NCBI GenBank assembly: GCA_022446885.1
Contig: JAKVBU010000011.1
Span: 1-64,000, forward strand
Reading direction: 5' to 3'
Source of the DNA: Phycisphaerales bacterium
Lineage (GTDB): Bacteria > Planctomycetota > Phycisphaerae > Phycisphaerales > SM1A02
DNA length: 64,000 bases
Part shown: positions 1 to 64,000 of the stretch, in pieces
Layout of the letters: every line of letters begins with the position of its first letter
Position numbering within the stretch: the first letter of the stretch is position 1
Made by a program: the position numbers and the translations under genes
Notes under the pieces: model-generated
The model's database searches: none
Seen by the model: the letters and a program-made list of their open reading frames with translations, nothing else
What the model was told of the DNA's origin: nothing

Positions 1-210
1 GGTCGAGAGCAGGCTGCCGTAGAACAGGGAGGCGATGGCCAGACCGAACAAGATCTCCCCCATCACGAGGCCCGGCTCCAGCATGGCGATGTAGGTGTAA
101 AACCACATGGCCGCCGTCGAGGCGAACCCGAAGGTCACCCGTCGCAGCCCTCGGGAGTCCTGCAGTAGCGAGCTCATCCCTTGGGCACCTGCTGCTGGCC
201 TATCGCTCAT
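1..210 (-). CDS. N-terminal part of an unidentified membrane protein (cut by window start)
   Basis: An open frame of 70 codons reads leftward from an ATG at 208-210 and runs off the window without a stop. After a polar head of about 24 residues it shows two hydrophobic stretches (around residues 27-44 and 50-70), as in a polytopic membrane protein. It lies divergent from ctaB with only about 50 bp between the two starts, so the pair probably shares a control region. I do not recognise the family; a subunit or assembly factor of the nearby oxidase is possible by context only. Reading frame confidence is moderate; function is unknown. Confidence 0.5.
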   Translation of the reverse strand, partial: MSDRPAAGAQGMSSLLQDSRGLRRVTFGFASTAAMWFYTYIAMLEPGLVMGEILFGLAIASLFYGSLLST

Positions 211-262
211 GCCCCCATGGTATGTCGGCTGCTCCGGCGACTGGTACCCTGCCCCATTGGCC

Positions 263-1237
263 ATGCCAGACACCGACGTTGATCCCGCCACCACTGCACC
301 GCCTCCCTCGGCGAGGTTGACCTTGGCAGCGCTGCCGGGGCTGTACGCAGACCTCGTCAAGTTCCGGCTCAGCCTGTTGGTGGTAGCCACAGCCGCCGTG
401 GGCGTCTTCATGGCAGCTTGGACATCGATCGACTGGGCCATCGCCGGATGGACGGTGCTGGGCACCATGCTCTGCGCCGCCTCAGCCAATGCGTTCAATC
501 AGGTGATTGAGTATCGCCGCGACAAGTTGATGGAACGAACCATGGGGCGGCCCGTTCCCAGTGGCCGCATGAGCCCATGGCACGGATGGCTGGTGGCGGC
601 GCTGCTTGGGTACGCAGGCGCTGCGGTGCTGGCCATCTTGGTCAACGAACTCGCCTGTGCACTGGCTGTCCTCACGCTGCTTTTGTACGTGCTGTGCTAC
701 ACACCGCTGAAGTCCCGAAGCACGCTCAACACGCTGGTGGGTGCGGTTGTCGGCGCCATTCCCCCACTGATCGGCTGGGCCGCTGTACGCAACAGCCTTT
801 CATCGGAAGCGTGGATGCTGGCCGCACTGCTCTTCATGTGGCAGTTGCCGCACTTTCTGGCGTTGGCCTGGATTCTGCGTGATCAATATGCCGGCGCAGG
901 CTTTCGCATGCTCCCCATATCACCCGGCGGGGAACACGCCACCTGTGAAGCGACGCTCATGAGCACCTTGCTGCTCATTCCTCTCTCGCTGCTTGCAACG
1001 CTGATGGGCATGGCTGGGTGGATCTACGCTGTCGTCGCCCTTGTGCTGGGGTGCTGGTGGACATGGCGAGCCTTCGTGTTCTTCAAGGTGCGTGACCGGG
1101 CTACTGCGAGAAGAGTGTTTCTGGCGAGTCTTCTCTACCTCCCGTTGATCCTGACAGCGATGGTGCTCGACCGCAATCCCATCACGGACACACCCGAAGT
1201 CATGAACCGGATGAGCGCCAAGGCGGACTTGCAGTGA
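263..1237 (+). CDS. ctaB: Protoheme IX farnesyltransferase (heme O synthase)
   Basis: Integral membrane UbiA-family prenyltransferase that attaches farnesyl to heme B to make heme O, the precursor of heme A for the oxidase encoded at 7726-12584. The 324-residue product has the usual length. The first Asp/Asn-rich motif starts at N76 (NAFNQVIEYRRD, then MERTMGRPVPSG), and the second conserved block begins at Y146 (YTPLKSRSTLNT, then GAIPPLIGW). The later MWQLPHFLALAW block is also typical. I chose the ATG at 263 because it gives a normal N-terminus; in-frame starts further upstream would add residues overlapping the divergent gene. The stop overlaps the next gene by 4 bp. Confidence 0.93.
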   Translation: MPDTDVDPATTAPPPSARLTLAALPGLYADLVKFRLSLLVVATAAVGVFMAAWTSIDWAIAGWTVLGTMLCAASANAFNQVIEYRRDKLMERTMGRPVPSGRMSPWHGWLVAALLGYAGAAVLAILVNELACALAVLTLLLYVLCYTPLKSRSTLNTLVGAVVGAIPPLIGWAAVRNSLSSEAWMLAALLFMWQLPHFLALAWILRDQYAGAGFRMLPISPGGEHATCEATLMSTLLLIPLSLLATLMGMAGWIYAVVALVLGCWWTWRAFVFFKVRDRATARRVFLASLLYLPLILTAMVLDRNPITDTPEVMNRMSAKADLQ

Positions 1238-2241
1238 AGACGCTGCGACTGTCTGAAGGTGGTTGGGTGCTCGTGCTCGCGGCTGCCGTGATCGCGTCAC
1301 TGCTCATCTGGGCCCTTGCCCCAGCCGTGCTCCGCCTGGTGGATCGACCTCCAGGTGATGGGCGCACCATCGAGTCGTACGGGTTCAAGACCGACAATCC
1401 CCGCCTTCCCGATTCAGCGCCCATTCAAATCGCACTGCAGCACCGAGACATGGTGCCTGTACTTGAGGCCCCGCCGACAATCATCGATGCCACAGAGGCC
1501 TCGCGTGAAGTACCGCGCAAGGGTCCATTCCTCACCAGTGGGGATCTGGTCATCGGCGTCGAGCATGAAGGGCTCGCACGAGCCTGGCCGTTACTGCTGC
1601 TTAATGTGCACGAGGTGATGCATGACGACTTCGCTGGGGGCGTCGTTGTGTCATGGCACTGGCCCTCGGGCGCAACTGCTGTGTACGAACGCACGATCGA
1701 TGGTACGCCGCAGACGTTCGGCGTCAGTGGGTTGGCTGCAGGCGGTGGTCAACTGCTCTATGTGCGTAACGCCGAGGGCGCTGCTGGTGGCGAAGGCCTG
1801 GTGTCGCAATTCACAGGACAGTCTGTGACCGGCCCTGACCTGTCACTGAAGCCGGTGCCCTATTCGCTGACAACCTGGGGGCAGTGGCGCCAAGCCCATC
1901 CCGAAACGTCTGTCGTGGGTCCGGATCAGGCCATGCTCAAGCGCTACAAGAAGGGCAAGCCCGACACTTGGTTCAACTCCAGCCGGCTGCTCTTCGATCT
2001 CCCCGTGCCCGAAGGCGGTCCGTCACCAAAGTCCCCAGCCGTTGTGCTTGAGGCCCCCGGCGAGACGCGTACGATCACGGTGGACGATTTTCCCGCCGAC
2101 GGGGCGCTCACAGTCGACGTGGGCGGCCATCAGGTGGTGTTGAATCACCCCGAAGCAAGCCACCACATCGAGGTCGATGCGCCCGACGAGGTGGTTGTGA
2201 GGCGTGGCATCTGGCAACTCGTTCACAGCCTCGGCTACTGA
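1234..2241 (+). CDS. DUF3179 domain membrane-anchored protein
   Basis: The GTG start overlaps the ctaB stop in a GTGA arrangement, so the two are translationally coupled. The 335-residue product begins with one membrane segment (about residues 8-28) followed by an extracytoplasmic domain. The core matches the DUF3179 pattern: FLTSGDLVIGVEHEG, a His-containing NVHEVMHDD segment, a TFGVSGL segment, a SQFTGQSVTG segment and a W-Q-WRQAHPETSVV block. The biochemical role of DUF3179 is unknown. Placement beside heme O synthase suggests a link to respiratory assembly, which is inference only. Confidence 0.8.
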   Translation: MKTLRLSEGGWVLVLAAAVIASLLIWALAPAVLRLVDRPPGDGRTIESYGFKTDNPRLPDSAPIQIALQHRDMVPVLEAPPTIIDATEASREVPRKGPFLTSGDLVIGVEHEGLARAWPLLLLNVHEVMHDDFAGGVVVSWHWPSGATAVYERTIDGTPQTFGVSGLAAGGGQLLYVRNAEGAAGGEGLVSQFTGQSVTGPDLSLKPVPYSLTTWGQWRQAHPETSVVGPDQAMLKRYKKGKPDTWFNSSRLLFDLPVPEGGPSPKSPAVVLEAPGETRTITVDDFPADGALTVDVGGHQVVLNHPEASHHIEVDAPDEVVVRRGIWQLVHSLGY

Positions 2242-2370
2242 ACGCCCCCGCCGAGAGGCCCAATCAGGCCCCACCCCCTCAAAGTTCGGATTTTGGGGGC
2301 GCATCTGACCACTGGCGGCGTACTGTCGAGTGCTGCAGACTGTTGGTTCGGGGCCTTGGAGAGAGACCGC

Positions 2371-5085
2371 ATGTTGATGACAATCACCTTGGGGGTGTCG
2401 ATGATCGGCACCCTTCCTGTTTCGGCCCGCACCCATACCGCCATCGATGGCCGCATCGATCGAGTCTATGGAAGCGTCATGGCAACCGGTCCTTCTGCTG
2501 ACGCATCTGCAGAGGCCTTTCTCCGTCATCAACTTCATCATTGGAATCTGACAGAGGCGGATCTGGAACCGGTAGGACCATTCCCCGACGGGCGTCACCG
2601 AGCCGACCTCATGTACCAAGACGCCAGTGGCACCTTCAAATTCACGGGGCTCTATTGGCGGCAAACACGCAGCGGCATTCCAGTGCACAACACCCGGCTG
2701 ATGTTGCTGGTGCGCAATGACCGTGAGCACGGCGTGGTCATGGCCGCCGCTGATCTTCGAGATCTTGGTGATTGGCAACCCCCGCCTCCCCCGGCAACGA
2801 TGATCGAAACGGCCACCGCTGCGGCGAAGGCGCTCCTTGGCGAGCAAGCGATGATCGAAGGCGACCCGTCACTGACCATCTGGGCCGCGGACGCATCTCC
2901 CCGCCTTGCTGTAGATGCCGTCATTCGAGTTGGACATGCCGGGCTTGATCGATATGACAAGCGTCGGATCCTGATCGATGCAATGGACGGCACGATTCTG
3001 CTCGATGAACCGCGCATCCTCAACTGTGGCCTCGGCACCATGCTGGCACAAACTGCAATTGGTGATGTGACCGGACAGGTCGTCGCTCGGGCGGGCGATG
3101 GCTGGAGCGCGCAGGAGTGCGACCTCATGCACACCCGCGGCATGCCTTGGGCCCGCGTCGAGGGTGGGGGCGAGAGCGTCATTGCCGATGCCGAGGGATT
3201 CTTCACCCTGCCAACGTCGGGCGATGTCACTGTTGGCAGCGGGGTCGATGGCCTGTACTTCACGGTGAACAACGAAGGGGGTGAGGATGGCGCGGTGTCA
3301 GCAGATGCCACCGACGGTTCTGACATCGAACTGTTGCACAACGAGACCGAGTCGGAACTCACGACAGCTGAAACCAACGCCTACGTCCACGCCAACGACT
3401 GTCGAGACTTCGTGCTGCACTATCACCCCACCTATCCAGTGATCGACACGCAAACTGGATGGCCCATCAACGTGAACATCGGTGACACGTGCAACGCCTT
3501 TTACGACTACTCCTCAATCAACTTCTATCAATCGGGCGGCTCGTGCAACAACACGGCGTTCGGGCATGTGGTGCACCACGAGTATGGGCATCATCTTGTG
3601 GCATCAGGCGGTTCAGGCCAGGGTGAGTACGGCGAGGGCATGTCCGACTGCATCGCGGTCATCATGACTGGCGACCCGCGCATGGGCCCGGGCTTCTATG
3701 CCGGCAACTGCACGTCGGGCATCCGCAATGCTGACAACAACTGCCAGTACACCTCGAATTGTTCCTCTTGCGGCAGCGCCATCCACTCGTGCGGCCAGCT
3801 CATCTCCGGCTGCGTCTGGAGCACTTGGCAAGCCCTTATCGGTGCCGACCCCTTCAACGCGGATGACATCATCCGCAGCCTGACCATCAACAGCATCCTG
3901 CTCCACACCGGAACCAGCATCGATGAGGCCATCGCGATCGACTTCCTCATGCTCGATGATGATGACGGTGATCTCGACAACGGCACGCCCAATTACGACG
4001 CCATCGCCCAAGGCTTCGGTGACCACGGCATCGACGTACCGCCGATCGCCTGGCTGAGCATTTCGCTCGTTGGCGGCCCTCCGACACACTGCCATCCCAC
4101 CCACGGCACCAATCTGCAGTTTCGGGTTGATCCGGGACTGGCAGATCCCGACATCGACAGCGTGTCCTGCCTGGCGGGCACCGACAGCCTGTCGCCTGTC
4201 GAAGTGGCTCACCTGGGTGGCGGCCTCTTCAACGCAAGTCTGCCTGGTGGAGACTGCGGCGAAGATGTCCGTTGGTTCATCTGGGCGCAGACCCTTGATG
4301 GGGCCAACGCCTTTCTGCCCCCCCACGCCCCCATCGATCAGATGCGCACCATCTGCGCCTACACCGCGCCGATCGTCGCCTTCGATGACGACTGCACCAG
4401 CGATCCGGGCTGGACCATCGGCGGCGATGCCACTGACGGATTCTGGGAGCGGGGCATCCCTGTGGGCGGAAACAACCGCCCCCAGACAGACTGCGACGAG
4501 GCTGCCTCGTATTGCTGGGTCACCGAGAACACGGCTGGCGGCGGTGGCGATGTAGACGGTGGAAGCACGACGCTCACGTCACCAACCATCGACGCTACAG
4601 GCGTGCGTGAGATCAGTTATTGCTGGTGGTACCGGAACATCGGCGGCGGCGGCAATGTTGAAGACGACGTCTGGGTGGTCAATGTCTCCGACGACGACGG
4701 TGCCACCTGGACCCTGCTGCAGCAGACTGGAACCACCGGGCCTGACGTAGAAGGCAACTGGCAAACAAGTGTGTTCTCACTGGAGTCCCTTGCGGACTTT
4801 GAGACCAATGACCGCTTTCGTGTGCAGTTCGTTGCTTCAGACCTCAATGAGACGTCTCGCGTCGAGGCGGCAGTGGACAACATCCGCATGGTTTCGATCG
4901 ACTGCGATGCCCCACCCTGTAGCGGGGATATCGACGGTGATGGCGATGTCGGCACCGACGACATACTCGCCATCCTGTCGGGCTGGGGCCCCGACTGCAG
5001 CGACTGCCCCGCCGACATCGACGGCGACGGCGACGTGGACGTAGATGACCTCCTTGTCGTTATCAGCGGGTTTGGCCCCTGTTGA
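2371..5085 (+). CDS. Secreted M36/thermolysin-like metallopeptidase with dockerin-like C-terminus
   Basis: Predicted secreted zinc peptidase of 904 residues. The ATG at 2371 follows a GGAGAGA-like ribosome site and gives a signal peptide (cleavage near SARTHT). Residues about 60-170 resemble the fungalysin/thermolysin propeptide. The zinc site is H403-E404-Y-G-H407, with E422 in GEGMSD as probable third ligand, as in fungalysins (GEGWSD). A beta-rich domain follows (about 670-850), then two EF-like calcium loops (DIDGDGDVGTDD and DIDGDGDVDVDD) and a terminal Cys. Many cysteines fit an extracytoplasmic location. Subfamily assignment is less certain than the zinc-peptidase call. Confidence 0.82.
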   Translation: MLMTITLGVSMIGTLPVSARTHTAIDGRIDRVYGSVMATGPSADASAEAFLRHQLHHWNLTEADLEPVGPFPDGRHRADLMYQDASGTFKFTGLYWRQTRSGIPVHNTRLMLLVRNDREHGVVMAAADLRDLGDWQPPPPPATMIETATAAAKALLGEQAMIEGDPSLTIWAADASPRLAVDAVIRVGHAGLDRYDKRRILIDAMDGTILLDEPRILNCGLGTMLAQTAIGDVTGQVVARAGDGWSAQECDLMHTRGMPWARVEGGGESVIADAEGFFTLPTSGDVTVGSGVDGLYFTVNNEGGEDGAVSADATDGSDIELLHNETESELTTAETNAYVHANDCRDFVLHYHPTYPVIDTQTGWPINVNIGDTCNAFYDYSSINFYQSGGSCNNTAFGHVVHHEYGHHLVASGGSGQGEYGEGMSDCIAVIMTGDPRMGPGFYAGNCTSGIRNADNNCQYTSNCSSCGSAIHSCGQLISGCVWSTWQALIGADPFNADDIIRSLTINSILLHTGTSIDEAIAIDFLMLDDDDGDLDNGTPNYDAIAQGFGDHGIDVPPIAWLSISLVGGPPTHCHPTHGTNLQFRVDPGLADPDIDSVSCLAGTDSLSPVEVAHLGGGLFNASLPGGDCGEDVRWFIWAQTLDGANAFLPPHAPIDQMRTICAYTAPIVAFDDDCTSDPGWTIGGDATDGFWERGIPVGGNNRPQTDCDEAASYCWVTENTAGGGGDVDGGSTTLTSPTIDATGVREISYCWWYRNIGGGGNVEDDVWVVNVSDDDGATWTLLQQTGTTGPDVEGNWQTSVFSLESLADFETNDRFRVQFVASDLNETSRVEAAVDNIRMVSIDCDAPPCSGDIDGDGDVGTDDILAILSGWGPDCSDCPADIDGDGDVDVDDLLVVISGFGPC

Positions 5086-5112
5086 AGCCGATCGGACGTT
5101 TGAACCTATCGT

Positions 5113-7719
5113 ATGGGGATGCAACCGCTAACCCCCATCGTCTGTCTTGCACTGGCCGCATCGGCACTTGCTCATCCTGATCATCGCCCGTGGCGGCCCG
5201 ACTCGATCCTGCCGCGACTCGACCCGTTCGCCCGGCTCGATGATGAGCAATTGCCCACTCCGAATCAGTTCCGCACCGCAAGCGGCGCTCCGGGCCCGGC
5301 CTACTGGCAACAGGAAGTGGACTACGACATCGATGTCCGCATCGACGTGCCCGCCCGCCGACTCGATGGCAGCGAGCGCATCCGCTATGTCAACAACAGT
5401 CCTGACACGCTCGAGTGGCTGTGGGTGCAACTGGATCAGAATCTCTATCGCCCCGACTCACGTGGACGGCGCTCATCAAGAGCGCCTGATCTGTCTGGTG
5501 GGATGAGTTACGAGGGCCTTCGGGCCATGTTGGAGCGAGAGCGATTCGACGGTGGCATCACCCTGCATGCCGTGGTTGATGAGCGAGGCGAGCCTCTGGC
5601 CCACCATGTCGACGGCACCATGATGCGCATCGACCTGCCAGAGCCACTTGCGCCGGGGCAAAGCACTCGGTTCCGAGTCGATTGGTCGTACAACATCACC
5701 AGCGATCTCGTTGGCGGCAGAGGCCGCTGGGAGTCGTTCGATGATGGGCGAGTCATCTTCGAGATCGCCCAGTGGTTCCCCCGTCTGGCCGCATACACCG
5801 ACTACGACGGCTGGCAGACACGGCCATTTCTCGGTCGGGGCGAGTTCACACTGGAGTTCGGCGAGTACGACGTTGCCATCACTGTTCCGGACACGTTCAT
5901 CGTTGGGGCCACGGGCGAACTGGTCAACGCCCGAGAGGTGCTCACCGAAGAACAGCGTGACAGGCTGAAGGCAGCCCGCACATCCGACACCCCGGTGATG
6001 ATTGTGACACGAGACGAGTCGAACGAAGCCGTTGCCCGCCAGAGTGATGGCGAGGCAACGTGGCGCTTCCATGCTGATCATGTTCGAGACTTCGCCTTCG
6101 CCGCCTCGGACGCATTCGCTTGGGACGCGATGGGCGTGCCGATACCCGGGAGCGACAACACCGCCATGGCGATGTCGCTCTGGCCGGCCGAGGGCGACGG
6201 GCTATGGGAGGTCTACTCGACTCAGGCGATCGCACATGCTCTGGAGTCTTACTCACGAACGGCGATGCCCTACCCATGGCCCACGGCCTGGTCCATCAAC
6301 GGGCCCGTAGGCGGCATGGAGTATCCGATGGTGACGTTCAACGGCCCACGACCAGAAGAAGACGGTACGTGGTCGGCACGATCCAAGTACGGGCTCGTGT
6401 CGGTGATCATCCACGAAGTCGGTCACTTCTGGTTCCCGATGATCGTGAACTCCGACGAGCGACAGTGGACCTGGATGGACGAGGGCATCAACACCTACCA
6501 CCAGTTTCTTGCAGAGCAGTCGTGGGAAGAGGACTACCCCTCACGCCGCGGCAATCCCCGCTCGATCACCGGGCACATGCGTGACACCGAAAACACGCGC
6601 CCGATCATGACGGCCAGCGAGTCAATTCTGCAGTTTGGCAGCAACGCCTATGCCAAGCCTGCAACGGCCCTCAATGTGCTGCGTGAGACCGTCGTAGGCC
6701 GCGAGTTGTTCGACCACGCGATGCGGGCCTACACGAGGCGGTGGGCATTCAAGCGACCTGAACCGGCTGACTTCTTCCGGACGATCGAGGATGCAACCGG
6801 ACGCGATCTGGACTGGTTCTGGAGAGGCTGGTTCTATGACAATCGCCCGGTTGATATCAGCATCAACGATGTACAGACATTCCGCGTGGCCAAAGGCGCG
6901 CCCGCACCGCGCAAGGATGCGGATCGCAAAGAGGAAGCGATCGCCCAGCCTGAAACCATCACCGTGCAGCGCAATGCTGAGACCGCCTATCGCACGGATC
7001 GATACCCCCAGCTCATCGACTTCTACACCGAATTCGATCGCCATGATGTCACCCCCGCCGACGAACGAGCTTGGGAGAAACTGCTGGCAGAACTCGAGCC
7101 TGAAGAGCGTGCCCTGCTCGACGAGGACATGCGTTTTCACGTACTCCACTTCGGATCCAACGGCGGCATCGTCATGCCCATTCCGATTGAACTCACCTTC
7201 GATGATGGAAGTGTGGAGGAACTGACGCTGCCGGCCGATCTGTGGCGCCGCGATCAGCGACAGTGCACGTCACTGCTGATTCGCCCGCTTGATCTGGTGC
7301 AGGTACGGGTGGATCCCCATGACGAGATTGCAGATGCCATCCGCGATGACAACCGCTTCCCGCCCGAGATCGATGCCCGCCGATTCAGATTGCGACAGGA
7401 TGGCGACGGCTCAAACCCCATGCGCGAGGCACGCCACGAGCAACTCCGAGCCACCACCGAGCAGCACATGGCCAAGTGGGCGAAGGATGCCGCCGCTGAC
7501 AGGAACGCCATGCTTGATCTGCCTCCACCACAAGACGGCTGGAGCCGGACCATCGCATTGCGTCTGCCCACAGACGACGGCCCCGAATTGCTCGTGACGC
7601 TCGTCAGCGCTGGTCCTGACGGTGTGTTTGGCACACCAGACGATCTGTCAGCTGCGGTTTCACCCGATGGCGCACTGGCCCCGCTTCGGCGGCCTGATGA
7701 ACGCCCACGAGTGAGATGA
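5113..7719 (+). CDS. Secreted M1-family (gluzincin) aminopeptidase-like protein
   Basis: The 868-residue product has a short signal peptide ending near ALAHP. A beta domain leads into the M1 catalytic region: the zinc motif is H434-E-V-G-H438 with E457 eighteen residues later (WMDEG), the exact HExxH-x18-E spacing of M1. The GGMEYPMV segment matches the exopeptidase GxMEN site with N changed to Y, so substrate handling may differ. A C-terminal extension with no recognised domain follows from about residue 560. It lies 27 bp after the M36-like peptidase gene and is probably cotranscribed with it. It ends 6 bp before the convergent respiratory operon. Confidence 0.85.
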   Translation: MGMQPLTPIVCLALAASALAHPDHRPWRPDSILPRLDPFARLDDEQLPTPNQFRTASGAPGPAYWQQEVDYDIDVRIDVPARRLDGSERIRYVNNSPDTLEWLWVQLDQNLYRPDSRGRRSSRAPDLSGGMSYEGLRAMLERERFDGGITLHAVVDERGEPLAHHVDGTMMRIDLPEPLAPGQSTRFRVDWSYNITSDLVGGRGRWESFDDGRVIFEIAQWFPRLAAYTDYDGWQTRPFLGRGEFTLEFGEYDVAITVPDTFIVGATGELVNAREVLTEEQRDRLKAARTSDTPVMIVTRDESNEAVARQSDGEATWRFHADHVRDFAFAASDAFAWDAMGVPIPGSDNTAMAMSLWPAEGDGLWEVYSTQAIAHALESYSRTAMPYPWPTAWSINGPVGGMEYPMVTFNGPRPEEDGTWSARSKYGLVSVIIHEVGHFWFPMIVNSDERQWTWMDEGINTYHQFLAEQSWEEDYPSRRGNPRSITGHMRDTENTRPIMTASESILQFGSNAYAKPATALNVLRETVVGRELFDHAMRAYTRRWAFKRPEPADFFRTIEDATGRDLDWFWRGWFYDNRPVDISINDVQTFRVAKGAPAPRKDADRKEEAIAQPETITVQRNAETAYRTDRYPQLIDFYTEFDRHDVTPADERAWEKLLAELEPEERALLDEDMRFHVLHFGSNGGIVMPIPIELTFDDGSVEELTLPADLWRRDQRQCTSLLIRPLDLVQVRVDPHDEIADAIRDDNRFPPEIDARRFRLRQDGDGSNPMREARHEQLRATTEQHMAKWAKDAAADRNAMLDLPPPQDGWSRTIALRLPTDDGPELLVTLVSAGPDGVFGTPDDLSAAVSPDGALAPLRRPDERPRVR

Positions 7720-7725
7720 CTCGCT

Positions 7726-8316
7726 TCAAAGCACGATTAGCAGCGTCAGCATCATCGCGATCCAGACGGCATCGAGAAAGTGCCAATAGGTCGCTGTGAG
7801 CCTGAGGCGATCGTTCTGGCGATCACTCCACTCCATTGTGGTTGCACCCCACAACACCAATCCCAGCGGCACCAAGCCACCCAGCACGTGGGCGACGTGC
7901 ACACCACCAACCACCCACAGTGCCGCCACCGCAGTGCGCCGCGCCTCCAGATCGACCGACGCATGCCAGTCCCACCATGCCCAGACCTGGGTCGCAATGA
8001 ACCCGATGGCCAATACAAAGGCCAATACCAACAGGCGTCGCCGCGTCGAAGATGTGCGACGGGTCGCCAGTACCAGCGCAACGCTCTCCATCAGCAGCAA
8101 GCCGGTGCTGAGCCAGAGTTGCCATGGCAGGCGAGGAAGATCTGACGGCCAGGCGGCTCCGTCGAAGCGCAACACCAACAGGGCCACGATGACGCCCCCA
8201 AAGAGCATGCCAAGCACGATGCACAGCAGCCACAACGCAAATCGGGCTGCGGATCGTCTGTCATCCGGATTGTCAAAGACGCCGCGTGGGTCGACAGCCG
8301 GGTCAGTGCCCGCCAT
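7726..8316 (-). CDS. Short cytochrome c oxidase subunit III-like protein (second copy)
   Basis: Last gene of the respiratory operon, 196 residues. It has five predicted membrane segments and the subunit III landmarks near the C-terminus: HVAHVLGG and the final YWHFLDAVWI block, which matches YWHFVDxVW of COX3. It starts at an ATG that overlaps the cox4 stop by 14 bp. It differs strongly from the other subunit III in the operon (ctaE) and lacks that protein's large insert. It may be a second COX3-family subunit or an accessory of the Act-oxidase assembly. Confidence 0.8.
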   Translation of the reverse strand: MAGTDPAVDPRGVFDNPDDRRSAARFALWLLCIVLGMLFGGVIVALLVLRFDGAAWPSDLPRLPWQLWLSTGLLLMESVALVLATRRTSSTRRRLLVLAFVLAIGFIATQVWAWWDWHASVDLEARRTAVAALWVVGGVHVAHVLGGLVPLGLVLWGATTMEWSDRQNDRLRLTATYWHFLDAVWIAMMLTLLIVL

Positions 8317-8743
8317 CACCGTGCCCGTGCGTGGCATCAGACGAAGCTTCGGCCGCCTTCGCTTGTGCGGCATCGAGCGCATCGAGCTTCTGCTGAATCA
8401 GCGCTGAGTTGCCGGGAATGATCGCCGGGTCGTTCTCGTGCGTGTCCACCAGCGAAATGCCGATGAACAATCCCACGAACAGCACACTGGCCAGGAAGAA
8501 GAAGCTCACGAACGAGCGATCCCAACGCAGATGCATGAAAATCAGACAGACCAGCAGGGCCTTGAATGTGGCCACGCCCATCGCGATCAGGATGTTCGCC
8601 TCGCTGATATGGACGTTCTCGAAGTCAAACTTCGCCACCCAGACAGTGACCCCAGTCAGCACCAGCAGCACAGCACAAGTGGCCACCAGCATCCTGATGG
8701 GAACGATGTGCCCGACGGCGCCGTGTTCATGATGTCCAGACAT
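8303..8743 (-). CDS. ctaF: Cytochrome c oxidase subunit IV (prokaryotic type)
   Basis: Small membrane subunit of 146 residues with three predicted helices and the family landmark KALLVCLIFMHLRWD in the second helix. It lies directly after ctaE with a 10-bp gap and overlaps the next gene. Both ends are His-rich (MSGHHEHG at the start, THGHGDGGH at the end), which recurs in other subunits of this operon. A loop with ENDPAIIPGNSA follows the third helix. The call rests on operon position plus the MHLRWD block. Confidence 0.82.
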   Translation of the reverse strand: MSGHHEHGAVGHIVPIRMLVATCAVLLVLTGVTVWVAKFDFENVHISEANILIAMGVATFKALLVCLIFMHLRWDRSFVSFFFLASVLFVGLFIGISLVDTHENDPAIIPGNSALIQQKLDALDAAQAKAAEASSDATHGHGDGGH

Positions 8744-8753
8744 TCGCTGTGCC

Positions 8754-9776
8754 TCAGATCAGATAGAACAAGGGGAAGAGGAAGATCCAGATCAGGTCAA
8801 CGACGTGCCAATAGAGCCCGCCCAGATCGATCGGGGTGTAGTACTCACGACTGAAGTCACCGCGAAGGTTGCGCCACAGCAGCCAGATGATCACGATGCC
8901 GCCGATCACCACGTGGATGCCGTGCAGGCCGGTCATCATGAAGTAGATCGAGAAGAACTTCTGGGCGTTGATCGGGCGCTCCGGGTCCTGCAGGGGGTGC
9001 GGAAGGTGCGGCGCCTCTCCAGGCTCATGATGCTCGGCGTATTCGAGCTCGGGCGTCAGGTCACGCAAGTCGCCCATGACCGTGTCCGGCAGGAACACGG
9101 TGAACTCGGCTGTATCGAGTTCCAACTCGTTGGTGGTGAGCCCGGATGGGCCCGTTCCCGCAATGGCCTTGTTCCAACTCTGGGCATCGGCTGGCCCGGG
9201 AGGGAGTTCGGCCCGCAGCAGAGACTCATCACGACCGAGATTTGACTCGATGACATCGAGCTCGCGATCGTGGGCTGCGTGGGCCTTGGCGGATTCGTCC
9301 AGTGGCATCCACAGGTGCGAGGCGTGTGGTTCGTCGTAGAAGGCTGCCCCGGGGTAGAAACCCTCGTGGAACTTGTGGGCGTACTCCACATACTTGATGC
9401 CCATGAAGCCACCGGCCCCAGCGAGCGTCAGGATCAGGCAGATGGTGACCGCCTTGGTCTTGCCTCGGGCTGCGTAGGTGACCGCCATGGCCATGGTCAT
9501 CGAACTCAGCAGCAGCACCGCCGTGTTCGTTGCGCCCCATGCAGTGTCCAGGAACTGCGATCCGTACTTGAAGATCTCAGGATGGTTGGAACGCCAGACG
9601 GCGTAGGCACAGAACAGGCCGCCGAAGAGCAGCACTTCCGTGGCGAGGAACAGCCACATGCCCAACTTGCCCGCCTCGAACTGTTGCACCGGGTTGTCCC
9701 AGTGGTGCCCCAGATGTGGCGGATGGTCGTGATCGTGGTCGTGACCGTGATCGGATTGCGCGTGTACTTCGCTCAC
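8754..9776 (-). CDS. ctaE: Cytochrome c oxidase subunit III with large loop insert
   Basis: Subunit III of the heme-copper oxidase, 340 residues. The GTG start overlaps the ctaD stop (GTGA). Landmarks are [19 protein letters not shown] (39-57) and the C-terminal [20 protein letters not shown]. An insert of about 130 residues (about 145-275), rich in acidic residues, Pro and His, separates the helix ending near residue 133 from the one beginning near 281; ordinary subunits have a short loop here. The N-terminus is His/Asp-rich ([11 protein letters not shown]). Similar inserts may mark contacts with the Act complex, which is inference. Confidence 0.92.
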
Positions 9777-11479
9777 GTCGCCTCGACCTCCTCCTGCTGC
9801 GGATGGGGAACATCCTCACGCCAGACGTAACCTTGTTCCTGCTCGTCCCAACGCAAGACTGAGAAGTCGTAGCAATCACCAACGGTCGGTGCTTCCGAGA
9901 AGTTGTCGTGCGGCGGCGGCGATGTGCACTGCCACTCCAGTGAACGCCCACCCCAGGGGTTGGCCGACGCTCTTCGGCCGCCGATCAGCGACTGAATCAG
10001 ATATCCGGCCGTGATGAAGAAGCCCAGCGCCAGCACATACGAGCCGATCGTGGATGCAATGTGGTACGGCTGGAACACGTCCTGCTGCAGCCCCACATAG
10101 GAGGCGTAACGACGAGGCATGCCCTGACTTCCCAGCATGAACTGGCTGAAGAAGGTCAGATTGAAGCCGATGAACACCAGTGCAAATGCGAACCGGCCCC
10201 AGTTCTCGTTGTACATGCGGCCCGTCATCTTGGGCCACCAGTGATGGATGCCGCCGATGAACGCGATCAGGGCCGATCCCATCATCACGTAATGGAAGTG
10301 AGCCACAACGAAGTAGGTGTCATGCAGATGGATGTCGGTTCCCAAGGTGCCCAGATGCAGCCCCGTGAGGCCACCAATGGTGAAGATGAAGATGAACCCC
10401 ATCCCGTAGAGCATCGGCGTGTTCCAACTGATCGTGCCCTTGTACATCGTCGCAAGCCAGTTGAACACCTTCACCGCAGATGGGATCGCCACCGAGAACG
10501 TGATCAGTGAGAACACCACCGTGACCAGTTCGCTCTGGCCGGAGGTGAACATGTGGTGGCCCCAGACGAGGAAGGAGAAGATCGCAATGGCGATCGAACT
10601 CCAGGCGATGAAGCCGTATCCGAAGATGTGACGGTGGCTGTGCACCGCGATGAGATCTGAAATGATGCCCATCGCCGGAAGGATCATGATGTACACGGCC
10701 GGGTGGCTGTAGAACCAGAAGAAGTGCTGATACAGCACTGGGTCGCCACCGAGCACCGGGTTGAAGATGCCGATGCCGAAGGCCCGCTCCACGATGAGCA
10801 GTGCCAGCGTGATGCCCAATACCGGGGTCGCCAGCACCTGAATGATCGCCGTGGCGTAGATAGCCCACAGGAACAGCGGCATGCGGAACCAGGTCATGCC
10901 CGGTGGCCGCAGCCGGTGAATGGTCACGATGAAGTTCATGCCCGTAAAGATCGAGGAGAAGCCCAGAATGAAGGCGCCTGTCAACGCGGGTATGACACCG
11001 GCCATCGCCGAGCCTTGATCAACGCTGTATGGCGTGTAGAACGTCCATCCCGTGTCAAGGCCGCCGGTAAAGAGTGAGAGCACGAAGAAGATCGCGCCCA
11101 CGATCCACAACCAGTAGCTGAACAGGTTCAGTCTGGGGAAGGCCACATCTTTGGCCCCGAGCATGATCGGCAGCACGAAGTTGCCCAGTGCCGCGGGTAC
11201 TGACGGGATGATCACGAGGAAGACCATGATCGCCCCGTGCAGGGTGAAGGCCTGGTTGTACTGATCGCCGTCCATGATCAGGCCTTCTGGAGTCAGCAAC
11301 TGTGTCCGCACGAGCAGCGCGAACATGCCGCCGAGGAAGAAGGCGCCGAGCACCGACACCAGATACATGAGCCCGATGCGCTTGTGGTCGAGCGTGAGCA
11401 GCCACGAGCGCAGGCCGCGCGAGTGCGTCAGGTAGTTGTCGAGGACCGGAGCGGGCCCGCGTGTGTCAACCGTTGTCAT
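9773..11479 (-). CDS. ctaD: Cytochrome c oxidase subunit I (A2-type, caa3 family)
   Basis: Catalytic subunit with low-spin heme and the heme-CuB site, 568 residues. H81 in [10 protein letters not shown] is a heme ligand. The CuB ligand and crosslinked Tyr lie in Y257-S-H259-P-A-V-Y263, so the A1-type Glu (HPEVY) is replaced by the YS motif that defines the A2 subtype, as in caa3 oxidases. The WGHHMFTSG pair and [13 protein letters not shown] supply the remaining metal and heme ligands. It overlaps ctaC by 14 bp and ctaE by 4 bp. The C-terminal tail after residue 510 is long and hydrophilic. Confidence 0.97.
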
Positions 11480-12584
11480 CGGCTGCGCCCTCCTGCGGAG
11501 TTTCCGACCCGAGGTCCGGGTTCTCCAGAATGTTCCCCTGGTCGTCTACCAACTTGTCCAGATGCTTGATCATCAGCACCAGAGCGTCGATCTGTCGTTC
11601 CTTGAGCTGTCCTTGGAAGGACGGCATGGCACCGGTGTAGCCCTGCACGATGTGGGCCTGCGGGTTCACGAGTGATGCCCGGATGTAGTTCTCCGGAATG
11701 TCGTACACACCGCCGGGCTTCTGCAAGTCGGCAAGCGTGGAGCCGTCGGTAAAGACGGTCGTACCTTCAGCAGTGCGTTCCCACAGCCCCTTGAATGAAG
11801 GGCCGGTGCTGCTGGAGCCATCGAGCGTATGGCACGAGGCGCAGCGGTTGTACAGCCGGGTCAAAGCGTATGAGGGCAGTTGCGACTCGGGAATCTCCTC
11901 GTACTCCCTGGCTAGCTTGCCCATCTTGGCCTGAAACTCATCCCACTCAAGCACATGCACCGTAGCCAGCATCAGCGAGTGATCTTTGCCGCAGTATTCG
12001 GTGCAGTAGAGCTGGTACGTGCCCGGCTGGGTGGCCTCGAACCAGAGCGAGGTGTAGCGGCCGGGAACGACGTCCTGCTTCACACGGAAGGCCGGCACAA
12101 AGAGGCTGTGCAGCACATCCTGTGATCCCATCAGCAGGCGGACCGGCCTGTTGGCGGGAACTGTGAGTTCAGCCGCCTCGGTCACGGCGAACTCCGGATG
12201 CTGGAAGGTCCACGACCACTTCTGAGCCGTCACATTGATGTCATAGGCATTGCCCGGCGACGTCCGCAGGTCCAGAAAGGTCTGCAAGCCCAGAATGAAC
12301 ATCACCACGACGATCACGGTGGGAATGGCTGTCCATGTGATCTCAAGCGCCATGTTGTGGGTCGGCCCACCTTCGAAGGTGTGCTGGCCCTTTCGCTGTC
12401 GATAGCGAATGGCAAACCAGATCAGCGCCGCCACGACGAGGGCGAAGAAGATGTAGCAGATGAGATTGATGAAGTCGAAGAGACCATCAACATCAGGCGC
12501 CACAGTCGAGGCGCCCTCCGGCATCCAGAAGGTGGCCTCGGTCGAGGTCCCAGCTGCTGCGAGCATCATGAGCAGCGACGTCAT
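11466..12584 (-). CDS. ctaC: Cytochrome c oxidase subunit II with fused cytochrome c domain (caa3)
   Basis: Electron-entry subunit of 372 residues: two membrane helices (about 37-58 and 85-103), a cupredoxin domain with CuA ligands H159, C194, E196, C198, H202 and M205, then a C-terminal cytochrome c domain with C248-A-S-C-H252. The fusion defines a caa3-type oxidase that accepts electrons without needing a separate cytochrome c. The start overlaps the sco stop by 4 bp. GAMPSFQG downstream may supply the axial Met. Confidence 0.96.
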
Positions 12585-13477
12585 GACAGCACTTCCTTCC
12601 CCATCATGGGGCCGCCGCCATCCTGATCAGCACGACCCATGCGCCAGAGCACGAACCAGCCGATGAGAATCAACAGCACAATGAAGACGCCACCCAGTCG
12701 CATGAGCTTCCATGCGTTGGCGACGTAGCTGTTCGTGTTCGGATCCCACTGGAAGCAGTTCAGTAGCAGGAATCCATCCACCAATGATCCGATCTTGCCT
12801 TGCGAAGCTTCCACCAGCGACAGGTGCACGTCGCGTGGATTGAATCGCACGTCGTTCATGTACTTGGAGATTCGCCCGTCGGGCGTGATGAACATGATGC
12901 TCGACGAGTGGGCGTATTCCCCCGACTTCTCGTCGTAGCGATAGCCAAAGCCCGACACGTCGGCCAATTCCTTGATGGAGGCCTCATCTCCGACCAGGAA
13001 GGGCCAAGCGCCCTCAGCGGCATTGACGCCCTGCTGAGCAGCCGCAGCCAGATAGCCCTTGCGGTTCTGGGCGGCCAATTCCGGGCCTTCCTCTGGATCG
13101 ATGCTCACCGTCACGACATCGAAGTCGCTGCCCATCTCGAGATCGACATCAGAGAGGCTGTCTACGAGCCCATTGAGCGTCAACTTGCACAACTGCGGGC
13201 AGCGGTAGTAATTGAGCGTGAGAATGATCGGCCGCTCGCCTGATGCCACCAGATCTCCCAGTCGCACATCGCCGCCGGCCTGATCCTGAAAGACGAGATC
13301 GCCCGGCAGTTGGGCATCGAGATGCTGCTCAATGCCAACCGACTCCAACTCGACAGGAGTCTGATCGGAGGGCATCGCCAACTGGGCACTGGCCGATGTG
13401 GCCAGTGCGCCGGCAATTGCTCCGGTGAGCAACATGATGGACCCTGCAGATCGGATCACTCGCTCTGCCCTCCCCAT
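12581..13477 (-). CDS. SCO1/SenC-type copper chaperone
   Basis: Thioredoxin-fold copper chaperone for the CuA site of subunit II. The copper ligands are C93 and C97 (CPQLC) and H190 (EYAHSSSIMF). An N-terminal signal-like segment (to about residue 31) precedes the domain. A C-terminal membrane helix (about 262-281) should anchor the protein, unlike classic Sco proteins, which are anchored at the N-terminus. The ATG at 13477 lies within the end of the preceding small gene (22-bp overlap); a start 14 codons later is possible. Confidence 0.92.
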   Translation of the reverse strand: MGRAERVIRSAGSIMLLTGAIAGALATSASAQLAMPSDQTPVELESVGIEQHLDAQLPGDLVFQDQAGGDVRLGDLVASGERPIILTLNYYRCPQLCKLTLNGLVDSLSDVDLEMGSDFDVVTVSIDPEEGPELAAQNRKGYLAAAAQQGVNAAEGAWPFLVGDEASIKELADVSGFGYRYDEKSGEYAHSSSIMFITPDGRISKYMNDVRFNPRDVHLSLVEASQGKIGSLVDGFLLLNCFQWDPNTNSYVANAWKLMRLGGVFIVLLILIGWFVLWRMGRADQDGGGPMMGKEVLS

Positions 13478-13812
13478 CGCTTGGTCACGATGTCAATTGC
13501 GGTGTCCATGGGCACCTTGAGGGTGCGCTCGCCGGCAAGTTCACCGTCAATGTCGGTCCAGGCCTCCCAGTGAGGTTCCTGCTCCAGTTGGGTGCGGCGC
13601 TCTTCTCGCATCAACTCGGCCGCCTGCGACCGAACCGTCACACCCTTGTCACCGGTCTCGTAGGAGAGGGCCAGATAGAACATGCCGATGGAGGCCAGCA
13701 GAAACGCCACCAGCAACACGCAACTTGCGATGCCGATGATCCAGGTGCCACCACCATTGGGATCTTCGGTGTCGCCGGGCAGCGGGCCGTGTTGTGTGCT
13801 GTGCTCAGACAA
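13456..13812 (-). CDS. Small single-pass membrane protein of the act-cox operon
   Basis: A 118-residue protein with a TTG start 12 bp after the actF stop, preceded by a good GAGGAAA ribosome site. One membrane helix (about residues 24-46) is followed by a soluble tail ending in a PMDTAIDIV segment. I do not recognise the family. Its fixed place between the quinol oxidoreductase genes and sco, and the overlap with sco, suggest an assembly or bridging role between the Act complex and the oxidase; this is inferred from context. Confidence 0.72.
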   Translation of the reverse strand: MSEHSTQHGPLPGDTEDPNGGGTWIIGIASCVLLVAFLLASIGMFYLALSYETGDKGVTVRSQAAELMREERRTQLEQEPHWEAWTDIDGELAGERTLKVPMDTAIDIVTKRWGGQSE

Positions 13813-13823
13813 AGACAGTTTCC

Positions 13824-15110
13824 TCAGATGTTCTCGAAGGCCAGTGCTTCCGGCAGACGCGGGTCACGAACAGGAACGAGATTGCATTTCCGCAACGCAA
13901 ATGCCCAGCCGGCCAGGACGAGGCCGAGGGTGCCCAGAATCGCCGTAAGGTCCAGCAACTTGGGATCCCAACCGACGCTGACTTCTCCAGCATTCACGGC
14001 AGCTTTGATGGCGTCGTACGACTCAGCATTTACAAGGGCTTCGGTCGGCACCACGGGCATGACGAGCCAGTACACGTCTACCACGAACATCAACACCATC
14101 CAAAGGGCGATGGCCCCGATGATCCCTCGGAAACGCTTGGGCCAGCGAGAGACAAGCACGACGAACGGCAGCGCGAAGTGCCCGATGATCAGCAGCCAGG
14201 ACACGTTGGCCCAGCCGCTCATCTGCCGCGGGAAGAACCACCCAGTCTCGACCGGGATGTTGGCGTACCAGATCAACATGTATTGACTGAAGCCGATGTA
14301 CGCCCAGAACACGACCCCGAAGGCGAACAGCAGTTTGCCCATGTCGTGGAAGTGCTCCTTGCTGACGGCGTCTCCGAGGCGTCCGGCATTCTTGAGCACC
14401 ATCAGGAGCACGATCATCGTGGCGAAGCAGCCGGTGCACGAGACGGCGAAGAAGTAGACGCCGAACATCGTCGAGAACCATGTGGGTTGCAGCGACATGA
14501 TCCAGTCGATCGAGGCGAACGTCTGCGTGATCGCATAGAGCAGGATGCCGATCGGGGCCAGTGTCTGCATGGCTCGCGTACGACCGATGTCGCCGTCGGT
14601 GTCCTGTGCGATGGAGTGGCCCACGTAGAACTTTGCCAGCAGGAACCAGACCACTGCGTAGGCGATCGTGCGGATGCACCAGAAGGTCGGGTTCAGATAC
14701 GCGGCCTTCTTCTGCAACAGCACATCGCCGGCGACCAGTTTGGCGTCAGCCCACTCGTACAGCACAGCACCATTGCCGCTCCAAACGAGCACCACCAACG
14801 GAACCAGCAGCACCCACATCCACTTCAGATTTGCGGCCAGCCCCTCGGCGGTTCGACGCACTGTCACAGACCAGCCCGCTCGCGTGATGTACTGGAGCAT
14901 CACGAAGAACAGACCGCCGAGACAGATCGCAAAGGCACAGGACACGGCGAACAGGTAAGCCTTCCAGAATGCAGCAGCACCCGACATGGACGCCAGAGCG
15001 ATCGTGGCACCGAGCCCGCCGACACCGAGCACCAGCCCGGCGCCCATGAGGCCTCGCCCCATTGTGCCCAACTGCATCTTCGTGTTGTCGATCGACATCG
15101 CCGCTTTCAA
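13824..15110 (-). CDS. actF: Alternative complex III quinone-site subunit ActF
   Basis: Polytopic membrane subunit of the alternative complex III, 428 residues with about ten helices. It belongs to the ActF (quinol:cytochrome c oxidoreductase quinone-binding subunit 2) family: QTFASIDWIMSLQPTWFSTM and the WFFPRQMSGWANVS region are characteristic. I keep the TTG start at 15110 because GGAGGTGG sits six bases upstream and the codon overlaps the actE stop (TTGA); the ATG at 15098 is the alternative. Confidence 0.9.
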   Translation of the reverse strand: MKAAMSIDNTKMQLGTMGRGLMGAGLVLGVGGLGATIALASMSGAAAFWKAYLFAVSCAFAICLGGLFFVMLQYITRAGWSVTVRRTAEGLAANLKWMWVLLVPLVVLVWSGNGAVLYEWADAKLVAGDVLLQKKAAYLNPTFWCIRTIAYAVVWFLLAKFYVGHSIAQDTDGDIGRTRAMQTLAPIGILLYAITQTFASIDWIMSLQPTWFSTMFGVYFFAVSCTGCFATMIVLLMVLKNAGRLGDAVSKEHFHDMGKLLFAFGVVFWAYIGFSQYMLIWYANIPVETGWFFPRQMSGWANVSWLLIIGHFALPFVVLVSRWPKRFRGIIGAIALWMVLMFVVDVYWLVMPVVPTEALVNAESYDAIKAAVNAGEVSVGWDPKLLDLTAILGTLGLVLAGWAFALRKCNLVPVRDPRLPEALAFENI

Positions 15111-15907
15111 TGGCCACCTCCCGCAGCAGGATCATGTGAGGCGTGGTCATGGCCCCCTTCGGCCGGTGACGGGGCGGCGGCTTCTTCATCCAGTTGGCGA
15201 CGCACCTCCGGGAAGTGTTCGTTGCCGGGCACTTCCTCAGGGGGGGCATTGCGGGACACTTGCAGGGCTTCCACCCAGGCGACGATGGCCCAGCGGTCCT
15301 CGACGGGAATCTGCGAGGCGTAGCCGGCCATGTTGTTCAGACCATTGCTGATGGTGTGGAAGATTCGACCAGGTGACTGCTCAACAACCGCATCCTCGTG
15401 GATGCTTCGCGGTTGCACCCAAGCCGTACCGTTGGTGCCGTTCTCCATCAGTTGCATGGCACGTTTGTGCACGGGCCCTTGGCCGTCTCCGGTCACCCCG
15501 TGACATGGCAGGCAGTAGATGTCGTATCGCTCGCGACCCCGATCCATCAGCGCCCGATCAACCGTGATCGACGCCGGGTAGGTGCTGGCGAAGGCCCCAT
15601 CAACGGTGCCCAACCACAGGTGGGTGTCACCCGTCATGGCATCACGGGACACGGTGCCTGCAACCGGCGGACGCATGGCCCGGTTGTCGCGGAAGAGTTC
15701 GTTGGTCTGCTGAGCCTTGAACTTGGGCTGGTTGTCCATGTTCTGGATCAGGTGGATCCGCGGCTGCCGCTTGGGTGCAGTCCGCATGTAGAAGATCACC
15801 GCCGGCGGCACCATGCCGAAGCAGACGATCACGGCCGCTCCGGCCCAGAAGAACTTGGGCACTCGCTTGAGCATCGCCACGGGGTCGAAATGTCCTTCGT
15901 GCCGCAT
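15107..15907 (-). CDS. actE: Alternative complex III monoheme cytochrome ActE
   Basis: Membrane-anchored monoheme cytochrome c, 266 residues, expected to pass electrons from ActA to the oxidase. One N-terminal helix (about 20-40) is followed by a cytochrome domain with C132-L-P-C-H136. The C-terminus is His-rich (GGHDHASHDPAAGGGH). I use the ATG at 15905-15907, 4 bp after actD; upstream in-frame starts would overlap actD. Confidence 0.9.
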   Translation of the reverse strand: MRHEGHFDPVAMLKRVPKFFWAGAAVIVCFGMVPPAVIFYMRTAPKRQPRIHLIQNMDNQPKFKAQQTNELFRDNRAMRPPVAGTVSRDAMTGDTHLWLGTVDGAFASTYPASITVDRALMDRGRERYDIYCLPCHGVTGDGQGPVHKRAMQLMENGTNGTAWVQPRSIHEDAVVEQSPGRIFHTISNGLNNMAGYASQIPVEDRWAIVAWVEALQVSRNAPPEEVPGNEHFPEVRRQLDEEAAAPSPAEGGHDHASHDPAAGGGH

Positions 15908-15911
15908 GCGA

Positions 15912-16516
15912 TCAGGCCTCCAACTCGACGATGGACTCGGGTTCGAGGGAAGACAGGAAGGCGCGAGTGTCGGCCCGGGTGAATGCCGGGTCAGAAGACT
16001 CAATCACCAGCACGAATCGATCGTCGGTGATCCGCTTCAGGTGACGCGATTTGAGCACCGGGTGGTAGAGGCAGGGCAATTTGTTCAGCAGCAGCATGCC
16101 ACCGACTGTCGTGAGCGCTGACAGCAGCACGGTCAACTCGAAGGCCACAGGCACGAATGCCGGTGCACTGATGAGTGGCTTGCCCGACACTTCAAACTGA
16201 TAGCCCACCACAGGAACGATGGCCCAGAGGTCTACCTCGATGGAGTTGGTGAACACCTGCAGCACGATCGCGAGCAGCAAGCCGGTGAGGCCGCCGAAGA
16301 ACACGATCACCGGAAGAATGGTGTGCTTGACGCCCATGGCCCAGTCGAGCCCGTGCACCGGGAAGGGCACATGGCAATCGAACCACCGATACCCGGCGGC
16401 GCGGGTGGCTTCAGCCGCGTGCATGATCTTCGCCGGCGAATCGAAGATCGCGGCGATGCCCCATGGCTGCCCAGCGGTCTCTTTAGTCACGACCGGGTCC
16501 TGCAGTGGTGCGCTGC

Positions 16517-16520
<4 letters not shown>
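15912..16520 (-). CDS. actD: Alternative complex III subunit ActD (DUF3341)
   Basis: Membrane subunit of 202 residues with two central helices. The conserved ActD/DUF3341 pattern is visible: an N-terminal soluble part with [19 protein letters not shown], then helices around residues 65-87 and 118-140, and a loop with [15 protein letters not shown]. It overlaps actC by 4 bp. Confidence 0.9.
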
Positions 16521-17958
<1,438 letters not shown>

Positions 17959-17962
<4 letters not shown>

Positions 17963-20900
17963 CCGTGCGAGCCCTCGTGATCATGGGCGTGGTCGTGATC
18001 GTGCCCATGGCCGTGCTCATCACCGTGGCCGTGGCCGTGCTCATCACCGTGCCCGTGCCCGTGGCCGTGGCCGTGGCCGTGTCCGGTGTGATCCTCGGGG
18101 TAACGCTCGCCATGCACCGAGTTGGTCACACGAGCCAGGAACTTGTTCCGGGGCTTGATGTGCAACTCCTCAAGCAAGGCGTACGAGCGCTTGTCCTTCT
18201 GCAGCATTGACACCTCTGAGAACTCGTCCATGAGGTCGCCGAAGACAATGGCGTCGGTCGCGCACGTTTGGGCACATGCGGGTGTGATCGTGCCGTCTGG
18301 AATCACAACTCGCTTGGCCGCCGCCTTCTCGGCTTCAGGCAGTTTCACCCAAGCGTTGCGAGCCTTGATCTTGGCCGACTCGATTCGCTGCGTGCACCAG
18401 GTGCACTTCTCCATCACGCCACGCATTCGTACGGTGACATCCGGGTTGAACTGCATGCGACGCAGTGGGTCGCCGCCACTCTGGCGCCGGACGTAGTAGT
18501 CGGGCTGCACCTGCAGCATGCCCGTCTCACGCAGTGGATCGCGGCGGAAGTAGTCGAAGTAGTTGAACCGCCGAACCTTGTAGGGGCAGTTGTTCGAGCA
18601 GTACCGAGTGCCCACGCAACGGTTGTAGACCATGGCGTTGAGCCCGTCGGTGGTGTGCACTGTTGCCGCCACCGGACAGACCTGTTCACAGGGTGCATTT
18701 TCGCACTGCTGACACATCATCGGCTGCATGGCGACCGTGGTCGGGTTCGACGTGTCGTACCCACCGTGGCCGTCAGAAGCGAAGCGGTAGTACCGGTCGA
18801 TGCGAAGCCAGTGCATCTCGCGGCCCATGATGATCTGGTCTTTGCCCACGATCGGAATGTTGTTCTCGGCTTGACAGGCGACAACGCAGTCACCGCAGCC
18901 GATGCACTTGCTCAGATCGATCGTCATGCCCCAGGCGTATTGGGCGCCATCGAATTGCTGCGCCTGCCACAGGGAGATGTTCCCCATGAGGTGCGTCATG
19001 TGCTTGGCGAAGGCTGGGTCCTTCTCATACGTGTCAAGCGAGGCTTCGCGGAACAGCAGCGGCAGTCGTTCCTGCGTGCCCTGACCACCGATTGAGTCGA
19101 TGGCATAGTGATCCTGCGTCCGAGCGAGCTTGGTCGAGCCGCCCGTCGCCTGCACCTTGACGTTTGATGCTCGCCACATCGCATTCGAGGTTCGCACCGA
19201 ATAGGCGTCGAAGCCGGCACCAGTTGAGACGCGACCGGGGAATTGTCGGCCGTAGCCCAGCGCCGCCGAGATAGAGCCCTTGGCTTGACCGGGCTGAACA
19301 ATCACGGGGCCTTCGACTGACCGTGAACCAACCGTCACTTTGATGATGTCGCCGTCGGACACGCCTGCATTGGCAGCGTCATCGGCGTGCATGAGGAAGG
19401 CGTTTTCCCAGGTCAGTTTGGTGATTGGGTCAGGCAGTTCCTGCAGCCAGCCGTTGTTGGCAAAGCGCCCGTCGCCGACGGTGTTGGAAGGCGTGAAGGT
19501 CAATTCCAGACCAGACCCTGAAGTTGGCAGGGCTGCAACTGAGCGGCGAACGGGGGGCGCCTCCTGCGGCGGAGCCGAGACAAACACGACACCGCTCTGC
19601 AGCGAGGCTCGCCACTGAGGGTCCCATGGCGGCGTCTGGTCGGCCGCGGTCACCTGCTTACCGCTGAGTTCCTGGAAGGTGCGGCGAACAATGTCGAATC
19701 CGGCGGTGTTGGTTTCGCCAGCCATCATCGCCAGCAATTCGATTGCCGATCGACCGCCAAAGAGTGGCAGAATCATCGGCTGCTGCATCACCACGCCGCC
19801 ATCCCAACCAAGGCCATCGCCCCAGCACTCAAGGCCGTTGGCTCGTGTCAGGTGCCAGCGGCAGGCTCGCGATGTCTCATCGTCATGCGATGACAAATGC
19901 ACCGTGTTGGGCACCGACTTGAGTTTGCCCGCCAGATCCATGTCAGCTGGCGCGTCGTACACCGGATTGCCGCCGATGAAGACCGCCGTATCGACCGCAC
20001 CGGCCTTGACGAAGGCATCGAGCGTGGCAGTGTCCATCTCCGGCTCTGGCACGCGAACGTAGGACACCGTGTGACCGGCATTGCCCAATGAGTCGTTCAT
20101 GAGCGCCACGAGGTGATGGACTGCGGCGGGCTGAGATCGCCCCGCGACAATCAGCCCCTTGCCCTTGTGCGTCTTGAGTTGCTCAGCGAGCATGGCGGTT
20201 TCGGCCGGTGCTTCGCCGGCTGGTGCCAGCGATGCGTCGCCCGTTACTGCTGCCGCAAGATGCCCGGCCAACTCGGTGATCCGACCTGATGTCATGGCGA
20301 TGCGGTCATCAGCCGATGCACCAGTCACGCTGAGGCTCGACTCCACCGCGATCACGCGGCTCATGTGCTGGCCTGGCGTGCGGCGATGGGCCCACCCCTT
20401 GGCGTTCCACAGTGCGTTGCCATCTACGCAGAGGAAGTCACTCTCCAAAGCCACGATCAAATCGGCTGCCTGCGGATTCAAATTGGGGCGCAGGTGCCCG
20501 CCCATGGCGGCATCGAGGCCAGCTGCTTCAGCCCCAGCGATGGGATCCCACGTCACCCAGGTGGCATCGGGGAATCGCTTGCGAATGGCTCGCTGCATTC
20601 GCCGAAGGCTGGGCGAACCCGATGGCTCAGCAATGAACCAGAGGCCTTTGCCCGTACCCAGCGACGGCGCGTGTTCGCTCCACCACTTTTCAAATGCGTC
20701 CCACTCGGCGCCGGCGGCCTTCGCTGCCTGGCCGGGACGCTCCAGAACGCCGCGGCTGCGGTCGGGGTCGTAGAGGTCGAGCACCATCGCCTGCTGTTGC
20801 CCGGTCAGAGCGCCCAGCGAGCCGGCTTGATCAGGATTGCCCTCGAGTTTGGTTGGACGGCCATCGTGCGTCGTGGCGAGAATGCCCGTGGCAATTCCGC

Positions 20901-21195
20901 CGATCTCCAGCATCGATGCGTACTGCGTCGCGGCACCCGGGACCATGCCCTCCGGACGAGCCGCGTAGGGCGCAATGTGCTCCTTGGGCCAGCGACGGCA
21001 ACCTGTCAGCCCGGCCCCCGCCAAGGCCATGGATGCACCCATGATCTTGAGAAAGCCCCGGCGATCTGTTCCGTCGAGCAACTCCGTGGCACCCGCGGGG
21101 AACTCGCGGTGCATGAAGGTGCGAAACTCCGGGGAGTCAGCCACCTCTTCGAGACTGCGCCAGTAGGTGCGTCCGTTTCCGTTCACCGATGACAT
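17959..21195 (-). CDS. actB: Alternative complex III iron-sulfur subunit ActB with His-rich tail
   Basis: Large 1078-residue subunit. A TAT-like signal (D-R45-R46-G-F-L-K then a hydrophobic stretch and Cys) precedes a molybdopterin-oxidoreductase-like domain that in Act complexes has lost the cofactor. A ferredoxin-like domain follows, with [40 protein letters not shown] and CAQTC clusters. The last 45 residues are a His-Gly-Asp tail made largely of GHGHGH repeats. I chose the ATG at 21195, which overlaps the actA stop by 13 bp and gives the expected N-terminus. Confidence 0.94.
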
Positions 21196-21848
21196 GTGGA
21201 GCAGTCCTGTGACGGATGTAGGTTGTTGACGTCGCGCCAGTGTTGGCCGTGTTCGAGCCGCTGGGCGTCGGTCATGTCCCAGCCCCACTCCAGTTGCGTC
21301 ACCAGATCCGGATCGCGCAGGTGTGGATCTGGATCGCGGTGGCACTCGAGGCACCAGCCCATGCTGAGTGTCTTTTCCTGTCGAACGATTTCCATCGTGT
21401 CAACACGACCATGGCACTCAACACAACTCACGCCACGATTCACATGGGCCGAGTGGTTGAAGAAGCTGTAGTCCGGGAGATCGTGCACCCGCACCCACTC
21501 GATGGGGCGGCCGGTTTCCCAACTGTCCTTGAGTGGCTTGATCTGGTCACTGTCAGGATGAATCATCGAGTGACAGTTCATGCAGGTTTGTGTTGGTGGA
21601 ATCGACGCATGCGCCGACACCTCAACCGTGTTGTGGCAGTACCGACAATCGATGCCCAATTCACCCGCGTGCAACGCATGGCTGAAGGGCACCGGCTGAA
21701 TCGGCGCGTAGCCCACGTCGGTCGTCTCGGGGCTGAATCCCCAAGCCACCATGAATGCGACGTACAGGGGCGCAATGCCCCCTACCGTGAGCACCGTCGG
21801 CAGCAGCAGATTGGACCACCGCGGAAAGACGTAGTGGTATCGACCCAT
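21183..21848 (-). CDS. actA: Alternative complex III pentaheme cytochrome ActA
   Basis: First gene of the respiratory operon: a 221-residue protein with one N-terminal membrane segment (about 12-38) and five heme-binding CxxCH motifs at C68-H72, C89-H93, C142-H146, C166-H170 and C216-H220. The last motif forms the extreme C-terminus. Five hemes and the N-terminal anchor match ActA of the Rhodothermus complex. It would take electrons from the ActB FeS centres. Confidence 0.95.
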   Translation of the reverse strand: MGRYHYVFPRWSNLLLPTVLTVGGIAPLYVAFMVAWGFSPETTDVGYAPIQPVPFSHALHAGELGIDCRYCHNTVEVSAHASIPPTQTCMNCHSMIHPDSDQIKPLKDSWETGRPIEWVRVHDLPDYSFFNHSAHVNRGVSCVECHGRVDTMEIVRQEKTLSMGWCLECHRDPDPHLRDPDLVTQLEWGWDMTDAQRLEHGQHWRDVNNLHPSQDCSTCHR

Positions 21849-21870
21849 GTGTTCGGCACGCCTTCGACTT

Positions 21871-21886
21871 CGTGAAAAATTTCACA
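21871..21886. promoter_or_regulatory. CRP/FNR-family-like inverted repeat upstream of actA
   Basis: The sequence CGTGA-N6-TCACA lies 22 bp upstream of the actA start, in the divergent gap with tatD. It differs by one base from the CRP half-site pattern TGTGA-N6-TCACA and forms a GTGAAA..TTTCAC palindrome. A CRP/FNR-type regulator of the respiratory operon would make sense. The site is so close to the start codon that it would overlap the transcript start or core promoter. Confidence 0.4.
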
Positions 21887-21974
21887 AAGTGCAGGCCCTA
21901 GAGTGTCCTCCGGCGAAGGCCTGATGTCAAGTCCAGCGCCCGGTCCAGATCTCCATTTCGAGCCCCCTCCGGCC

Positions 21975-22757
21975 ATGTTTGACACCCATTGCCATCTCAC
22001 AAGCGAGGCCCTCAAGGGCACCCTTCCTGATGTACTGGCCCAGGCCGAAGCGGCCGGGGTGCATGGCATGCTCAGCGTCTCGGTGGACCCCCTCGACGCC
22101 CAAGCAGCGCTCGATCTGGCCCAAGCCCACCCTCAGGTCTGGTGTACCGCCGGTGTCCACCCCTCAGAGGCGGCCCTTGGGCACGATCCCATGGACCTCC
22201 ATGTCATTGCAAAGGATCCCAAATGCTTGGCATGGGGTGAGTTAGGGCTAGACGGGCACTGGCCCGAGCCCTCACAGGCCCAGCAACACGCGCTGCTTGA
22301 GGCACATCTGGATGCCATCGGGGCATGGGATCAGGCCGGCGGGCGGCAGTTGCCCATTGTCGTCCACTGCCGCAAGGCCCTCGATGACCTGCTGCCTCGG
22401 CTGGCAAGCTCGGGCATCGACGGCGAGCGATTCGTGTTTCACTGCTTCACCGACGGCCCCGACGAAGCCCGCCGGGTGCTGACGTTCGGCGCCGCCATTT
22501 CGTTCACTGGGGTGGTCACCTATCCCAATGCCCCCGACGTCGCGGCCGCCGCGGCAATCGTGCCAGATGATCGCATCATGATCGAGACGGACGCCCCCTA
22601 CCTCTCCCCCCAACCTGTTCGCGGCGTTCGCCCCAACCAGCCTGCGCACGTCGTGCACACGGCCGCGTTCCTGGCCCATCAGCGCAAGATGGAGGTCGAA
22701 GCCTTCGCTGAGATCGCAGACGCCAACGCCCAACGCATCTACGGAATGGGTGCCTGA
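21975..22757 (+). CDS. TatD-family metal-dependent hydrolase
   Basis: Amidohydrolase-fold metal-dependent DNase/hydrolase. Metal motifs are visible from the start: DTHCHL, then GVHPSEA, WGELGLDGHW, VVHCRKA, FVFHCFTDG and ETDAPYLSP, in the usual TatD order. I prefer the ATG at 21975 because DTHCHL lies at the N-terminus of almost all family members; an in-frame ATG at 21924, or a GTG at 21903, would add 17-24 residues. It ends 3 bp before the next gene. Confidence 0.9.
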   Translation: MFDTHCHLTSEALKGTLPDVLAQAEAAGVHGMLSVSVDPLDAQAALDLAQAHPQVWCTAGVHPSEAALGHDPMDLHVIAKDPKCLAWGELGLDGHWPEPSQAQQHALLEAHLDAIGAWDQAGGRQLPIVVHCRKALDDLLPRLASSGIDGERFVFHCFTDGPDEARRVLTFGAAISFTGVVTYPNAPDVAAAAAIVPDDRIMIETDAPYLSPQPVRGVRPNQPAHVVHTAAFLAHQRKMEVEAFAEIADANAQRIYGMGA

Positions 22758-22760
22758 ACG

Positions 22761-23672
22761 ATGCGGGTTGTCTCACTTGTCCCCTCGGCCACCGAGTTGC
22801 TGTGCGCCATGGATGGGCTCGATCTGCTTGTGGGTCGCTCGCACGAGTGCGACTGGCCCCCCTCGGTACTGGATCGCCCCGCGCTGACCAAGCGGCGCAC
22901 GATGGAGACCAGCCCCCGCGACATCGATGAGCAGGTTCGATCCACCATGGAGGCTCAAGGATCGCTGCACCAACTCGATGCCGACCTGCTGAAATCACTC
23001 GAACCGGATCTCATTTTGTTGCAGGACACATGTGGTGTGTGCTCGATCGATCAACCTGCAGTTCAGCAGGCCATCGATGGCCTCAAGAAGACGCCGCAGA
23101 CGCTCATCTTGCATCCATCGACATTCGAAGATGTGCTCGATGACCTGCTCCGTATAGGCGAAGCCGTCGATCGCGGCGATCATGCTCGGCAAAAGATGGT
23201 CGAGTTACGGGCGAAGTGGTGGGACACACAGGACGTGGTGAACCCCTACGTGGACGGCCCGCAAACTGCTGTATTGGAGTGGTCTGATCCACTCTGGGCC
23301 GCAGGGCACTGGACACCCCAGCTCATCGAACGAGCCGGTGGGCGGCAGAATCTGGTCGCTACTGGCGAACCCTCGCGCATCATCACACCTGAGGACCTGC
23401 TTGCCATGCAGGTTGAGCGGCTCATCATTGCGCCATGCGGCGTGCCCATCGACGATGCCCAGCCGCATGTTGACGCGCTCACGTCGACGGCATGGTGGCC
23501 CATGCTGCCTGCTGTGATGGATGGCGAGGTTGTGTTGCTCGATGGCAACGCGACCTTCAGCCGGCCGGGGCCTCGGCTGGTGCAGACGCTTCAGTGGCTG
23601 ACGGGCTGGCTGCAGAGTCGACCGGAGTTGGCCCCACCGGAGGTCCGCTGGAAGGAAGTTCCGTCCAGATGA
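22761..23672 (+). CDS. BtuF-like cobalamin-binding periplasmic-fold protein
   Basis: A 303-residue protein of the helical-backbone metal-receptor (BtuF/TroA) fold: MRVVSLVPSATELLCAMDGL at the start, a GRSHECDWP segment, DLILLQDTCGVCSI, then AAGHWTPQLIERAGG and DGNATFSRPGPRLV. No signal peptide is visible, as in the family often labelled cobalamin-binding protein; no transporter genes adjoin it. Its last 116 bp overlap the convergent DUF1573 gene. Confidence 0.82.
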   Translation: MRVVSLVPSATELLCAMDGLDLLVGRSHECDWPPSVLDRPALTKRRTMETSPRDIDEQVRSTMEAQGSLHQLDADLLKSLEPDLILLQDTCGVCSIDQPAVQQAIDGLKKTPQTLILHPSTFEDVLDDLLRIGEAVDRGDHARQKMVELRAKWWDTQDVVNPYVDGPQTAVLEWSDPLWAAGHWTPQLIERAGGRQNLVATGEPSRIITPEDLLAMQVERLIIAPCGVPIDDAQPHVDALTSTAWWPMLPAVMDGEVVLLDGNATFSRPGPRLVQTLQWLTGWLQSRPELAPPEVRWKEVPSR

Positions 23673-24372
23673 CCTCGACACTTGTCGCGGGTGTGTCACC
23701 CGCCTGCACCGTGAGCGTTCCCGTGCCGGGCGTATCGGGCGGCGTCAAATGCAACTTTGAACGCCAGATTGCAGGACGGCCGGTGCTTGAATTCTCCTTG
23801 GCATGAAGAATCCAGGGCTGGGCCTTCACCTCGAGCCCGTTCGTAGTTGTCACCGTGGCATTGGGCGGGCGGCCCTGCTTGCGCCACTCCAAATCCATGT
23901 AGGGGCGAATACCACGCTTGGTCAGGTCAATGGGCCGCGGCGCGATGCCGATGGGCTGCACCCGAAGACCGTCAGCCATCATCACCAGATTGACGCTGCT
24001 GTCATCGTCGAAGCGAAGAACGACGCCGCCCTTCTTGCGGCCGCTCGTCTCGAGCGCAAGCGACACCGGCACAACCAAGTTCTCGCCCGGAAACACGATG
24101 TCATCTGGCTGCAGATACTCAGTGCATCCACACGTGGCCTGAGCCGCAATGATGCTCAATGGCTGATCCGTGATGTTCTTGAGCACGAATTCATGGTGCA
24201 CCTTGTTCTCACCGGCATGCACCTCGACCAGACCGGCGTCGAAGACTGTCTCACCCTCAAAGGAGTCTGAGCGAGTCAGCCAGTACACCAAACCACCGGC
24301 CAGGGCCAACAGGCACAGGGCGATCAGAACCCGGTTGGCCACTCGTCTTGAACTGCCTTCAAACTCAGTCAT
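23557..24372 (-). CDS. Membrane-anchored DUF1573 protein
   Basis: A 271-residue protein with one N-terminal helix (about residues 15-33) and an exported beta-sandwich region. The DUF1573 signature is present: HHEFVLKNITDQPLSI then AQATCGCTEY, with the paired cysteines. The C-terminal 35 residues are Pro/Ala/Ser-rich and are the part encoded over the convergent gene. I use the ATG at 24372 (MTEFEGSS), which puts the helix at a normal depth. The family is common in Planctomycetes and Bacteroidetes; function is unknown. Confidence 0.8.
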   Translation of the reverse strand: MTEFEGSSRRVANRVLIALCLLALAGGLVYWLTRSDSFEGETVFDAGLVEVHAGENKVHHEFVLKNITDQPLSIIAAQATCGCTEYLQPDDIVFPGENLVVPVSLALETSGRKKGGVVLRFDDDSSVNLVMMADGLRVQPIGIAPRPIDLTKRGIRPYMDLEWRKQGRPPNATVTTTNGLEVKAQPWILHAKENSSTGRPAIWRSKLHLTPPDTPGTGTLTVQAGDTPATSVEVIWTELPSSGPPVGPTPVDSAASPSATEASAPAEAPAG

Positions 24373-24449
24373 GGAGCGGAATTCTAGCCGCCGCGCAGGT
24401 GCCAACCTGCCAAAGCGGCAGATCGACCCCCATTGAGAGGCCCAAAAAA

Positions 24450-24465
24450 TGGCACGCGAGTTGTT
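24450..24465 (+). promoter_or_regulatory. Possible sigma-54-type promoter upstream of clpB
   Basis: TGGCAC-N5-TTGTT matches the -24/-12 pattern TGGCAC-N5-TTGCW with one mismatch, at the C of the -12 GC. The expected transcript start would be near 24475, just ahead of a GGTGGAGGG ribosome site and the clpB ATG at 24489. The missing -12 C and the short leader weaken the call. Confidence 0.25.
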
Positions 24466-24488
24466 TCAACAATCAGGTGGAGGGCCAT

Positions 24489-27098
24489 ATGGACCTGAGT
24501 CATCTCACCACCCTCGCCCGTCAGGGCGTCTCCCGCAGTCAGGCACTGGCCATCGGTCGCTGCCATGGCCAACTCGAACCGCTGCATCTGCTCGCGGCCT
24601 TGCTCGACGATGACTCGGGCACGGCTCGAGGGCTCATCGAACGTGCTGGCCGCCGCCCCGATGCACTCAGCGATGTCGTTCAAGCGCAGTTGTCGCGTCT
24701 ACCCACGGTGTCAGGAACGGGCCATGCCCCCTCTACCTCACCGGCCTTCGTCGAGGTACTCACCCAGGCTGCGCAATTGGCCTCGAAGATGGGTGATGCC
24801 TTTACGTCGATTGAGCATCTGCTCATCACCCTGGCCAGTGTTGCCTCAGACGCCAAAGAAGCCTTGACCGCCAGCGGACTCTCCGTTGCCACACTCACCC
24901 AAGCGGCAGAGGCCCTTCGCGCTGCCTCCGGTGTTGATCGCATTGACGACCCCGAGGCAGAGGCGGGGTTCGAAGCCCTCAAGAAGTACGGCATCGATCT
25001 CACGGCATTGGCTCGCACGGGCAAGCTCGACCCGGTCATCGGCCGCGACGAACAAATCCGCCGCTGCATGCAGGTGCTCTCTCGCCGCAGAAAGAACAAC
25101 CCCGTACTCATCGGGGAACCGGGTGTGGGCAAGACCGCCATCGCTGAAGGACTGGCCCAGCGGATCATCAATGGCGATTGCCCCGGCACGCTGCGCGAGG
25201 CGCGGATCATCACGCTCGACGTCGGGCAGTTGCTCGCCGGCGCAAAATTCCGCGGTGAGTTTGAAGAGCGGCTCAAGGCCGTACTGCGTGAAGTGACCGC
25301 TGCCGATGGCCGAATCGTGCTGTTCATCGACGAGCTGCACACCATTGTTGGCGCTGGGCAGGGAGAGGGCGCCCTGAGCGCCGGCAATCTGCTCAAACCC
25401 GCGCTGGCCCGTGGTGATCTTCGCTGCATCGGCGCCACGACGCTCGATGAATACCGCCAGCACATCGAGAAGGACGCGGCCTTTGAACGCCGCTTCCAGC
25501 CGGTGATGGTCGAGGAGCCAACGGTTGACGACACACTCGCCATTCTCCGTGGGCTCAAGGGGCGATACGAAGCCCACCACGGCGTGCGCATTCTCGACAG
25601 TGCTCTGATCGCGGCCTCGACGCTCTCGCAGCGCTACATCGCTGATCGATTTCTGCCCGACAAGGCGATCGACCTCCTCGACGAAGCCGCATCAAGACTC
25701 CGGATGGAGAACGACTCCATGCCCGCATCAATCGACGAGTTGCGGCGGCGCAAGATGCAATTGGAGATCGAACGCGAGGCGCTGCGAAAGGAGTCGGACG
25801 AAGCTTCGTCGAGCCGCCTGGAGACGATCGAAGCTGAACTCGCCGACCTCGACGAAGAGAACGCGACCCTGACGGCACGTTGGGAACAGGAGAAGTCCGA
25901 ACTCGATGAAATCCGCCACGGCGCTGAGCGTCGCGATGCCCTGCAGACGGAACTAGATCGAGCGCGTCGCCGTGGAGATCTCGAGACCGCTGCTCGCATC
26001 CAATACGGCGACATCCCCTCGCTTGATGAGACGCTCCGCGGCGCCGAAGCGGCATTGGAGGCACGGCGTGCCGAGGGCCGTAATCTCGTTCGAGAAGAAG
26101 TTGACGCCGAGATGATCGCCGAGATCATCTCCCGGTGGACAGGGATCCCCACTACTCGGCTTGTCGAGGCGCAGCGTGAGCGACTGCTCCGCATGGAGGC
26201 GGCACTCGAGGCCCGGGTGATCGGCCAGAACGCTGCAGTCGAAGCCGTGTCCGATGCCGTTCGTCGCAATCGTGCTGGTCTGGGCGAAGCATCCACCCCA
26301 ATTGGTTCATTCCTCTTCCTCGGCCCCACGGGCGTAGGCAAGACTGAGTTGTGCAAGGCCTTGGCCGAGTTTCTCTTCTCGAGTGAAGAGGCCATGGTCC
26401 GAATCGACATGAGCGAGTACATGGAGCAGCACGCCGTCGCGAGGCTCATTGGCGCCCCTCCCGGCTATGTGGGATTCGATGAAGGTGGCCGGCTGACGGA
26501 GGCCGTGCGGCGACGCCCCTATTGCGTGGTGCTCTTTGACGAACTCGAGAAGGCGCACCCCGACGTGAGCAACATCCTGCTGCAGGTGCTCGACGATGGG
26601 CGGCTCACCGATGGACATGGCCGAACAGTGGACTTCTCCAACACGATCATCGTCATGACCAGCAACATCGGGTCTGGTCGCCTGCTCGAACTCGTCGAAC
26701 AGGGCCTTGGCCAGGACGTGATCGAGGGCGAAGTACGTGAGACACTCAAACAGACACTGCGGCCTGAGTTGCTCAATCGCATCGATGACACGATCGTGTT
26801 CCACGCCCTGTCAAAGGAGCAGATCCGGGACATCGTGGGCGTCCAGATTGAACACCTTCGATCTCGCATGGCCCAGCGGGGCTTCGACCTCTCCGTGAGC
26901 GATGCCGCGATCGACCAACTGGCCCAGGACGGCTGGGATCCAACCTTCGGCGCCAGGCCGCTCAAGCGAGTGATTCAGCAACGGCTGGAGAATGAAATCG
27001 CCCGGCGAATCCTCTCGGGTGAAGTAGGCGAAGGTGATCTTGTGCAGGTGGATGCGTTTGAGGGCACGCTCACGATCGGCGCAACTCAGCCGACGTGA
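24489..27098 (+). CDS. clpB: ATP-dependent disaggregase ClpB
   Basis: Hsp100 protein disaggregase of 869 residues, close to the usual ClpB length. An N-terminal Clp-N domain is followed by AAA1 (Walker A GEPGVGKT at about 209-216, Walker B VLFIDELH), a charged coiled-coil middle domain (about 400-530) that separates ClpB from ClpA, and AAA2 (GPTGVGKTE from G612, then [14 protein letters not shown]). The C-terminal domain carries [10 protein letters not shown]. The ATG at 24489 has a GGAGG ribosome site. Its end overlaps convergent aroC by 13 bp. Confidence 0.96.
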
Positions 27099-28210
27099 CG
27101 TTCCATCGCCGCCTTGATGTCGTCCATCGTGTCGCCGCCGAAGGTGCTGCAGACTGCCGCGGCGACAACCGATGCGACCACATGCTCCATGACGACGCTC
27201 GCTGCGGGTGATGCACAGACATCGCTGCGCTCATAGGTGCTCTGCTGGGCTTCAAGCGTGCGCATGTCCACGCTGGGAAGGCCACGCAGCAGCGTGCTGA
27301 TGGGCTTCATGGCGCCGCGAATAACAACCGGCATTCCGTTGGTCATGCCACCCTCGATTCCCCCGGCATTGTTGGTTGGCCGCGTGTATCGAGATCCATC
27401 ATGCTCGATGGGGTCGTGCACCTGTGAGCCGCATCGAGCAGGGGCGCCGAATCCCAGACCGATCTCGACCCCCTTGAATGCCTGAATGCTCATGACTGCC
27501 CCAGCCAGCGAGCTGTCCAGAGTGTGATTGCGCTCCATGCAGGTGCCTAATCCGGCGGGACAACCCAGCACATGCACTTCGCACACACCGCCAATGGTGT
27601 CCTTGTCTACCTTCGCCTGCCTGATGTGCTCGATCATCGAGGCGGTCGCTTCGGCGTCGGGGTTGTAGACCTCTGAGGCGTCACGCTGCTCACGAAGGGC
27701 GTTGAGATCACCTGACACAACGATCGGCGCGTCTATATCCAGTAGACCACGCAAGTAGCCAAAGGTCTCGATGCCCAGCTCCCGCAACATCAGACGGCAC
27801 AGCGCCCCCGCCGCCGTGCGAACCGCAGTCTCGCGGGCGCTGGCCCGCTCGAGGATGTTGCGGCAGTCATCGGTGCCGTACTTGAGCGATCCGGAGAGAT
27901 CAGCATGCCCGGGCCGAGGCCTGTGCATGGGTGGCGTTCGCTCCAGATCATCGAGGCGCGAGTCTGCATTGGGCACTTGAAGCACCACGGGCGCACCAGT
28001 CGTCAGGCCCAGGCGTACACCTGCCGTGACCACGACATGATCGGACTCGATCCGCTGACGGCCGCCGCGGCCGTATCCACCTTGACGCCGCTTGAGTTCA
28101 GCGTTGATGAACTGCTCATCGACCACAATGCCAGCAGGCAGCCCCGTGATGAGAGCCGTCCCGCAGGGGCCGTGTGACTCGCCCGCCGTCTCGATGCGTA
28201 TATCGCTCAC
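27086..28210 (-). CDS. aroC: Chorismate synthase
   Basis: Final enzyme of the shikimate pathway, converting EPSP to chorismate with reduced FMN; 374 residues. Signatures present are GESHGP near the N-terminus, RRQGGYGRGGRQ, the RPRPGHADLSG block, RASARETAVR and the final GGDTMDDI. It has a GTG start. It forms a same-strand group with the exported protein gene (25 bp away) and the aroD-aroE fusion upstream. Confidence 0.97.
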   Translation of the reverse strand: MSDIRIETAGESHGPCGTALITGLPAGIVVDEQFINAELKRRQGGYGRGGRQRIESDHVVVTAGVRLGLTTGAPVVLQVPNADSRLDDLERTPPMHRPRPGHADLSGSLKYGTDDCRNILERASARETAVRTAAGALCRLMLRELGIETFGYLRGLLDIDAPIVVSGDLNALREQRDASEVYNPDAEATASMIEHIRQAKVDKDTIGGVCEVHVLGCPAGLGTCMERNHTLDSSLAGAVMSIQAFKGVEIGLGFGAPARCGSQVHDPIEHDGSRYTRPTNNAGGIEGGMTNGMPVVIRGAMKPISTLLRGLPSVDMRTLEAQQSTYERSDVCASPAASVVMEHVVASVVAAAVCSTFGGDTMDDIKAAMERHVG

Positions 28211-28235
28211 GCCCGGATGCTACCAGTCGCGAGCC

Positions 28236-29051
28236 TCACTCACCTTTGCCGGGCTTCTGCCAGGTCGACAGCTTGAACAGATCGGGGTTCACATCCACAT
28301 CGAACTGCTCAGACACCACCTTCAACTCGCCGATCTTGGCTGCGCCGTCACCTGGCTTCACACCGAATCCACCATGGGCATTCTCGTGGATGATGTAGAT
28401 GTTCATGGAAGTTGGAGTGGGGTACTTGGCGCCTGCTTTGGGCTTTCCAAACCCGACAAACTCGGCTAGCCCATGGCCGCTGGGCATGGGGTGCACAATC
28501 CCCGCAATTGTCCCTGTCTCATAGAAGCCCACCTGCCATGGCAATCCGTGTTCCTGATGAAGAACGAGCCACGTCACTGGCTCATGATCCACATGCCCAT
28601 GGCCCACCCCGACTCGCTTGGCTGACTTGAGCATGGCCTTGATCGTGCCCAGTGGATTGCCTTTGCCCATCGCCGCCACCTGGGCGAAGCGACCTTGAGC
28701 TGGTGCGACGACACCATTCTTGAGGATCGTCATCTTCTCATCATCCATCAGCATGACGATCTTCATCGCCGTGCCACCCTCAGAACCCATCCTGAAGACT
28801 TCGGCAGCCTGGTTGGCCTTCCGCCAGACAGTGATCTTGGCAGGCACGCTGAGCACTTCACCCTTCAATTCGTAGGTGGCCGACGCCGGGCGATTGGCAT
28901 AGGCCGCCTCGACCTCATGCAACAGCTTGTGCACCTGCTCAGATGCGTCAGGAACCAAAGCTGCGAGATCCGCCGCCCCGGCCTTCGCAGATGACACCGG
29001 GAGCACCGACACCACTGCCGCGAACAATGCGATCAATCCGAATCTCAACAT
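28236..29051 (-). CDS. Exported protein of unknown function
   Basis: A 271-residue protein with a clear signal peptide (hydrophobic residues 4-19, cleavage near SSAKAGA). The ATG at 29051 is preceded by a strong AGGAGGTG ribosome site, which decides the start. The mature part is rich in beta strand and His (GVGHGHVDHEPV), with an LMDDEKMTILKNG segment and a Pro/Gly-rich middle. The general shape resembles outer-membrane lipoprotein-sorting or DUF1571-type carriers, but I cannot assign it. It sits between two shikimate genes with no visible functional tie. Confidence 0.75.
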   Translation of the reverse strand: MLRFGLIALFAAVVSVLPVSSAKAGAADLAALVPDASEQVHKLLHEVEAAYANRPASATYELKGEVLSVPAKITVWRKANQAAEVFRMGSEGGTAMKIVMLMDDEKMTILKNGVVAPAQGRFAQVAAMGKGNPLGTIKAMLKSAKRVGVGHGHVDHEPVTWLVLHQEHGLPWQVGFYETGTIAGIVHPMPSGHGLAEFVGFGKPKAGAKYPTPTSMNIYIIHENAHGGFGVKPGDGAAKIGELKVVSEQFDVDVNPDLFKLSTWQKPGKGE

Positions 29052-29130
29052 GAAAACACCTCCTGATCTGTCAGCGTTGGGTATTGAATGTCGCCTGAGC
29101 GACACTTGTGCAGGCTACCTACATGGCGCC

Positions 29131-30633
29131 TCAGAAGCCCCAGAAGCGATGTTGCCCGGTTGCCTGAGCACCCCACATGTCCAAACCACCTGCCACCTGC
29201 AGTCCTCGACTGCGGGCTGCTCTCAGAAATGGCGTCTCGGCCGGGTCGTAGATCGATTCAAGCACTGCAGCGCCTGCCTTGAGCGAGCCCAGATCGAATC
29301 CCGTCACTACTGCAGCATCTGCTTCAGGGGCGTCGCCGTGGGCCATGCCTGCCGAGGTGCACTGCACAGCAAGATCAAATGGACCTTCGCCGCGAACACT
29401 GATGTCACCAAGATCACCCAGTGACTGGGCCAGCTCAAGCGCCCGCTCGCTGGTGCGATTGAAGATGTGCACCGACGCCCCAGCCCGTAACAGCCCCGCG
29501 CAAGCGGCTCGGGCTGCGCCACCGGCACCCAGCACTGCGGCGCGAGCACCTGCAAACTCCACCCCCATCGCCTCCAGCGGGCCCAGCACGCCTCCGATGT
29601 CGGTGTTGGCTGCAGTCATCGTGCCCGCATGGTCAATGCTGAGCGTGTTCGCTGCGCCTGCGATCTGGGCCGACGCATCGATCACCCCGCCTGCCTCCTG
29701 CACGAAGCGCAGACAATTGGCCTTGTGCGGCATCGTCACCGAAGCACCCACGAACGGAATCTCTGGGTGCTTGATCAGAGCGATCAGATCGGCCTTGAAT
29801 CGCTCCCACTCAAAACGCACCGGTAGCGGCAGATAGACGGCGTCGATCTCCTTGGCGTGAAAGTGGGCGTTGTGATGTTCGTAGCCCGGCGATGCCCCCA
29901 GCGGCCAACCGATCAGGCCCAGCACCTTTGTTTGGCGTGAGACCCGACCGTACCCCCATTGCCCCACAAGTTGCGACAACGTGGGCTGCCCCGGGGCGGT
30001 GCAAGTGACCTCATCAAGCGATGCGAAGGTGAGCAGCCCTCCCCATGCCTTCGACAAGACCCGGCTGATGAGACCGAATGTACCCATGGCGAGCGCGATC
30101 ATTGGCTTGGGGCGCTGCGCCAGCAGATCGGCGCACTCAAGCGCCTCCCGCAATGAGCGGGCGTGAAAGGCGAGCTTCATGACGTCACAGGGCGTCTGGC
30201 CCAACTGGGCAACCTGCCGCAGCAGATCTGGGGGCCTCTGATCGAAGTCATGACACGACAGGATCAGTTTGGACCCGGCCGCCTGCAACTGGGAGGCAAC
30301 ATGCTGCAGATCGTCGTTGCCCTGCCAGCAGGCGTGTTCCAGATCGAAGAACGTCGGCGGCGCATCTTGAAGCGATCGCAGCAGCTCAACTCGGTCGTCT
30401 TCGCTCCATGCTGTGGAGCCTCCCTCACAGGCGTGGCGGCATGTCAGGATGCTCGGCAGGGGCGCTTCTGCAATCAGTGTTTGAACCGCTGCATGGCCGC
30501 TAGTGCCGATGGCGGCGAGCGCATCGACTCGCCACTCGACCAAGTCGGCGCCGCCATGGCGGGCGGCTTCAGCCCGCTCGATTGCGCGGCCCATCTGGGC
30601 TGGATCGTCGATGGTGACAGGAACTGCAATCAT
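29131..30633 (-). CDS. aroDE: Fused 3-dehydroquinate dehydratase (type I) / shikimate dehydrogenase
   Basis: Bifunctional 500-residue enzyme for two consecutive shikimate steps. The N-terminal half is a type I dehydratase: EWRVD, ILTCR then EGG, the Schiff-base region with SCHDFD (catalytic His) and DVMKLA (Schiff-base Lys). It ends with MGTFGLISR and TFASLDE. The C-terminal half (from about residue 235) is AroE: VTMPHKANCL with catalytic Lys, AANTDIGG with catalytic Asp, the VLGAGGAARAA nucleotide loop and FNRTSE, consistent with NADP. Such fusions are known in plants and some Planctomycetes and Chlamydiae. Confidence 0.95.
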   Translation of the reverse strand: MIAVPVTIDDPAQMGRAIERAEAARHGGADLVEWRVDALAAIGTSGHAAVQTLIAEAPLPSILTCRHACEGGSTAWSEDDRVELLRSLQDAPPTFFDLEHACWQGNDDLQHVASQLQAAGSKLILSCHDFDQRPPDLLRQVAQLGQTPCDVMKLAFHARSLREALECADLLAQRPKPMIALAMGTFGLISRVLSKAWGGLLTFASLDEVTCTAPGQPTLSQLVGQWGYGRVSRQTKVLGLIGWPLGASPGYEHHNAHFHAKEIDAVYLPLPVRFEWERFKADLIALIKHPEIPFVGASVTMPHKANCLRFVQEAGGVIDASAQIAGAANTLSIDHAGTMTAANTDIGGVLGPLEAMGVEFAGARAAVLGAGGAARAACAGLLRAGASVHIFNRTSERALELAQSLGDLGDISVRGEGPFDLAVQCTSAGMAHGDAPEADAAVVTGFDLGSLKAGAAVLESIYDPAETPFLRAARSRGLQVAGGLDMWGAQATGQHRFWGF

Positions 30634-30712
30634 CCGACCGCGAGCATACGAACCTGACCGTGATCAATCTGCCAGTTGCGCCTGCTATTGGGGGATCAAC
30701 TATGGTTCGGAC

Positions 30713-31330
30713 ATGGAAGACCCCGACCGACTGCTCAGCCATGCCCGGCACACGCTTCGTGCGTGGACGAGCGGTCTGCTTCGGTTTGATGAACACGTCC
30801 GACCACTCAAGTACGTGATTGCACCAGATGGACGCCTGGTTGCGCCAGCCATGGTGGCGATGCTCTCCACCCTTGATACGGCGCTGCACATTCCCGAAGA
30901 AGACCCTGATGGGCTGCAGTTGCTTGTGGAGTTGCACGAGTTCGACCCGGATGGCCCTGACGGCGCGTTGGCCGACCGATGGCGGATCTACCACGGGTCG
31001 CCTGAAGACGTTCGCTGGGCAGTGATGGATATCGATCTGGCCCGTTGCCATGGCGGCACCATCGACGGCGAGGCGATGGTCGTGCCCAACCCGTTGGCCA
31101 CCATCGAACCCAAACTGTGTTCGATGATCAACACGAACCACGGTGAAGCACTTCGCAATGCGGTGCAGACCGAGTTGTCGATCTCGCCCAGTCAAGTAGT
31201 GGCGGTGGGCGTACACCCGGATGGGCTGGATGTGCGTTGTGACCACGACGTCGTTCAGTTGCCCTGCAATCTGGGACAGGACCCTGAGGTCGCCACCGGT
31301 GCCCTGTTGGGATCGCTGGGCGTCGTCTGA
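30713..31330 (+). CDS. DUF2470/pyridoxamine-oxidase-like protein (HugZ-type)
   Basis: A 205-residue cytoplasmic protein divergent from aroDE. The N-terminal part (VIAPDGRLVAPAMVAML) fits a split-barrel flavin-binding fold. The C-terminal part (EPKLCSMINTNHGEALRNAV) resembles DUF2470, where the family pattern is a helix with N-x-x-H-x-x-A-L. That combination is seen in heme-utilisation HugZ-like proteins. Heme or flavin binding is not visible directly, so the call is moderate. Confidence 0.6.
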   Translation: MEDPDRLLSHARHTLRAWTSGLLRFDEHVRPLKYVIAPDGRLVAPAMVAMLSTLDTALHIPEEDPDGLQLLVELHEFDPDGPDGALADRWRIYHGSPEDVRWAVMDIDLARCHGGTIDGEAMVVPNPLATIEPKLCSMINTNHGEALRNAVQTELSISPSQVVAVGVHPDGLDVRCDHDVVQLPCNLGQDPEVATGALLGSLGVV

Positions 31331-31364
31331 ACCCCTCCCCACTGCAGCCCCCCGCATGCCTGAC

Positions 31365-32594
31365 TCAGTAGTCCCAGTCGGCCGCCGGCTCAGGCAGTCG
31401 CCAACATCCATCCAGTCTGGACAGAAGTGACTCGGGGCCATCGAAGGCATCGCACAAGTGCAGGGCGGTCGCCCGCCTTGCCCCCAACCAGAATCGTGTG
31501 AACGCGCCCAGGGACGCCTCCAACAGTTCGAGCCCCTCTTCATGCCCGGCCACAGCACTGCTTTGTGCACCCGCCGTGATCGTCCAGTCGCCGCCACACC
31601 CCCGCCAGGGCGCATCCTGTGGCAGGAATCGCTCGATGGGATCTTCCAGCGTCAGATTGAATCGAACTTCCTCACTGGCCAACTGAATCGCCTCCATGCA
31701 GGCGGGTAAGTCGCAGATGCGATGCTGGCGATAGGCCACGCCGGTGGGCTTGACCGCGTTGGGGCCGTCTTTGGTGCGTGCAATCCAAGCGAAGGGTCGA
31801 TCGACGAAGTCCTGCATCGATACACCCGGCGGATTGGTCACTCGAACACCCATGACCTGATCGCCCAAAGACCGCACCACGCCCAGCAGGTCCAGCAATT
31901 GGGATCGATCCGCCCATGCCATCCAGCTCACAGTCCAAGGCCCGTTCTCAATCGCGTCGTTGTGTTCAAACCACATGCAATGTGTGAGTATTCCCGCTGA
32001 GTCTCGGAACCCCATTCCCCAACCGGGCCGCTCACAACACTCAAGCACCATGATGCCGACGGCTGGAATGTTCACTGCCCCGTGCCACTGTCGGCGGGCC
32101 AACCGGCAAGCATGCATCTCAGCCGCATCATCCACACCCAGCCGCACCGGGGGTCGTGTGAGTTTGGGCACTTTGAGGCTCGATGGCTCGATCGTGCGGC
32201 GGTGCACATACGGGCCACATCCGAAGCCGACTCGGTCATAGAAGCCCTGATCGAAGATGCCCAGTGATGCGACAACTGCTCCATCGGCCACACCTGCGGC
32301 AACCTGCTGAGCGGTCATGCGAGTGGCGTGCCCGCCCTGTCTGGCGACAAGGCTGGCATACACACCGGCAATCACGCACAGGTCGAGCGTCGAGTCGAGC
32401 ACCCGCATGGTGCCCGGTGTTCGGCTCACGCCAACTTCAGCTACCCCATCGATCTCCTCGACGATGGTGTCGCAAGCCTCAAAATAGGCCTCGATCCCTC
32501 GTCGCCTCTGATCAGACTCTGTGTACCACCCGGTCTCGGACCAAATCCGAAGCACGTGCTTCAAGTCACGGTCGGGCTCATAGGGGCGAGGCAT
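31365..32594 (-). CDS. Eis-like GNAT N-acetyltransferase
   Basis: A 409-residue protein with the Eis architecture: an N-terminal GNAT domain with VIAGVYASLVARQGG and ASLGIFDQGFYDRVGFGCG (the typical Y-x-R-x-G-F/Y-G segment), a second GNAT-like region, and a C-terminal SCP2-like domain (FNLTLEDP to RATALHLCDAF). It would use acetyl-CoA; the substrate is unknown. It is 2 bp from hldE on the same strand, so it is probably the last gene of that operon. Confidence 0.85.
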   Translation of the reverse strand: MPRPYEPDRDLKHVLRIWSETGWYTESDQRRRGIEAYFEACDTIVEEIDGVAEVGVSRTPGTMRVLDSTLDLCVIAGVYASLVARQGGHATRMTAQQVAAGVADGAVVASLGIFDQGFYDRVGFGCGPYVHRRTIEPSSLKVPKLTRPPVRLGVDDAAEMHACRLARRQWHGAVNIPAVGIMVLECCERPGWGMGFRDSAGILTHCMWFEHNDAIENGPWTVSWMAWADRSQLLDLLGVVRSLGDQVMGVRVTNPPGVSMQDFVDRPFAWIARTKDGPNAVKPTGVAYRQHRICDLPACMEAIQLASEEVRFNLTLEDPIERFLPQDAPWRGCGGDWTITAGAQSSAVAGHEEGLELLEASLGAFTRFWLGARRATALHLCDAFDGPESLLSRLDGCWRLPEPAADWDY

Positions 32595-32596
32595 GT

Positions 32597-34066
32597 TCAG
32601 GCCTCACCGAGCCGCTCGATGGTGTCGGTACTTGATCTGCCCGGGCGATGGGCCAGTACCTTGAGATCAATACCCAGTTGCCGAACCAGATCGTGCTCTG
32701 CGATGTCCTCCGGGGCGTAGTCGCCGCCCTTCACATACACATCAGGACGCACGGCCTCGATCAGGGCATGTGCCGTTGGCTCTTCAAAGGGGGACAGCAG
32801 GCCGACGCACTGAAGTTCAGCCAGAATCTCCAGTCGTTCCTGAAGGCTGAACACCGGCCTCCCTGCACCCTTCATCGCCGTGACCTGTTCGTCGGTGTTG
32901 ACGCCGACCACCAGCAGATCCCCCTGCGCAGCCGCCTCCCGCAGGTAAGCGACATGTCCGGCGTGAATCACATCGAAACAACCATTGGTAAGCACGATTC
33001 GGCGGCCTGCAGCCCGCGCTCCCTCCAGTTCGACGCACAACTCCTCACGGTCGCGCACCTTGCCCTCTGGTCGATGCACACTCCGCAACACTTCAAGTCG
33101 AACCTGGGCCAGAGGAATGGCCTGTGCTCCGAAAACTTCCACCTCGAGCCCCGCCGCGGCATTGGCCAGTTGCACACACTGGGCCCAATTCAATCCATGA
33201 GCCCGCCCAGCGGCAAGTGCGGCCAGCACCATGTCACCGGCACCAGTCACGTCGTACACGTCACGGGGAATGGTAGGCGTCGGACATGGATCGCAGCCTT
33301 GTTCCAGAAGCAACGCCCCGTGGCGATCGAGCGTCAACACAACAGCGTGGGCGCCCGTCACTTCCTGCAGACGCCGCCCACGAGTCTCCGGGCAGGCATC
33401 CGAACCCAGCGATGGGGTAGCACGCTCGGCCTCGGTTCGGTTGGGTGTGATCGCCGTGCACCCCTTGTATCGGCTGTAGTCTTCCAGCGGCGCGGGATCG
33501 ACAAGCACCTCGACACCTGCGGCCTTGGCCACCTCGACCACGCCTGCGATGAGTGACTCATCGCACACGCCCTTGCCGTAGTCCTCAAGGCACACGACAT
33601 CGACCTCGGCCACCGCCAGGCGCAGGGCATCAAGCAGCCTCGCTCGGATCGAAGGCGACAGGGGCGCCGTTGACTCGTGATCCAATCTGAACATCTTCTG
33701 GGGGTGACGATGTTGCGCCAGCCCCACCAGACTGCGCTTGCAGGTGGTTGGACGATCCGCATCGATAATGAGGCCGTCGGTGCAGATGCCCTCCGCATTC
33801 AGTGCCTCGACCAGCGCCCTGCCGGCGCTGTCATCACCACGCACGCCCACACAGGTGACCGAGCCGCCCAGACCGGCGAGGCACGTTGCGACGTTTGAAG
33901 CGCCACCGGGCGTTCGGCTGGTCCGCTCAACCTGCAAGACCGGCACGGGGGCATCGGGGCTCAGGCGTTGGGCGTTGCCGTACACCTGCTCATCGAGCAT
34001 GAAGTCTCCGATGACCAGTGCCTTGAACGTCTCGAATCGGGCCAGCGCATGGAGTAGATCTGTCAT
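32597..34066 (-). CDS. hldE: Bifunctional heptose 7-phosphate kinase / heptose 1-phosphate adenylyltransferase
   Basis: A 489-residue cytoplasmic enzyme for ADP-heptose synthesis, used for lipopolysaccharide core. The N-terminal ribokinase-like domain shows ALVIGDFMLDEQVYG and SRTPGGASNVA, and the active-site DVTGAGD segment near residue 275. The C-terminal nucleotidyltransferase domain starts at VLTNGCFDVIHAGHVAYL and includes VYVKGGDY and GRSSTDTI. The ATG at 34066 overlaps the lpxK stop by 4 bp and matches the usual length. Confidence 0.94.
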   Translation of the reverse strand: MTDLLHALARFETFKALVIGDFMLDEQVYGNAQRLSPDAPVPVLQVERTSRTPGGASNVATCLAGLGGSVTCVGVRGDDSAGRALVEALNAEGICTDGLIIDADRPTTCKRSLVGLAQHRHPQKMFRLDHESTAPLSPSIRARLLDALRLAVAEVDVVCLEDYGKGVCDESLIAGVVEVAKAAGVEVLVDPAPLEDYSRYKGCTAITPNRTEAERATPSLGSDACPETRGRRLQEVTGAHAVVLTLDRHGALLLEQGCDPCPTPTIPRDVYDVTGAGDMVLAALAAGRAHGLNWAQCVQLANAAAGLEVEVFGAQAIPLAQVRLEVLRSVHRPEGKVRDREELCVELEGARAAGRRIVLTNGCFDVIHAGHVAYLREAAAQGDLLVVGVNTDEQVTAMKGAGRPVFSLQERLEILAELQCVGLLSPFEEPTAHALIEAVRPDVYVKGGDYAPEDIAEHDLVRQLGIDLKVLAHRPGRSSTDTIERLGEA

Positions 34067-35073
34067 GGCGAAACATCCAGACGTTCGAGGCAGGATCGCA
34101 GTTGCGACTCGCCCGTGAGAAACCGCAGGCCCAACCTGGGTACGAGCACCGGAACGTCCAGCGCTCGATCCTGCAGCAGCGGCGCCATCGTAGCCATGTC
34201 CTTGGCGGTCACAACCAGCCCGTCGGCGTCGCGAGCAGCATCGATCAGGTGAGCCAGTTCCTGAGCCGTCACGGGCTGGTGATCCTTGGCCTTGCAATCG
34301 GCGCTCACCGTGGCCCCGTGCATCTCCAGCATGTTGTGCACACCTTCAGGCCGAGCCAGCCCAAGCCGGGTAACCACCTGCAGGCCCTTGAGCGCACCTA
34401 CCTCAATTCGCTCACACTGGCCTTGCACATGGCGATCAAGCCCGTCCCACACATGCACGCACTCGGCCACGGGTGCCTTGCCATGAAGCGCTTCGATTCG
34501 ACTACGCAGGGTGGGCGCGGCATGATCGGCATGCGTCACCACAACAACATCTGCGCGGCGGAGATTGCCTGCAGGTTCACGAAGCCGCCCCACCGGTAAC
34601 AACCGGCCCGTGTCGGGCGGATGTCTGGCATCCACCAGCACAATGTCGAGATCACGCTTCACGAATCTGTGTTGAAAGCCGTCGTCGAGCACGACGCAGT
34701 CAATGGCCACGCCTGCTTCAAGGGCGGCGCGAATCTGTCGCACGCGATCGGCGCCCACTAGAACCGGCACTTCATCCAGCAGCGCCCGATGTTCTTCAGC
34801 CTCGTCGCTCACGCCCTCCTTGGCTCCGTACCCACGTATGGCAATCGCCGGGCGTCGCCCCGCTTCGATCAGGCGGCTCGTCACCCACCGCACCATGGGC
34901 GACTTCCCTGTTCCACCAACCGAAATGTTCCCGATTGAAACCACCGGCACCCCGACATCATGCACGTGCCGGCCTCGATCAAAGCCACGATTGCGCATTG
35001 CAACGGCCTGCTTCATCACCCACTCGGGAACGAAGCCAAGCACCGGGCTGAAGAAGTTGACGCTCGGGCTCAC
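34063..35073 (-). CDS. lpxK: Tetraacyldisaccharide 4'-kinase (lipid A)
   Basis: Inner-membrane-associated kinase that phosphorylates the lipid A disaccharide; 336 residues. The Walker A loop is GNISVGGTGKSP. DDGFQHRFVKRDLDIVLVDA is the family landmark, followed by PVGRLREPAGNLRRADVVVVT. It overlaps maf and hldE by 4 bp each. Its presence implies lipid A synthesis in this organism. Confidence 0.94.
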   Translation of the reverse strand: MSPSVNFFSPVLGFVPEWVMKQAVAMRNRGFDRGRHVHDVGVPVVSIGNISVGGTGKSPMVRWVTSRLIEAGRRPAIAIRGYGAKEGVSDEAEEHRALLDEVPVLVGADRVRQIRAALEAGVAIDCVVLDDGFQHRFVKRDLDIVLVDARHPPDTGRLLPVGRLREPAGNLRRADVVVVTHADHAAPTLRSRIEALHGKAPVAECVHVWDGLDRHVQGQCERIEVGALKGLQVVTRLGLARPEGVHNMLEMHGATVSADCKAKDHQPVTAQELAHLIDAARDADGLVVTAKDMATMAPLLQDRALDVPVLVPRLGLRFLTGESQLRSCLERLDVSP

Positions 35074-35657
35074 CCGTCCACCTCCTCGAGAAGTTCGTCG
35101 AGCAACTCCAGCGAGAGGCCCATGACCGAGGAAGCCTCTCCATCACATTGCACCGGCCAGCCCGCCGCGATGCGATCAGACAGGTTGTAGGCGCCAGCCT
35201 TACCACGCCACTCCTCGCTGTCCAGATAGCGATCGATGGAGTCATTTGTCAGATCGCCAATCTGCACCTCTTCGCATCGAGCCCCCATGTGTCTTTCGCC
35301 GCCAACTCGCATCAGGCACATGCCTGTCCACACCTCGTGGGTGCCACGCCGCATGCGATTGAGCATGGCTCGCGCATCTTCTCGATCAGCAGGTTGTCCA
35401 AACACCTTGCCGTCCACACTGCAAACGGTATCCGCCGCAAGGAGGAGTTCGCCCAGTTCGCTCGCTTCGTTCTCCACGACCGATCTGGCCTTGAGCCAGG
35501 CCATCGCCATGGTCCAGCCGCGAGGGTCGTGCCCGCTGGCGTCGAGCATTCCATCGTCGATCGATGCCGGGCGAATACACACATCCCAGCCAGCCTCTGC
35601 CAGCAGTTGCGCTCGCCGAGGGCTCCCGCTTGCAAGCACGATCCGTGGGCCGCTCAT
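35070..35657 (-). CDS. maf: Maf-like nucleotide pyrophosphatase
   Basis: A 195-residue house-cleaning NTP pyrophosphatase. The N-terminal loop IVLASGSPRRAQLL, the LLAADTVCSVDGKVFGQP block and EWRGKAGAYN are the three conserved Maf regions in order. Its position inside an envelope operon is by linkage rather than obvious function. It overlaps both neighbours by 4 bp. Confidence 0.93.
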   Translation of the reverse strand: MSGPRIVLASGSPRRAQLLAEAGWDVCIRPASIDDGMLDASGHDPRGWTMAMAWLKARSVVENEASELGELLLAADTVCSVDGKVFGQPADREDARAMLNRMRRGTHEVWTGMCLMRVGGERHMGARCEEVQIGDLTNDSIDRYLDSEEWRGKAGAYNLSDRIAAGWPVQCDGEASSVMGLSLELLDELLEEVDG

Positions 35658-36730
35658 ATGCCCATACCCAGTGCATCTAGCGCTGCCTCGAGCACCGACT
35701 CAACCTCGATGCGTCGCATCAGGGAGTCGCCCAGTGTGTTGTCTCGATAATCGGGCCGTTCACCCGGCGCCCACTGGGCCTGAATGACCTTGTCCATGCC
35801 ACGCCATGGGCCAACGATCGACGAATCGGTCGGGCCGTACAGCCCCAGACAACGGCCACCGAGCCCCATCGCCATGTGCAGGGGCGCCGAGTCACTGGCA
35901 ATCGTGAGCGAGGCGTCTTCGATGCATGCCATCAACTCGCCGATTTGCGTCTGTCCGGCCAGATCGACAACGCGCTGGGACCAGCCCTGCAGCCCCTGCG
36001 CCACAGCTCCGCAGGCTGCTCGTTCAGAGGGGGATCCCACCAGCAGCAACTTCAGCGAGGCATCGGCCTCCAACAACTGACGCCCCAGCAGAGACCAACG
36101 CCCCGCTGGCCATGCCTTTGATGGCCAACGTGTCGCCGGGGCCAACACGACATACCCACCGGCCAAATCAAGCCCCGCCCTACGTTGCCGCCATGCGCCT
36201 CGGGCTGCATCGCTCACATGAAGGGTCTCGTCGCCATCAGCCTCGCCGCCCGCAGCAGCAACCAGTGCCAGCATGCGGTCGACCTCATGCACACCTGAGG
36301 GAACATCCACCCGCTGATTCGCTCCGAGCCACCCCAGCTCTCTTGCGGCCCGATCGGCAATTCGGCGAGGCGCCCCGGAGCACAGTGACATGAGGCCACT
36401 GCGGGCAAGGCCCTGACAGTCGATGACCAGATCAAATCGGGCCTGATGAATGGAGCGAAAGAACTCGAACGCCTCTCCCCATGCCTGAGGCCTTCTGAGG
36501 AGCCCACGCAGCCGACTTCGAGGAAAGGCGATGATGCCATCCAGATCCGGGTGGGCCTCGATGGCCTGGGCAAACGAATCCTGCACCAGCCAGTGGATGG
36601 CGGCATCCGGGGCGGCCCGCCGGAGGGCGGACAGAATCGGAACGGTCCGACAGACATCACCCAACGCGCTCGGGCGAATGATCAGAATCCGGCCTGCTGC
36701 TATTCTTCCGCCCATTCTTCGATCGCCCAT
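35654..36730 (-). CDS. Family 9 glycosyltransferase (heptosyltransferase-like)
   Basis: GT-B enzyme of the ADP-heptose:LPS heptosyltransferase family: RILIIRPSALGDVCRTVPIL at the start, DLVIDCQGLARSGL in the N-terminal half, then VVLAPATRWPSKAWPAGRW and ASDSAPLHMAMGLGGRCLGLYGPTD fragments of the donor site. I place the start at 36730; ATGs at 36715, 36787 and 36817 are alternatives, the last overlapping the divergent kinase start. With hldE in the operon, a heptose donor is likely. Confidence 0.88.
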   Translation of the reverse strand: MGDRRMGGRIAAGRILIIRPSALGDVCRTVPILSALRRAAPDAAIHWLVQDSFAQAIEAHPDLDGIIAFPRSRLRGLLRRPQAWGEAFEFFRSIHQARFDLVIDCQGLARSGLMSLCSGAPRRIADRAARELGWLGANQRVDVPSGVHEVDRMLALVAAAGGEADGDETLHVSDAARGAWRQRRAGLDLAGGYVVLAPATRWPSKAWPAGRWSLLGRQLLEADASLKLLLVGSPSERAACGAVAQGLQGWSQRVVDLAGQTQIGELMACIEDASLTIASDSAPLHMAMGLGGRCLGLYGPTDSSIVGPWRGMDKVIQAQWAPGERPDYRDNTLGDSLMRRIEVESVLEAALDALGMGI

Positions 36731-36815
36731 CCGGGCCAAACTGGCCTCGGGCGTTTCCGATGATAGTCTCGAAGGGGATGCCACCATGTGTGTGGCATGT
36801 AGATGACCGCGATCC

Positions 36816-38195
36816 ATGGCAAACGATCAACCGAATCAAGAGAACGCTCCCGGGCTCGCAGATAGCGACGCACCGATGCCTTCTGCCGCCAATGGCCCCA
36901 GTTCGCCTCAGCGCACCGGCCAGCGCAAGCCTCAGGATGAAGCCCAGGGGGAGCCCCCGGCGGCAAAGACCGGCGGCGCCAGCACCGGCGGGTTCGACAC
37001 CATGCTGGGCCAACTGGTGGTGCAGCAGGGGCTTGTCACGGCTGATGAGGTGCAGCAGTGTCGGTCTCATCTGAAGTCAAAGGGCCAGGATCAAACCGGA
37101 ACGCTCGGCGACTTGCTGCTGGCACACGAGTTCATCACTCGCCGGCAGATGGCTCGGCTGCGACGCGATTTCGAAGCCCGCAAATCTACGCAGCGCATTC
37201 CCGGGTACCGCATCAAGCGCAAGCTCGGCGCTGGCGCCATGGCGACTGTTTTTCTGGCAGAGCAGATCAGCCTGGATCGTCTCGTCGCCATCAAGGTGCT
37301 CCCGCGGAAATTCTCGGAAGACCGCGACTTCATCGCTCGCTTCTACAAAGAGGGGCGGGCCGCAGCCAGCCTGAACCACCCCAACATCGTGCAGGCCATC
37401 GACGTGGGCCATGCCCAAGACCACCACTACTTCGTGATGGAGTTCGTAGAGGGCGAGACGGTCTACGAGAAGATCTCTCGCGACAAGCGCATCAAAGAGA
37501 CTGAGGCCATCGACATTCTGCGCCAGAGTGCAAGGGCGCTGCTGCACGCACACGACAAGGGCTTCATTCACCGTGATATCAAGCCCAAGAACCTCATGCT
37601 CACCAAGGGTGGGCAGGTGAAATTGGCTGATCTGGGCTTGGCCCGCAGCGTGGACGATCACGAAACCGCCAAGGCTGAGGCCGGCCGGGCATACGGCACG
37701 CCCTACTACATCTCACCTGAGCAGATCCGCGGCTCGATGGACATTGGCCCACAGGCCGACATCTACGGTCTGGGCGCTACGGCCTATCACATGGTCACGG
37801 GGCAGGTGCCCTTCAACGGCAAGAACCCCAGCGAGGTCATGCACCGCCATCTCAAGGCACCCCTGGAACCCCCGGATCACCTCAACCCAACACTCAGCGC
37901 CGAATTCTCTCAGGTGCTCGAGATGATGCTCGCCAAGGACTGCAACCACCGCTATCGCACCGCGGCTGATCTCCTGGAAGACTTGGAACTTCTGCGGCGA
38001 GGTGAAGCACCGCACTTTGCCAGACCAAAACTGAATCTGCAGGACATGGCTGTCAGCGTGGGCGGCGACGATGCCGCCAACGTGCCCGCGGCGCCCAAGC
38101 GGGCCAAGCGTGGCATTGATCCGGCGCTGGCCTGGGGCAGCATCGTGCTCAACTGCATTTTGTTGATTGTGATCGTGCTGATGGCGCTCCGCTGA
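36816..38195 (+). CDS. Membrane-anchored Ser/Thr protein kinase with MshEN-like N-terminus
   Basis: A 459-residue Hanks-type kinase. After a disordered Pro/Gln-rich head (1-58), residues about 61-125 hold two similar units (LGQLVVQQGLVTADEV and LGDLLLAHEFITRRQM), which resemble the paired units of MshEN/GspE N-terminal domains. The kinase domain spans about 130-395 with GAGAMATVF, K160 in AIKVL, H252-R-D254-IKPKN and D272-L-G in place of DFG. A C-terminal helix (about 435-457) anchors it, with no extracellular sensor, so the kinase faces the cytoplasm. Confidence 0.9.
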   Translation: MANDQPNQENAPGLADSDAPMPSAANGPSSPQRTGQRKPQDEAQGEPPAAKTGGASTGGFDTMLGQLVVQQGLVTADEVQQCRSHLKSKGQDQTGTLGDLLLAHEFITRRQMARLRRDFEARKSTQRIPGYRIKRKLGAGAMATVFLAEQISLDRLVAIKVLPRKFSEDRDFIARFYKEGRAAASLNHPNIVQAIDVGHAQDHHYFVMEFVEGETVYEKISRDKRIKETEAIDILRQSARALLHAHDKGFIHRDIKPKNLMLTKGGQVKLADLGLARSVDDHETAKAEAGRAYGTPYYISPEQIRGSMDIGPQADIYGLGATAYHMVTGQVPFNGKNPSEVMHRHLKAPLEPPDHLNPTLSAEFSQVLEMMLAKDCNHRYRTAADLLEDLELLRRGEAPHFARPKLNLQDMAVSVGGDDAANVPAAPKRAKRGIDPALAWGSIVLNCILLIVIVLMALR

Positions 38196-38206
38196 TCCAC
38201 TCAGCC

Positions 38207-38229
38207 GTCGCCCAATGAAAACGGGCGAC
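38207..38229. terminator. Hairpin between convergent kinase and ridA genes
   Basis: GTCGCCC, a nine-base loop AATGAAAAC, and GGGCGAC form a perfect 7-bp stem between the convergent genes. No clear T-run follows on either strand. Position and shape fit a bidirectional terminator; the right arm touches the ridA stop codon. Confidence 0.5.
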
Positions 38230-38690
38230 TACTTGAATTGAACGACCATCTCCACCTCAACCGTGGCCCCGAGCGGCAGCGCCACTGAGCCCACCGCAGC
38301 CCTGGCGTGCTGTCCGCGTTCTCCAAAGACTGCCACCAGCACATCACTGGCCCCGTTGGCAACGATCGGCTGGCCGGTAAACGATGGATCGCTGGCCACA
38401 AACACGCCCACCCGAATGATGTCCGTGATTCGATCAAGATCACCCAAAGCCGCCTTCAGGGCAGACAGGGCATTGATGGCGCACACCCGCGCAGCCTCTT
38501 GGGCCTGCTCGGGGGTCTGGGCCGTTGGGACAGGCCCACAAGCCGACAATTCGCCCCGAACCTGTGGAATCTGTCCAGCCACGAAGGCCAAATCGCCCGC
38601 CAGACGCACCGGAACATAATTGGCAGCCGCCCCTGGGGGCTCAGGAAGGTCGATTCCGAGCTCTAGAAGACGAGATTCGACGATGGACAT
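38229..38690 (-). CDS. RidA/YjgF-family protein
   Basis: A 153-residue member of the Rid superfamily, which deaminates reactive enamine/imine intermediates. The conserved pattern includes LAFVAGQIP, then ALSALKAALGDLDRITDIIRVGVFVAS and RAAVGSVALPLGATVEVEMV, where the Arg and Glu match the usual active-site positions. It belongs to the longer branch with the LPEPPGAAANYVP head. The leader to the right is the long gap before the prepilin gene. Confidence 0.9.
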   Translation of the reverse strand: MSIVESRLLELGIDLPEPPGAAANYVPVRLAGDLAFVAGQIPQVRGELSACGPVPTAQTPEQAQEAARVCAINALSALKAALGDLDRITDIIRVGVFVASDPSFTGQPIVANGASDVLVAVFGERGQHARAAVGSVALPLGATVEVEMVVQFK

Positions 38691-39092
38691 GGCCTACCTC
38701 CATTTGAACACGCCTTGACGAGGGCCCCAATGCCCGTAGACTGGGGGCAACCGAGTGGTCGAGTTTCGATCATCTTATTCCCCGTACTTATTCGCTGGTT
38801 CGCCAGCGGCCGCCCCACGGGACCTCCTCTCTGGTCCGTTCCCTCTGGGGCCATCATGTGTCCACCCGGTTGACAACCTCAGTTCGCCCTTGCCTTGATT
38901 GGCGTGTGGGATGACGTGTGGTGTGACATGTACGCAATGTTCTCATGTCGCTCTGTCTTTCTTCCCGCTCGCATTGGCTAAGGCCCTTTGAGCGTGAACC
39001 TTGGGATGGATCATTCCAACCCATGTAGCCGGTATGCAACCGGTTCCGACGCTGCTGCGAAGCGTCTATCAAGGTCACGTCCCCAATCGGGC

Positions 39093-39126
39093 AGGTCCAC
39101 TTCTGGACAAGGTCCACTTCAGGACA
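39093..39126 (+). repeat. Two tandem 17-bp repeats with hairpin potential
   Basis: The unit AGGTCCACTTCTGGACA is followed directly by AGGTCCACTTCAGGACA, identical except at one base. Each copy contains GTCC...GGAC and could fold. The second copy runs into a six-base-pair hairpin with TTGTCC. Located about 85 bp before the prepilin start; a regulator array or leader structure are the simplest readings. Confidence 0.7.
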
Positions 39127-39149
39127 AGGGCGTTGTCCCGTGGCTTTCC

Positions 39150-39167
39150 ACCGGTCAGGTGACCGGT
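39150..39167. promoter_or_regulatory. Inverted repeat in the leader of the first prepilin gene
   Basis: ACCGGTCA-GG-TGACCGGT is a perfect 8-bp inverted repeat with a two-base centre, ending 41 bp before the prepilin ATG. The CGGTC/GACCG arms recur before the second prepilin gene (40403-40420). An operator for a dimeric regulator or an mRNA hairpin are both possible. Confidence 0.5.
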
Positions 39168-39208
39168 CTACATGATGCTTCATTTGAATTCAGGAGAACC
39201 CCCCCAAG

Positions 39209-40243
39209 ATGAAGAGTACGAATCATCGTCGCGGCTTCACCATCGTCGAACTGATGGTGGTCGTGGCCATTATCGCGCTGCTGATCAGCCTGCTGGTGCC
39301 CGCGCTGGCATCGTCATTCGCCAGCGCCAAGGCAACGCAGGATCAGGCACAACTGCGTGGTGTCATGGCCGGCACGCTGATGTCCTCTCAGGACTTCAAC
39401 GACAAGTTCGTCAGCCCTGACCAGATCTGCCGCAGGCCTTACACCGCCCAGAGCACCCCCGGCTACATGTGGGGTAAGGGCGACCGCGTCATCAACTGGA
39501 ACAGCACTGAGAGCCTGGTCTCCGCAATGATCATGCGTGAGTACCTTGAGCCCAGCGCCTTCGTCAGCCCCGTTGACTCCAACCCCTACGTTGGTGCCAA
39601 GGGCCAGATCGAAGAGTCCAGTGGTATTGCCATTCCCTACAACTTCGATGCTTGGGATCCCGTAACCGGCACATTCAACGCCACCGGCAGCCCTGAAGGG
39701 TTCTGGGACCTGTCGATCTACTGCGATCTCGCTCCCAACAGCTCCGAAGATGTCGATCACAACTCCTATGCCAACTCCACGCTCTGCGGCCACCGCCTCA
39801 AGAAGTGGAACGCCAACGAAGGCCACGACCGGATCACCTGGTCCACCCGCGGCACCAAGATGGGCGCTGGCATCGGCACCTCTGATTACGACAACTGCCC
39901 CTCGCTGACCATGATCGGTGAGGAGAACCACTGGAAGGGTCACATGGCCCATGGCGATGGTTCCGTCTCGGTCGAGACGTCGTTCATCCCTGTCCTCCAC
40001 TACAGCCCAGCTCGTGGCCTGCAGGTGGTTGACAACGTGTTCGACGCTGAGTTCGCTGACGAGTACTTCATGCCCAGCTCGGGTACGGCTCAGAATTGCG
40101 GCGCTGCCGACAACTTCCTGACCTTCTCGAACAACGGCTATGCCAGTGGCAACGCCTCCCAGCTCTTCCCCGGCGGAAATGTGCTGGATTCTTACCTCCA
40201 GAGCCGCTGCACCTGGGACATCGACTGCGATGACTCCTGGTGA
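39209..40243 (+). CDS. Type IV prepilin-like (G-2) secreted protein
   Basis: A 344-residue protein with a class III signal: a short basic head, then cleavage after Gly in RRGFTIVELMVVVAIIALL, giving a mature N-terminal Phe with Glu at position five. The large C-terminal domain is polar and has several Cys and Trp; it resembles the big pseudopilin-like G-2 proteins frequent in Planctomycetes. The ribosome site AGGAGA lies 12 bp before the ATG. No pilus or type II secretion machinery is in the window. Confidence 0.85.
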   Translation: MKSTNHRRGFTIVELMVVVAIIALLISLLVPALASSFASAKATQDQAQLRGVMAGTLMSSQDFNDKFVSPDQICRRPYTAQSTPGYMWGKGDRVINWNSTESLVSAMIMREYLEPSAFVSPVDSNPYVGAKGQIEESSGIAIPYNFDAWDPVTGTFNATGSPEGFWDLSIYCDLAPNSSEDVDHNSYANSTLCGHRLKKWNANEGHDRITWSTRGTKMGAGIGTSDYDNCPSLTMIGEENHWKGHMAHGDGSVSVETSFIPVLHYSPARGLQVVDNVFDAEFADEYFMPSSGTAQNCGAADNFLTFSNNGYASGNASQLFPGGNVLDSYLQSRCTWDIDCDDSW

Positions 40244-40264
40244 TCTGCACTGACTGACGACTTG

Positions 40265-40293
40265 CGGCCCCGCCTCAATTCGAGGCGGGGCCG
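40265..40293 (+). terminator. Strong hairpin after the first prepilin gene
   Basis: CGGCCCCGCCTC, loop AATTC, then GAGGCGGGGCCG: a perfect 12-bp GC-rich stem located 21 bp after the stop. It is followed by TCGTCGTT rather than a T-run, so termination may be partial or need Rho; an mRNA 3' stabiliser is the alternative. Confidence 0.7.
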
Positions 40294-40402
40294 TCGTCGT
40301 TCAGACTGGGCCATTTTCGCACCTGTAGGCTCAATTCGTGGCAGGCTGATGGAGCCGGTGGCATCTGCTGGGCGTACAGCCATAATGCGAGCACAAACGA
40401 CC

Positions 40403-40420
40403 CGGTCTGGGCCCAGACCG
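40403..40420. promoter_or_regulatory. Perfect 18-bp palindrome before the second prepilin gene
   Basis: CGGTCTGGGCCCAGACCG reads the same on both strands and ends 18 bp before the ATG at 40439, just ahead of the GGAG ribosome site. It shares CGGTC/GACCG arms with the inverted repeat of the first prepilin leader but with different spacing. Operator or translation-blocking hairpin. Confidence 0.5.
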
Positions 40421-40438
40421 AACCAGATGGAGCTGATG

Positions 40439-41419
40439 ATGCACACGCCCCGACATTCCACAACTGCCCGCCACGGTGTCACCTTGGTCGAGCTACTCGT
40501 TGTCATCACGATCATCGGCATCCTCATGGCCGTGCTCTTCACGGCCATGGCCCCGGCCCAGCGGGCTGCGCGTGAGTTGCAGGAGAAGGAGAACCTCCGG
40601 CAGATCCACGGTGGGTTCAAAGCCTACGCGGCCTCCCACAAGAATCAGAACCCAACCCCGGGGCTCGTACGACGCGGCATGCGCGACTTCGATGGTGACG
40701 GCATCGGCGACCGCTTTGTCGACGGCAGCGGCCCGGAAGACGCGTCACAAAACGATCACGGTGCGATGCTCTCGCTGTGCATCATGAACAACCTGATCGA
40801 ACCCAATCAACTCATCTCTCCCAATGAGCCCAGCGGCCACGTGTACGCGCTCAAGGACTTCAACTACAACATCTACGGCAAGGTTGACGACGAAGGGCGC
40901 CCCCACCGCTGGGATCCCTCCTTCAGCAATCACCTGCTCGGAGAAGGCGACGCCCTCAACCCCGGTTGCAACAATTCCTACGCCATCATGCCGCTGGCGG
41001 GTGAGCGTCGCCGCGACAACTGGGATCGCCAGGGGTCCTCGACGTTTCCTCTGCTGGGCACGCGCGGCCCGATGGACGGGGACACGGTGCACATCTATCT
41101 GCCAGAGGGCGGCGGCAACCCAGCCTCGATCACCGGTCAACTGTTGGCGACGCCCGGCGCATGGCGGGGCATTCAGGTGTTTTCCGATGGGCACACCGAG
41201 ATCTCTGACGGTTTCTACCCGGAACAGCTGGCCTACCGAAACTCGGCCGGAATCGACGTACCCGACAACATCTTTGACGCCGAGCGGCCAGCATCAGGCT
41301 CGTGGGCTGGCTCCCTCCTCAAACTCGGCCCGGATGCCTTACTGACCCACGTCGATTCGATGGAGGCGATGTCGGGCGTCAATCCGCTGGATGCTGAATT
41401 CGAACCCCTACACGACTGA
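40439..41419 (+). CDS. Second type IV prepilin-like (G-2) protein
   Basis: A 326-residue paralogue-type protein with the prepilin signal ARHGVTLVELLVVITIIGIL (Gly at -1, Glu at +5). The body includes DFDGDGIGDRF, a PYPG-free polar region with PNEPSGHVYALKDFNYNI, and AIMPLAGERRRDNW. Both prepilin-like proteins carry a similar DNVFDAE/DNIFDAE segment and a GxxSxE-like part near it, which argues for common descent. I use the ATG at 40439, placed six bases after GGAG; 40436 and 40427 are alternatives. Confidence 0.82.
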   Translation: MHTPRHSTTARHGVTLVELLVVITIIGILMAVLFTAMAPAQRAARELQEKENLRQIHGGFKAYAASHKNQNPTPGLVRRGMRDFDGDGIGDRFVDGSGPEDASQNDHGAMLSLCIMNNLIEPNQLISPNEPSGHVYALKDFNYNIYGKVDDEGRPHRWDPSFSNHLLGEGDALNPGCNNSYAIMPLAGERRRDNWDRQGSSTFPLLGTRGPMDGDTVHIYLPEGGGNPASITGQLLATPGAWRGIQVFSDGHTEISDGFYPEQLAYRNSAGIDVPDNIFDAERPASGSWAGSLLKLGPDALLTHVDSMEAMSGVNPLDAEFEPLHD

Positions 41420-41449
41420 CTCGCCACCTCAGGAGGCGGGCTCTAGGCT

Positions 41450-43075
41450 ATGTCCGTGATTCGATCACTCATCCTGCTGGGTGCGCTGCTCTGCTGCGCC
41501 CATGGAGCACCCGCACAGGACGGCGCTGGGTTCGTGCCCGCCGGGCGACAATCGCAGGTCGCCTGGGTGCTGCCGGTTCATGGTCCCATCGATGCCATCA
41601 CACTCCGCAGCATCGAGCGGCGACTGGCGGCGGCTGAGGCGGCGGGCGCCGATGCCGTCGTGCTGGAACTGGACACGCCAGGAGGCGATCTGGAAGCCAC
41701 GCTACGCATTCTTCAGGCGTTGCGGGCCCATCCATCGCTGCGAAGCACGGCATGGGTCCGGCCGCTGGCCTTCAGCGCCGGTGTGATCATCGCCCTTGGC
41801 ACCGACGAAATCGTCACCACCCCTGGGGCCCGTCTGGGTGATGCCGCACCGATCACGCCACTGGGCCCACTGCCTGAAGCGGAGCGGGCCAAGATTGAGT
41901 CGCCTCTGCTGGCCGAAGTCACCGACGCGGCCAGATCACATGGGCATGATGAACGTCTGGCCCAAGCCTTCGTCAGCGTCGGGGTGGAATTGTGGCTTGT
42001 TCGTGATGCAGCGACCAACGAGGCCTACATCCTCGATGAGGCCGAGTACCTGGAGGTCTTTGGCGCCCCTCCAGAGCGCGTGCTTACAAATGTCAGTTCA
42101 TCATCAACGGGAGGGGCAGTTCCGCCCGACGACGCCACACTGGTGCCGTGGTTGGGGGGCGCTGTCGCCCGAGATGTTCACGACATCGACGCTGAACCGA
42201 CATTGCCGCCGAGCCGTGACCGGTTGACCAAGGCCGACGCCGATCGACTCGAGCCGATTGGTCAGATTGTTGACAGCGGCCGTCTTCTGACGCTCACCAG
42301 CGCTCAGGCCCGCGCTTGGGGGCTGTCCGCTGCCGACATTCCAAATGAAGCAGCGCTCTCGGCCTTCCTCGGCGGCGCCACCTTGCATCGGGCGCCGGAG
42401 ACGTGGTCGGAGTCTTTCGCCCGAGTCTTCATGTCATGGCCGGTTCGCATCGTGTTGATCGTGCTGGTGATCATTGGGTTCGTCGTGGAGATGGCCGCAC
42501 CGGGCACCGGCGCCTTTGCGTTAGGCGGAACGGCGGCGCTCTTGCTGCTCATCGGCGCACCATGGCTGGCAGGCCTCTCGACATGGTGGCCGCTGCTTGC
42601 GGTGCTCGGCGGCATGGCCTTGATCGCCATCGAGGTCGTGCTTGTTCCTGGCACGCTTGTGGTGGGCGTCGCAGGTGCCCTGCTGCTACTTGCGGGGCTG
42701 GTCTTTGGCGTAAGCACGCCCAGTCTCTCTGGTGAGTACAGCACCACTCAACTGACCCAGGGGCTACTGCTGGTGGGTGCAGGCGTCGCAGTCGCAGGTG
42801 TTCTGTTGTGGCTGCTCGCCGGGCCGCTTGGGCTTGGCAGCCGCGTCGCCCGTCGACTTGCGCTGGCCACGCCGTCCACGACCGCCCCGACCTCCAGAAG
42901 GGCTGACCGTACGGGCCTCACCGGTACGGCCCTCACCCAGATGCGGCCTTCCGGCAGGGTGCAGATCGGCGAAACCGTCATCGACGCGATATGCTCCGGT
43001 CGCTGGATCGAGGCTGGAACTGCCGTTCGCATTGTGCGTGACGGCATGGAGGTCGAGGTTGAGCCTGACGAATGA
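41450..43075 (+). CDS. nfeD: Long NfeD protein with ClpP-like membrane protease domain
   Basis: A 541-residue membrane protein: signal peptide (to about residue 23), then a ClpP/SDH-type serine protease domain with LELDTPGGDLEATL and PLAFSAGVIIAL (probable nucleophile Ser); a Lys in AERAKIE is the probable general base. Four to five helices (about 325-465) follow, then a C-terminal OB-like NfeD domain (TGLTGTALTQMRPSGRV to the end). It is the first gene of a five-gene operon with floA. Confidence 0.9.
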   Translation: MSVIRSLILLGALLCCAHGAPAQDGAGFVPAGRQSQVAWVLPVHGPIDAITLRSIERRLAAAEAAGADAVVLELDTPGGDLEATLRILQALRAHPSLRSTAWVRPLAFSAGVIIALGTDEIVTTPGARLGDAAPITPLGPLPEAERAKIESPLLAEVTDAARSHGHDERLAQAFVSVGVELWLVRDAATNEAYILDEAEYLEVFGAPPERVLTNVSSSSTGGAVPPDDATLVPWLGGAVARDVHDIDAEPTLPPSRDRLTKADADRLEPIGQIVDSGRLLTLTSAQARAWGLSAADIPNEAALSAFLGGATLHRAPETWSESFARVFMSWPVRIVLIVLVIIGFVVEMAAPGTGAFALGGTAALLLLIGAPWLAGLSTWWPLLAVLGGMALIAIEVVLVPGTLVVGVAGALLLLAGLVFGVSTPSLSGEYSTTQLTQGLLLVGAGVAVAGVLLWLLAGPLGLGSRVARRLALATPSTTAPTSRRADRTGLTGTALTQMRPSGRVQIGETVIDAICSGRWIEAGTAVRIVRDGMEVEVEPDE

Positions 43076-43638
43076 CCGCACTGCTCCTCCAACTTGGTAC
43101 ACAAGCCGTACCAGCGGCTGCCGGCGCCGCACAGGCGGCCGCCACCGGCAATGAAACCGCCCTATTCTGGGGGTTCATCCTGATCGGCGCGGCATTGGTC
43201 GTACTGGCGATGGAGTTGCTGCTGCCTACCGGCGGCCTGCTCGCACTCGTGTCGGGTGCCCTGTTGGTGGGTGCGCTGGTGGCGTTCTTCAACTACAGCA
43301 CCGGCGCTGGCTATTTGGCGCTGGTCCTGATGCTCGTGTTGGGCCCGCTGGGGCTCTGGTACGGGTTCAAATTCTGGTCCACGACCAGAATGGCCCGTCG
43401 TTTCGTATTGGAAGTCGAAGGCCCTGCCTCGCAGGCGGCTCAGTCACTTGAAGGCTGCCACGGGGTCGCCGAGACGCCACTGCGGCCCATCGGCACCGTT
43501 CGTGTGCAGGGCCAGCGGCGTGATGCCCTGTCAGAATTGGGCGTGATAGAGGCAGGCACCGGTGTCGTGGTCGTCGAAGATCGCGATAATCAACTCAAGG
43601 TGCGGGCGGCTCAGCCCCACGAGGAGGAAGGTTCATGA
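43072..43638 (+). CDS. Short NfeD-family membrane protein
   Basis: A 188-residue NfeD protein without protease domain: three to four helices between about residues 30 and 105, then a soluble OB-like domain ([18 protein letters not shown] to QLKVRAA). It overlaps the long nfeD and floA by 4 bp each. The NfeD-FloA pairing is typical and suggests that it partners the flotillin. Confidence 0.85.
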
Positions 43639-44666
43639 ATTCGCTGTTGGCTATGGACACCGTTTCGATCGTCGGGCTCTCCGTCGGTGGTGTCATTCTG
43701 CTCATCGTCGCCCTGTTCCTCTTCCAATTCATCGGACTCTGGGTACAGGCGTGGGTGTCGGGCGCTCCGGTGCGTTTCATCGACCTCATCATGATGCGCT
43801 TTCGAAAGGTGCGGCCTCGTGTGATCGTCGAGAATCGCATCACGGCCAAGAAGGCCGGCATCGATGTTGCGACAGCGCTACTGGAGTCTCACTATCTGGC
43901 TGGTGGCCATGTGACCGGCGTCATCCGCGCTGTGATCGCAGCCGACAAGGCCAAGATCGAACTTCCATGGGAAACCGCCACGGCAATTGATCTGGCCGGG
44001 CGTGACATTCTCGAAGCAGTCCGCACCAGTGTGAACCCCAAAGTGATCGATTGCCCCAGCACCGAGAGCGGACGCTCGACCATTGACGCCGTCGCCAGCG
44101 ACGGCATCAAGTTGCGCGCCAGAGCCCGGGTGACGGTGCGTACGAACATCGCTCGTCTTGTCGGCGGTGCCACTGAAGAGACCATCATCGCCCGAGTCGG
44201 CGAGGGCATCGTTTCAACGATTGGTTCTGCAAAGAACCACTTGGCCGTGCTGGAGAACCCCGACAACATCTCCAAGACGGTGCTGGAGAAGGGGCTGGAT
44301 GCCGGTACGGCGTTTGAGATTCTGTCAATCGACATTGCCGACATCGACGTAGGCGAAAACATCGGCGCCAAACTTCAGGCGGATCAGGCCGAAGCCGATG
44401 CCAAGCGATTCCGCGCTCAAGCCGAGCAGCGGCGCGCTGCAGCCGTGGCTCAAGAAGCTGAGCACATCGCCGAAGTGCAGAAGAACCGAGCGTTGGTGGT
44501 GCTGGCCGAGGCCGAAGTGCCCAAGGCCATGGCGGACGCCTTTAGAAGCGGCAATCTTGGCGTGATGGACTTCTATCGAATGAAGAACATCATGGCCGAC
44601 ACCGACATGCGCGGCGCCATTGCCGAAGGCGGCCCACCGCGTGACGACACGGAGTCCAAGGGCTGA
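43635..44666 (+). CDS. floA: Flotillin-like protein FloA
   Basis: A 343-residue SPFH-type membrane scaffold of the FloA/UPF0365 family. An N-terminal helix (about 10-35) is followed by [19 protein letters not shown], then the conserved [30 protein letters not shown] region, and a coiled-coil rich in Ala/Glu ([20 protein letters not shown]). It ends with the [14 protein letters not shown] segment. Family members form functional membrane domains; NfeD is the usual operon partner. Confidence 0.95.
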
Positions 44667-44707
44667 TCACGCTCGCCACCGACCCAGGCCTTGCAAGTGC
44701 TTGGGGC

Positions 44708-45949
44708 GTGACGGAGACCGTGTTGCTCGTGCTCCTGGCGCCCCTGCTGGCGATCAGTGCACTCTTTTCCGGTAGCGAAACTGCCCTGTTCGGGTTGAAC
44801 TCGCGCCATCGCATGGCGCTGAAAGACCGTGATCGCAGGTCGGATCGGGCCGTGGGTTCGATGTTGCGGGCCCCTCGTCAACTGCTCATCACCATCATGG
44901 TGGGCAATATGGCCGCGAACATCTCGTGGTTCACGATCATCGCGGTGCTTGCCACGCAGCAGCCTTGGGGTGCTCCGGGCGCGGCGTTGGTGCAGCTAGG
45001 TGGCGTGCTGGGGCTCGTCATGGCTGGTGAGGTGATCCCCAAGGTCATCGCCTCTGCTGATCCGCTTCGGGCGGCCCGATTCGTGGGGCGCCCCCTCAAC
45101 GGCGTGCACCTGGCCCTGCTGCCATTGCGTCGAGTTGTCGAGGCCGGCGCCATTGGACCGCTCTCACGTTTGGCCGGCGTTCGCCGCCCCGAGGACGATG
45201 TCACCAGCGCTGACCTCGATGGGTTGCTGAAACACTCGGCTCAAGCAGGGTTGGTTGACGACCACGAACAACGCTTCCTGACGGGCATCCTCGAACTGGG
45301 CCGGCGGCCGGCGAAGCAGGTCATGACGCCCCGAACGCGCATGGTCTCGATTGCGCCCGACGATGACGAGGAAACGATTGCCCGGGCCTTCACCAGCAGC
45401 GGTCTCACTCGCCTGCCGGTTCGTGGCGACGACATGGACGACATCCGCGGCATGCTCTTTGCCCGTCAGTGGTTGGCAGCGGGCAGGCCCACGAAAATCG
45501 ATGATCTCCTGCACGAGCCAGCCTTCACGCCGGCTGTCGCTCCGATCGAGCGAGTACTTCAAACCCTGCAACGCGAAGGTCGCAAGACGGCCATCGTCGT
45601 CGATGAATATGGCGGAACAGCAGGCATCATCTCCATTCGAGATTTGGTTGAGCCACTCACCGGCGAATTCGACGACCCCGATGCTGCAGCGCCTAGCGCT
45701 CGCCCCATCGGCCCCGGGCGGTGGATTGTTGACGGTGGGTACGCCGCTGCCGGCCTGCTTGCACTGATCGGCCGTTCCAGCACGGGTGCGCTCACGGTGG
45801 CGGAGTTGATCCGATCTGAAGTCGACAACGTCTCGGAGGGTGCGATCGTCCGACTGGGCCGTCTGCTGCTTGAGGTGCATCACATCGACGAGTCGGGCGT
45901 GATCGAGACGGTGTTGCTGACGATGCAGGATCGCGGGGGGAAGGCATGA
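44708..45949 (+). CDS. DUF21/CBS-pair membrane protein (CorC/CNNM type), copy 1
   Basis: A 413-residue protein with a GTG start. Three to four helices of the DUF21/CNNM domain (FSGSETALFGLNSRHRMAL near the N-terminus), two CBS modules (VMTPRTRMVSIAPDDDEE, then TAIVVDEYGGTAGIISIRDLVE) and a C-terminal CorC_HlyC domain (RWIVDGGYAAAG to LGRLLLEV). Relatives act in Mg/Co transport. It overlaps copy 2 by 4 bp. Confidence 0.92.
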   Translation: MTETVLLVLLAPLLAISALFSGSETALFGLNSRHRMALKDRDRRSDRAVGSMLRAPRQLLITIMVGNMAANISWFTIIAVLATQQPWGAPGAALVQLGGVLGLVMAGEVIPKVIASADPLRAARFVGRPLNGVHLALLPLRRVVEAGAIGPLSRLAGVRRPEDDVTSADLDGLLKHSAQAGLVDDHEQRFLTGILELGRRPAKQVMTPRTRMVSIAPDDDEETIARAFTSSGLTRLPVRGDDMDDIRGMLFARQWLAAGRPTKIDDLLHEPAFTPAVAPIERVLQTLQREGRKTAIVVDEYGGTAGIISIRDLVEPLTGEFDDPDAAAPSARPIGPGRWIVDGGYAAAGLLALIGRSSTGALTVAELIRSEVDNVSEGAIVRLGRLLLEVHHIDESGVIETVLLTMQDRGGKA

Positions 45950-46926
45950 GCCCTGCAGACGTGATGCTCCTGTCGATCGCCGCCCTCGTTGGCATCGTGC
46001 TTTCGGCCCTGTTCTCGGGCATGGAGACTGGGCTGTACACCATGGGTCGGGTGCGGCTGTCGCTGCGCCGAGCCGAAGGTGACCGCGCCGCCCAACGACT
46101 GGGCGCCCTGCTGGACAACCCCGCTCGCATGTTGGCGACGGTCTTGCTGGGCACCAATATTGCCTCGGCGCTGGTGTCGTCGTCGATTGCCTACCTGCTG
46201 GAGGGAACCGGGCTCTCTGAAGCATGGATCGTGGTGGTCAATACGGTGATCCTTGTGCCAGTCATCATGATCCTGTGTGAGATTCTGCCCAAGGACCTCT
46301 TCCTGGTGCATGGTGACCGTTGGTGCTACGCCTTGGCATCGCCCATGACCTGGACAAGGCGCACGCTGACTTGGATCGGCATTGTTCCACTGGTTGAATT
46401 CGTAGGCAAACTGGCAACGGCTGCCGCTGGCGGCGACTTCCGTCGTACAGCGCTGTCGGCCCGCCAGCGCATGAGTGACCTGCTCAAGGAGGGCACCCGC
46501 AGTGGCATGCTCTCGGCAGAGCAGGTCGGCCTGCTTGATCGCGCTCTTGAACTTCGCAATCGCTGTGTGTCGGATGAGATGATCCCCTTCTCGCAGGTTC
46601 GGACCATTCAGGCTGACGCAGACGAAGACAGCCGAAGAGCGTCGATCGACTCGCCTTGGACGCGGCTGCCGGTGATCAGCGAACAGGGCAAGGTGCTCGG
46701 CGCCGCATCCGTCATCGACATGGCGCTGAACCCCCAATCCAGCGTTGGTGATCTCATGCAGGACGTGATGCGATTCGAAGCAGCGACCACCGTGGCTGCT
46801 GCACTGGCTCACATGCGACGCAGTGATGCAACGATGGGCATTGTCGAGCGGGAAGGCATGCCGCTCGGTCTGGTGACTGCCAAGGATCTTGTTGAGGCCC
46901 TTACCGGCGAGTTGGTCGCCTGGTAG
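45946..46926 (+). CDS. DUF21/CBS-pair membrane protein, copy 2
   Basis: A 326-residue companion of the preceding gene, again with the helical DUF21 domain (FSGMETGLYTMGRVRLSLRR) and two CBS-like modules (RCVSDEMIPFSQVRTI, then ATMGIVEREGMPLGLVTAKD). It lacks the C-terminal CorC_HlyC domain of copy 1. The two may work as a pair. It ends 15 bp before the convergent recJ. Confidence 0.9.
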   Translation: MSPADVMLLSIAALVGIVLSALFSGMETGLYTMGRVRLSLRRAEGDRAAQRLGALLDNPARMLATVLLGTNIASALVSSSIAYLLEGTGLSEAWIVVVNTVILVPVIMILCEILPKDLFLVHGDRWCYALASPMTWTRRTLTWIGIVPLVEFVGKLATAAAGGDFRRTALSARQRMSDLLKEGTRSGMLSAEQVGLLDRALELRNRCVSDEMIPFSQVRTIQADADEDSRRASIDSPWTRLPVISEQGKVLGAASVIDMALNPQSSVGDLMQDVMRFEAATTVAAALAHMRRSDATMGIVEREGMPLGLVTAKDLVEALTGELVAW

Positions 46927-46941
46927 ACGACCTACGCAGGC

Positions 46942-48858
46942 TCACCCTGCTGAACGAATGTCGCGAATGACAAGACGCGGCCGAGCCTTCGACCACGTGT
47001 CGATGATCGGCTCTGCGACGACATCGATTCGGGTGCCTTCGATCAGGTGGTCGAAATGCTCAGCCCCCCTCCACCAAACCGCATTGATCTTGGTGCCCTG
47101 CACATCAAGAGTGCACTCCAGATGAAGCCCAGTCTTGCCCAGATACTTGGGCTGTTGCACCAAGGCATCACGTACAAGTACGCATGGCGTCGGATTGCCT
47201 CGGCCAAATGGTTGCATGACATCGAGCGCACGAATTGAGGCCATGTTGAGGTCGTTCGCATCAGCCTCGCAATCGACATCGATGCCGGGTACGAGATGCG
47301 CCTCGAGAAGATGTGCGTTGACCCACTTGGTGATCCGTTCGATGAATGGCTCCAGCGATTCATCCTGCAGCGACAGCCCTGCGGCCATGTGGTGCCCACC
47401 ATGTGAGTCGAGCAGATCGCTGCAGTGCTGCAGGGCGGCGAGAATTGACACATCTCGAACACCACGCGAGGAACCCGACAGTTGATTGCCCACACGCTGC
47501 AACAGGATGGTCGGACGCCCGTACTTTTGCGACAGTCGGGCACATGCGATGCCCAGCACGCCCCGGTGCCATGTGTCTGAATCGCCAGCCAAAACGATGA
47601 TGCGCCGATCGGGCTCAGTCATGCCCGCATCAATGGCGGCCTGCTCTGCTTCGGCTTGCAACTTGGCGACCAAATCTTGTCGTGTCTCGTTCTTGGTGGA
47701 CAGGCTGCCTGCCAATACACGGGCCTGCTCCGGGCCGGCAGTGGTGAACAATTCCACCGCTTCGGCAGCGTGCCCCAAACGCCCGGCGGCATTGACACGA
47801 GGGCCAATCTTGAAACCGATCGTTTCCGGACTGACTCGTTCTCCGGGCTTGGTGCACGCTTCCAGCAGCGCCTGTACGCCGTGGTTACCGCATTGAGGCA
47901 TGTGCCTGAGACCGACGCGCACCAGAGGTCGATTCTCCTCTACCAGCGGCATCATGTCGGCGACCGTTCCCATGGCGGCAAGTGAGAGCCCGTCGAGAAT
48001 GGCAGCCTTGAGTTGTGGGCCGAGGCGGTCGGCGCCTTCGTACAGGCGGGCCACCTGCCAAGCGAGTTTCCAGGCGACGCCTGCGCCGGCGAGTTCGCCA
48101 AAGGGGGCCTGTTGCCCAGGCAGGCTGGGGTGGACGATCGCGCAGGCCTGAGGGAGTTGGCCATCAGGGGGGATTTGGTGGTGATCGGTGATGATCAGTT
48201 CCAGCCCTAAGTCAGCAGCGAGGGCAGCTTCATCTACTGCGGTCACACCGCAGTCGACAGAGATGATCAGCTGTCGCCCATCGTCTGCAAATTTCTGCAT
48301 GGCCTCAGGCTGCAGTCCGTAGCCCTCTTCAAGCCGGTGCGGGATGTACCACTCCAGATCGACTTTGGGGTCGATCGTTCGCAGGGTGTGCCAGAGGATC
48401 GCGGTGGAGGTGATGCCATCGGCGTCGAAGTCGCCGTAGATGGTGATGGCTTCCCCCGCTTCGATGGCCTGAAGAATCCTGTTTGCAGCCTGTGTGCAGC
48501 CCGGAAGGGTCTCAGGGGTTGGTATGTCGTTGAGGCTGCCGTTGAGAAAGGCATCGCGGGCCTCTTCGCCGTGGATGCCGCGGGCCCACATGATGCGATC
48601 AATCAGGGGGCTGCCCGGTGCTGGTGGGTCTGGGGCAGCGCACTCAGGGGCGGGCGGGGCGTTGGTCAGCTTGGTGTGTGCCTGCGAGGTTCCGGGCTGT
48701 GCGCTGGTGGCTGGCGGTGGGTCGGTAGACAGTGCTTTGGGCTCGGAGGCGTTGTCTGCAGGTGGTGCGTTGGATCGGGCGACCGCCACGCTTGGCGCCT
48801 CTTGGCGATCTTCAGGCATCAGCCAGCGGGCGGTCAATCCTTGTTTCGGGGCATCCAT
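46942..48858 (-). CDS. recJ: Single-stranded-DNA exonuclease RecJ with disordered N-terminal insert
   Basis: A 638-residue 5'-3' exonuclease of the DHH family. Motifs are YGDFDADGITST, ISVDCGVTA, ITDHHQIP and, further on, FKIGPRVNAAGRLGHA; the DHHA1 region includes SRGVRDVSI and SHGGHHMAAGLSL, and the OB domain closes the protein. Residues about 17-83 form a Pro/Ala/Ser-rich segment between a short conserved head (LTARWLMPED) and the usual RecJ start (LIDRIMWARGI), which most RecJ proteins lack. Confidence 0.95.
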   Translation of the reverse strand: MDAPKQGLTARWLMPEDRQEAPSVAVARSNAPPADNASEPKALSTDPPPATSAQPGTSQAHTKLTNAPPAPECAAPDPPAPGSPLIDRIMWARGIHGEEARDAFLNGSLNDIPTPETLPGCTQAANRILQAIEAGEAITIYGDFDADGITSTAILWHTLRTIDPKVDLEWYIPHRLEEGYGLQPEAMQKFADDGRQLIISVDCGVTAVDEAALAADLGLELIITDHHQIPPDGQLPQACAIVHPSLPGQQAPFGELAGAGVAWKLAWQVARLYEGADRLGPQLKAAILDGLSLAAMGTVADMMPLVEENRPLVRVGLRHMPQCGNHGVQALLEACTKPGERVSPETIGFKIGPRVNAAGRLGHAAEAVELFTTAGPEQARVLAGSLSTKNETRQDLVAKLQAEAEQAAIDAGMTEPDRRIIVLAGDSDTWHRGVLGIACARLSQKYGRPTILLQRVGNQLSGSSRGVRDVSILAALQHCSDLLDSHGGHHMAAGLSLQDESLEPFIERITKWVNAHLLEAHLVPGIDVDCEADANDLNMASIRALDVMQPFGRGNPTPCVLVRDALVQQPKYLGKTGLHLECTLDVQGTKINAVWWRGAEHFDHLIEGTRIDVVAEPIIDTWSKARPRLVIRDIRSAG

Positions 48859-48949
48859 GGAGGGGCAGCCTATGCCCCCCGGGGGCCCGATGTGGGCTTG
48901 TTGGCTGAGGTTGCCATCCGACTGTGACCCTGCGACAATTCACCTCCTC

Positions 48950-49588
48950 ATGAGCCCCACCGACAGATCCAAGTCGCCGCTAGTAGTTGCCCTGCTCTTT
49001 GGTCAGCCGGGGGTTGGCAAGGGCACGCAGGGTGAGGTTTTGGGGCGGATTCCAGGTCTCGTACATCTGGCAACGGGCGATATGTTTCGCGGGCTGGACC
49101 ATGAGTCCGAGTTGGGGCAGGAGTTTCTGAAGTATTCCTCGCAGGGCTTGTTGGTGCCTGATGATCTCACCTGTCGGTTGTGGCGGCAGTATGTGCAGGG
49201 CATGATCGATACCAACGCCTATCGCCCGCACATGGATCTGCTCTTGCTCGATGGTATTCCTCGCAGTGTGGCGCAGGCGCAGACGTTGGCCGAGCACATC
49301 GACGTGTTGACCGTGGTGCATCTGGTCTGTCCCAAGCGGGATGAACTGGTGGCGCGGATCAAGCGACGGGCCCAGAAACAGGGGCGTCTTGATGATGCCG
49401 ATGAGAGCGTGATTCGGCGCCGGCTTGATGTCTATGAAGAGGAGACGCGGCCAGTGCTCGAGTGCTATGACAGTTCCATCGTGCACGATGTTGACGCCAC
49501 CGGGCTTCCGATGCAGGTCACGCAGCGGGTGCTCAACGTGATCATTCCGGCGGTGCAGCACAGGCTGGCGAACCCGCTGGGGCGCTGA
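48950..49588 (+). CDS. Adenylate kinase-like nucleoside monophosphate kinase with short LID
   Basis: A 212-residue P-loop kinase: Walker A GQPGVGKGTQ, ATGDMFRGL, LLLDGIPRSVAQAQTL, then RIKRRAQKQGRLDDADESVI. The usual LID with the Zn/Cys or His/Asp insert is replaced by a short link, as in eukaryote-type short adenylate kinases. The gene is divergent from recJ. I used the ATG at 48950, where a CCTCCT-like run precedes it without a strong ribosome site. Confidence 0.88.
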   Translation: MSPTDRSKSPLVVALLFGQPGVGKGTQGEVLGRIPGLVHLATGDMFRGLDHESELGQEFLKYSSQGLLVPDDLTCRLWRQYVQGMIDTNAYRPHMDLLLLDGIPRSVAQAQTLAEHIDVLTVVHLVCPKRDELVARIKRRAQKQGRLDDADESVIRRRLDVYEEETRPVLECYDSSIVHDVDATGLPMQVTQRVLNVIIPAVQHRLANPLGR

Positions 49589-49692
49589 TCAAGCGATCGC
49601 AGCCTTCGTTAGACGGCACGCAAGCCAGAACTCAGCCCAGAACTCTGTTTTGAATCGTGCCTCACTGCGGATGGCGGATATGCTGTGTGTTC

Positions 49693-49717
49693 ACAGCCTC
49701 TCCCTGTTGGGGGCTGT
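49693..49717 (+). terminator. Hairpin between adenylate kinase gene and ssrA
   Basis: ACAGCC and GGCTGT form the outer stem, and CCC/GGG the inner stem around TGTT. A T-containing stretch (CGCTCTTT) follows. It could terminate the adenylate kinase transcript ahead of the tmRNA gene; not strong enough to be sure. Confidence 0.4.
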
Positions 49718-49733
49718 CGCTCTTTAGCAATCT

Positions 49734-50076
49734 GGGGCCGACTGGAATTGACCGGACGGGGAACGTCCGTCGTTGCGCGTCGTGGATGCATGCTCCCACG
49801 TAAATCCGTATGCACACTTTTATCTGGCAACAACCAGTACGCACTCGCGGCTTGATCCGCGACCCTTCTTGCTTGACGCCCGATAGGGCTTGAAGGGACA
49901 CATCGGGCTGGCTCCAAAGGGCTGGCAGGCCCCGGCGGAGCGAGACATTTGTCTGCCATGGCTGCCGGAAAGACCGTTGCCCCTCGTTCCGGCGGGCGAG
50001 AGCAAAGTGGCAACTACACGCGTAGACGCGGCTGGCCGACCGTTACGACACGGGGGTTCGAATCCCCCCGGCTCCA
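49734..50076 (+). ncRNA. ssrA: Transfer-messenger RNA (tmRNA)
   Basis: Rescue RNA of trans-translation. The 5' end GGGGCCGACTGGAATTGAC and the 3' T-arm/acceptor (GGGGGTTCGAATCCCCCC then GGCTCCA) are unmistakable; GGGGCCG pairs with CGGCTCC with one G-U pair. The CCA is not encoded. The tag frame ends AAC-AAC-CAG-TAC-GCA-CTC-GCG-GCT-TGA at 49829-49855, giving NNQYALAA; aligned to E. coli the resume codon is probably GGC at 49826, for a tag GNNQYALAA after the charged Ala. The exact resume codon is inferred. Confidence 0.95.
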
Positions 50077-50116
50077 TTGACACGGCCTCCGCCCGGTAGG
50101 GCGGAGGCCGTGTCAA
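50077..50116 (+). terminator. Perfect 18-bp hairpin directly after ssrA
   Basis: TTGACACGGCCTCCGCCC, loop GGTA, then the exact complement. It begins at the base after the tmRNA discriminator. It probably terminates or protects the tmRNA precursor; the following sequence is C/T-mixed rather than a T-run. Confidence 0.8.
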
Positions 50117-50158
50117 TTGCTCTACTGCTCTCCTGCTCAACTGCTCGACCAACAGGTC

Positions 50159-50377
50159 ATGGCTTGGCTCATGGAGGCGGCGAAGACGCTCCTGGCCCCC
50201 CGCCCCAAGGAGCCCGCCATTGCCCAAAGCCGCATGCAATTCGAGTTTCACAACGGCCTGTTCCTGATGCGGTGGTCCTCGATGAAGCCAGCCACGCCTG
50301 AGGCCTTCTCCAAACAGTGCGAGGCGTTCACCACCGCCGTGCCCAACGACCTGATGCCCCCGCTGCGTCTCCTCTGA
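50159..50377 (+). CDS. Possible small protein of 72 residues
   Basis: ATG at 50159, 40 bp after the ssrA hairpin, opens a frame with a plausible globular composition (AWLMEAAKTLLAPR, RMQFEFHNGLFLMRWSSM). No strong ribosome site (AACAGG) and no family that I recognise. It might be translated from its own promoter or be a chance frame; the Trp and Phe content argues slightly for real coding. Confidence 0.35.
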   Translation: MAWLMEAAKTLLAPRPKEPAIAQSRMQFEFHNGLFLMRWSSMKPATPEAFSKQCEAFTTAVPNDLMPPLRLL

Positions 50378-50537
50378 CATGCCCAAAACACAACCCGACT
50401 GCGGGCCTCCCACACAATTTAGCCCCGACCGATGGACCTCAGTGGGGATGAGTATCCATCATGCAGAACCTGCTGGATCGACCGGCAGACCGCCCCTACC
50501 ATGGGAGTCTGTGGAGTGCGGGAGGAGCAAATAGACC

Positions 50538-51893
50538 ATGTTGCACCTCATGTCGACAACAGCTCTTGTGTCAGTCGTTACGTCTTTCACAGTGGCCGAA
50601 GATCCCTGTGCGGAGTCGCCTGGTTACGACGTGACTGCCGTCTTCGTGGGCGAAAATGGCGGGGGTGGTGGCGGATCAGACATTGAATTCTTCGGTACGT
50701 GGGAGGGTATCAATGGATTCGCCATCGGGACCACGAGTTGCAACCGTGGCAACGTGGTTGCCCCGTGGTACGGCGGCACCAACAACACCCCAGTCATCTC
50801 CCAGAGTTGCTATCGAATCGCAGACGGCCGCTTTGAGCAGATCGGGCTGGCTTGGCTCAAGCACAGTTCATGCGCCGTGAGCGAGCCTGGTTGTGAAACA
50901 TGGACGGGCGGTGGCTGCCAAGGCACTGATTGCAGCACTCTCGGCATCGGTTGCGCCGACACCTACTGGGCCGGATTCAACGCTAGCGCCGGAGCGCCCC
51001 GAAGCGAAATCAACGCCACAACCGGCGCGTACGATTACCCCTTCAGTATCGGGCCCACGGGGCCCAGCGGTATCCGCGGAAAGATCCAGTTGCTTGAGAG
51101 CGACTTGGTTCTTCCTGACGCGGAGATCTATATGGAGGCGAGCTACGTGGAGCCCGGTGAGCATCTGCAGTGCGACGGCCGCCGCCACCTGAACAACGCA
51201 AGCCACTGCAAGACCATCGTGCACAGCCCCACAAGCATCGTTCGTGATCAAGACTGGGGCCCAACCTCGCACATGGAACCAGCCATCATGGCATGGGCCA
51301 CACATGGCGCTACCGTCATCCAACTCGACACAGTTGAATCTGGCGGCATCCCTGCAAGAGTGAATGTCGGTTGGCTCGTTACCGACAATGGCGATGGCAC
51401 ATGGCACTACGAGTACGTGGTGCACAACCAGAATTCTCACCGCTGCATTCGTCAACTATCGATACCGCTGATGCCCGGCACCACCCTGACCAACGTGGGA
51501 TTCCACGACATTCACTACAACTGCGGCGAGGAAGACGTCATTCATGGCACTGATTGGACATTCGAGCAGAGTTTTGCTTCGGCAACATGGTCGGCGCTCG
51601 ACGAAGGAAGTGCCACGAACGCCATTCGATGGGCTACCAGCTACACGTTTCGGTTCGACGCTGATGCGCCTCCAACCATGTCGAACATCCACATGACCTA
51701 CTGGCGTAGTGGACCCGGTGGATCACTGGCCTTCACCGGACAGGCACCCGGCACTGCGGGTTGCCCTGGCGACTTCACCGGCGATGGCGTTGTGAACGTG
51801 AGCGACGTACTCTCAGTGCTGGCGGCATTCGGCAACGGCGCAGATGTGGAAGACCTGCTCACCGTGCTCGCACACTATGGCCTTGACTGCTGA
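50538..51893 (+). CDS. Secreted protein with degenerate dockerin-like C-terminus, copy A
   Basis: A 451-residue exported protein: signal peptide (to about residue 20), a Cys-rich body of unknown fold, and a C-terminal pair of loops. The first (DFTGDGVVNVSDVLSVLAAFG) keeps calcium-ligand positions; the second (GADVEDLLTVLAHYG) has lost its DxDGDG core. It ends in LDC. The ribosome site is GGGAGGAGC, 14 bp ahead. No catalytic motif was seen. It is convergent with copy B (12 bp apart). Confidence 0.75.
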   Translation: MLHLMSTTALVSVVTSFTVAEDPCAESPGYDVTAVFVGENGGGGGGSDIEFFGTWEGINGFAIGTTSCNRGNVVAPWYGGTNNTPVISQSCYRIADGRFEQIGLAWLKHSSCAVSEPGCETWTGGGCQGTDCSTLGIGCADTYWAGFNASAGAPRSEINATTGAYDYPFSIGPTGPSGIRGKIQLLESDLVLPDAEIYMEASYVEPGEHLQCDGRRHLNNASHCKTIVHSPTSIVRDQDWGPTSHMEPAIMAWATHGATVIQLDTVESGGIPARVNVGWLVTDNGDGTWHYEYVVHNQNSHRCIRQLSIPLMPGTTLTNVGFHDIHYNCGEEDVIHGTDWTFEQSFASATWSALDEGSATNAIRWATSYTFRFDADAPPTMSNIHMTYWRSGPGGSLAFTGQAPGTAGCPGDFTGDGVVNVSDVLSVLAAFGNGADVEDLLTVLAHYGLDC

Positions 51894-51905
51894 AGCCACG
51901 AACCC

Positions 51906-53585
51906 TCAACAGGTGCCGTAGAACCCCAGCACGATCAGCAGATCTTCCACAGCGACCTCCCCATCATCGTTCAGATCGCCTGTTTCGTCGGTGCCCCAGT
52001 TTGCGATCACCAACAGGACGTCGTTGATGTCCACAGCCCCGTCGCCATCCACATCGCCGGGACACTCGTTGCACTCATCGGGCACACCATCGCCATCGTC
52101 GTCACTTGAGCCGCCTGATGCGATGTCGCAATTGTCACTCACGCCATTGCCATTGCAATCGGCAAACGCCTCTCGCATTGCCTCGACGGTACCAGCACGG
52201 TGAAAGAAGGCGCCGTCGCCATCGCGCCCTTGCACGGCGCCGTTGAATCGCAGAACTGCATCTGGTTTGAGAACCGTCAGCCTTGCGATGCGAACGCCGT
52301 ACACCTCGTTACAGTCGCTTGTGATCACCGGCAGGGCCTGCCCCTGCGGTGCATCGGGCAGAATGAACCAAAGCCCGTCTTGGGCCTCGATCTCACCCGT
52401 CGACTCGAACTGCGTCCAATCGACACCCACATGCTGCAGTTCATCAACCCCAAATGGGCTGCCAGAGGCGTCTAGCGCCCCGATCATGACGCGACTGTCC
52501 CACTCCAGCGCCGGAACAAGGTCATACAAGTCCGCGTCCACACTCGTAGAAGTCGGTCCGCCATGAGAATCCTGATAAAGGCCCCCTTCTACTGATATCG
52601 ACAGCGGCTGCTCGGAAGTACCGGCAACAGCGTCCAACCTGCCACCAGAGTCAAACTCGATGAACAAATCCACAGTCCACGCATCAGGCCAAGCGGGCAC
52701 GAGCCCCTGCCCAACCATGCGAGCAAACATGGGTTGGGAAGGTTCCACCCACGGGCAGACAACGTCGGCGCAGTTCAGGTCTTCACCTTCAAACGTGCCG
52801 CCAGCTGCAAGGCAGTGGTCCAGTGACATGTCGGTGCAATTCGTATCGATGCAGCAGGCGCCGTACACCTCACAGATGCCCGAGTCGCATGCGGTGCCCT
52901 CGCCCTGAAACTCGCCACCCTCCTGCTGGCACACCAGAATGTTGGTGTCGAGGCAGTTGGTGCCAAAGCAGCACGCGCCTTCAGGCGCACCGCCGCAGGG
53001 CCAATTCTCACAATTGCTGTTTTCCCCAAGCCAAGATCCGGCAGCGATAGCGCACTCTTCCTGCGTGCCGACGAAGCACTCGTCGTACCCGGTGCAGCAG
53101 CCGCCGAAGGGCTCAGTCCCGGGATACATGCCCAGAGCTGTGAGCGTGCCTGCAAACACGTCGGTCTTCAACCCGCCGGAGTACCCATTGGAGAACACTA
53201 CGGTCCACTCGCCACCACCTTGGAGACCATGTCCGCCCAATGAGAAGCTGTGGGCATAACTCCCCACATCGCCCGAGTCCCAACTGCCGGGGAAGTCGCC
53301 TGCGCTGGGGTACCCGAACGACATGTCATATCCGCCGAACTCCACAGCGACGCCGGTCGGGTCGATCACAGCCAGAAGCACGTCACCAGCCCAGGTGTAA
53401 CCACGCTTTCGGTCGAAATCACAGGTCATGTCCATGTCACCAAGGACTCCAGACATCACCACCTGATACGCAGCTTCGTTCCCACCCGGCCCAGTCACGA
53501 AGTAGTCCACACCCACATCTGCGGACAACGCACCCGAGAGCGATGCCGCGAACATCCCCGCCGTTGTGATGGTCAAACGAGACAT
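51906..53585 (-). CDS. Secreted Cys-repeat protein with dockerin-like C-terminus, copy B
   Basis: A 559-residue exported protein. A signal peptide (cleavage near ALSADVG) is followed by a beta-rich region, then three Cys-rich units of about 37 residues, which begin GGCCTGYDECF, GACCFGTNCLD and GACCIDTNCTD and end in a Cys-rich stretch (NWPC, SGIC, DVVC). A second beta region follows, then a DCNGNGVSDNCDIA calcium-loop segment and the dockerin-like pair (DVDGDGAVDINDVL and DLNDDGEVAVEDLL) with terminal GTC. Function unknown. Confidence 0.78.
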   Translation of the reverse strand: MSRLTITTAGMFAASLSGALSADVGVDYFVTGPGGNEAAYQVVMSGVLGDMDMTCDFDRKRGYTWAGDVLLAVIDPTGVAVEFGGYDMSFGYPSAGDFPGSWDSGDVGSYAHSFSLGGHGLQGGGEWTVVFSNGYSGGLKTDVFAGTLTALGMYPGTEPFGGCCTGYDECFVGTQEECAIAAGSWLGENSNCENWPCGGAPEGACCFGTNCLDTNILVCQQEGGEFQGEGTACDSGICEVYGACCIDTNCTDMSLDHCLAAGGTFEGEDLNCADVVCPWVEPSQPMFARMVGQGLVPAWPDAWTVDLFIEFDSGGRLDAVAGTSEQPLSISVEGGLYQDSHGGPTSTSVDADLYDLVPALEWDSRVMIGALDASGSPFGVDELQHVGVDWTQFESTGEIEAQDGLWFILPDAPQGQALPVITSDCNEVYGVRIARLTVLKPDAVLRFNGAVQGRDGDGAFFHRAGTVEAMREAFADCNGNGVSDNCDIASGGSSDDDGDGVPDECNECPGDVDGDGAVDINDVLLVIANWGTDETGDLNDDGEVAVEDLLIVLGFYGTC

Positions 53586-53899
53586 GCCGACACGCTCCGT
53601 GCAGGCCCCACAAGCGAGTCCATCATTGCAGATGTACTGCAGATGGCAAGGGCTTCACCTTCAGAGCCCCGTAAGTAGTGGAACCTCACTCGAGAAGCAC
53701 CTACTAGGCCAATTCACCTACCTGCGTGGCCCTCTAACGGCCCACGCCCAGCACCCAGCCCCGGCTGGGTGCTGGAGTGCTGCGGAGCAATGACTCGAGA
53801 TCGTCGTGGGTCGCGTCAGAATCGTGTTGCGGCCAACTCTGCTCTCACCAACTGAATGGCCCAGGATTCGAACGCATCGTGCCCCACCTACTCACCAGT
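53586..53899. other. 314-bp gap with hairpins and a tRNA-like remnant
   Basis: No gene seen. It holds the hairpins at 53725-53775. On the minus strand at 53841-53873 a T-loop-like GTTCGAATCCT is followed by GGGCCATTC and a D-arm-like CAGTTGGTGAGAGCA; the order is T-arm then D-arm and no matching anticodon or acceptor partner was found. Confidence 0.5.
53748..53775 (-). terminator. Hairpin downstream of the 1056-residue lipoprotein gene
   Basis: CCAGCACCCAGCC and GGCTGGGTGCTGG form a perfect 13-bp stem with a two-base centre, 125 bp beyond the stop of the minus-strand gene ending at 53900. A second inverted repeat (GCGTGGCC...GGCCCACGC, 53725-53747) adjoins it. No T-run. It could terminate the minus-strand transcript or mark the shared gap. 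Confidence 0.5.
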
Positions 53900-56800
53900 T
53901 CAACACCCCCCCCACGCCCCAACCACGAACAAGATGTCGTTGACGTCCACTATGCCGTCGCCATTCACATCGCCGATGCCGGCGCCATCCCAATCGGCCA
54001 ACACCAGCAACAGGTCTTTCACGCCGACCAAACCGTCGCCATCGACATCGCCAGGGCAATCGCCGTCGCAATGCATGTTGAACACATTCCCGCCACCATC
54101 CTGCCAGGGGCCATTGATGTCATCTGGCGAGTTGGCACAGAAAGAACAATCCTGCACGATCGGGCCGGGAGCCAGAGCACTGAGAATGGCGCCACCTCCG
54201 GTTGCGGTGCAGTGCTCAAATGCACACTGCCTGATGATGGGCGTACCACGCACGAATGCGCCGCCCCCAAAAACAGCCTGCCCCCGAGTAATTGTGAATC
54301 CCTCGATCCGCATATCAGAGCCAGTCTCATCAAGATCAAGTACCAGCCACTCGTTCAACCCATCAATGACACTCTCGCCGATCCCCGCACCCAACAGCGT
54401 CAGCGATCGCCCTCCCAGATCAATGGGCCCGGCATACACCCCGGGGGCAACTTCGATCGTCGATCCGTTGACAACGGCATCAACCGCCTCCTGAATGGTG
54501 GCGTAGTCGCCGGGCACCTGCACGGTCTGAGGCACCCCGATCGACACGCGGTCAATCCAAGTGCTCCAACCGCTCGATGGCCGCCACTCATGGGCAAGCC
54601 AGAACGCGCCCCCGCCCACCTCGGGAGATGCGCCCGAGTAATCACCCCAACGCCCGCTCGTCTCCGCCGCAGAGCTGGAGCGCACCAACTCTGGCGCCTG
54701 GAACGTGTTTGCCGGGTCCGATGCCCTTCGAACAGCACGCCACATCGAGGTGTACTCATCTGAAGCGCCGCGAGCGAACACGATCGCCGCATTGTCGTGT
54801 TCGTCAACTGCAATGGACGGGAAGAAGCTGTAGTGGCCCGAGCCCTGATCGATCTCGCCCGACTGCGCAAGAACGGGCGTCTGTCCAGACGAGGGCCAAC
54901 CACGCACGTCAATCTCGTACCAGCGCACACGAGCTCGACTGGAGTTCACATGGTGTACTGCCCAAATGCTGCCATTTCGCCATACGCACGACCAGAATCG
55001 CGGCTCAAACAGGTAGTGCTGTGTGCTGGTTCCCTCCTGAGGCACCTGTGAGGGATAACTGTAGGTGGGTACCGTGAGGTCGTACGTCTCCCGGTACGGA
55101 TCACCGAGTGGATCGCGAATCGCGTGAATTCGAATCTCATTGAAGCCCACGCCGTTCCCCGTCCCCTCGGAAGACTGCAACATGTACTGGGGCACATCGG
55201 GCTCGACATCGGTCGATCGAACCATGCCCAGCGACTGGTTGCCACTGCCACTGAGCATGATCTCAGTCTCACCCGACACCGGCATGCCGGCCAACACCTG
55301 CGCCTTGGGCACCATCAGAATCGGATACTTGTCCGGGCCGAACATGTCGCAGCCCAGATACACCGCCTCGTCACCAACCGCCATGTTGGGGGAGTCGATG
55401 TCGTTGTCGATGTGACTCATGTTGAATCGGTACTTGTGCCAGGGGTCGGTCGGATCTGACGTCGAAGACACGCCCAACAGGAAGTACGAGCCCCCGCCAT
55501 CGCTGCGCTCATTGGCCATGACGAAGAAGCGGCCACTTCGCTGGTCATACAAGGCCTCGGGGTCAAACACAAAGTAGGTCGCGCCCACCGAGCCCCAGAA
55601 GCCACTGGGGTTCTCGATTTCATCCTGCCAAAGCAGTTCGCCACCGTGTGTGAAGGCGGCGATGCCGCCATTGGTCACCTCCACCACATGCTCGGGCCCC
55701 GCGGCCAGATCCGGATCAGGCGGGTTCCAACCGGTGTGGTTCATGCCCTCGAAGCCCCAGTCGCCGCGAAGGGGCCGCGCTTCACGATCACGCGGCACGG
55801 GTTTGAACTCAGGGTCCCACACTGGTGGAATCGGTGACTGCGCCAGCATGAGTCCATACCCCAGATCCGGCGGTGGCAACGCAAGGTGCGGCCACTTTGC
55901 ATCACCAGCAATGCCACTGGAAGCCAGCGCCGCCGAGTTCTTGTCGCCTCCCGCCTTGCCGCTTAGGGCTGCGTGAATCGTGCCGTTGGCGGCAAGGTGC
56001 AGCCGGTTCGTTCCCCGAACCGCTTCCAGATGGGCCCCGTGCGCCAAGCGCTCAACCGGGCCGAGCTCACCCTCAGGGCTGATCGAACGAGTCATCACGT
56101 CGTGCACCGGCTTGTCGATGCTCCATGCGACATCAACCCGCCCGCTCTTGGACAGGGCCAATGCCGGCGCCTTGAGCGAGTGGCCAGGCGTTGAGCGGGC
56201 AACAACCACAGACTTCGCCAAGCCCGGTTGCTGCAGGGCCACATCCCAACCGAACTTACCCCGCTGCAACCATGCGATTGCCGCGTCGCTGTCGTTGGAG
56301 GCAATCGCCGGTTCGATGGCCTCCAGCGTCACGATCGCTCGATCCGACACACCGCCGCTTGTATCCACTCGTGCACGACGGACACTGAGTGCACCAGCAT
56401 CGCTTCGATGGGCAAAGGCCAACATGAAGTCATCGCCTACGGCAGCGATTGCCGGCACCGCATGGGCGCCCGGCCCCGTCGTAATGGTGAAGGCGCTCCC
56501 CACGGGGCCCTCGGGCGTCAACAGGCGGCCGTGAAGCCGATCGTCTGCACCTACCCACACAGCCAGCGCCCGCCCGCTTTCATTCACGGCGATCACCGGC
56601 TGCTGCTGGTGCCCAACTCGCCGCTCGTTGAGGGCCAACTCCTCGCTCCAACTGTCACCGTCAAAGAACCGTCCGACTACCCCCCATCCGTCGCCATCTT
56701 GCAGCCAACTCTGCCACACCACCCAAGCGGACCCATCTTGTGCCATGGCGAGCGCTGGGTGCATCTGATGATCATCAATGGTTGTGTTGACCGTGAACTC

Positions 56801-57070
56801 ATCGCTGGCCGGCGTGCCATCGGCGTGCACAAACCGCCCCATGACCCCGTAGTGCCCACCCTGCTGTCGCCGCGAATCCCAAACGACAAACATGCGATCA
56901 CGCCCATCGGCCCCGATCGAGGCATGCCCCTGCGCACTTGGTGCGAACTGGCTCAGCCGCTGCAAGCCCGGCTGCCTGTCGGGCACCCAAGCACAGCCAC
57001 CCAAGAGCACCGCCAGCAGGGCTGGGGCGCCAACACACGCTGCAAACGACAGATGTGGCTGCAATCTCAT
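53900..57070 (-). CDS. Large lipoprotein with beta-helix and dockerin-like C-terminus
   Basis: A 1056-residue putative lipoprotein; the ATG at 57070 gives a lipobox LLGGC with Cys at about 26. The first 400 residues repeat a VVWxxxxxxGxxxVxGRxF type strand pattern, then a middle region (about 430-800), then a parallel-beta-helix-type segment (DYATIQEAVDAVVNGSTIEV onward) and a final dockerin-like pair (DVDGDGLVGVKDLL and DVNGDGIVDVNDIL) with GGC at the end. Surface-exposed scaffold is the likeliest role. Confidence 0.8.
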   Translation of the reverse strand: MRLQPHLSFAACVGAPALLAVLLGGCAWVPDRQPGLQRLSQFAPSAQGHASIGADGRDRMFVVWDSRRQQGGHYGVMGRFVHADGTPASDEFTVNTTIDDHQMHPALAMAQDGSAWVVWQSWLQDGDGWGVVGRFFDGDSWSEELALNERRVGHQQQPVIAVNESGRALAVWVGADDRLHGRLLTPEGPVGSAFTITTGPGAHAVPAIAAVGDDFMLAFAHRSDAGALSVRRARVDTSGGVSDRAIVTLEAIEPAIASNDSDAAIAWLQRGKFGWDVALQQPGLAKSVVVARSTPGHSLKAPALALSKSGRVDVAWSIDKPVHDVMTRSISPEGELGPVERLAHGAHLEAVRGTNRLHLAANGTIHAALSGKAGGDKNSAALASSGIAGDAKWPHLALPPPDLGYGLMLAQSPIPPVWDPEFKPVPRDREARPLRGDWGFEGMNHTGWNPPDPDLAAGPEHVVEVTNGGIAAFTHGGELLWQDEIENPSGFWGSVGATYFVFDPEALYDQRSGRFFVMANERSDGGGSYFLLGVSSTSDPTDPWHKYRFNMSHIDNDIDSPNMAVGDEAVYLGCDMFGPDKYPILMVPKAQVLAGMPVSGETEIMLSGSGNQSLGMVRSTDVEPDVPQYMLQSSEGTGNGVGFNEIRIHAIRDPLGDPYRETYDLTVPTYSYPSQVPQEGTSTQHYLFEPRFWSCVWRNGSIWAVHHVNSSRARVRWYEIDVRGWPSSGQTPVLAQSGEIDQGSGHYSFFPSIAVDEHDNAAIVFARGASDEYTSMWRAVRRASDPANTFQAPELVRSSSAAETSGRWGDYSGASPEVGGGAFWLAHEWRPSSGWSTWIDRVSIGVPQTVQVPGDYATIQEAVDAVVNGSTIEVAPGVYAGPIDLGGRSLTLLGAGIGESVIDGLNEWLVLDLDETGSDMRIEGFTITRGQAVFGGGAFVRGTPIIRQCAFEHCTATGGGAILSALAPGPIVQDCSFCANSPDDINGPWQDGGGNVFNMHCDGDCPGDVDGDGLVGVKDLLLVLADWDGAGIGDVNGDGIVDVNDILFVVGAWGGC

Positions 57071-57264
57071 GACTCCACGACTCCAAAATCCCGTTGCCCC
57101 AGAGTCATTTGAACCGCATTCCAGGCCCTTGAGGGGCACATGTTACCTAAATCGGGATCGTCCCCCGGATTTGCTGACAGATCCCCCCCCCATGTCCGGA
57201 AACCCCCTGAACACGGAACCCGGCCGCGTTCACAAGCACACCACCGGGATCAGGACAGCAAACA

Positions 57265-58437
57265 ATGAACACTTCAACCGCAGCAACCCTCACTTCCATG
57301 CTCGCCCTCACCAGCATTGCCGGCGCCGCCACCCCCACGTTTGAAGATCAAACGCTGGGCGACACCCATCTCGTGGGCGACGTCTTCAGTTCCGACGGCG
57401 TGAACATTCGCATCGAGCCCATCGTCTGGCTGTCGGGCACCACCTTCTCCGGTGGCAGCGCCCACATCACTGCCGACGGTTGGGCAGGCGGCTCAGGGCT
57501 GGAACTCAACACCAACAACTGCACGGCCATGCTCGACTTCGCCGGCTCCGTAGGCCCGCAGGCGGCCGTACAACTGCTCTTTGGTGAGTACGGCGGCAAC
57601 GTCAACCTCAACGTCAACGGTGACTTCCGAAACGTACACAACCCCATCGACCTGCACGGCATGGTCGTAGGTGGTTGCCTCGTGGAAGTCATCGCCGGTG
57701 GCTTTGGAAACGACCACGGCCGCATGGTGATCTCCGGCGCGGTACACCGCGTCGCCATCGGCGGGCAGGAATTCGCCCTCGACATGACGTACCAGTCTGA
57801 CTGCAACATCGCCTTTGAAGATCTCACGGCTGGCGACACCTACCTCCCCGGCGACGTGATTCTCTCCGACGGCCACGAGCTGGGCGTGGAGGCATTCCAG
57901 TGGTCCAACGGCACCTGGAACTCCGGCGGCCGCGTGGATGTGTGGACGATGAATGAGGCCTGCGGAAACGGCCTTGAGCTGTACACGAACAACTCCAGCA
58001 CCCGTCTGAAGTTCACCCCCAACCCCGTCCAGAACCTGCAGTGGCAGTTCGGCGAGTACGGCGGCAACATCAACTTCGCCATCAACGGTGACTTCCGCAA
58101 CGTCCAGAACTACATGGACCTCAATGGCCTGACCGTAGGCGGATGCGTGGTGCACGTGCTCGCTGGCGGCCTCGGCAACGACTGCGGCGAAGTGCAGATC
58201 GAAGGCGACGTGCACGAACTGCTCATCGGCGGACAGGAGCACACGATCGACTGCCTCATCTGGGACGAAGCACCCGCAACCCCTGGTGACATCGACGGCG
58301 ACGGCGACGTGGACATCGAAGACCTCCTGGCACTGATCGCCGCCTGGGGCTCCAACGACCCGGCAGCAGACATCAACGGCGACGGCACCGTCAACGTAGA
58401 CGACCTCATGGCCCTCCTGGCCAACTACCAGAACTGA
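57265..58437 (+). CDS. Secreted protein with duplicated domain and dockerin-like tail
   Basis: A 390-residue exported protein with a signal peptide (cleavage near IAGAAT). Two homologous units of about 145 residues follow, starting FEDQTLGDTHL and FEDLTAGDTYL and sharing GEYGGN, NGDFRNV, GGC and VHxxxIGGQE blocks. A dockerin-like pair (DIDGDGDVDIEDLL and DINGDGTVNVDDLM) closes the protein, here ending in YQN rather than Cys. Function unknown. Confidence 0.8.
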   Translation: MNTSTAATLTSMLALTSIAGAATPTFEDQTLGDTHLVGDVFSSDGVNIRIEPIVWLSGTTFSGGSAHITADGWAGGSGLELNTNNCTAMLDFAGSVGPQAAVQLLFGEYGGNVNLNVNGDFRNVHNPIDLHGMVVGGCLVEVIAGGFGNDHGRMVISGAVHRVAIGGQEFALDMTYQSDCNIAFEDLTAGDTYLPGDVILSDGHELGVEAFQWSNGTWNSGGRVDVWTMNEACGNGLELYTNNSSTRLKFTPNPVQNLQWQFGEYGGNINFAINGDFRNVQNYMDLNGLTVGGCVVHVLAGGLGNDCGEVQIEGDVHELLIGGQEHTIDCLIWDEAPATPGDIDGDGDVDIEDLLALIAAWGSNDPAADINGDGTVNVDDLMALLANYQN

Positions 58438-58455
58438 CTGACTCCAAACTGGTGT

Positions 58456-58504
58456 GCGATGGTTCCCCGGTTCCGCTCGTCGCGGAACCGGGTCCATCGC
58501 TTTT
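58456..58504 (+). terminator. Rho-independent terminator after the duplicated-domain gene
   Basis: GCGATGG..CCGGTTCCGC, loop TCGTC, GCGGAACCGG..CCATCGC, then TTTT: a long stem with small internal mismatches and a T-run. It ends 37 bp before the next ATG. The strongest terminator seen in the window. Confidence 0.85.
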
Positions 58505-58540
58505 GGGGGCCGTGCCCTCTTGCCCTGCTAGGGTGGGCAC

Positions 58541-59332
58541 ATGCACACCGGCATCCTCGCGATCTTGATCACGTTCACGGCTTGCACCACCCAAGGGCCC
58601 CTTGCACAAGCCGACCCTTCGGAACTGCCCGAGAATGCGGCAGCCTTCATCAAGGCCCACCTGCCCGGCATAAAACTCACGCCGACATCAGGCGTGAAGC
58701 CGATCGAGACGGCCACAGCCTGGTACCCGCTCAAGGCGCAGACCATGACCTACGCCGCGCCGGAAGATCCAAACAAGGCGTTGGTGCATGTCATGTCGAA
58801 GACGGCCCGCGAGCCGGGCCACCCCGTGGGCTCGACCGAGGGCGGTTGGAGCGTGCAACTAGAAGACAAGTCGATTCAGTTCCTGCGAGTTGACGCCCAC
58901 CGGGGCATCGTGATGCCGACGGTCGTCTCCCCCGCCGACGGTGTGATCACGAGGCTCAACCCACCGGAAGCCTTGGTCATTCAGGGGCACGTGCCCGGCG
59001 ATGATGAGACCTCCGACATCAAGGTTCGCGTCTACGATCTGCACGAGCCCTCAGTGCTATGCCACTCGGGTCAACTTCATGCCACGTGGCAGGATCTGGG
59101 CGCCTGGCGAATCACGGTGCCCAAAGGAACCTTTGACACGAGGCTCGTGGCCCTGCACTTGAAGGGGAAGGTAGGGCCGGCGAGTCTGGACATCGAGCGG
59201 TACTACTTCCTGGCAAAGGGCGTTGGTGTTGTGGCCTACGCCGCCGAGGCCTCTGTGCATGCCGTGCTGGTCTACAACAGCGACACGGTGCAAGCAGGCG
59301 TGCTCAAAGCAATCACGCCTGCCAAGCACTGA
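58541..59332 (+). CDS. Putative lipoprotein of unknown function
   Basis: A 263-residue protein with a lipobox-like FTAC (Cys15). A soluble exported body follows: a LPENAAAFIKAHLPGI amphipathic start, then a beta-rich region with SPADGVITRLNPPEALVIQG. I do not recognise the family. The stop TGA abuts the convergent gene's stop, giving TGATCA at the junction. Confidence 0.6.
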   Translation: MHTGILAILITFTACTTQGPLAQADPSELPENAAAFIKAHLPGIKLTPTSGVKPIETATAWYPLKAQTMTYAAPEDPNKALVHVMSKTAREPGHPVGSTEGGWSVQLEDKSIQFLRVDAHRGIVMPTVVSPADGVITRLNPPEALVIQGHVPGDDETSDIKVRVYDLHEPSVLCHSGQLHATWQDLGAWRITVPKGTFDTRLVALHLKGKVGPASLDIERYYFLAKGVGVVAYAAEASVHAVLVYNSDTVQAGVLKAITPAKH

Positions 59333-61876
59333 TCACTCGACGATAGAGAGATCGCTCAGGGCCACCCAGCCGGTTTCTGACTTGTGCCCGACACGCAGCG
59401 GACCACTGACCGAGTCAGCGGGAACGATCGCGGATGCCACCGGCAAGCCCGCGATGCGCACTGTGACCAGACGGCTGGCAACATGCGGCGTGAGCTCAAT
59501 CGACATGTGCGCCCAAGAGCGATCTGCCACCAGACCTGCCCGCACCTCATCGTGCCCTTCGATCGACCCGGTCATCGGCCCACCTCCGGGAGACTCACCC
59601 AGCAACACGCGGGTGCCACCAAGATCGATCCACCCCATCGCCATGGGCTGAAACCGGGTCTTGAACGCGATCGTGCACTTGGGCCCCAGTGCGTCTGCCA
59701 GATGCAGATCACCGGTGCCGCCCGACAGATACACCGATCGCCCATCGACATCCACATCAACCGTGCCACTGACCACCCCGCCGGCCATCGACATGGGTTC
59801 GCCTGAGACAGGCGCTGGATGCTTCGGCTTGAGCCGAACGTCGGCGAATCCAGCCGGGGCGTGCGCCCCAAGCAGCCGCAGATCACCTCTGCCTTCTCCA
59901 GGCAGGCTGACATTGCCCACGATGGTGTTGTCCTGCAAGCGAATGGCGTCAATGCCCGAGGGCGTCAGGTCTATCTCCAGTCGATGCCACTGCCCCGGCC
60001 CCATCCACTGTTCGTCGCTGGAGGCAAGCACGGTGCCTGATGCGTCGCGCACCTCCAGCATGCCTGCTGCTTGCTCAACCTGCACCTCATCACCCCCATC
60101 GAGCGCCTGCACTATCGAGCGATCCATGATGACGAGCGCACCGCCACCCGGCAGCGACACACCTGCAGAACCACGCACGGGCAGCCAGACACTTGCTGAC
60201 AGCGTTCCGGGCATGAGTGCATTGGGAATCACGAGATCATCGCCGCCGGGGCCATCATTGATCAGCAGATCATGTCCGGGCGTTGTGGCATATCGAGCCG
60301 CGTTCACCGGGTCGAGCGCGGCCTTGCCAAGCCGCCAAGGCGCAGATTGCTCCACGAATCGATCCCAAGGATCACCCCAAGTAAGCCGCAACCACCCTGC
60401 ATCGGTCTCGGAGATCCTCGCCTCCGGCTGCGCAGCAGACTTGGCCACGGGCAGGCTCAACCCTTCACCGGGCTTGACGTTCAACGTGTAGGCCACCTCC
60501 GGGTGCAGCAGCTCATGTCCGCCCTTGCCCGTGATGCCCTCGAGCTTCATTCGCACGACTCGCCCCGCCTCGAGACCATCGATACGTACTTGGAGGTGCT
60601 TTCGGTCATGCGACAGCCGGGCTGCATGCACATCAAGCTCGCGATGACGCTGCTCAGGAGACCCATACTCCCACCACCAGTGGTAGTCGTAATCACGAGC
60701 CGTCACCTGTGACACATCGATGTCGCCTTCCACCGGCCGCGTGAATTCAATATCGAATCCGCCCGGTACGGCGCGGCAGTGGAGCATCTCCATGGGCGTC
60801 TCACCGGTCCAGTCGATTCGCCGCAGTCCATGGCCAGGCGCAAGCCCACCCCAACCGCGATTGGTCAAACCAAGAACCAGATTGCCCTCGGGAGAAAATG
60901 CCACCCGGCACACCGACCCCACATTGCGCCGAAACGGCCAGATCGCGCCCTGTGTGACACCATGGATGTCTTCAAGTTCCGCCCGCAGCACCATGCCGTT
61001 GGTGAGTTCAGCTACAAAGAGCTGATCATCGAACGGGCCGAAATCACCACGCGTCGCGTCCACCGCCACATTGCCGGTGCTGCGTGACCAGTCATAGGGA
61101 ATCCAGATTGCCGGCGGCAGGCGACGCACATCCGGTGGAATCTTGTTCTCGGGATGGGTGTCCACATCGGGCCAGCCCTCAGTCCAACGCAGCGAGGCAG
61201 GGTGACCATGAAACGCCCCGGGCGTGACGGCGTAGATCGGGCTGCTCGCCATCCAGTCGCCCTGATTGTCGGTGACGATGACCCGGCCCTCTGCGTCTAT
61301 CCCGACGCCGGCAGGCGAACGGAAGCCCGGCGCCACCGGCTCAACCTCACCCTCGGGCGTCAGACGCATGAGCCAACCACGCCACGGGGCATTCGACTGC
61401 CCATGCCACCACTCCGGATTGATGAAGGCCAGATTCAGACTGAAGTACAGATTGCCCTCGTCATCGCGGGGCAGGCCAAAGGCGAACTCGTGGTAGTTGT
61501 CGGTGAGCCCCCAGTCGTCTGCGATGGTCTCGATGTGCTCTGCCACTCGATCGCCATCATGATCACGGAGGCGAGACAACTCGGTTCGTTGCAGTACCAG
61601 CACATCGCCGTCGATCTGGTTCAGCCCGAGCCCTTCCCACAGCCCCTCGGCATGCATCGTGAAGGCGCAGACTGTGGGATCATGCGCATCCGGGTCATCG
61701 ATTAGCCAAACACGGCCGCGGCGCGTGCCCGCCGCCAAGGTGCCGTCCGGCAGAAACACGAGCCCGCCAACCTCAAGCACCTCACCCTCAGGTGGGGTGT
61801 ACGACTGCACCGTGTAGTAGCGCGACTCATCTGCCACACCGATCGAACACGCGATCACCAATAGTGCGGCGATCAT
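59333..61876 (-). CDS. Secreted beta-propeller (PVC-type dehydrogenase-like) protein with LamG-like tail
   Basis: An 847-residue exported protein. A signal peptide (to about residue 16) precedes a six-bladed beta-propeller region (about 35-350), with FLPDGTLAAGTRRGRVW, NYHEFAFGLPRDDEGNLYFS and a PAGVGIDAEGRVIVTDNQGDW block, as in sugar-dehydrogenase-like PVC propellers. The C-terminal part (about 510-847) has two concanavalin/LamG-like beta units. No heme motif is present here; the partner gene encodes a CxxCH cytochrome. Confidence 0.75.
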   Translation of the reverse strand: MIAALLVIACSIGVADESRYYTVQSYTPPEGEVLEVGGLVFLPDGTLAAGTRRGRVWLIDDPDAHDPTVCAFTMHAEGLWEGLGLNQIDGDVLVLQRTELSRLRDHDGDRVAEHIETIADDWGLTDNYHEFAFGLPRDDEGNLYFSLNLAFINPEWWHGQSNAPWRGWLMRLTPEGEVEPVAPGFRSPAGVGIDAEGRVIVTDNQGDWMASSPIYAVTPGAFHGHPASLRWTEGWPDVDTHPENKIPPDVRRLPPAIWIPYDWSRSTGNVAVDATRGDFGPFDDQLFVAELTNGMVLRAELEDIHGVTQGAIWPFRRNVGSVCRVAFSPEGNLVLGLTNRGWGGLAPGHGLRRIDWTGETPMEMLHCRAVPGGFDIEFTRPVEGDIDVSQVTARDYDYHWWWEYGSPEQRHRELDVHAARLSHDRKHLQVRIDGLEAGRVVRMKLEGITGKGGHELLHPEVAYTLNVKPGEGLSLPVAKSAAQPEARISETDAGWLRLTWGDPWDRFVEQSAPWRLGKAALDPVNAARYATTPGHDLLINDGPGGDDLVIPNALMPGTLSASVWLPVRGSAGVSLPGGGALVIMDRSIVQALDGGDEVQVEQAAGMLEVRDASGTVLASSDEQWMGPGQWHRLEIDLTPSGIDAIRLQDNTIVGNVSLPGEGRGDLRLLGAHAPAGFADVRLKPKHPAPVSGEPMSMAGGVVSGTVDVDVDGRSVYLSGGTGDLHLADALGPKCTIAFKTRFQPMAMGWIDLGGTRVLLGESPGGGPMTGSIEGHDEVRAGLVADRSWAHMSIELTPHVASRLVTVRIAGLPVASAIVPADSVSGPLRVGHKSETGWVALSDLSIVE

Positions 61877-63051
61877 GTGGACACCGCCTGCTTGACTGGG
61901 ATGCCCGCCTTGGCGGCTTCTTCGATCGGGCTATCGGGAAACACGCGAATCTCGACCGTTCCCCGGCGAGGCAGTTGCAGGCCGCCGCACTGCAAAGGCT
62001 GGGCCCCGCGTACGCCGACGAAATGCATACGACCGTCAAAGGCGGGCTCCTGCCACCATGTCCAGGCGCCAGCGGGGCCGATGCGCTCGAGCCCTCCGGT
62101 GCGCCAGGCGGGCATGCGCAGCAGCACGTCTCCGCCGCCGCTGATCTGCATGCGCCGCTGATATCCGGCGAGCGGCCCCATCGTGACTGCGCCCGCTTCT
62201 TCGGTGATATCCGTCGAACCCACCTTGTAGTGAATGGCCGCTCGACGCCCACCAACATCTGTGCCGGCCAGCTTGGCCTGAATCGGGCGCCCGTCATGCT
62301 CAAACACTGGCACGTCGGGTACCAAATGAATCAGTCGGCCCTGCAGATCGAGCGCGGTTCCGCCCCGTCCATCCCAGTCTGTGCGGCGAACGAACGCCCC
62401 CTGCCGTGTGCCCAGCAAGCGAACATCGTCGCCGCGATACACAAATGACAATCCATCGGGATTACCCGCAACCAAACCGCGCGGGATCTCCCCCATGCCG
62501 ATGTAGTGCTCGGGCAGTTTGCCGCGAACCACCACCGGCTTGTCTTCAACTGTGAGCACGGCATCTGCCTCATCAACCTGCACGCGCTCAGGCCCCAACG
62601 ACTGCACGTGAGAAACGACTGCCTTGATTTGTGCCGGCGACAGTGTGCGTGCGAAGCCGGGCATGGGCGTGCCGGGAATACCGCTTCGAACAACTCGAGC
62701 GATCGCCTCTTGCGTGTCTCCAAAAGAAAACCCGCCGGCTTTGAAGGAGCGGGCGGGTCGGTCAAGCACACGTGTGCCTTTGCCGTCTCCGCTGTCGCCA
62801 TGGCAGGAGGCACACTGGGCCATGTAGATCATGTGCCCACTGGCGGGCGATGCCGTGGCCGTGGCCACATGGGCAGATTGCTCGAGTGAGGGAGGCGAAT
62901 AGTTCGGCCCGGAGTGATCCGGAATAGTCATCGACCAGGTGGTGTAGATGATGATGAACGACACCAGCGGAACGACAATGAACAGGCAGAAGAGGCAGAT
63001 TCCGATGTCTCGGATCTTCTCCTGCGTCGTCTTGGGTTCATGGGAAGACAT
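61873..63051 (-). CDS. Membrane-anchored monoheme cytochrome c with C-terminal domain
   Basis: A 392-residue protein: one N-terminal helix (about 19-40), a monoheme cytochrome domain with QCASCHGDSGDG and a probable axial Met in GTPMPGF, then an unassigned C-terminal beta domain of about 230 residues. It overlaps the propeller gene by 4 bp, so the two products probably work together, with the cytochrome as electron acceptor of the propeller enzyme. The function of the C-terminal domain is unknown. Confidence 0.8.
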   Translation of the reverse strand: MSSHEPKTTQEKIRDIGICLFCLFIVVPLVSFIIIYTTWSMTIPDHSGPNYSPPSLEQSAHVATATASPASGHMIYMAQCASCHGDSGDGKGTRVLDRPARSFKAGGFSFGDTQEAIARVVRSGIPGTPMPGFARTLSPAQIKAVVSHVQSLGPERVQVDEADAVLTVEDKPVVVRGKLPEHYIGMGEIPRGLVAGNPDGLSFVYRGDDVRLLGTRQGAFVRRTDWDGRGGTALDLQGRLIHLVPDVPVFEHDGRPIQAKLAGTDVGGRRAAIHYKVGSTDITEEAGAVTMGPLAGYQRRMQISGGGDVLLRMPAWRTGGLERIGPAGAWTWWQEPAFDGRMHFVGVRGAQPLQCGGLQLPRRGTVEIRVFPDSPIEEAAKAGIPVKQAVST

Positions 63052-63063
63052 GGGGGGAAGATA

Positions 63064-63084
63064 GTCGAAAGTCGAGCGTCGAAA
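63064..63084. repeat. Three 7-bp tandem units in the gap before hesB
   Basis: GTCGAAA, GTCGAGC and GTCGAAA follow one another in the 36-bp gap between the cytochrome and the Fe-S protein genes. They may be spurious, a regulator site, or a short intergenic element. Read with care because the unit is very short. Confidence 0.4.
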
Positions 63085-63087
63085 GGA

Positions 63088-63462
63088 TCAGGCTGAGAAG
63101 GACGAGCCACACCCACAGGTGTTCGTGGCGTTGGGGTTGTTGAACACGAAGCCCCGCCCCATGATCTCGTCCTTGAAGTCGATCGTTGTGCCATTCAGAT
63201 AGAGGTAGCTCTTGGGATCGCAGACCACCTTGAGCGTAAAGGCCTCGGAGTCCTCTCCCTCGGCAGCAGGCACCTCGTACTCGTAGGTCCACGTCTCGTC
63301 TGAAGCCTTGGTCGTCTCGGTGAGATCGAGCAGGTATGAGAACCCGCTACACCCCCCGCCCTTCACGCCCACACGCAGCCGGATCGAGCCTGGGTCGAGG
63401 TCCTGCTGACGAACAATTTGGGCAACTTCACGGGCAGCTGTATCGGTGACGGTAACGGACAT
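63088..63462 (-). CDS. HesB/IscA-family A-type iron-sulfur carrier
   Basis: A 124-residue A-type carrier: GGGCSGFSYLL has the first Cys, and NTCGCGSSF the last two. The ATG at 63462 gives MSVTVTDTAAREVAQIV, the usual start of the family. A GEDSEAF-type insert around residue 70 lengthens the middle. It is divergent from sufB (112 bp), fitting a Suf-type assembly locus. Confidence 0.94.
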   Translation of the reverse strand: MSVTVTDTAAREVAQIVRQQDLDPGSIRLRVGVKGGGCSGFSYLLDLTETTKASDETWTYEYEVPAAEGEDSEAFTLKVVCDPKSYLYLNGTTIDFKDEIMGRGFVFNNPNATNTCGCGSSFSA

Positions 63463-63574
63463 GCATCGGGCTCCAAATGAGGTCTGACAGGGCATTGTAT
63501 CCGTGTTGGCAGGGCACGAGAAGGGCGTATCAGACTAGAATGATTCCAATCTTAGGACCCTCGACCTCACCGCC

Positions 63575-64000
63575 ATGTCAGACGATCCCAACGCACTTCT
63601 GGACACCTGGGCCGAGACCAGCGACTACCGCTGGGGCTTCACCACCGACATCGAATCCGAGACCCTCCCGCCGGGTCTGGATGAAGACGTCATCCGCAAA
63701 ATTAGCGCCATAAAGCGTGAGCCCGAGTGGATGCTCCAGTTCCGGCTGGATGCCTTCGCTCATTGGAAGACGATGCCCGAGCCAGACTGGGCCCACTTCC
63801 CCGATCGACCTTGGGGCCCGCTCGACTACCAAGCGATCTCCTACTACTCGGCGCCCAAGACCGACGCAGATCGGCCCAAGAGCCTCGACGAAGTGGACCC
63901 CAAACTACTTGAGACCTACGAGAAGCTGGGCATCCCGCTGGAAGAGCGAGCCGCGCTGGCGGGCGTCGCTGTGGATGCGGTGTTCGACAGCGTGTCCGTT
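63575..64000 (+). CDS. sufB: Fe-S cluster assembly scaffold SufB, N-terminal part
   Basis: The frame starts at the ATG at 63575 and runs past the window end; 142 codons are visible. The start DTWAETSDYRWGFTTDIES and EWMLQFRLDAFAHWKTM, followed by PDWAHFPDRPWGPLDYQAI and YYSAPK, match SufB N-termini. The active-site region lies beyond the window. It is divergent from the A-type carrier gene. Confidence 0.93.
   Translation, partial: MSDDPNALLDTWAETSDYRWGFTTDIESETLPPGLDEDVIRKISAIKREPEWMLQFRLDAFAHWKTMPEPDWAHFPDRPWGPLDYQAISYYSAPKTDADRPKSLDEVDPKLLETYEKLGIPLEERAALAGVAVDAVFDSVSV

Follow-up and report, generated by a model that had tools for sequence, protein, structure and literature searches.

A Ser/Thr kinase gene of a Phycisphaerales bacterium raises the question of whether cyclic di-GMP (c-di-GMP) acts as an input to Ser/Thr phosphorylation. 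The gene lies in the window, the 64,000-nucleotide stretch of DNA that was analyzed. Ahead of the kinase domain its product carries two similar units that a preliminary description, made from the sequence alone, likened to the MshEN fold, which binds c-di-GMP in some secretion ATPases. That description proposed a c-di-GMP input to the kinase, to be checked by fold prediction, an HMM search and inspection of the Arg and Leu ligand positions, and to be given up if every ligand residue proved to be missing. The two units are real, as is evident from a profile match that spans both of them, though the 12-residue strings quoted for them are only parts of the full units (residues 63-86 and 96-119). 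The gene and its features are as follows.

36816..38195, plus strand: whole gene, an ORF of 459 aa with an ATG start, for a tail-anchored Ser/Thr kinase with an N-terminal MshEN_N-like module
36816..36986, plus strand: leader, residues 1-57, probably disordered (pLDDT below 50 for residues 1-5 and 8-56, AF2)
36987..37184, plus strand: MshEN_N-like four-helix module, residues 58-123 (profile, NF053729 and fold evidence)
37002..37073, plus strand: unit 1, residues 63-86, MLGQLVVQQGLVTADEVQQCRSHL (from the reading of ligand positions)
37101..37172, plus strand: unit 2, residues 96-119, TLGDLLLAHEFITRRQMARLRRDF (from the reading of ligand positions; contains T108, Q111 and R114)
37206..37967, plus strand: Hanks-type Ser/Thr kinase domain, residues 131-384 (Pfam Pkinase, E 6.9e-55)
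37629..37637, plus strand: DLG at the DFG position, residues 272-274 (sequence reading)
38121..38189, plus strand: C-terminal membrane helix, the tail anchor, residues 436-458 (AF2 helix; hydrophobic segment in orthologs)

The Pkinase domain holds the full catalytic set of a Hanks-type Ser/Thr kinase: K160, E179, HRD (252-254), N259, DLG (272-274) and PE (301-302). All 11 catalytic positions compared among 149 orthologs (K160, E179, H252, R253, D254, K256, N259, D272, G274, P301 and E302) are 100% conserved. The nearest kinases in the PDB are mycobacterial PknB (PDB 1mru, E 8.6e-54) and PknA. PknB-type enzymes share the kinase domain, but the window protein gives no PASTA match in the Pfam search, scores 309.4 bits against the PknB/Stk1 PASTA kinase profile NF033483 (cut-off 450), ends in a bare tail anchor, and belongs with orthologs that carry DLG or DMG. 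The replacement of DFG by DLG had been singled out earlier; it was correctly read, yet it is normal for this family, in which DLG accounts for 44% and DMG for 56% of the 149 orthologs and DFG never occurs, and it was dismissed as a special feature. Among 13 other kinases of the same genome, 11 have DFG and one has DWG (one was not read). The corresponding residue in 57 kinase-domain matches from module kinases of other classes is F in 23, L in 20, M in 6 and Y in 1, with 7 not read.

The membrane anchor is equally constant. A C-terminal hydrophobic segment is found in 148 of the 149 orthologs and is followed by 0-10 residues in 145 of these; L235, which lacks it, extends only 35 residues beyond position 395. 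The C-terminal anchor was correctly recognized in the preliminary description, and the module should thus be cytoplasmic. The protein appears from its sequence to be an active kinase, which would be held at the cytoplasmic membrane by its tail.

The kinase is nearly ubiquitous among close relatives. Orthologs, counted by eye as matches of at least 328 bits to the whole protein, occur in 95 of 101 genomes, a sample made up of the organism's own genome and relatives from the same genus, family and order. Two of the other six gave no match at the threshold in this search (G012, G047), one holds a fragment at a contig edge (G026), and three have weaker kinase matches only (G016, G041, G084); five of the six are less than 90% complete. 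Front ends were read in 70 of the 95: those from two species of one genus (L085 and L086, from G024 and G057) lack the module, and a few others are divergent or masked. In-frame stop codons were reported within the matches of three orthologs (G071, G083, G093). The organism's other kinases align with the window protein mainly over the kinase part, from residue 117 onward. The set of 149 is what remains of 157 ortholog sequences after removal of 8 with identical ends; 70 came from the 101-genome search, 7 from other families of the class, and 72 from named records. Close orthologs in named records are mostly titled Phycisphaerales or Phycisphaerae, Planctomycetota, though some of the 72 bear other titles (Singulisphaera, Kuenenia, an Actinomycetota bin). 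For work on the module itself, 7 of the 70 loci were left out, namely L008 (the window's own locus), L032 (masked in part), and L081, L084, L085, L086 and L088 (divergent or without the module), and a window row was added to give an alignment of 64 rows (A1).

The module is homologous to the MshEN_N/GSPII-N fold. NCBIfam profile NF053729, for the MshE-related c-di-GMP motif, matches residues 64-114 with E 2.8e-6 and 26.9-27 bits when the module is searched alone, and the whole protein with E 1.7e-4 and 21.3 bits; neither reaches the curated cut-off of 38 bits. The match runs from profile position 2 to 48 of 53 and so covers both units, and at E ≤ 0.01 the profile matches 59 of the 64 orthologous modules. 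The full-length AF2 model places four helices in the module (58-70, 76-88, 97-103 and 109-123), with mean pLDDT values of 86-96 for the ten-residue blocks from residue 61 to 120, and a model built from the 64 module sequences also has four helices (pLDDT 82.7). The predicted model forms two helical hairpins that together make a four-helix unit, as in the MshEN_N/GSPII-N fold.

Searches of known structures lead to the same place. The GSPII-A domain of Thermus thermophilus PilF (PDB 9g1w) ranks first in the PDB by Foldseek (probability 0.85, TM 0.57, rmsd 2.5 Å, E 0.49), and VIA gave Z 4.9 over 67 residues with rmsd 5.5; neither the Foldseek E-value nor the VIA Z-score is significant alone. Two further structural neighbors, 8aa9 and 6h4d, were judged unrelated, their Z values of 3.4 and 2.6 being common for helical models. 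With the profile of the 64 modules, the top PDB match is again PilF (2.3e-5, a value summed across several weak stretches, of which the best has E 0.46), with PilB (7.6e-4), PilF GSPII-A (0.016) and MshE (0.053) below it. The scores alone are weak; what counts is that sequence profile and fold search point to one protein, PilF. The fold prediction and profile searches proposed at the outset yielded four helices, PilF in first place and an NF053729 match under its cut-off.

An alternative, in which two helical hairpins of separate origin have come to resemble MshEN by convergence, draws on several other matches. The C-terminus of Pfam fumarase C is found in 43 of the 64 members at E ≤ 1 (best E 2.4e-4), the N-terminus of Pfam nitrile hydratase beta in 28 of 64 at the same threshold (best 0.005), and nitrile hydratase alpha reaches 2.9e-5 overall in the PDB profile search. 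The Pfam matches were judged to be short helical look-alikes, and the stretches that align with nitrile hydratase fall largely in the second half of the module profile, unlike the NF053729 match with its coverage of both units. A profile-profile comparison also speaks against convergence. Against 32 kinase-free MshEN-type matches, which were found by our own phylum profile within loci chosen by NF053729 and so carry a mild selection bias, the module profile gave 97.8% with a score of 61.5. The maximum over 100 column shuffles was 4.7% (15.7) and the reversed profile gave 6.8% (17.3); an earlier set of 30 shuffles peaked at 8.5% (17.2), higher than that of 100. The match lies so far above the shuffled controls that the resemblance to MshEN is not due to chance. 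Modules with a near-complete motif also precede related kinases (see below), and convergence is very improbable. The earlier claim of an MshEN-like fold joined to a kinase therefore holds on the strength of NF053729, the searches led by PilF and the profile comparison.

Pfam PF05157 is not among the window-protein matches listed up to E 10, and this was considered as an argument against MshEN. It was rejected because what PF05157 recognizes in this genome is the C-terminal MshEN subdomain, absent from the kinase: six of its seven matches closely follow an NF053729 match and fall on the other subdomain, and the seventh (C23) has no NF053729 partner. The PF05157-region alignment, which covers that other subdomain, was accordingly left out of the reading of ligand positions. 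One protein of the same genome (L007 / L095, C24; about 189 aa) combines the MshEN motif with the C-terminal subdomain; its unit 1 keeps RLG and Q, and it is too short to include an ATPase or a kinase.

The ligand pocket tells a different story from the fold. The MshE motif consists of two copies of RLGxx(L/V/I)(L/V/I)xxG(L/V/I)(L/V/I)xxxxLxxxLxxQ separated by a 5-residue spacer (PMC5013675); in the window protein the spacer between the units is 9 residues. Six positions were scored in each unit under a lenient scheme (position 1 R/K/L, 2 L, 3 G, 17 L/V/I, 21 L/I/V and 24 Q), and 5 of the 12 are kept: L64, G65, V79, L97 and G98. Position 1 is occupied by M63 in unit 1 and T96 in unit 2, so neither unit has the Arg, or the Lys or Leu allowed in its place. 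Both Gln at position 24 are gone (L86 and F119), as are the Leu at positions 17 and 21 of both units (V79 and R83; M112 and R116), and position 10 of unit 2 is Glu. Leu and Gly at positions 2 and 3 are retained in both units. Not every ligand residue has disappeared, but inspection of the Arg and Leu positions was favorable only in part: the position-2 Leu are kept, the Arg are absent from both units, and both position-21 Leu are now Arg.

This erosion is a property of the family. In 145 orthologs (4 of the 149 have no letters at the ligand positions) R or K is found at position 1 in 1% for unit 1 and 8% for unit 2. Gln at position 24 occurs in 17% and 0% for the two units, versus 88% and 75% in the 32 kinase-free matches, and Leu at position 21 in 28% and 1%, versus 94% and 75%. 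Position 21 of unit 2 is instead K or R in 73% of the 149 orthologs. The commonest ligand score among the 145 is 5 (49 of 145), with a range of 2-8. Scores are higher for modules from the phylum's other classes (90 of 91, one again having no letters at these positions): 10 and 11 are commonest, with 17 modules each, and the range is 2-12. However, 27 of these 90 score 6 or less, which weighs against the history that we favor.

Published mutants offer some guide to what these losses may mean. In MshE, changes of conserved hydrophobic residues cost more than tenfold in affinity, and G11L and G40I abolish stabilization by ligand, while changes of Arg9, Asp12 or Gln32 cost at most about fivefold (PMC5013675). 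XpsE, in which c-di-GMP binding is lost, carries G11V, I19R, L29R, R38G, G40L, L54H, L58C and Q61V relative to MshE (PMC5013675). Of these changes the window module has L29R, and Arg also stands where MshE has L58; unlike XpsE, which lost both glycines, the module keeps G65 and G98, the position-3 residues that correspond to MshE G11 and G40, a counterpoint to the case for loss. In PilF, the GSPII-B domain has Lys and Leu instead of Arg and binds c-di-GMP with an affinity of 6 nM (PMC11731258). Given this, and the mild effects of the Arg9, Asp12 and Gln32 changes in MshE, affinity is not readable from the sequence.

Conceivably, c-di-GMP is still bound, through hydrophobic stacking that needs no Arg, in the manner of PilF GSPII-B, and the module so switches the kinase. 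A hydrophobic residue opens unit 1 (position 1) in 89% of the 145 orthologs, in keeping with the extended motif (R/K/L)LG (PMC11731258), and the five retained positions would contribute to such a site. The ligand itself is probably present in the cell, since the genome encodes three predicted GGDEF domains and four MshEN-motif matches over the cut-off. Against this stand the replacement of both guanine-stacking Leu at position 21 by Arg, the loss of both Gln, the subthreshold NF053729 score, and the scarcity of Gly at position 3 of unit 2, found in only 6% of the 145 orthologs, where G40I in MshE abolishes stabilization by ligand. Retention of c-di-GMP binding appears unlikely, and binding has likely been lost. 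The c-di-GMP input originally proposed for this kinase is not supported by a module without either Arg, either Gln or either position-21 Leu, with a 9-residue spacer and a score under the profile cut-off.

The descent of the module is illuminated by six Planctomycetota kinases of a group labeled f54 (L124, L126, L128-L131). Like the window protein, they have module, kinase and membrane anchor in that order, the anchor being seen in five of the six (the sixth ORF is truncated where its locus ends). In contrast to the 5 of 12 ligand positions kept in the window protein, their modules keep 10-12, a near-intact c-di-GMP motif. A kinase tree of 116 rows included 25 of the 149 orthologs, which form one clade with support 100. 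The nearest clade is that of the six f54 kinases, which adjoins the orthologs within a 32-row polytomy (SH-aLRT 80) that also contains L285. The link in the tree is weak. It gains further support from the common tail anchor and from a signature in unit 2, T108-Q111-R114, which is present in 144 of the 149 orthologs and 6 of 6 f54 modules but in only 20 of 91 phylum modules, the six included. Elsewhere in the tree, kinases with and without modules are intermixed (at least 12 state changes), which implies either frequent gain and loss or modules that were missed.

The same signature bears on whether the remodeled pocket has acquired another ligand, for example another nucleotide, or a phospho-ligand for which R114 and the basic residue 116 would provide the contacts. 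R114 is found in 97%, Q111 in 100%, and K or R at 116 in 73% of the 149 orthologs, which is more conservation than a dead pocket needs. Yet T108, Q111 and R114 are shared by all six sister modules, in which the c-di-GMP motif is intact or nearly so; they are probably older than the remodeling and may be structural or kinase-facing. A new small ligand is accordingly an idea to which we give little weight.

The account that we favor, with moderate confidence, is that of a tail-anchored kinase whose ancestral c-di-GMP module has been remodeled and now provides a face for docking, dimerization or autoregulation. The module of Planctomycetota kinases was probably a regulatory input for c-di-GMP, and the Phycisphaerae lineage would have inherited kinase, module and anchor as a single unit. 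Remodeling of the pocket in Phycisphaerae would then have cost it the two Arg, the two Gln and, in helix 4, the stacking Leu, with a basic residue mostly standing in for the last, while the fold and T108, Q111 and R114 of unit 2 would have been retained. With its pocket so altered, the module is most likely unresponsive to c-di-GMP. Probably it responds to a different signal or works as a docking element, and it may present its docking, dimerization or autoregulatory face beside the kinase.

Modules of this kind are widespread in the phylum. The module profile matches 202 of 294 phylum genomes at E ≤ 1e-3, and the richest genome has at least 19 matches (19 candidates were scored). Of 68 ORFs from other classes, hand-picked near the top of the phylum match list, 56 have a kinase domain downstream in frame and 12 do not, some of the latter being short frames with tandem modules. 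A profile trimmed of its kinase-proximal residues retains all 90 module ORFs (22 from the class and the 68 from others) at 20 bits or more. When 10 module kinases chosen for high ligand or top profile scores were compared with NF053729, 3 passed the cut-off (L130 at 39.1, L133 at 44.5, and L134, which has tandem modules, at 64.0 bits), and the remaining 7 scored 25.3 to 36.5 bits.

Several loci have arrangements of their own. In L141, L149, L153, L172 and L184, all from other classes, tandem modules of the MshEN type lead into a stretch that, read by eye, contains two CxxC pairs and is probably a zinc ribbon; L152 has tandem modules and a CxxC stretch like theirs and runs on into the start of a kinase. 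L163 (536 aa) has modules and a C-terminal hydrophobic segment and no kinase match. At L278 (G174, contig 117) three module-bearing kinase ORFs lie at one locus.

The surroundings of the gene offer little guide to function. It is flanked by opposite-strand ORFs, with no evident operon partner. On the minus strand, divergent from the kinase, positions 32597-36817 hold what we take to be HldE-like, LpxK-like, Maf-like and heptosyltransferase-like genes. Among 100 loci of at least 9 kb, the neighboring ORF at 34066 (presumably LpxK-like) lies near the ortholog in 26, that at 35073 (presumably Maf-like) in 24, that at 35657 (presumably glycosyltransferase-like) in 17, and that at 38232 (presumably RidA-like) in 32. 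With such partial conservation, in 17-32 of 100 loci, the neighborhood was set aside as a clue. An all-against-all clustering of neighbors seemed rich in antisense frames and was left unused. Farther along the window, two adjacent prepilin-like proteins (39209-40243 and 40262-41419) have hydrophobic N-termini of the GFTIVELMVVVAIIALLISLLVPAL kind.

The window module shares with the MshEN domain of Vibrio cholerae MshE the two 24-residue helical units, the four-helix bundle, and the Leu and Gly of positions 2 and 3 with the hydrophobic core. It differs in the ligand residues and spacer described above, in lacking the MshEN_C subdomain, and in preceding a kinase rather than a secretion ATPase. 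PilF GSPII-A, its best fold match in the PDB, has one fair and one degenerate motif and does not bind c-di-GMP (PMC11731258); unlike the window module, it lies within an ATPase that has two further GSPII domains, both of which bind c-di-GMP.

The fusion as such had already been mentioned in print: Wang et al. (2016; PMC5013675) name the combination of MshEN with a Ser/Thr protein kinase in one sentence. The domain combination is the same as that of the window protein. This single sentence of bioinformatic mention is all that was found on c-di-GMP control of Ser/Thr kinases through MshEN in the open-license PMC literature, as far as its text was available, and the same literature yielded no experimentally studied MshEN Ser/Thr kinase. 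In a study of Planctomycetota Ser/Thr kinases that lists accessory Pfam domains, the available main text contains no c-di-GMP term (PMC11032199).

The recurrence of the module before Ser/Thr kinases in Planctomycetota invites a broader proposal, which we advance tentatively: MshEN-type cyclic-dinucleotide modules, single or in tandem, may be a standard input to many Ser/Thr kinases throughout the phylum, a wiring so far undescribed. The Phycisphaerae ortholog would then be a nearly universal, tail-anchored core kinase, with a pocket adapted to some new ligand or to a partner protein. If true, such phylum-wide wiring would directly connect second-messenger signaling with Ser/Thr phosphorylation. 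The f54 clade, with its near-intact motif, and the window clade, with its eroded pocket, have similar kinases and the same kind of anchor and so form a natural experimental pair, the comparison of which makes the effect of the module on the kinase testable.
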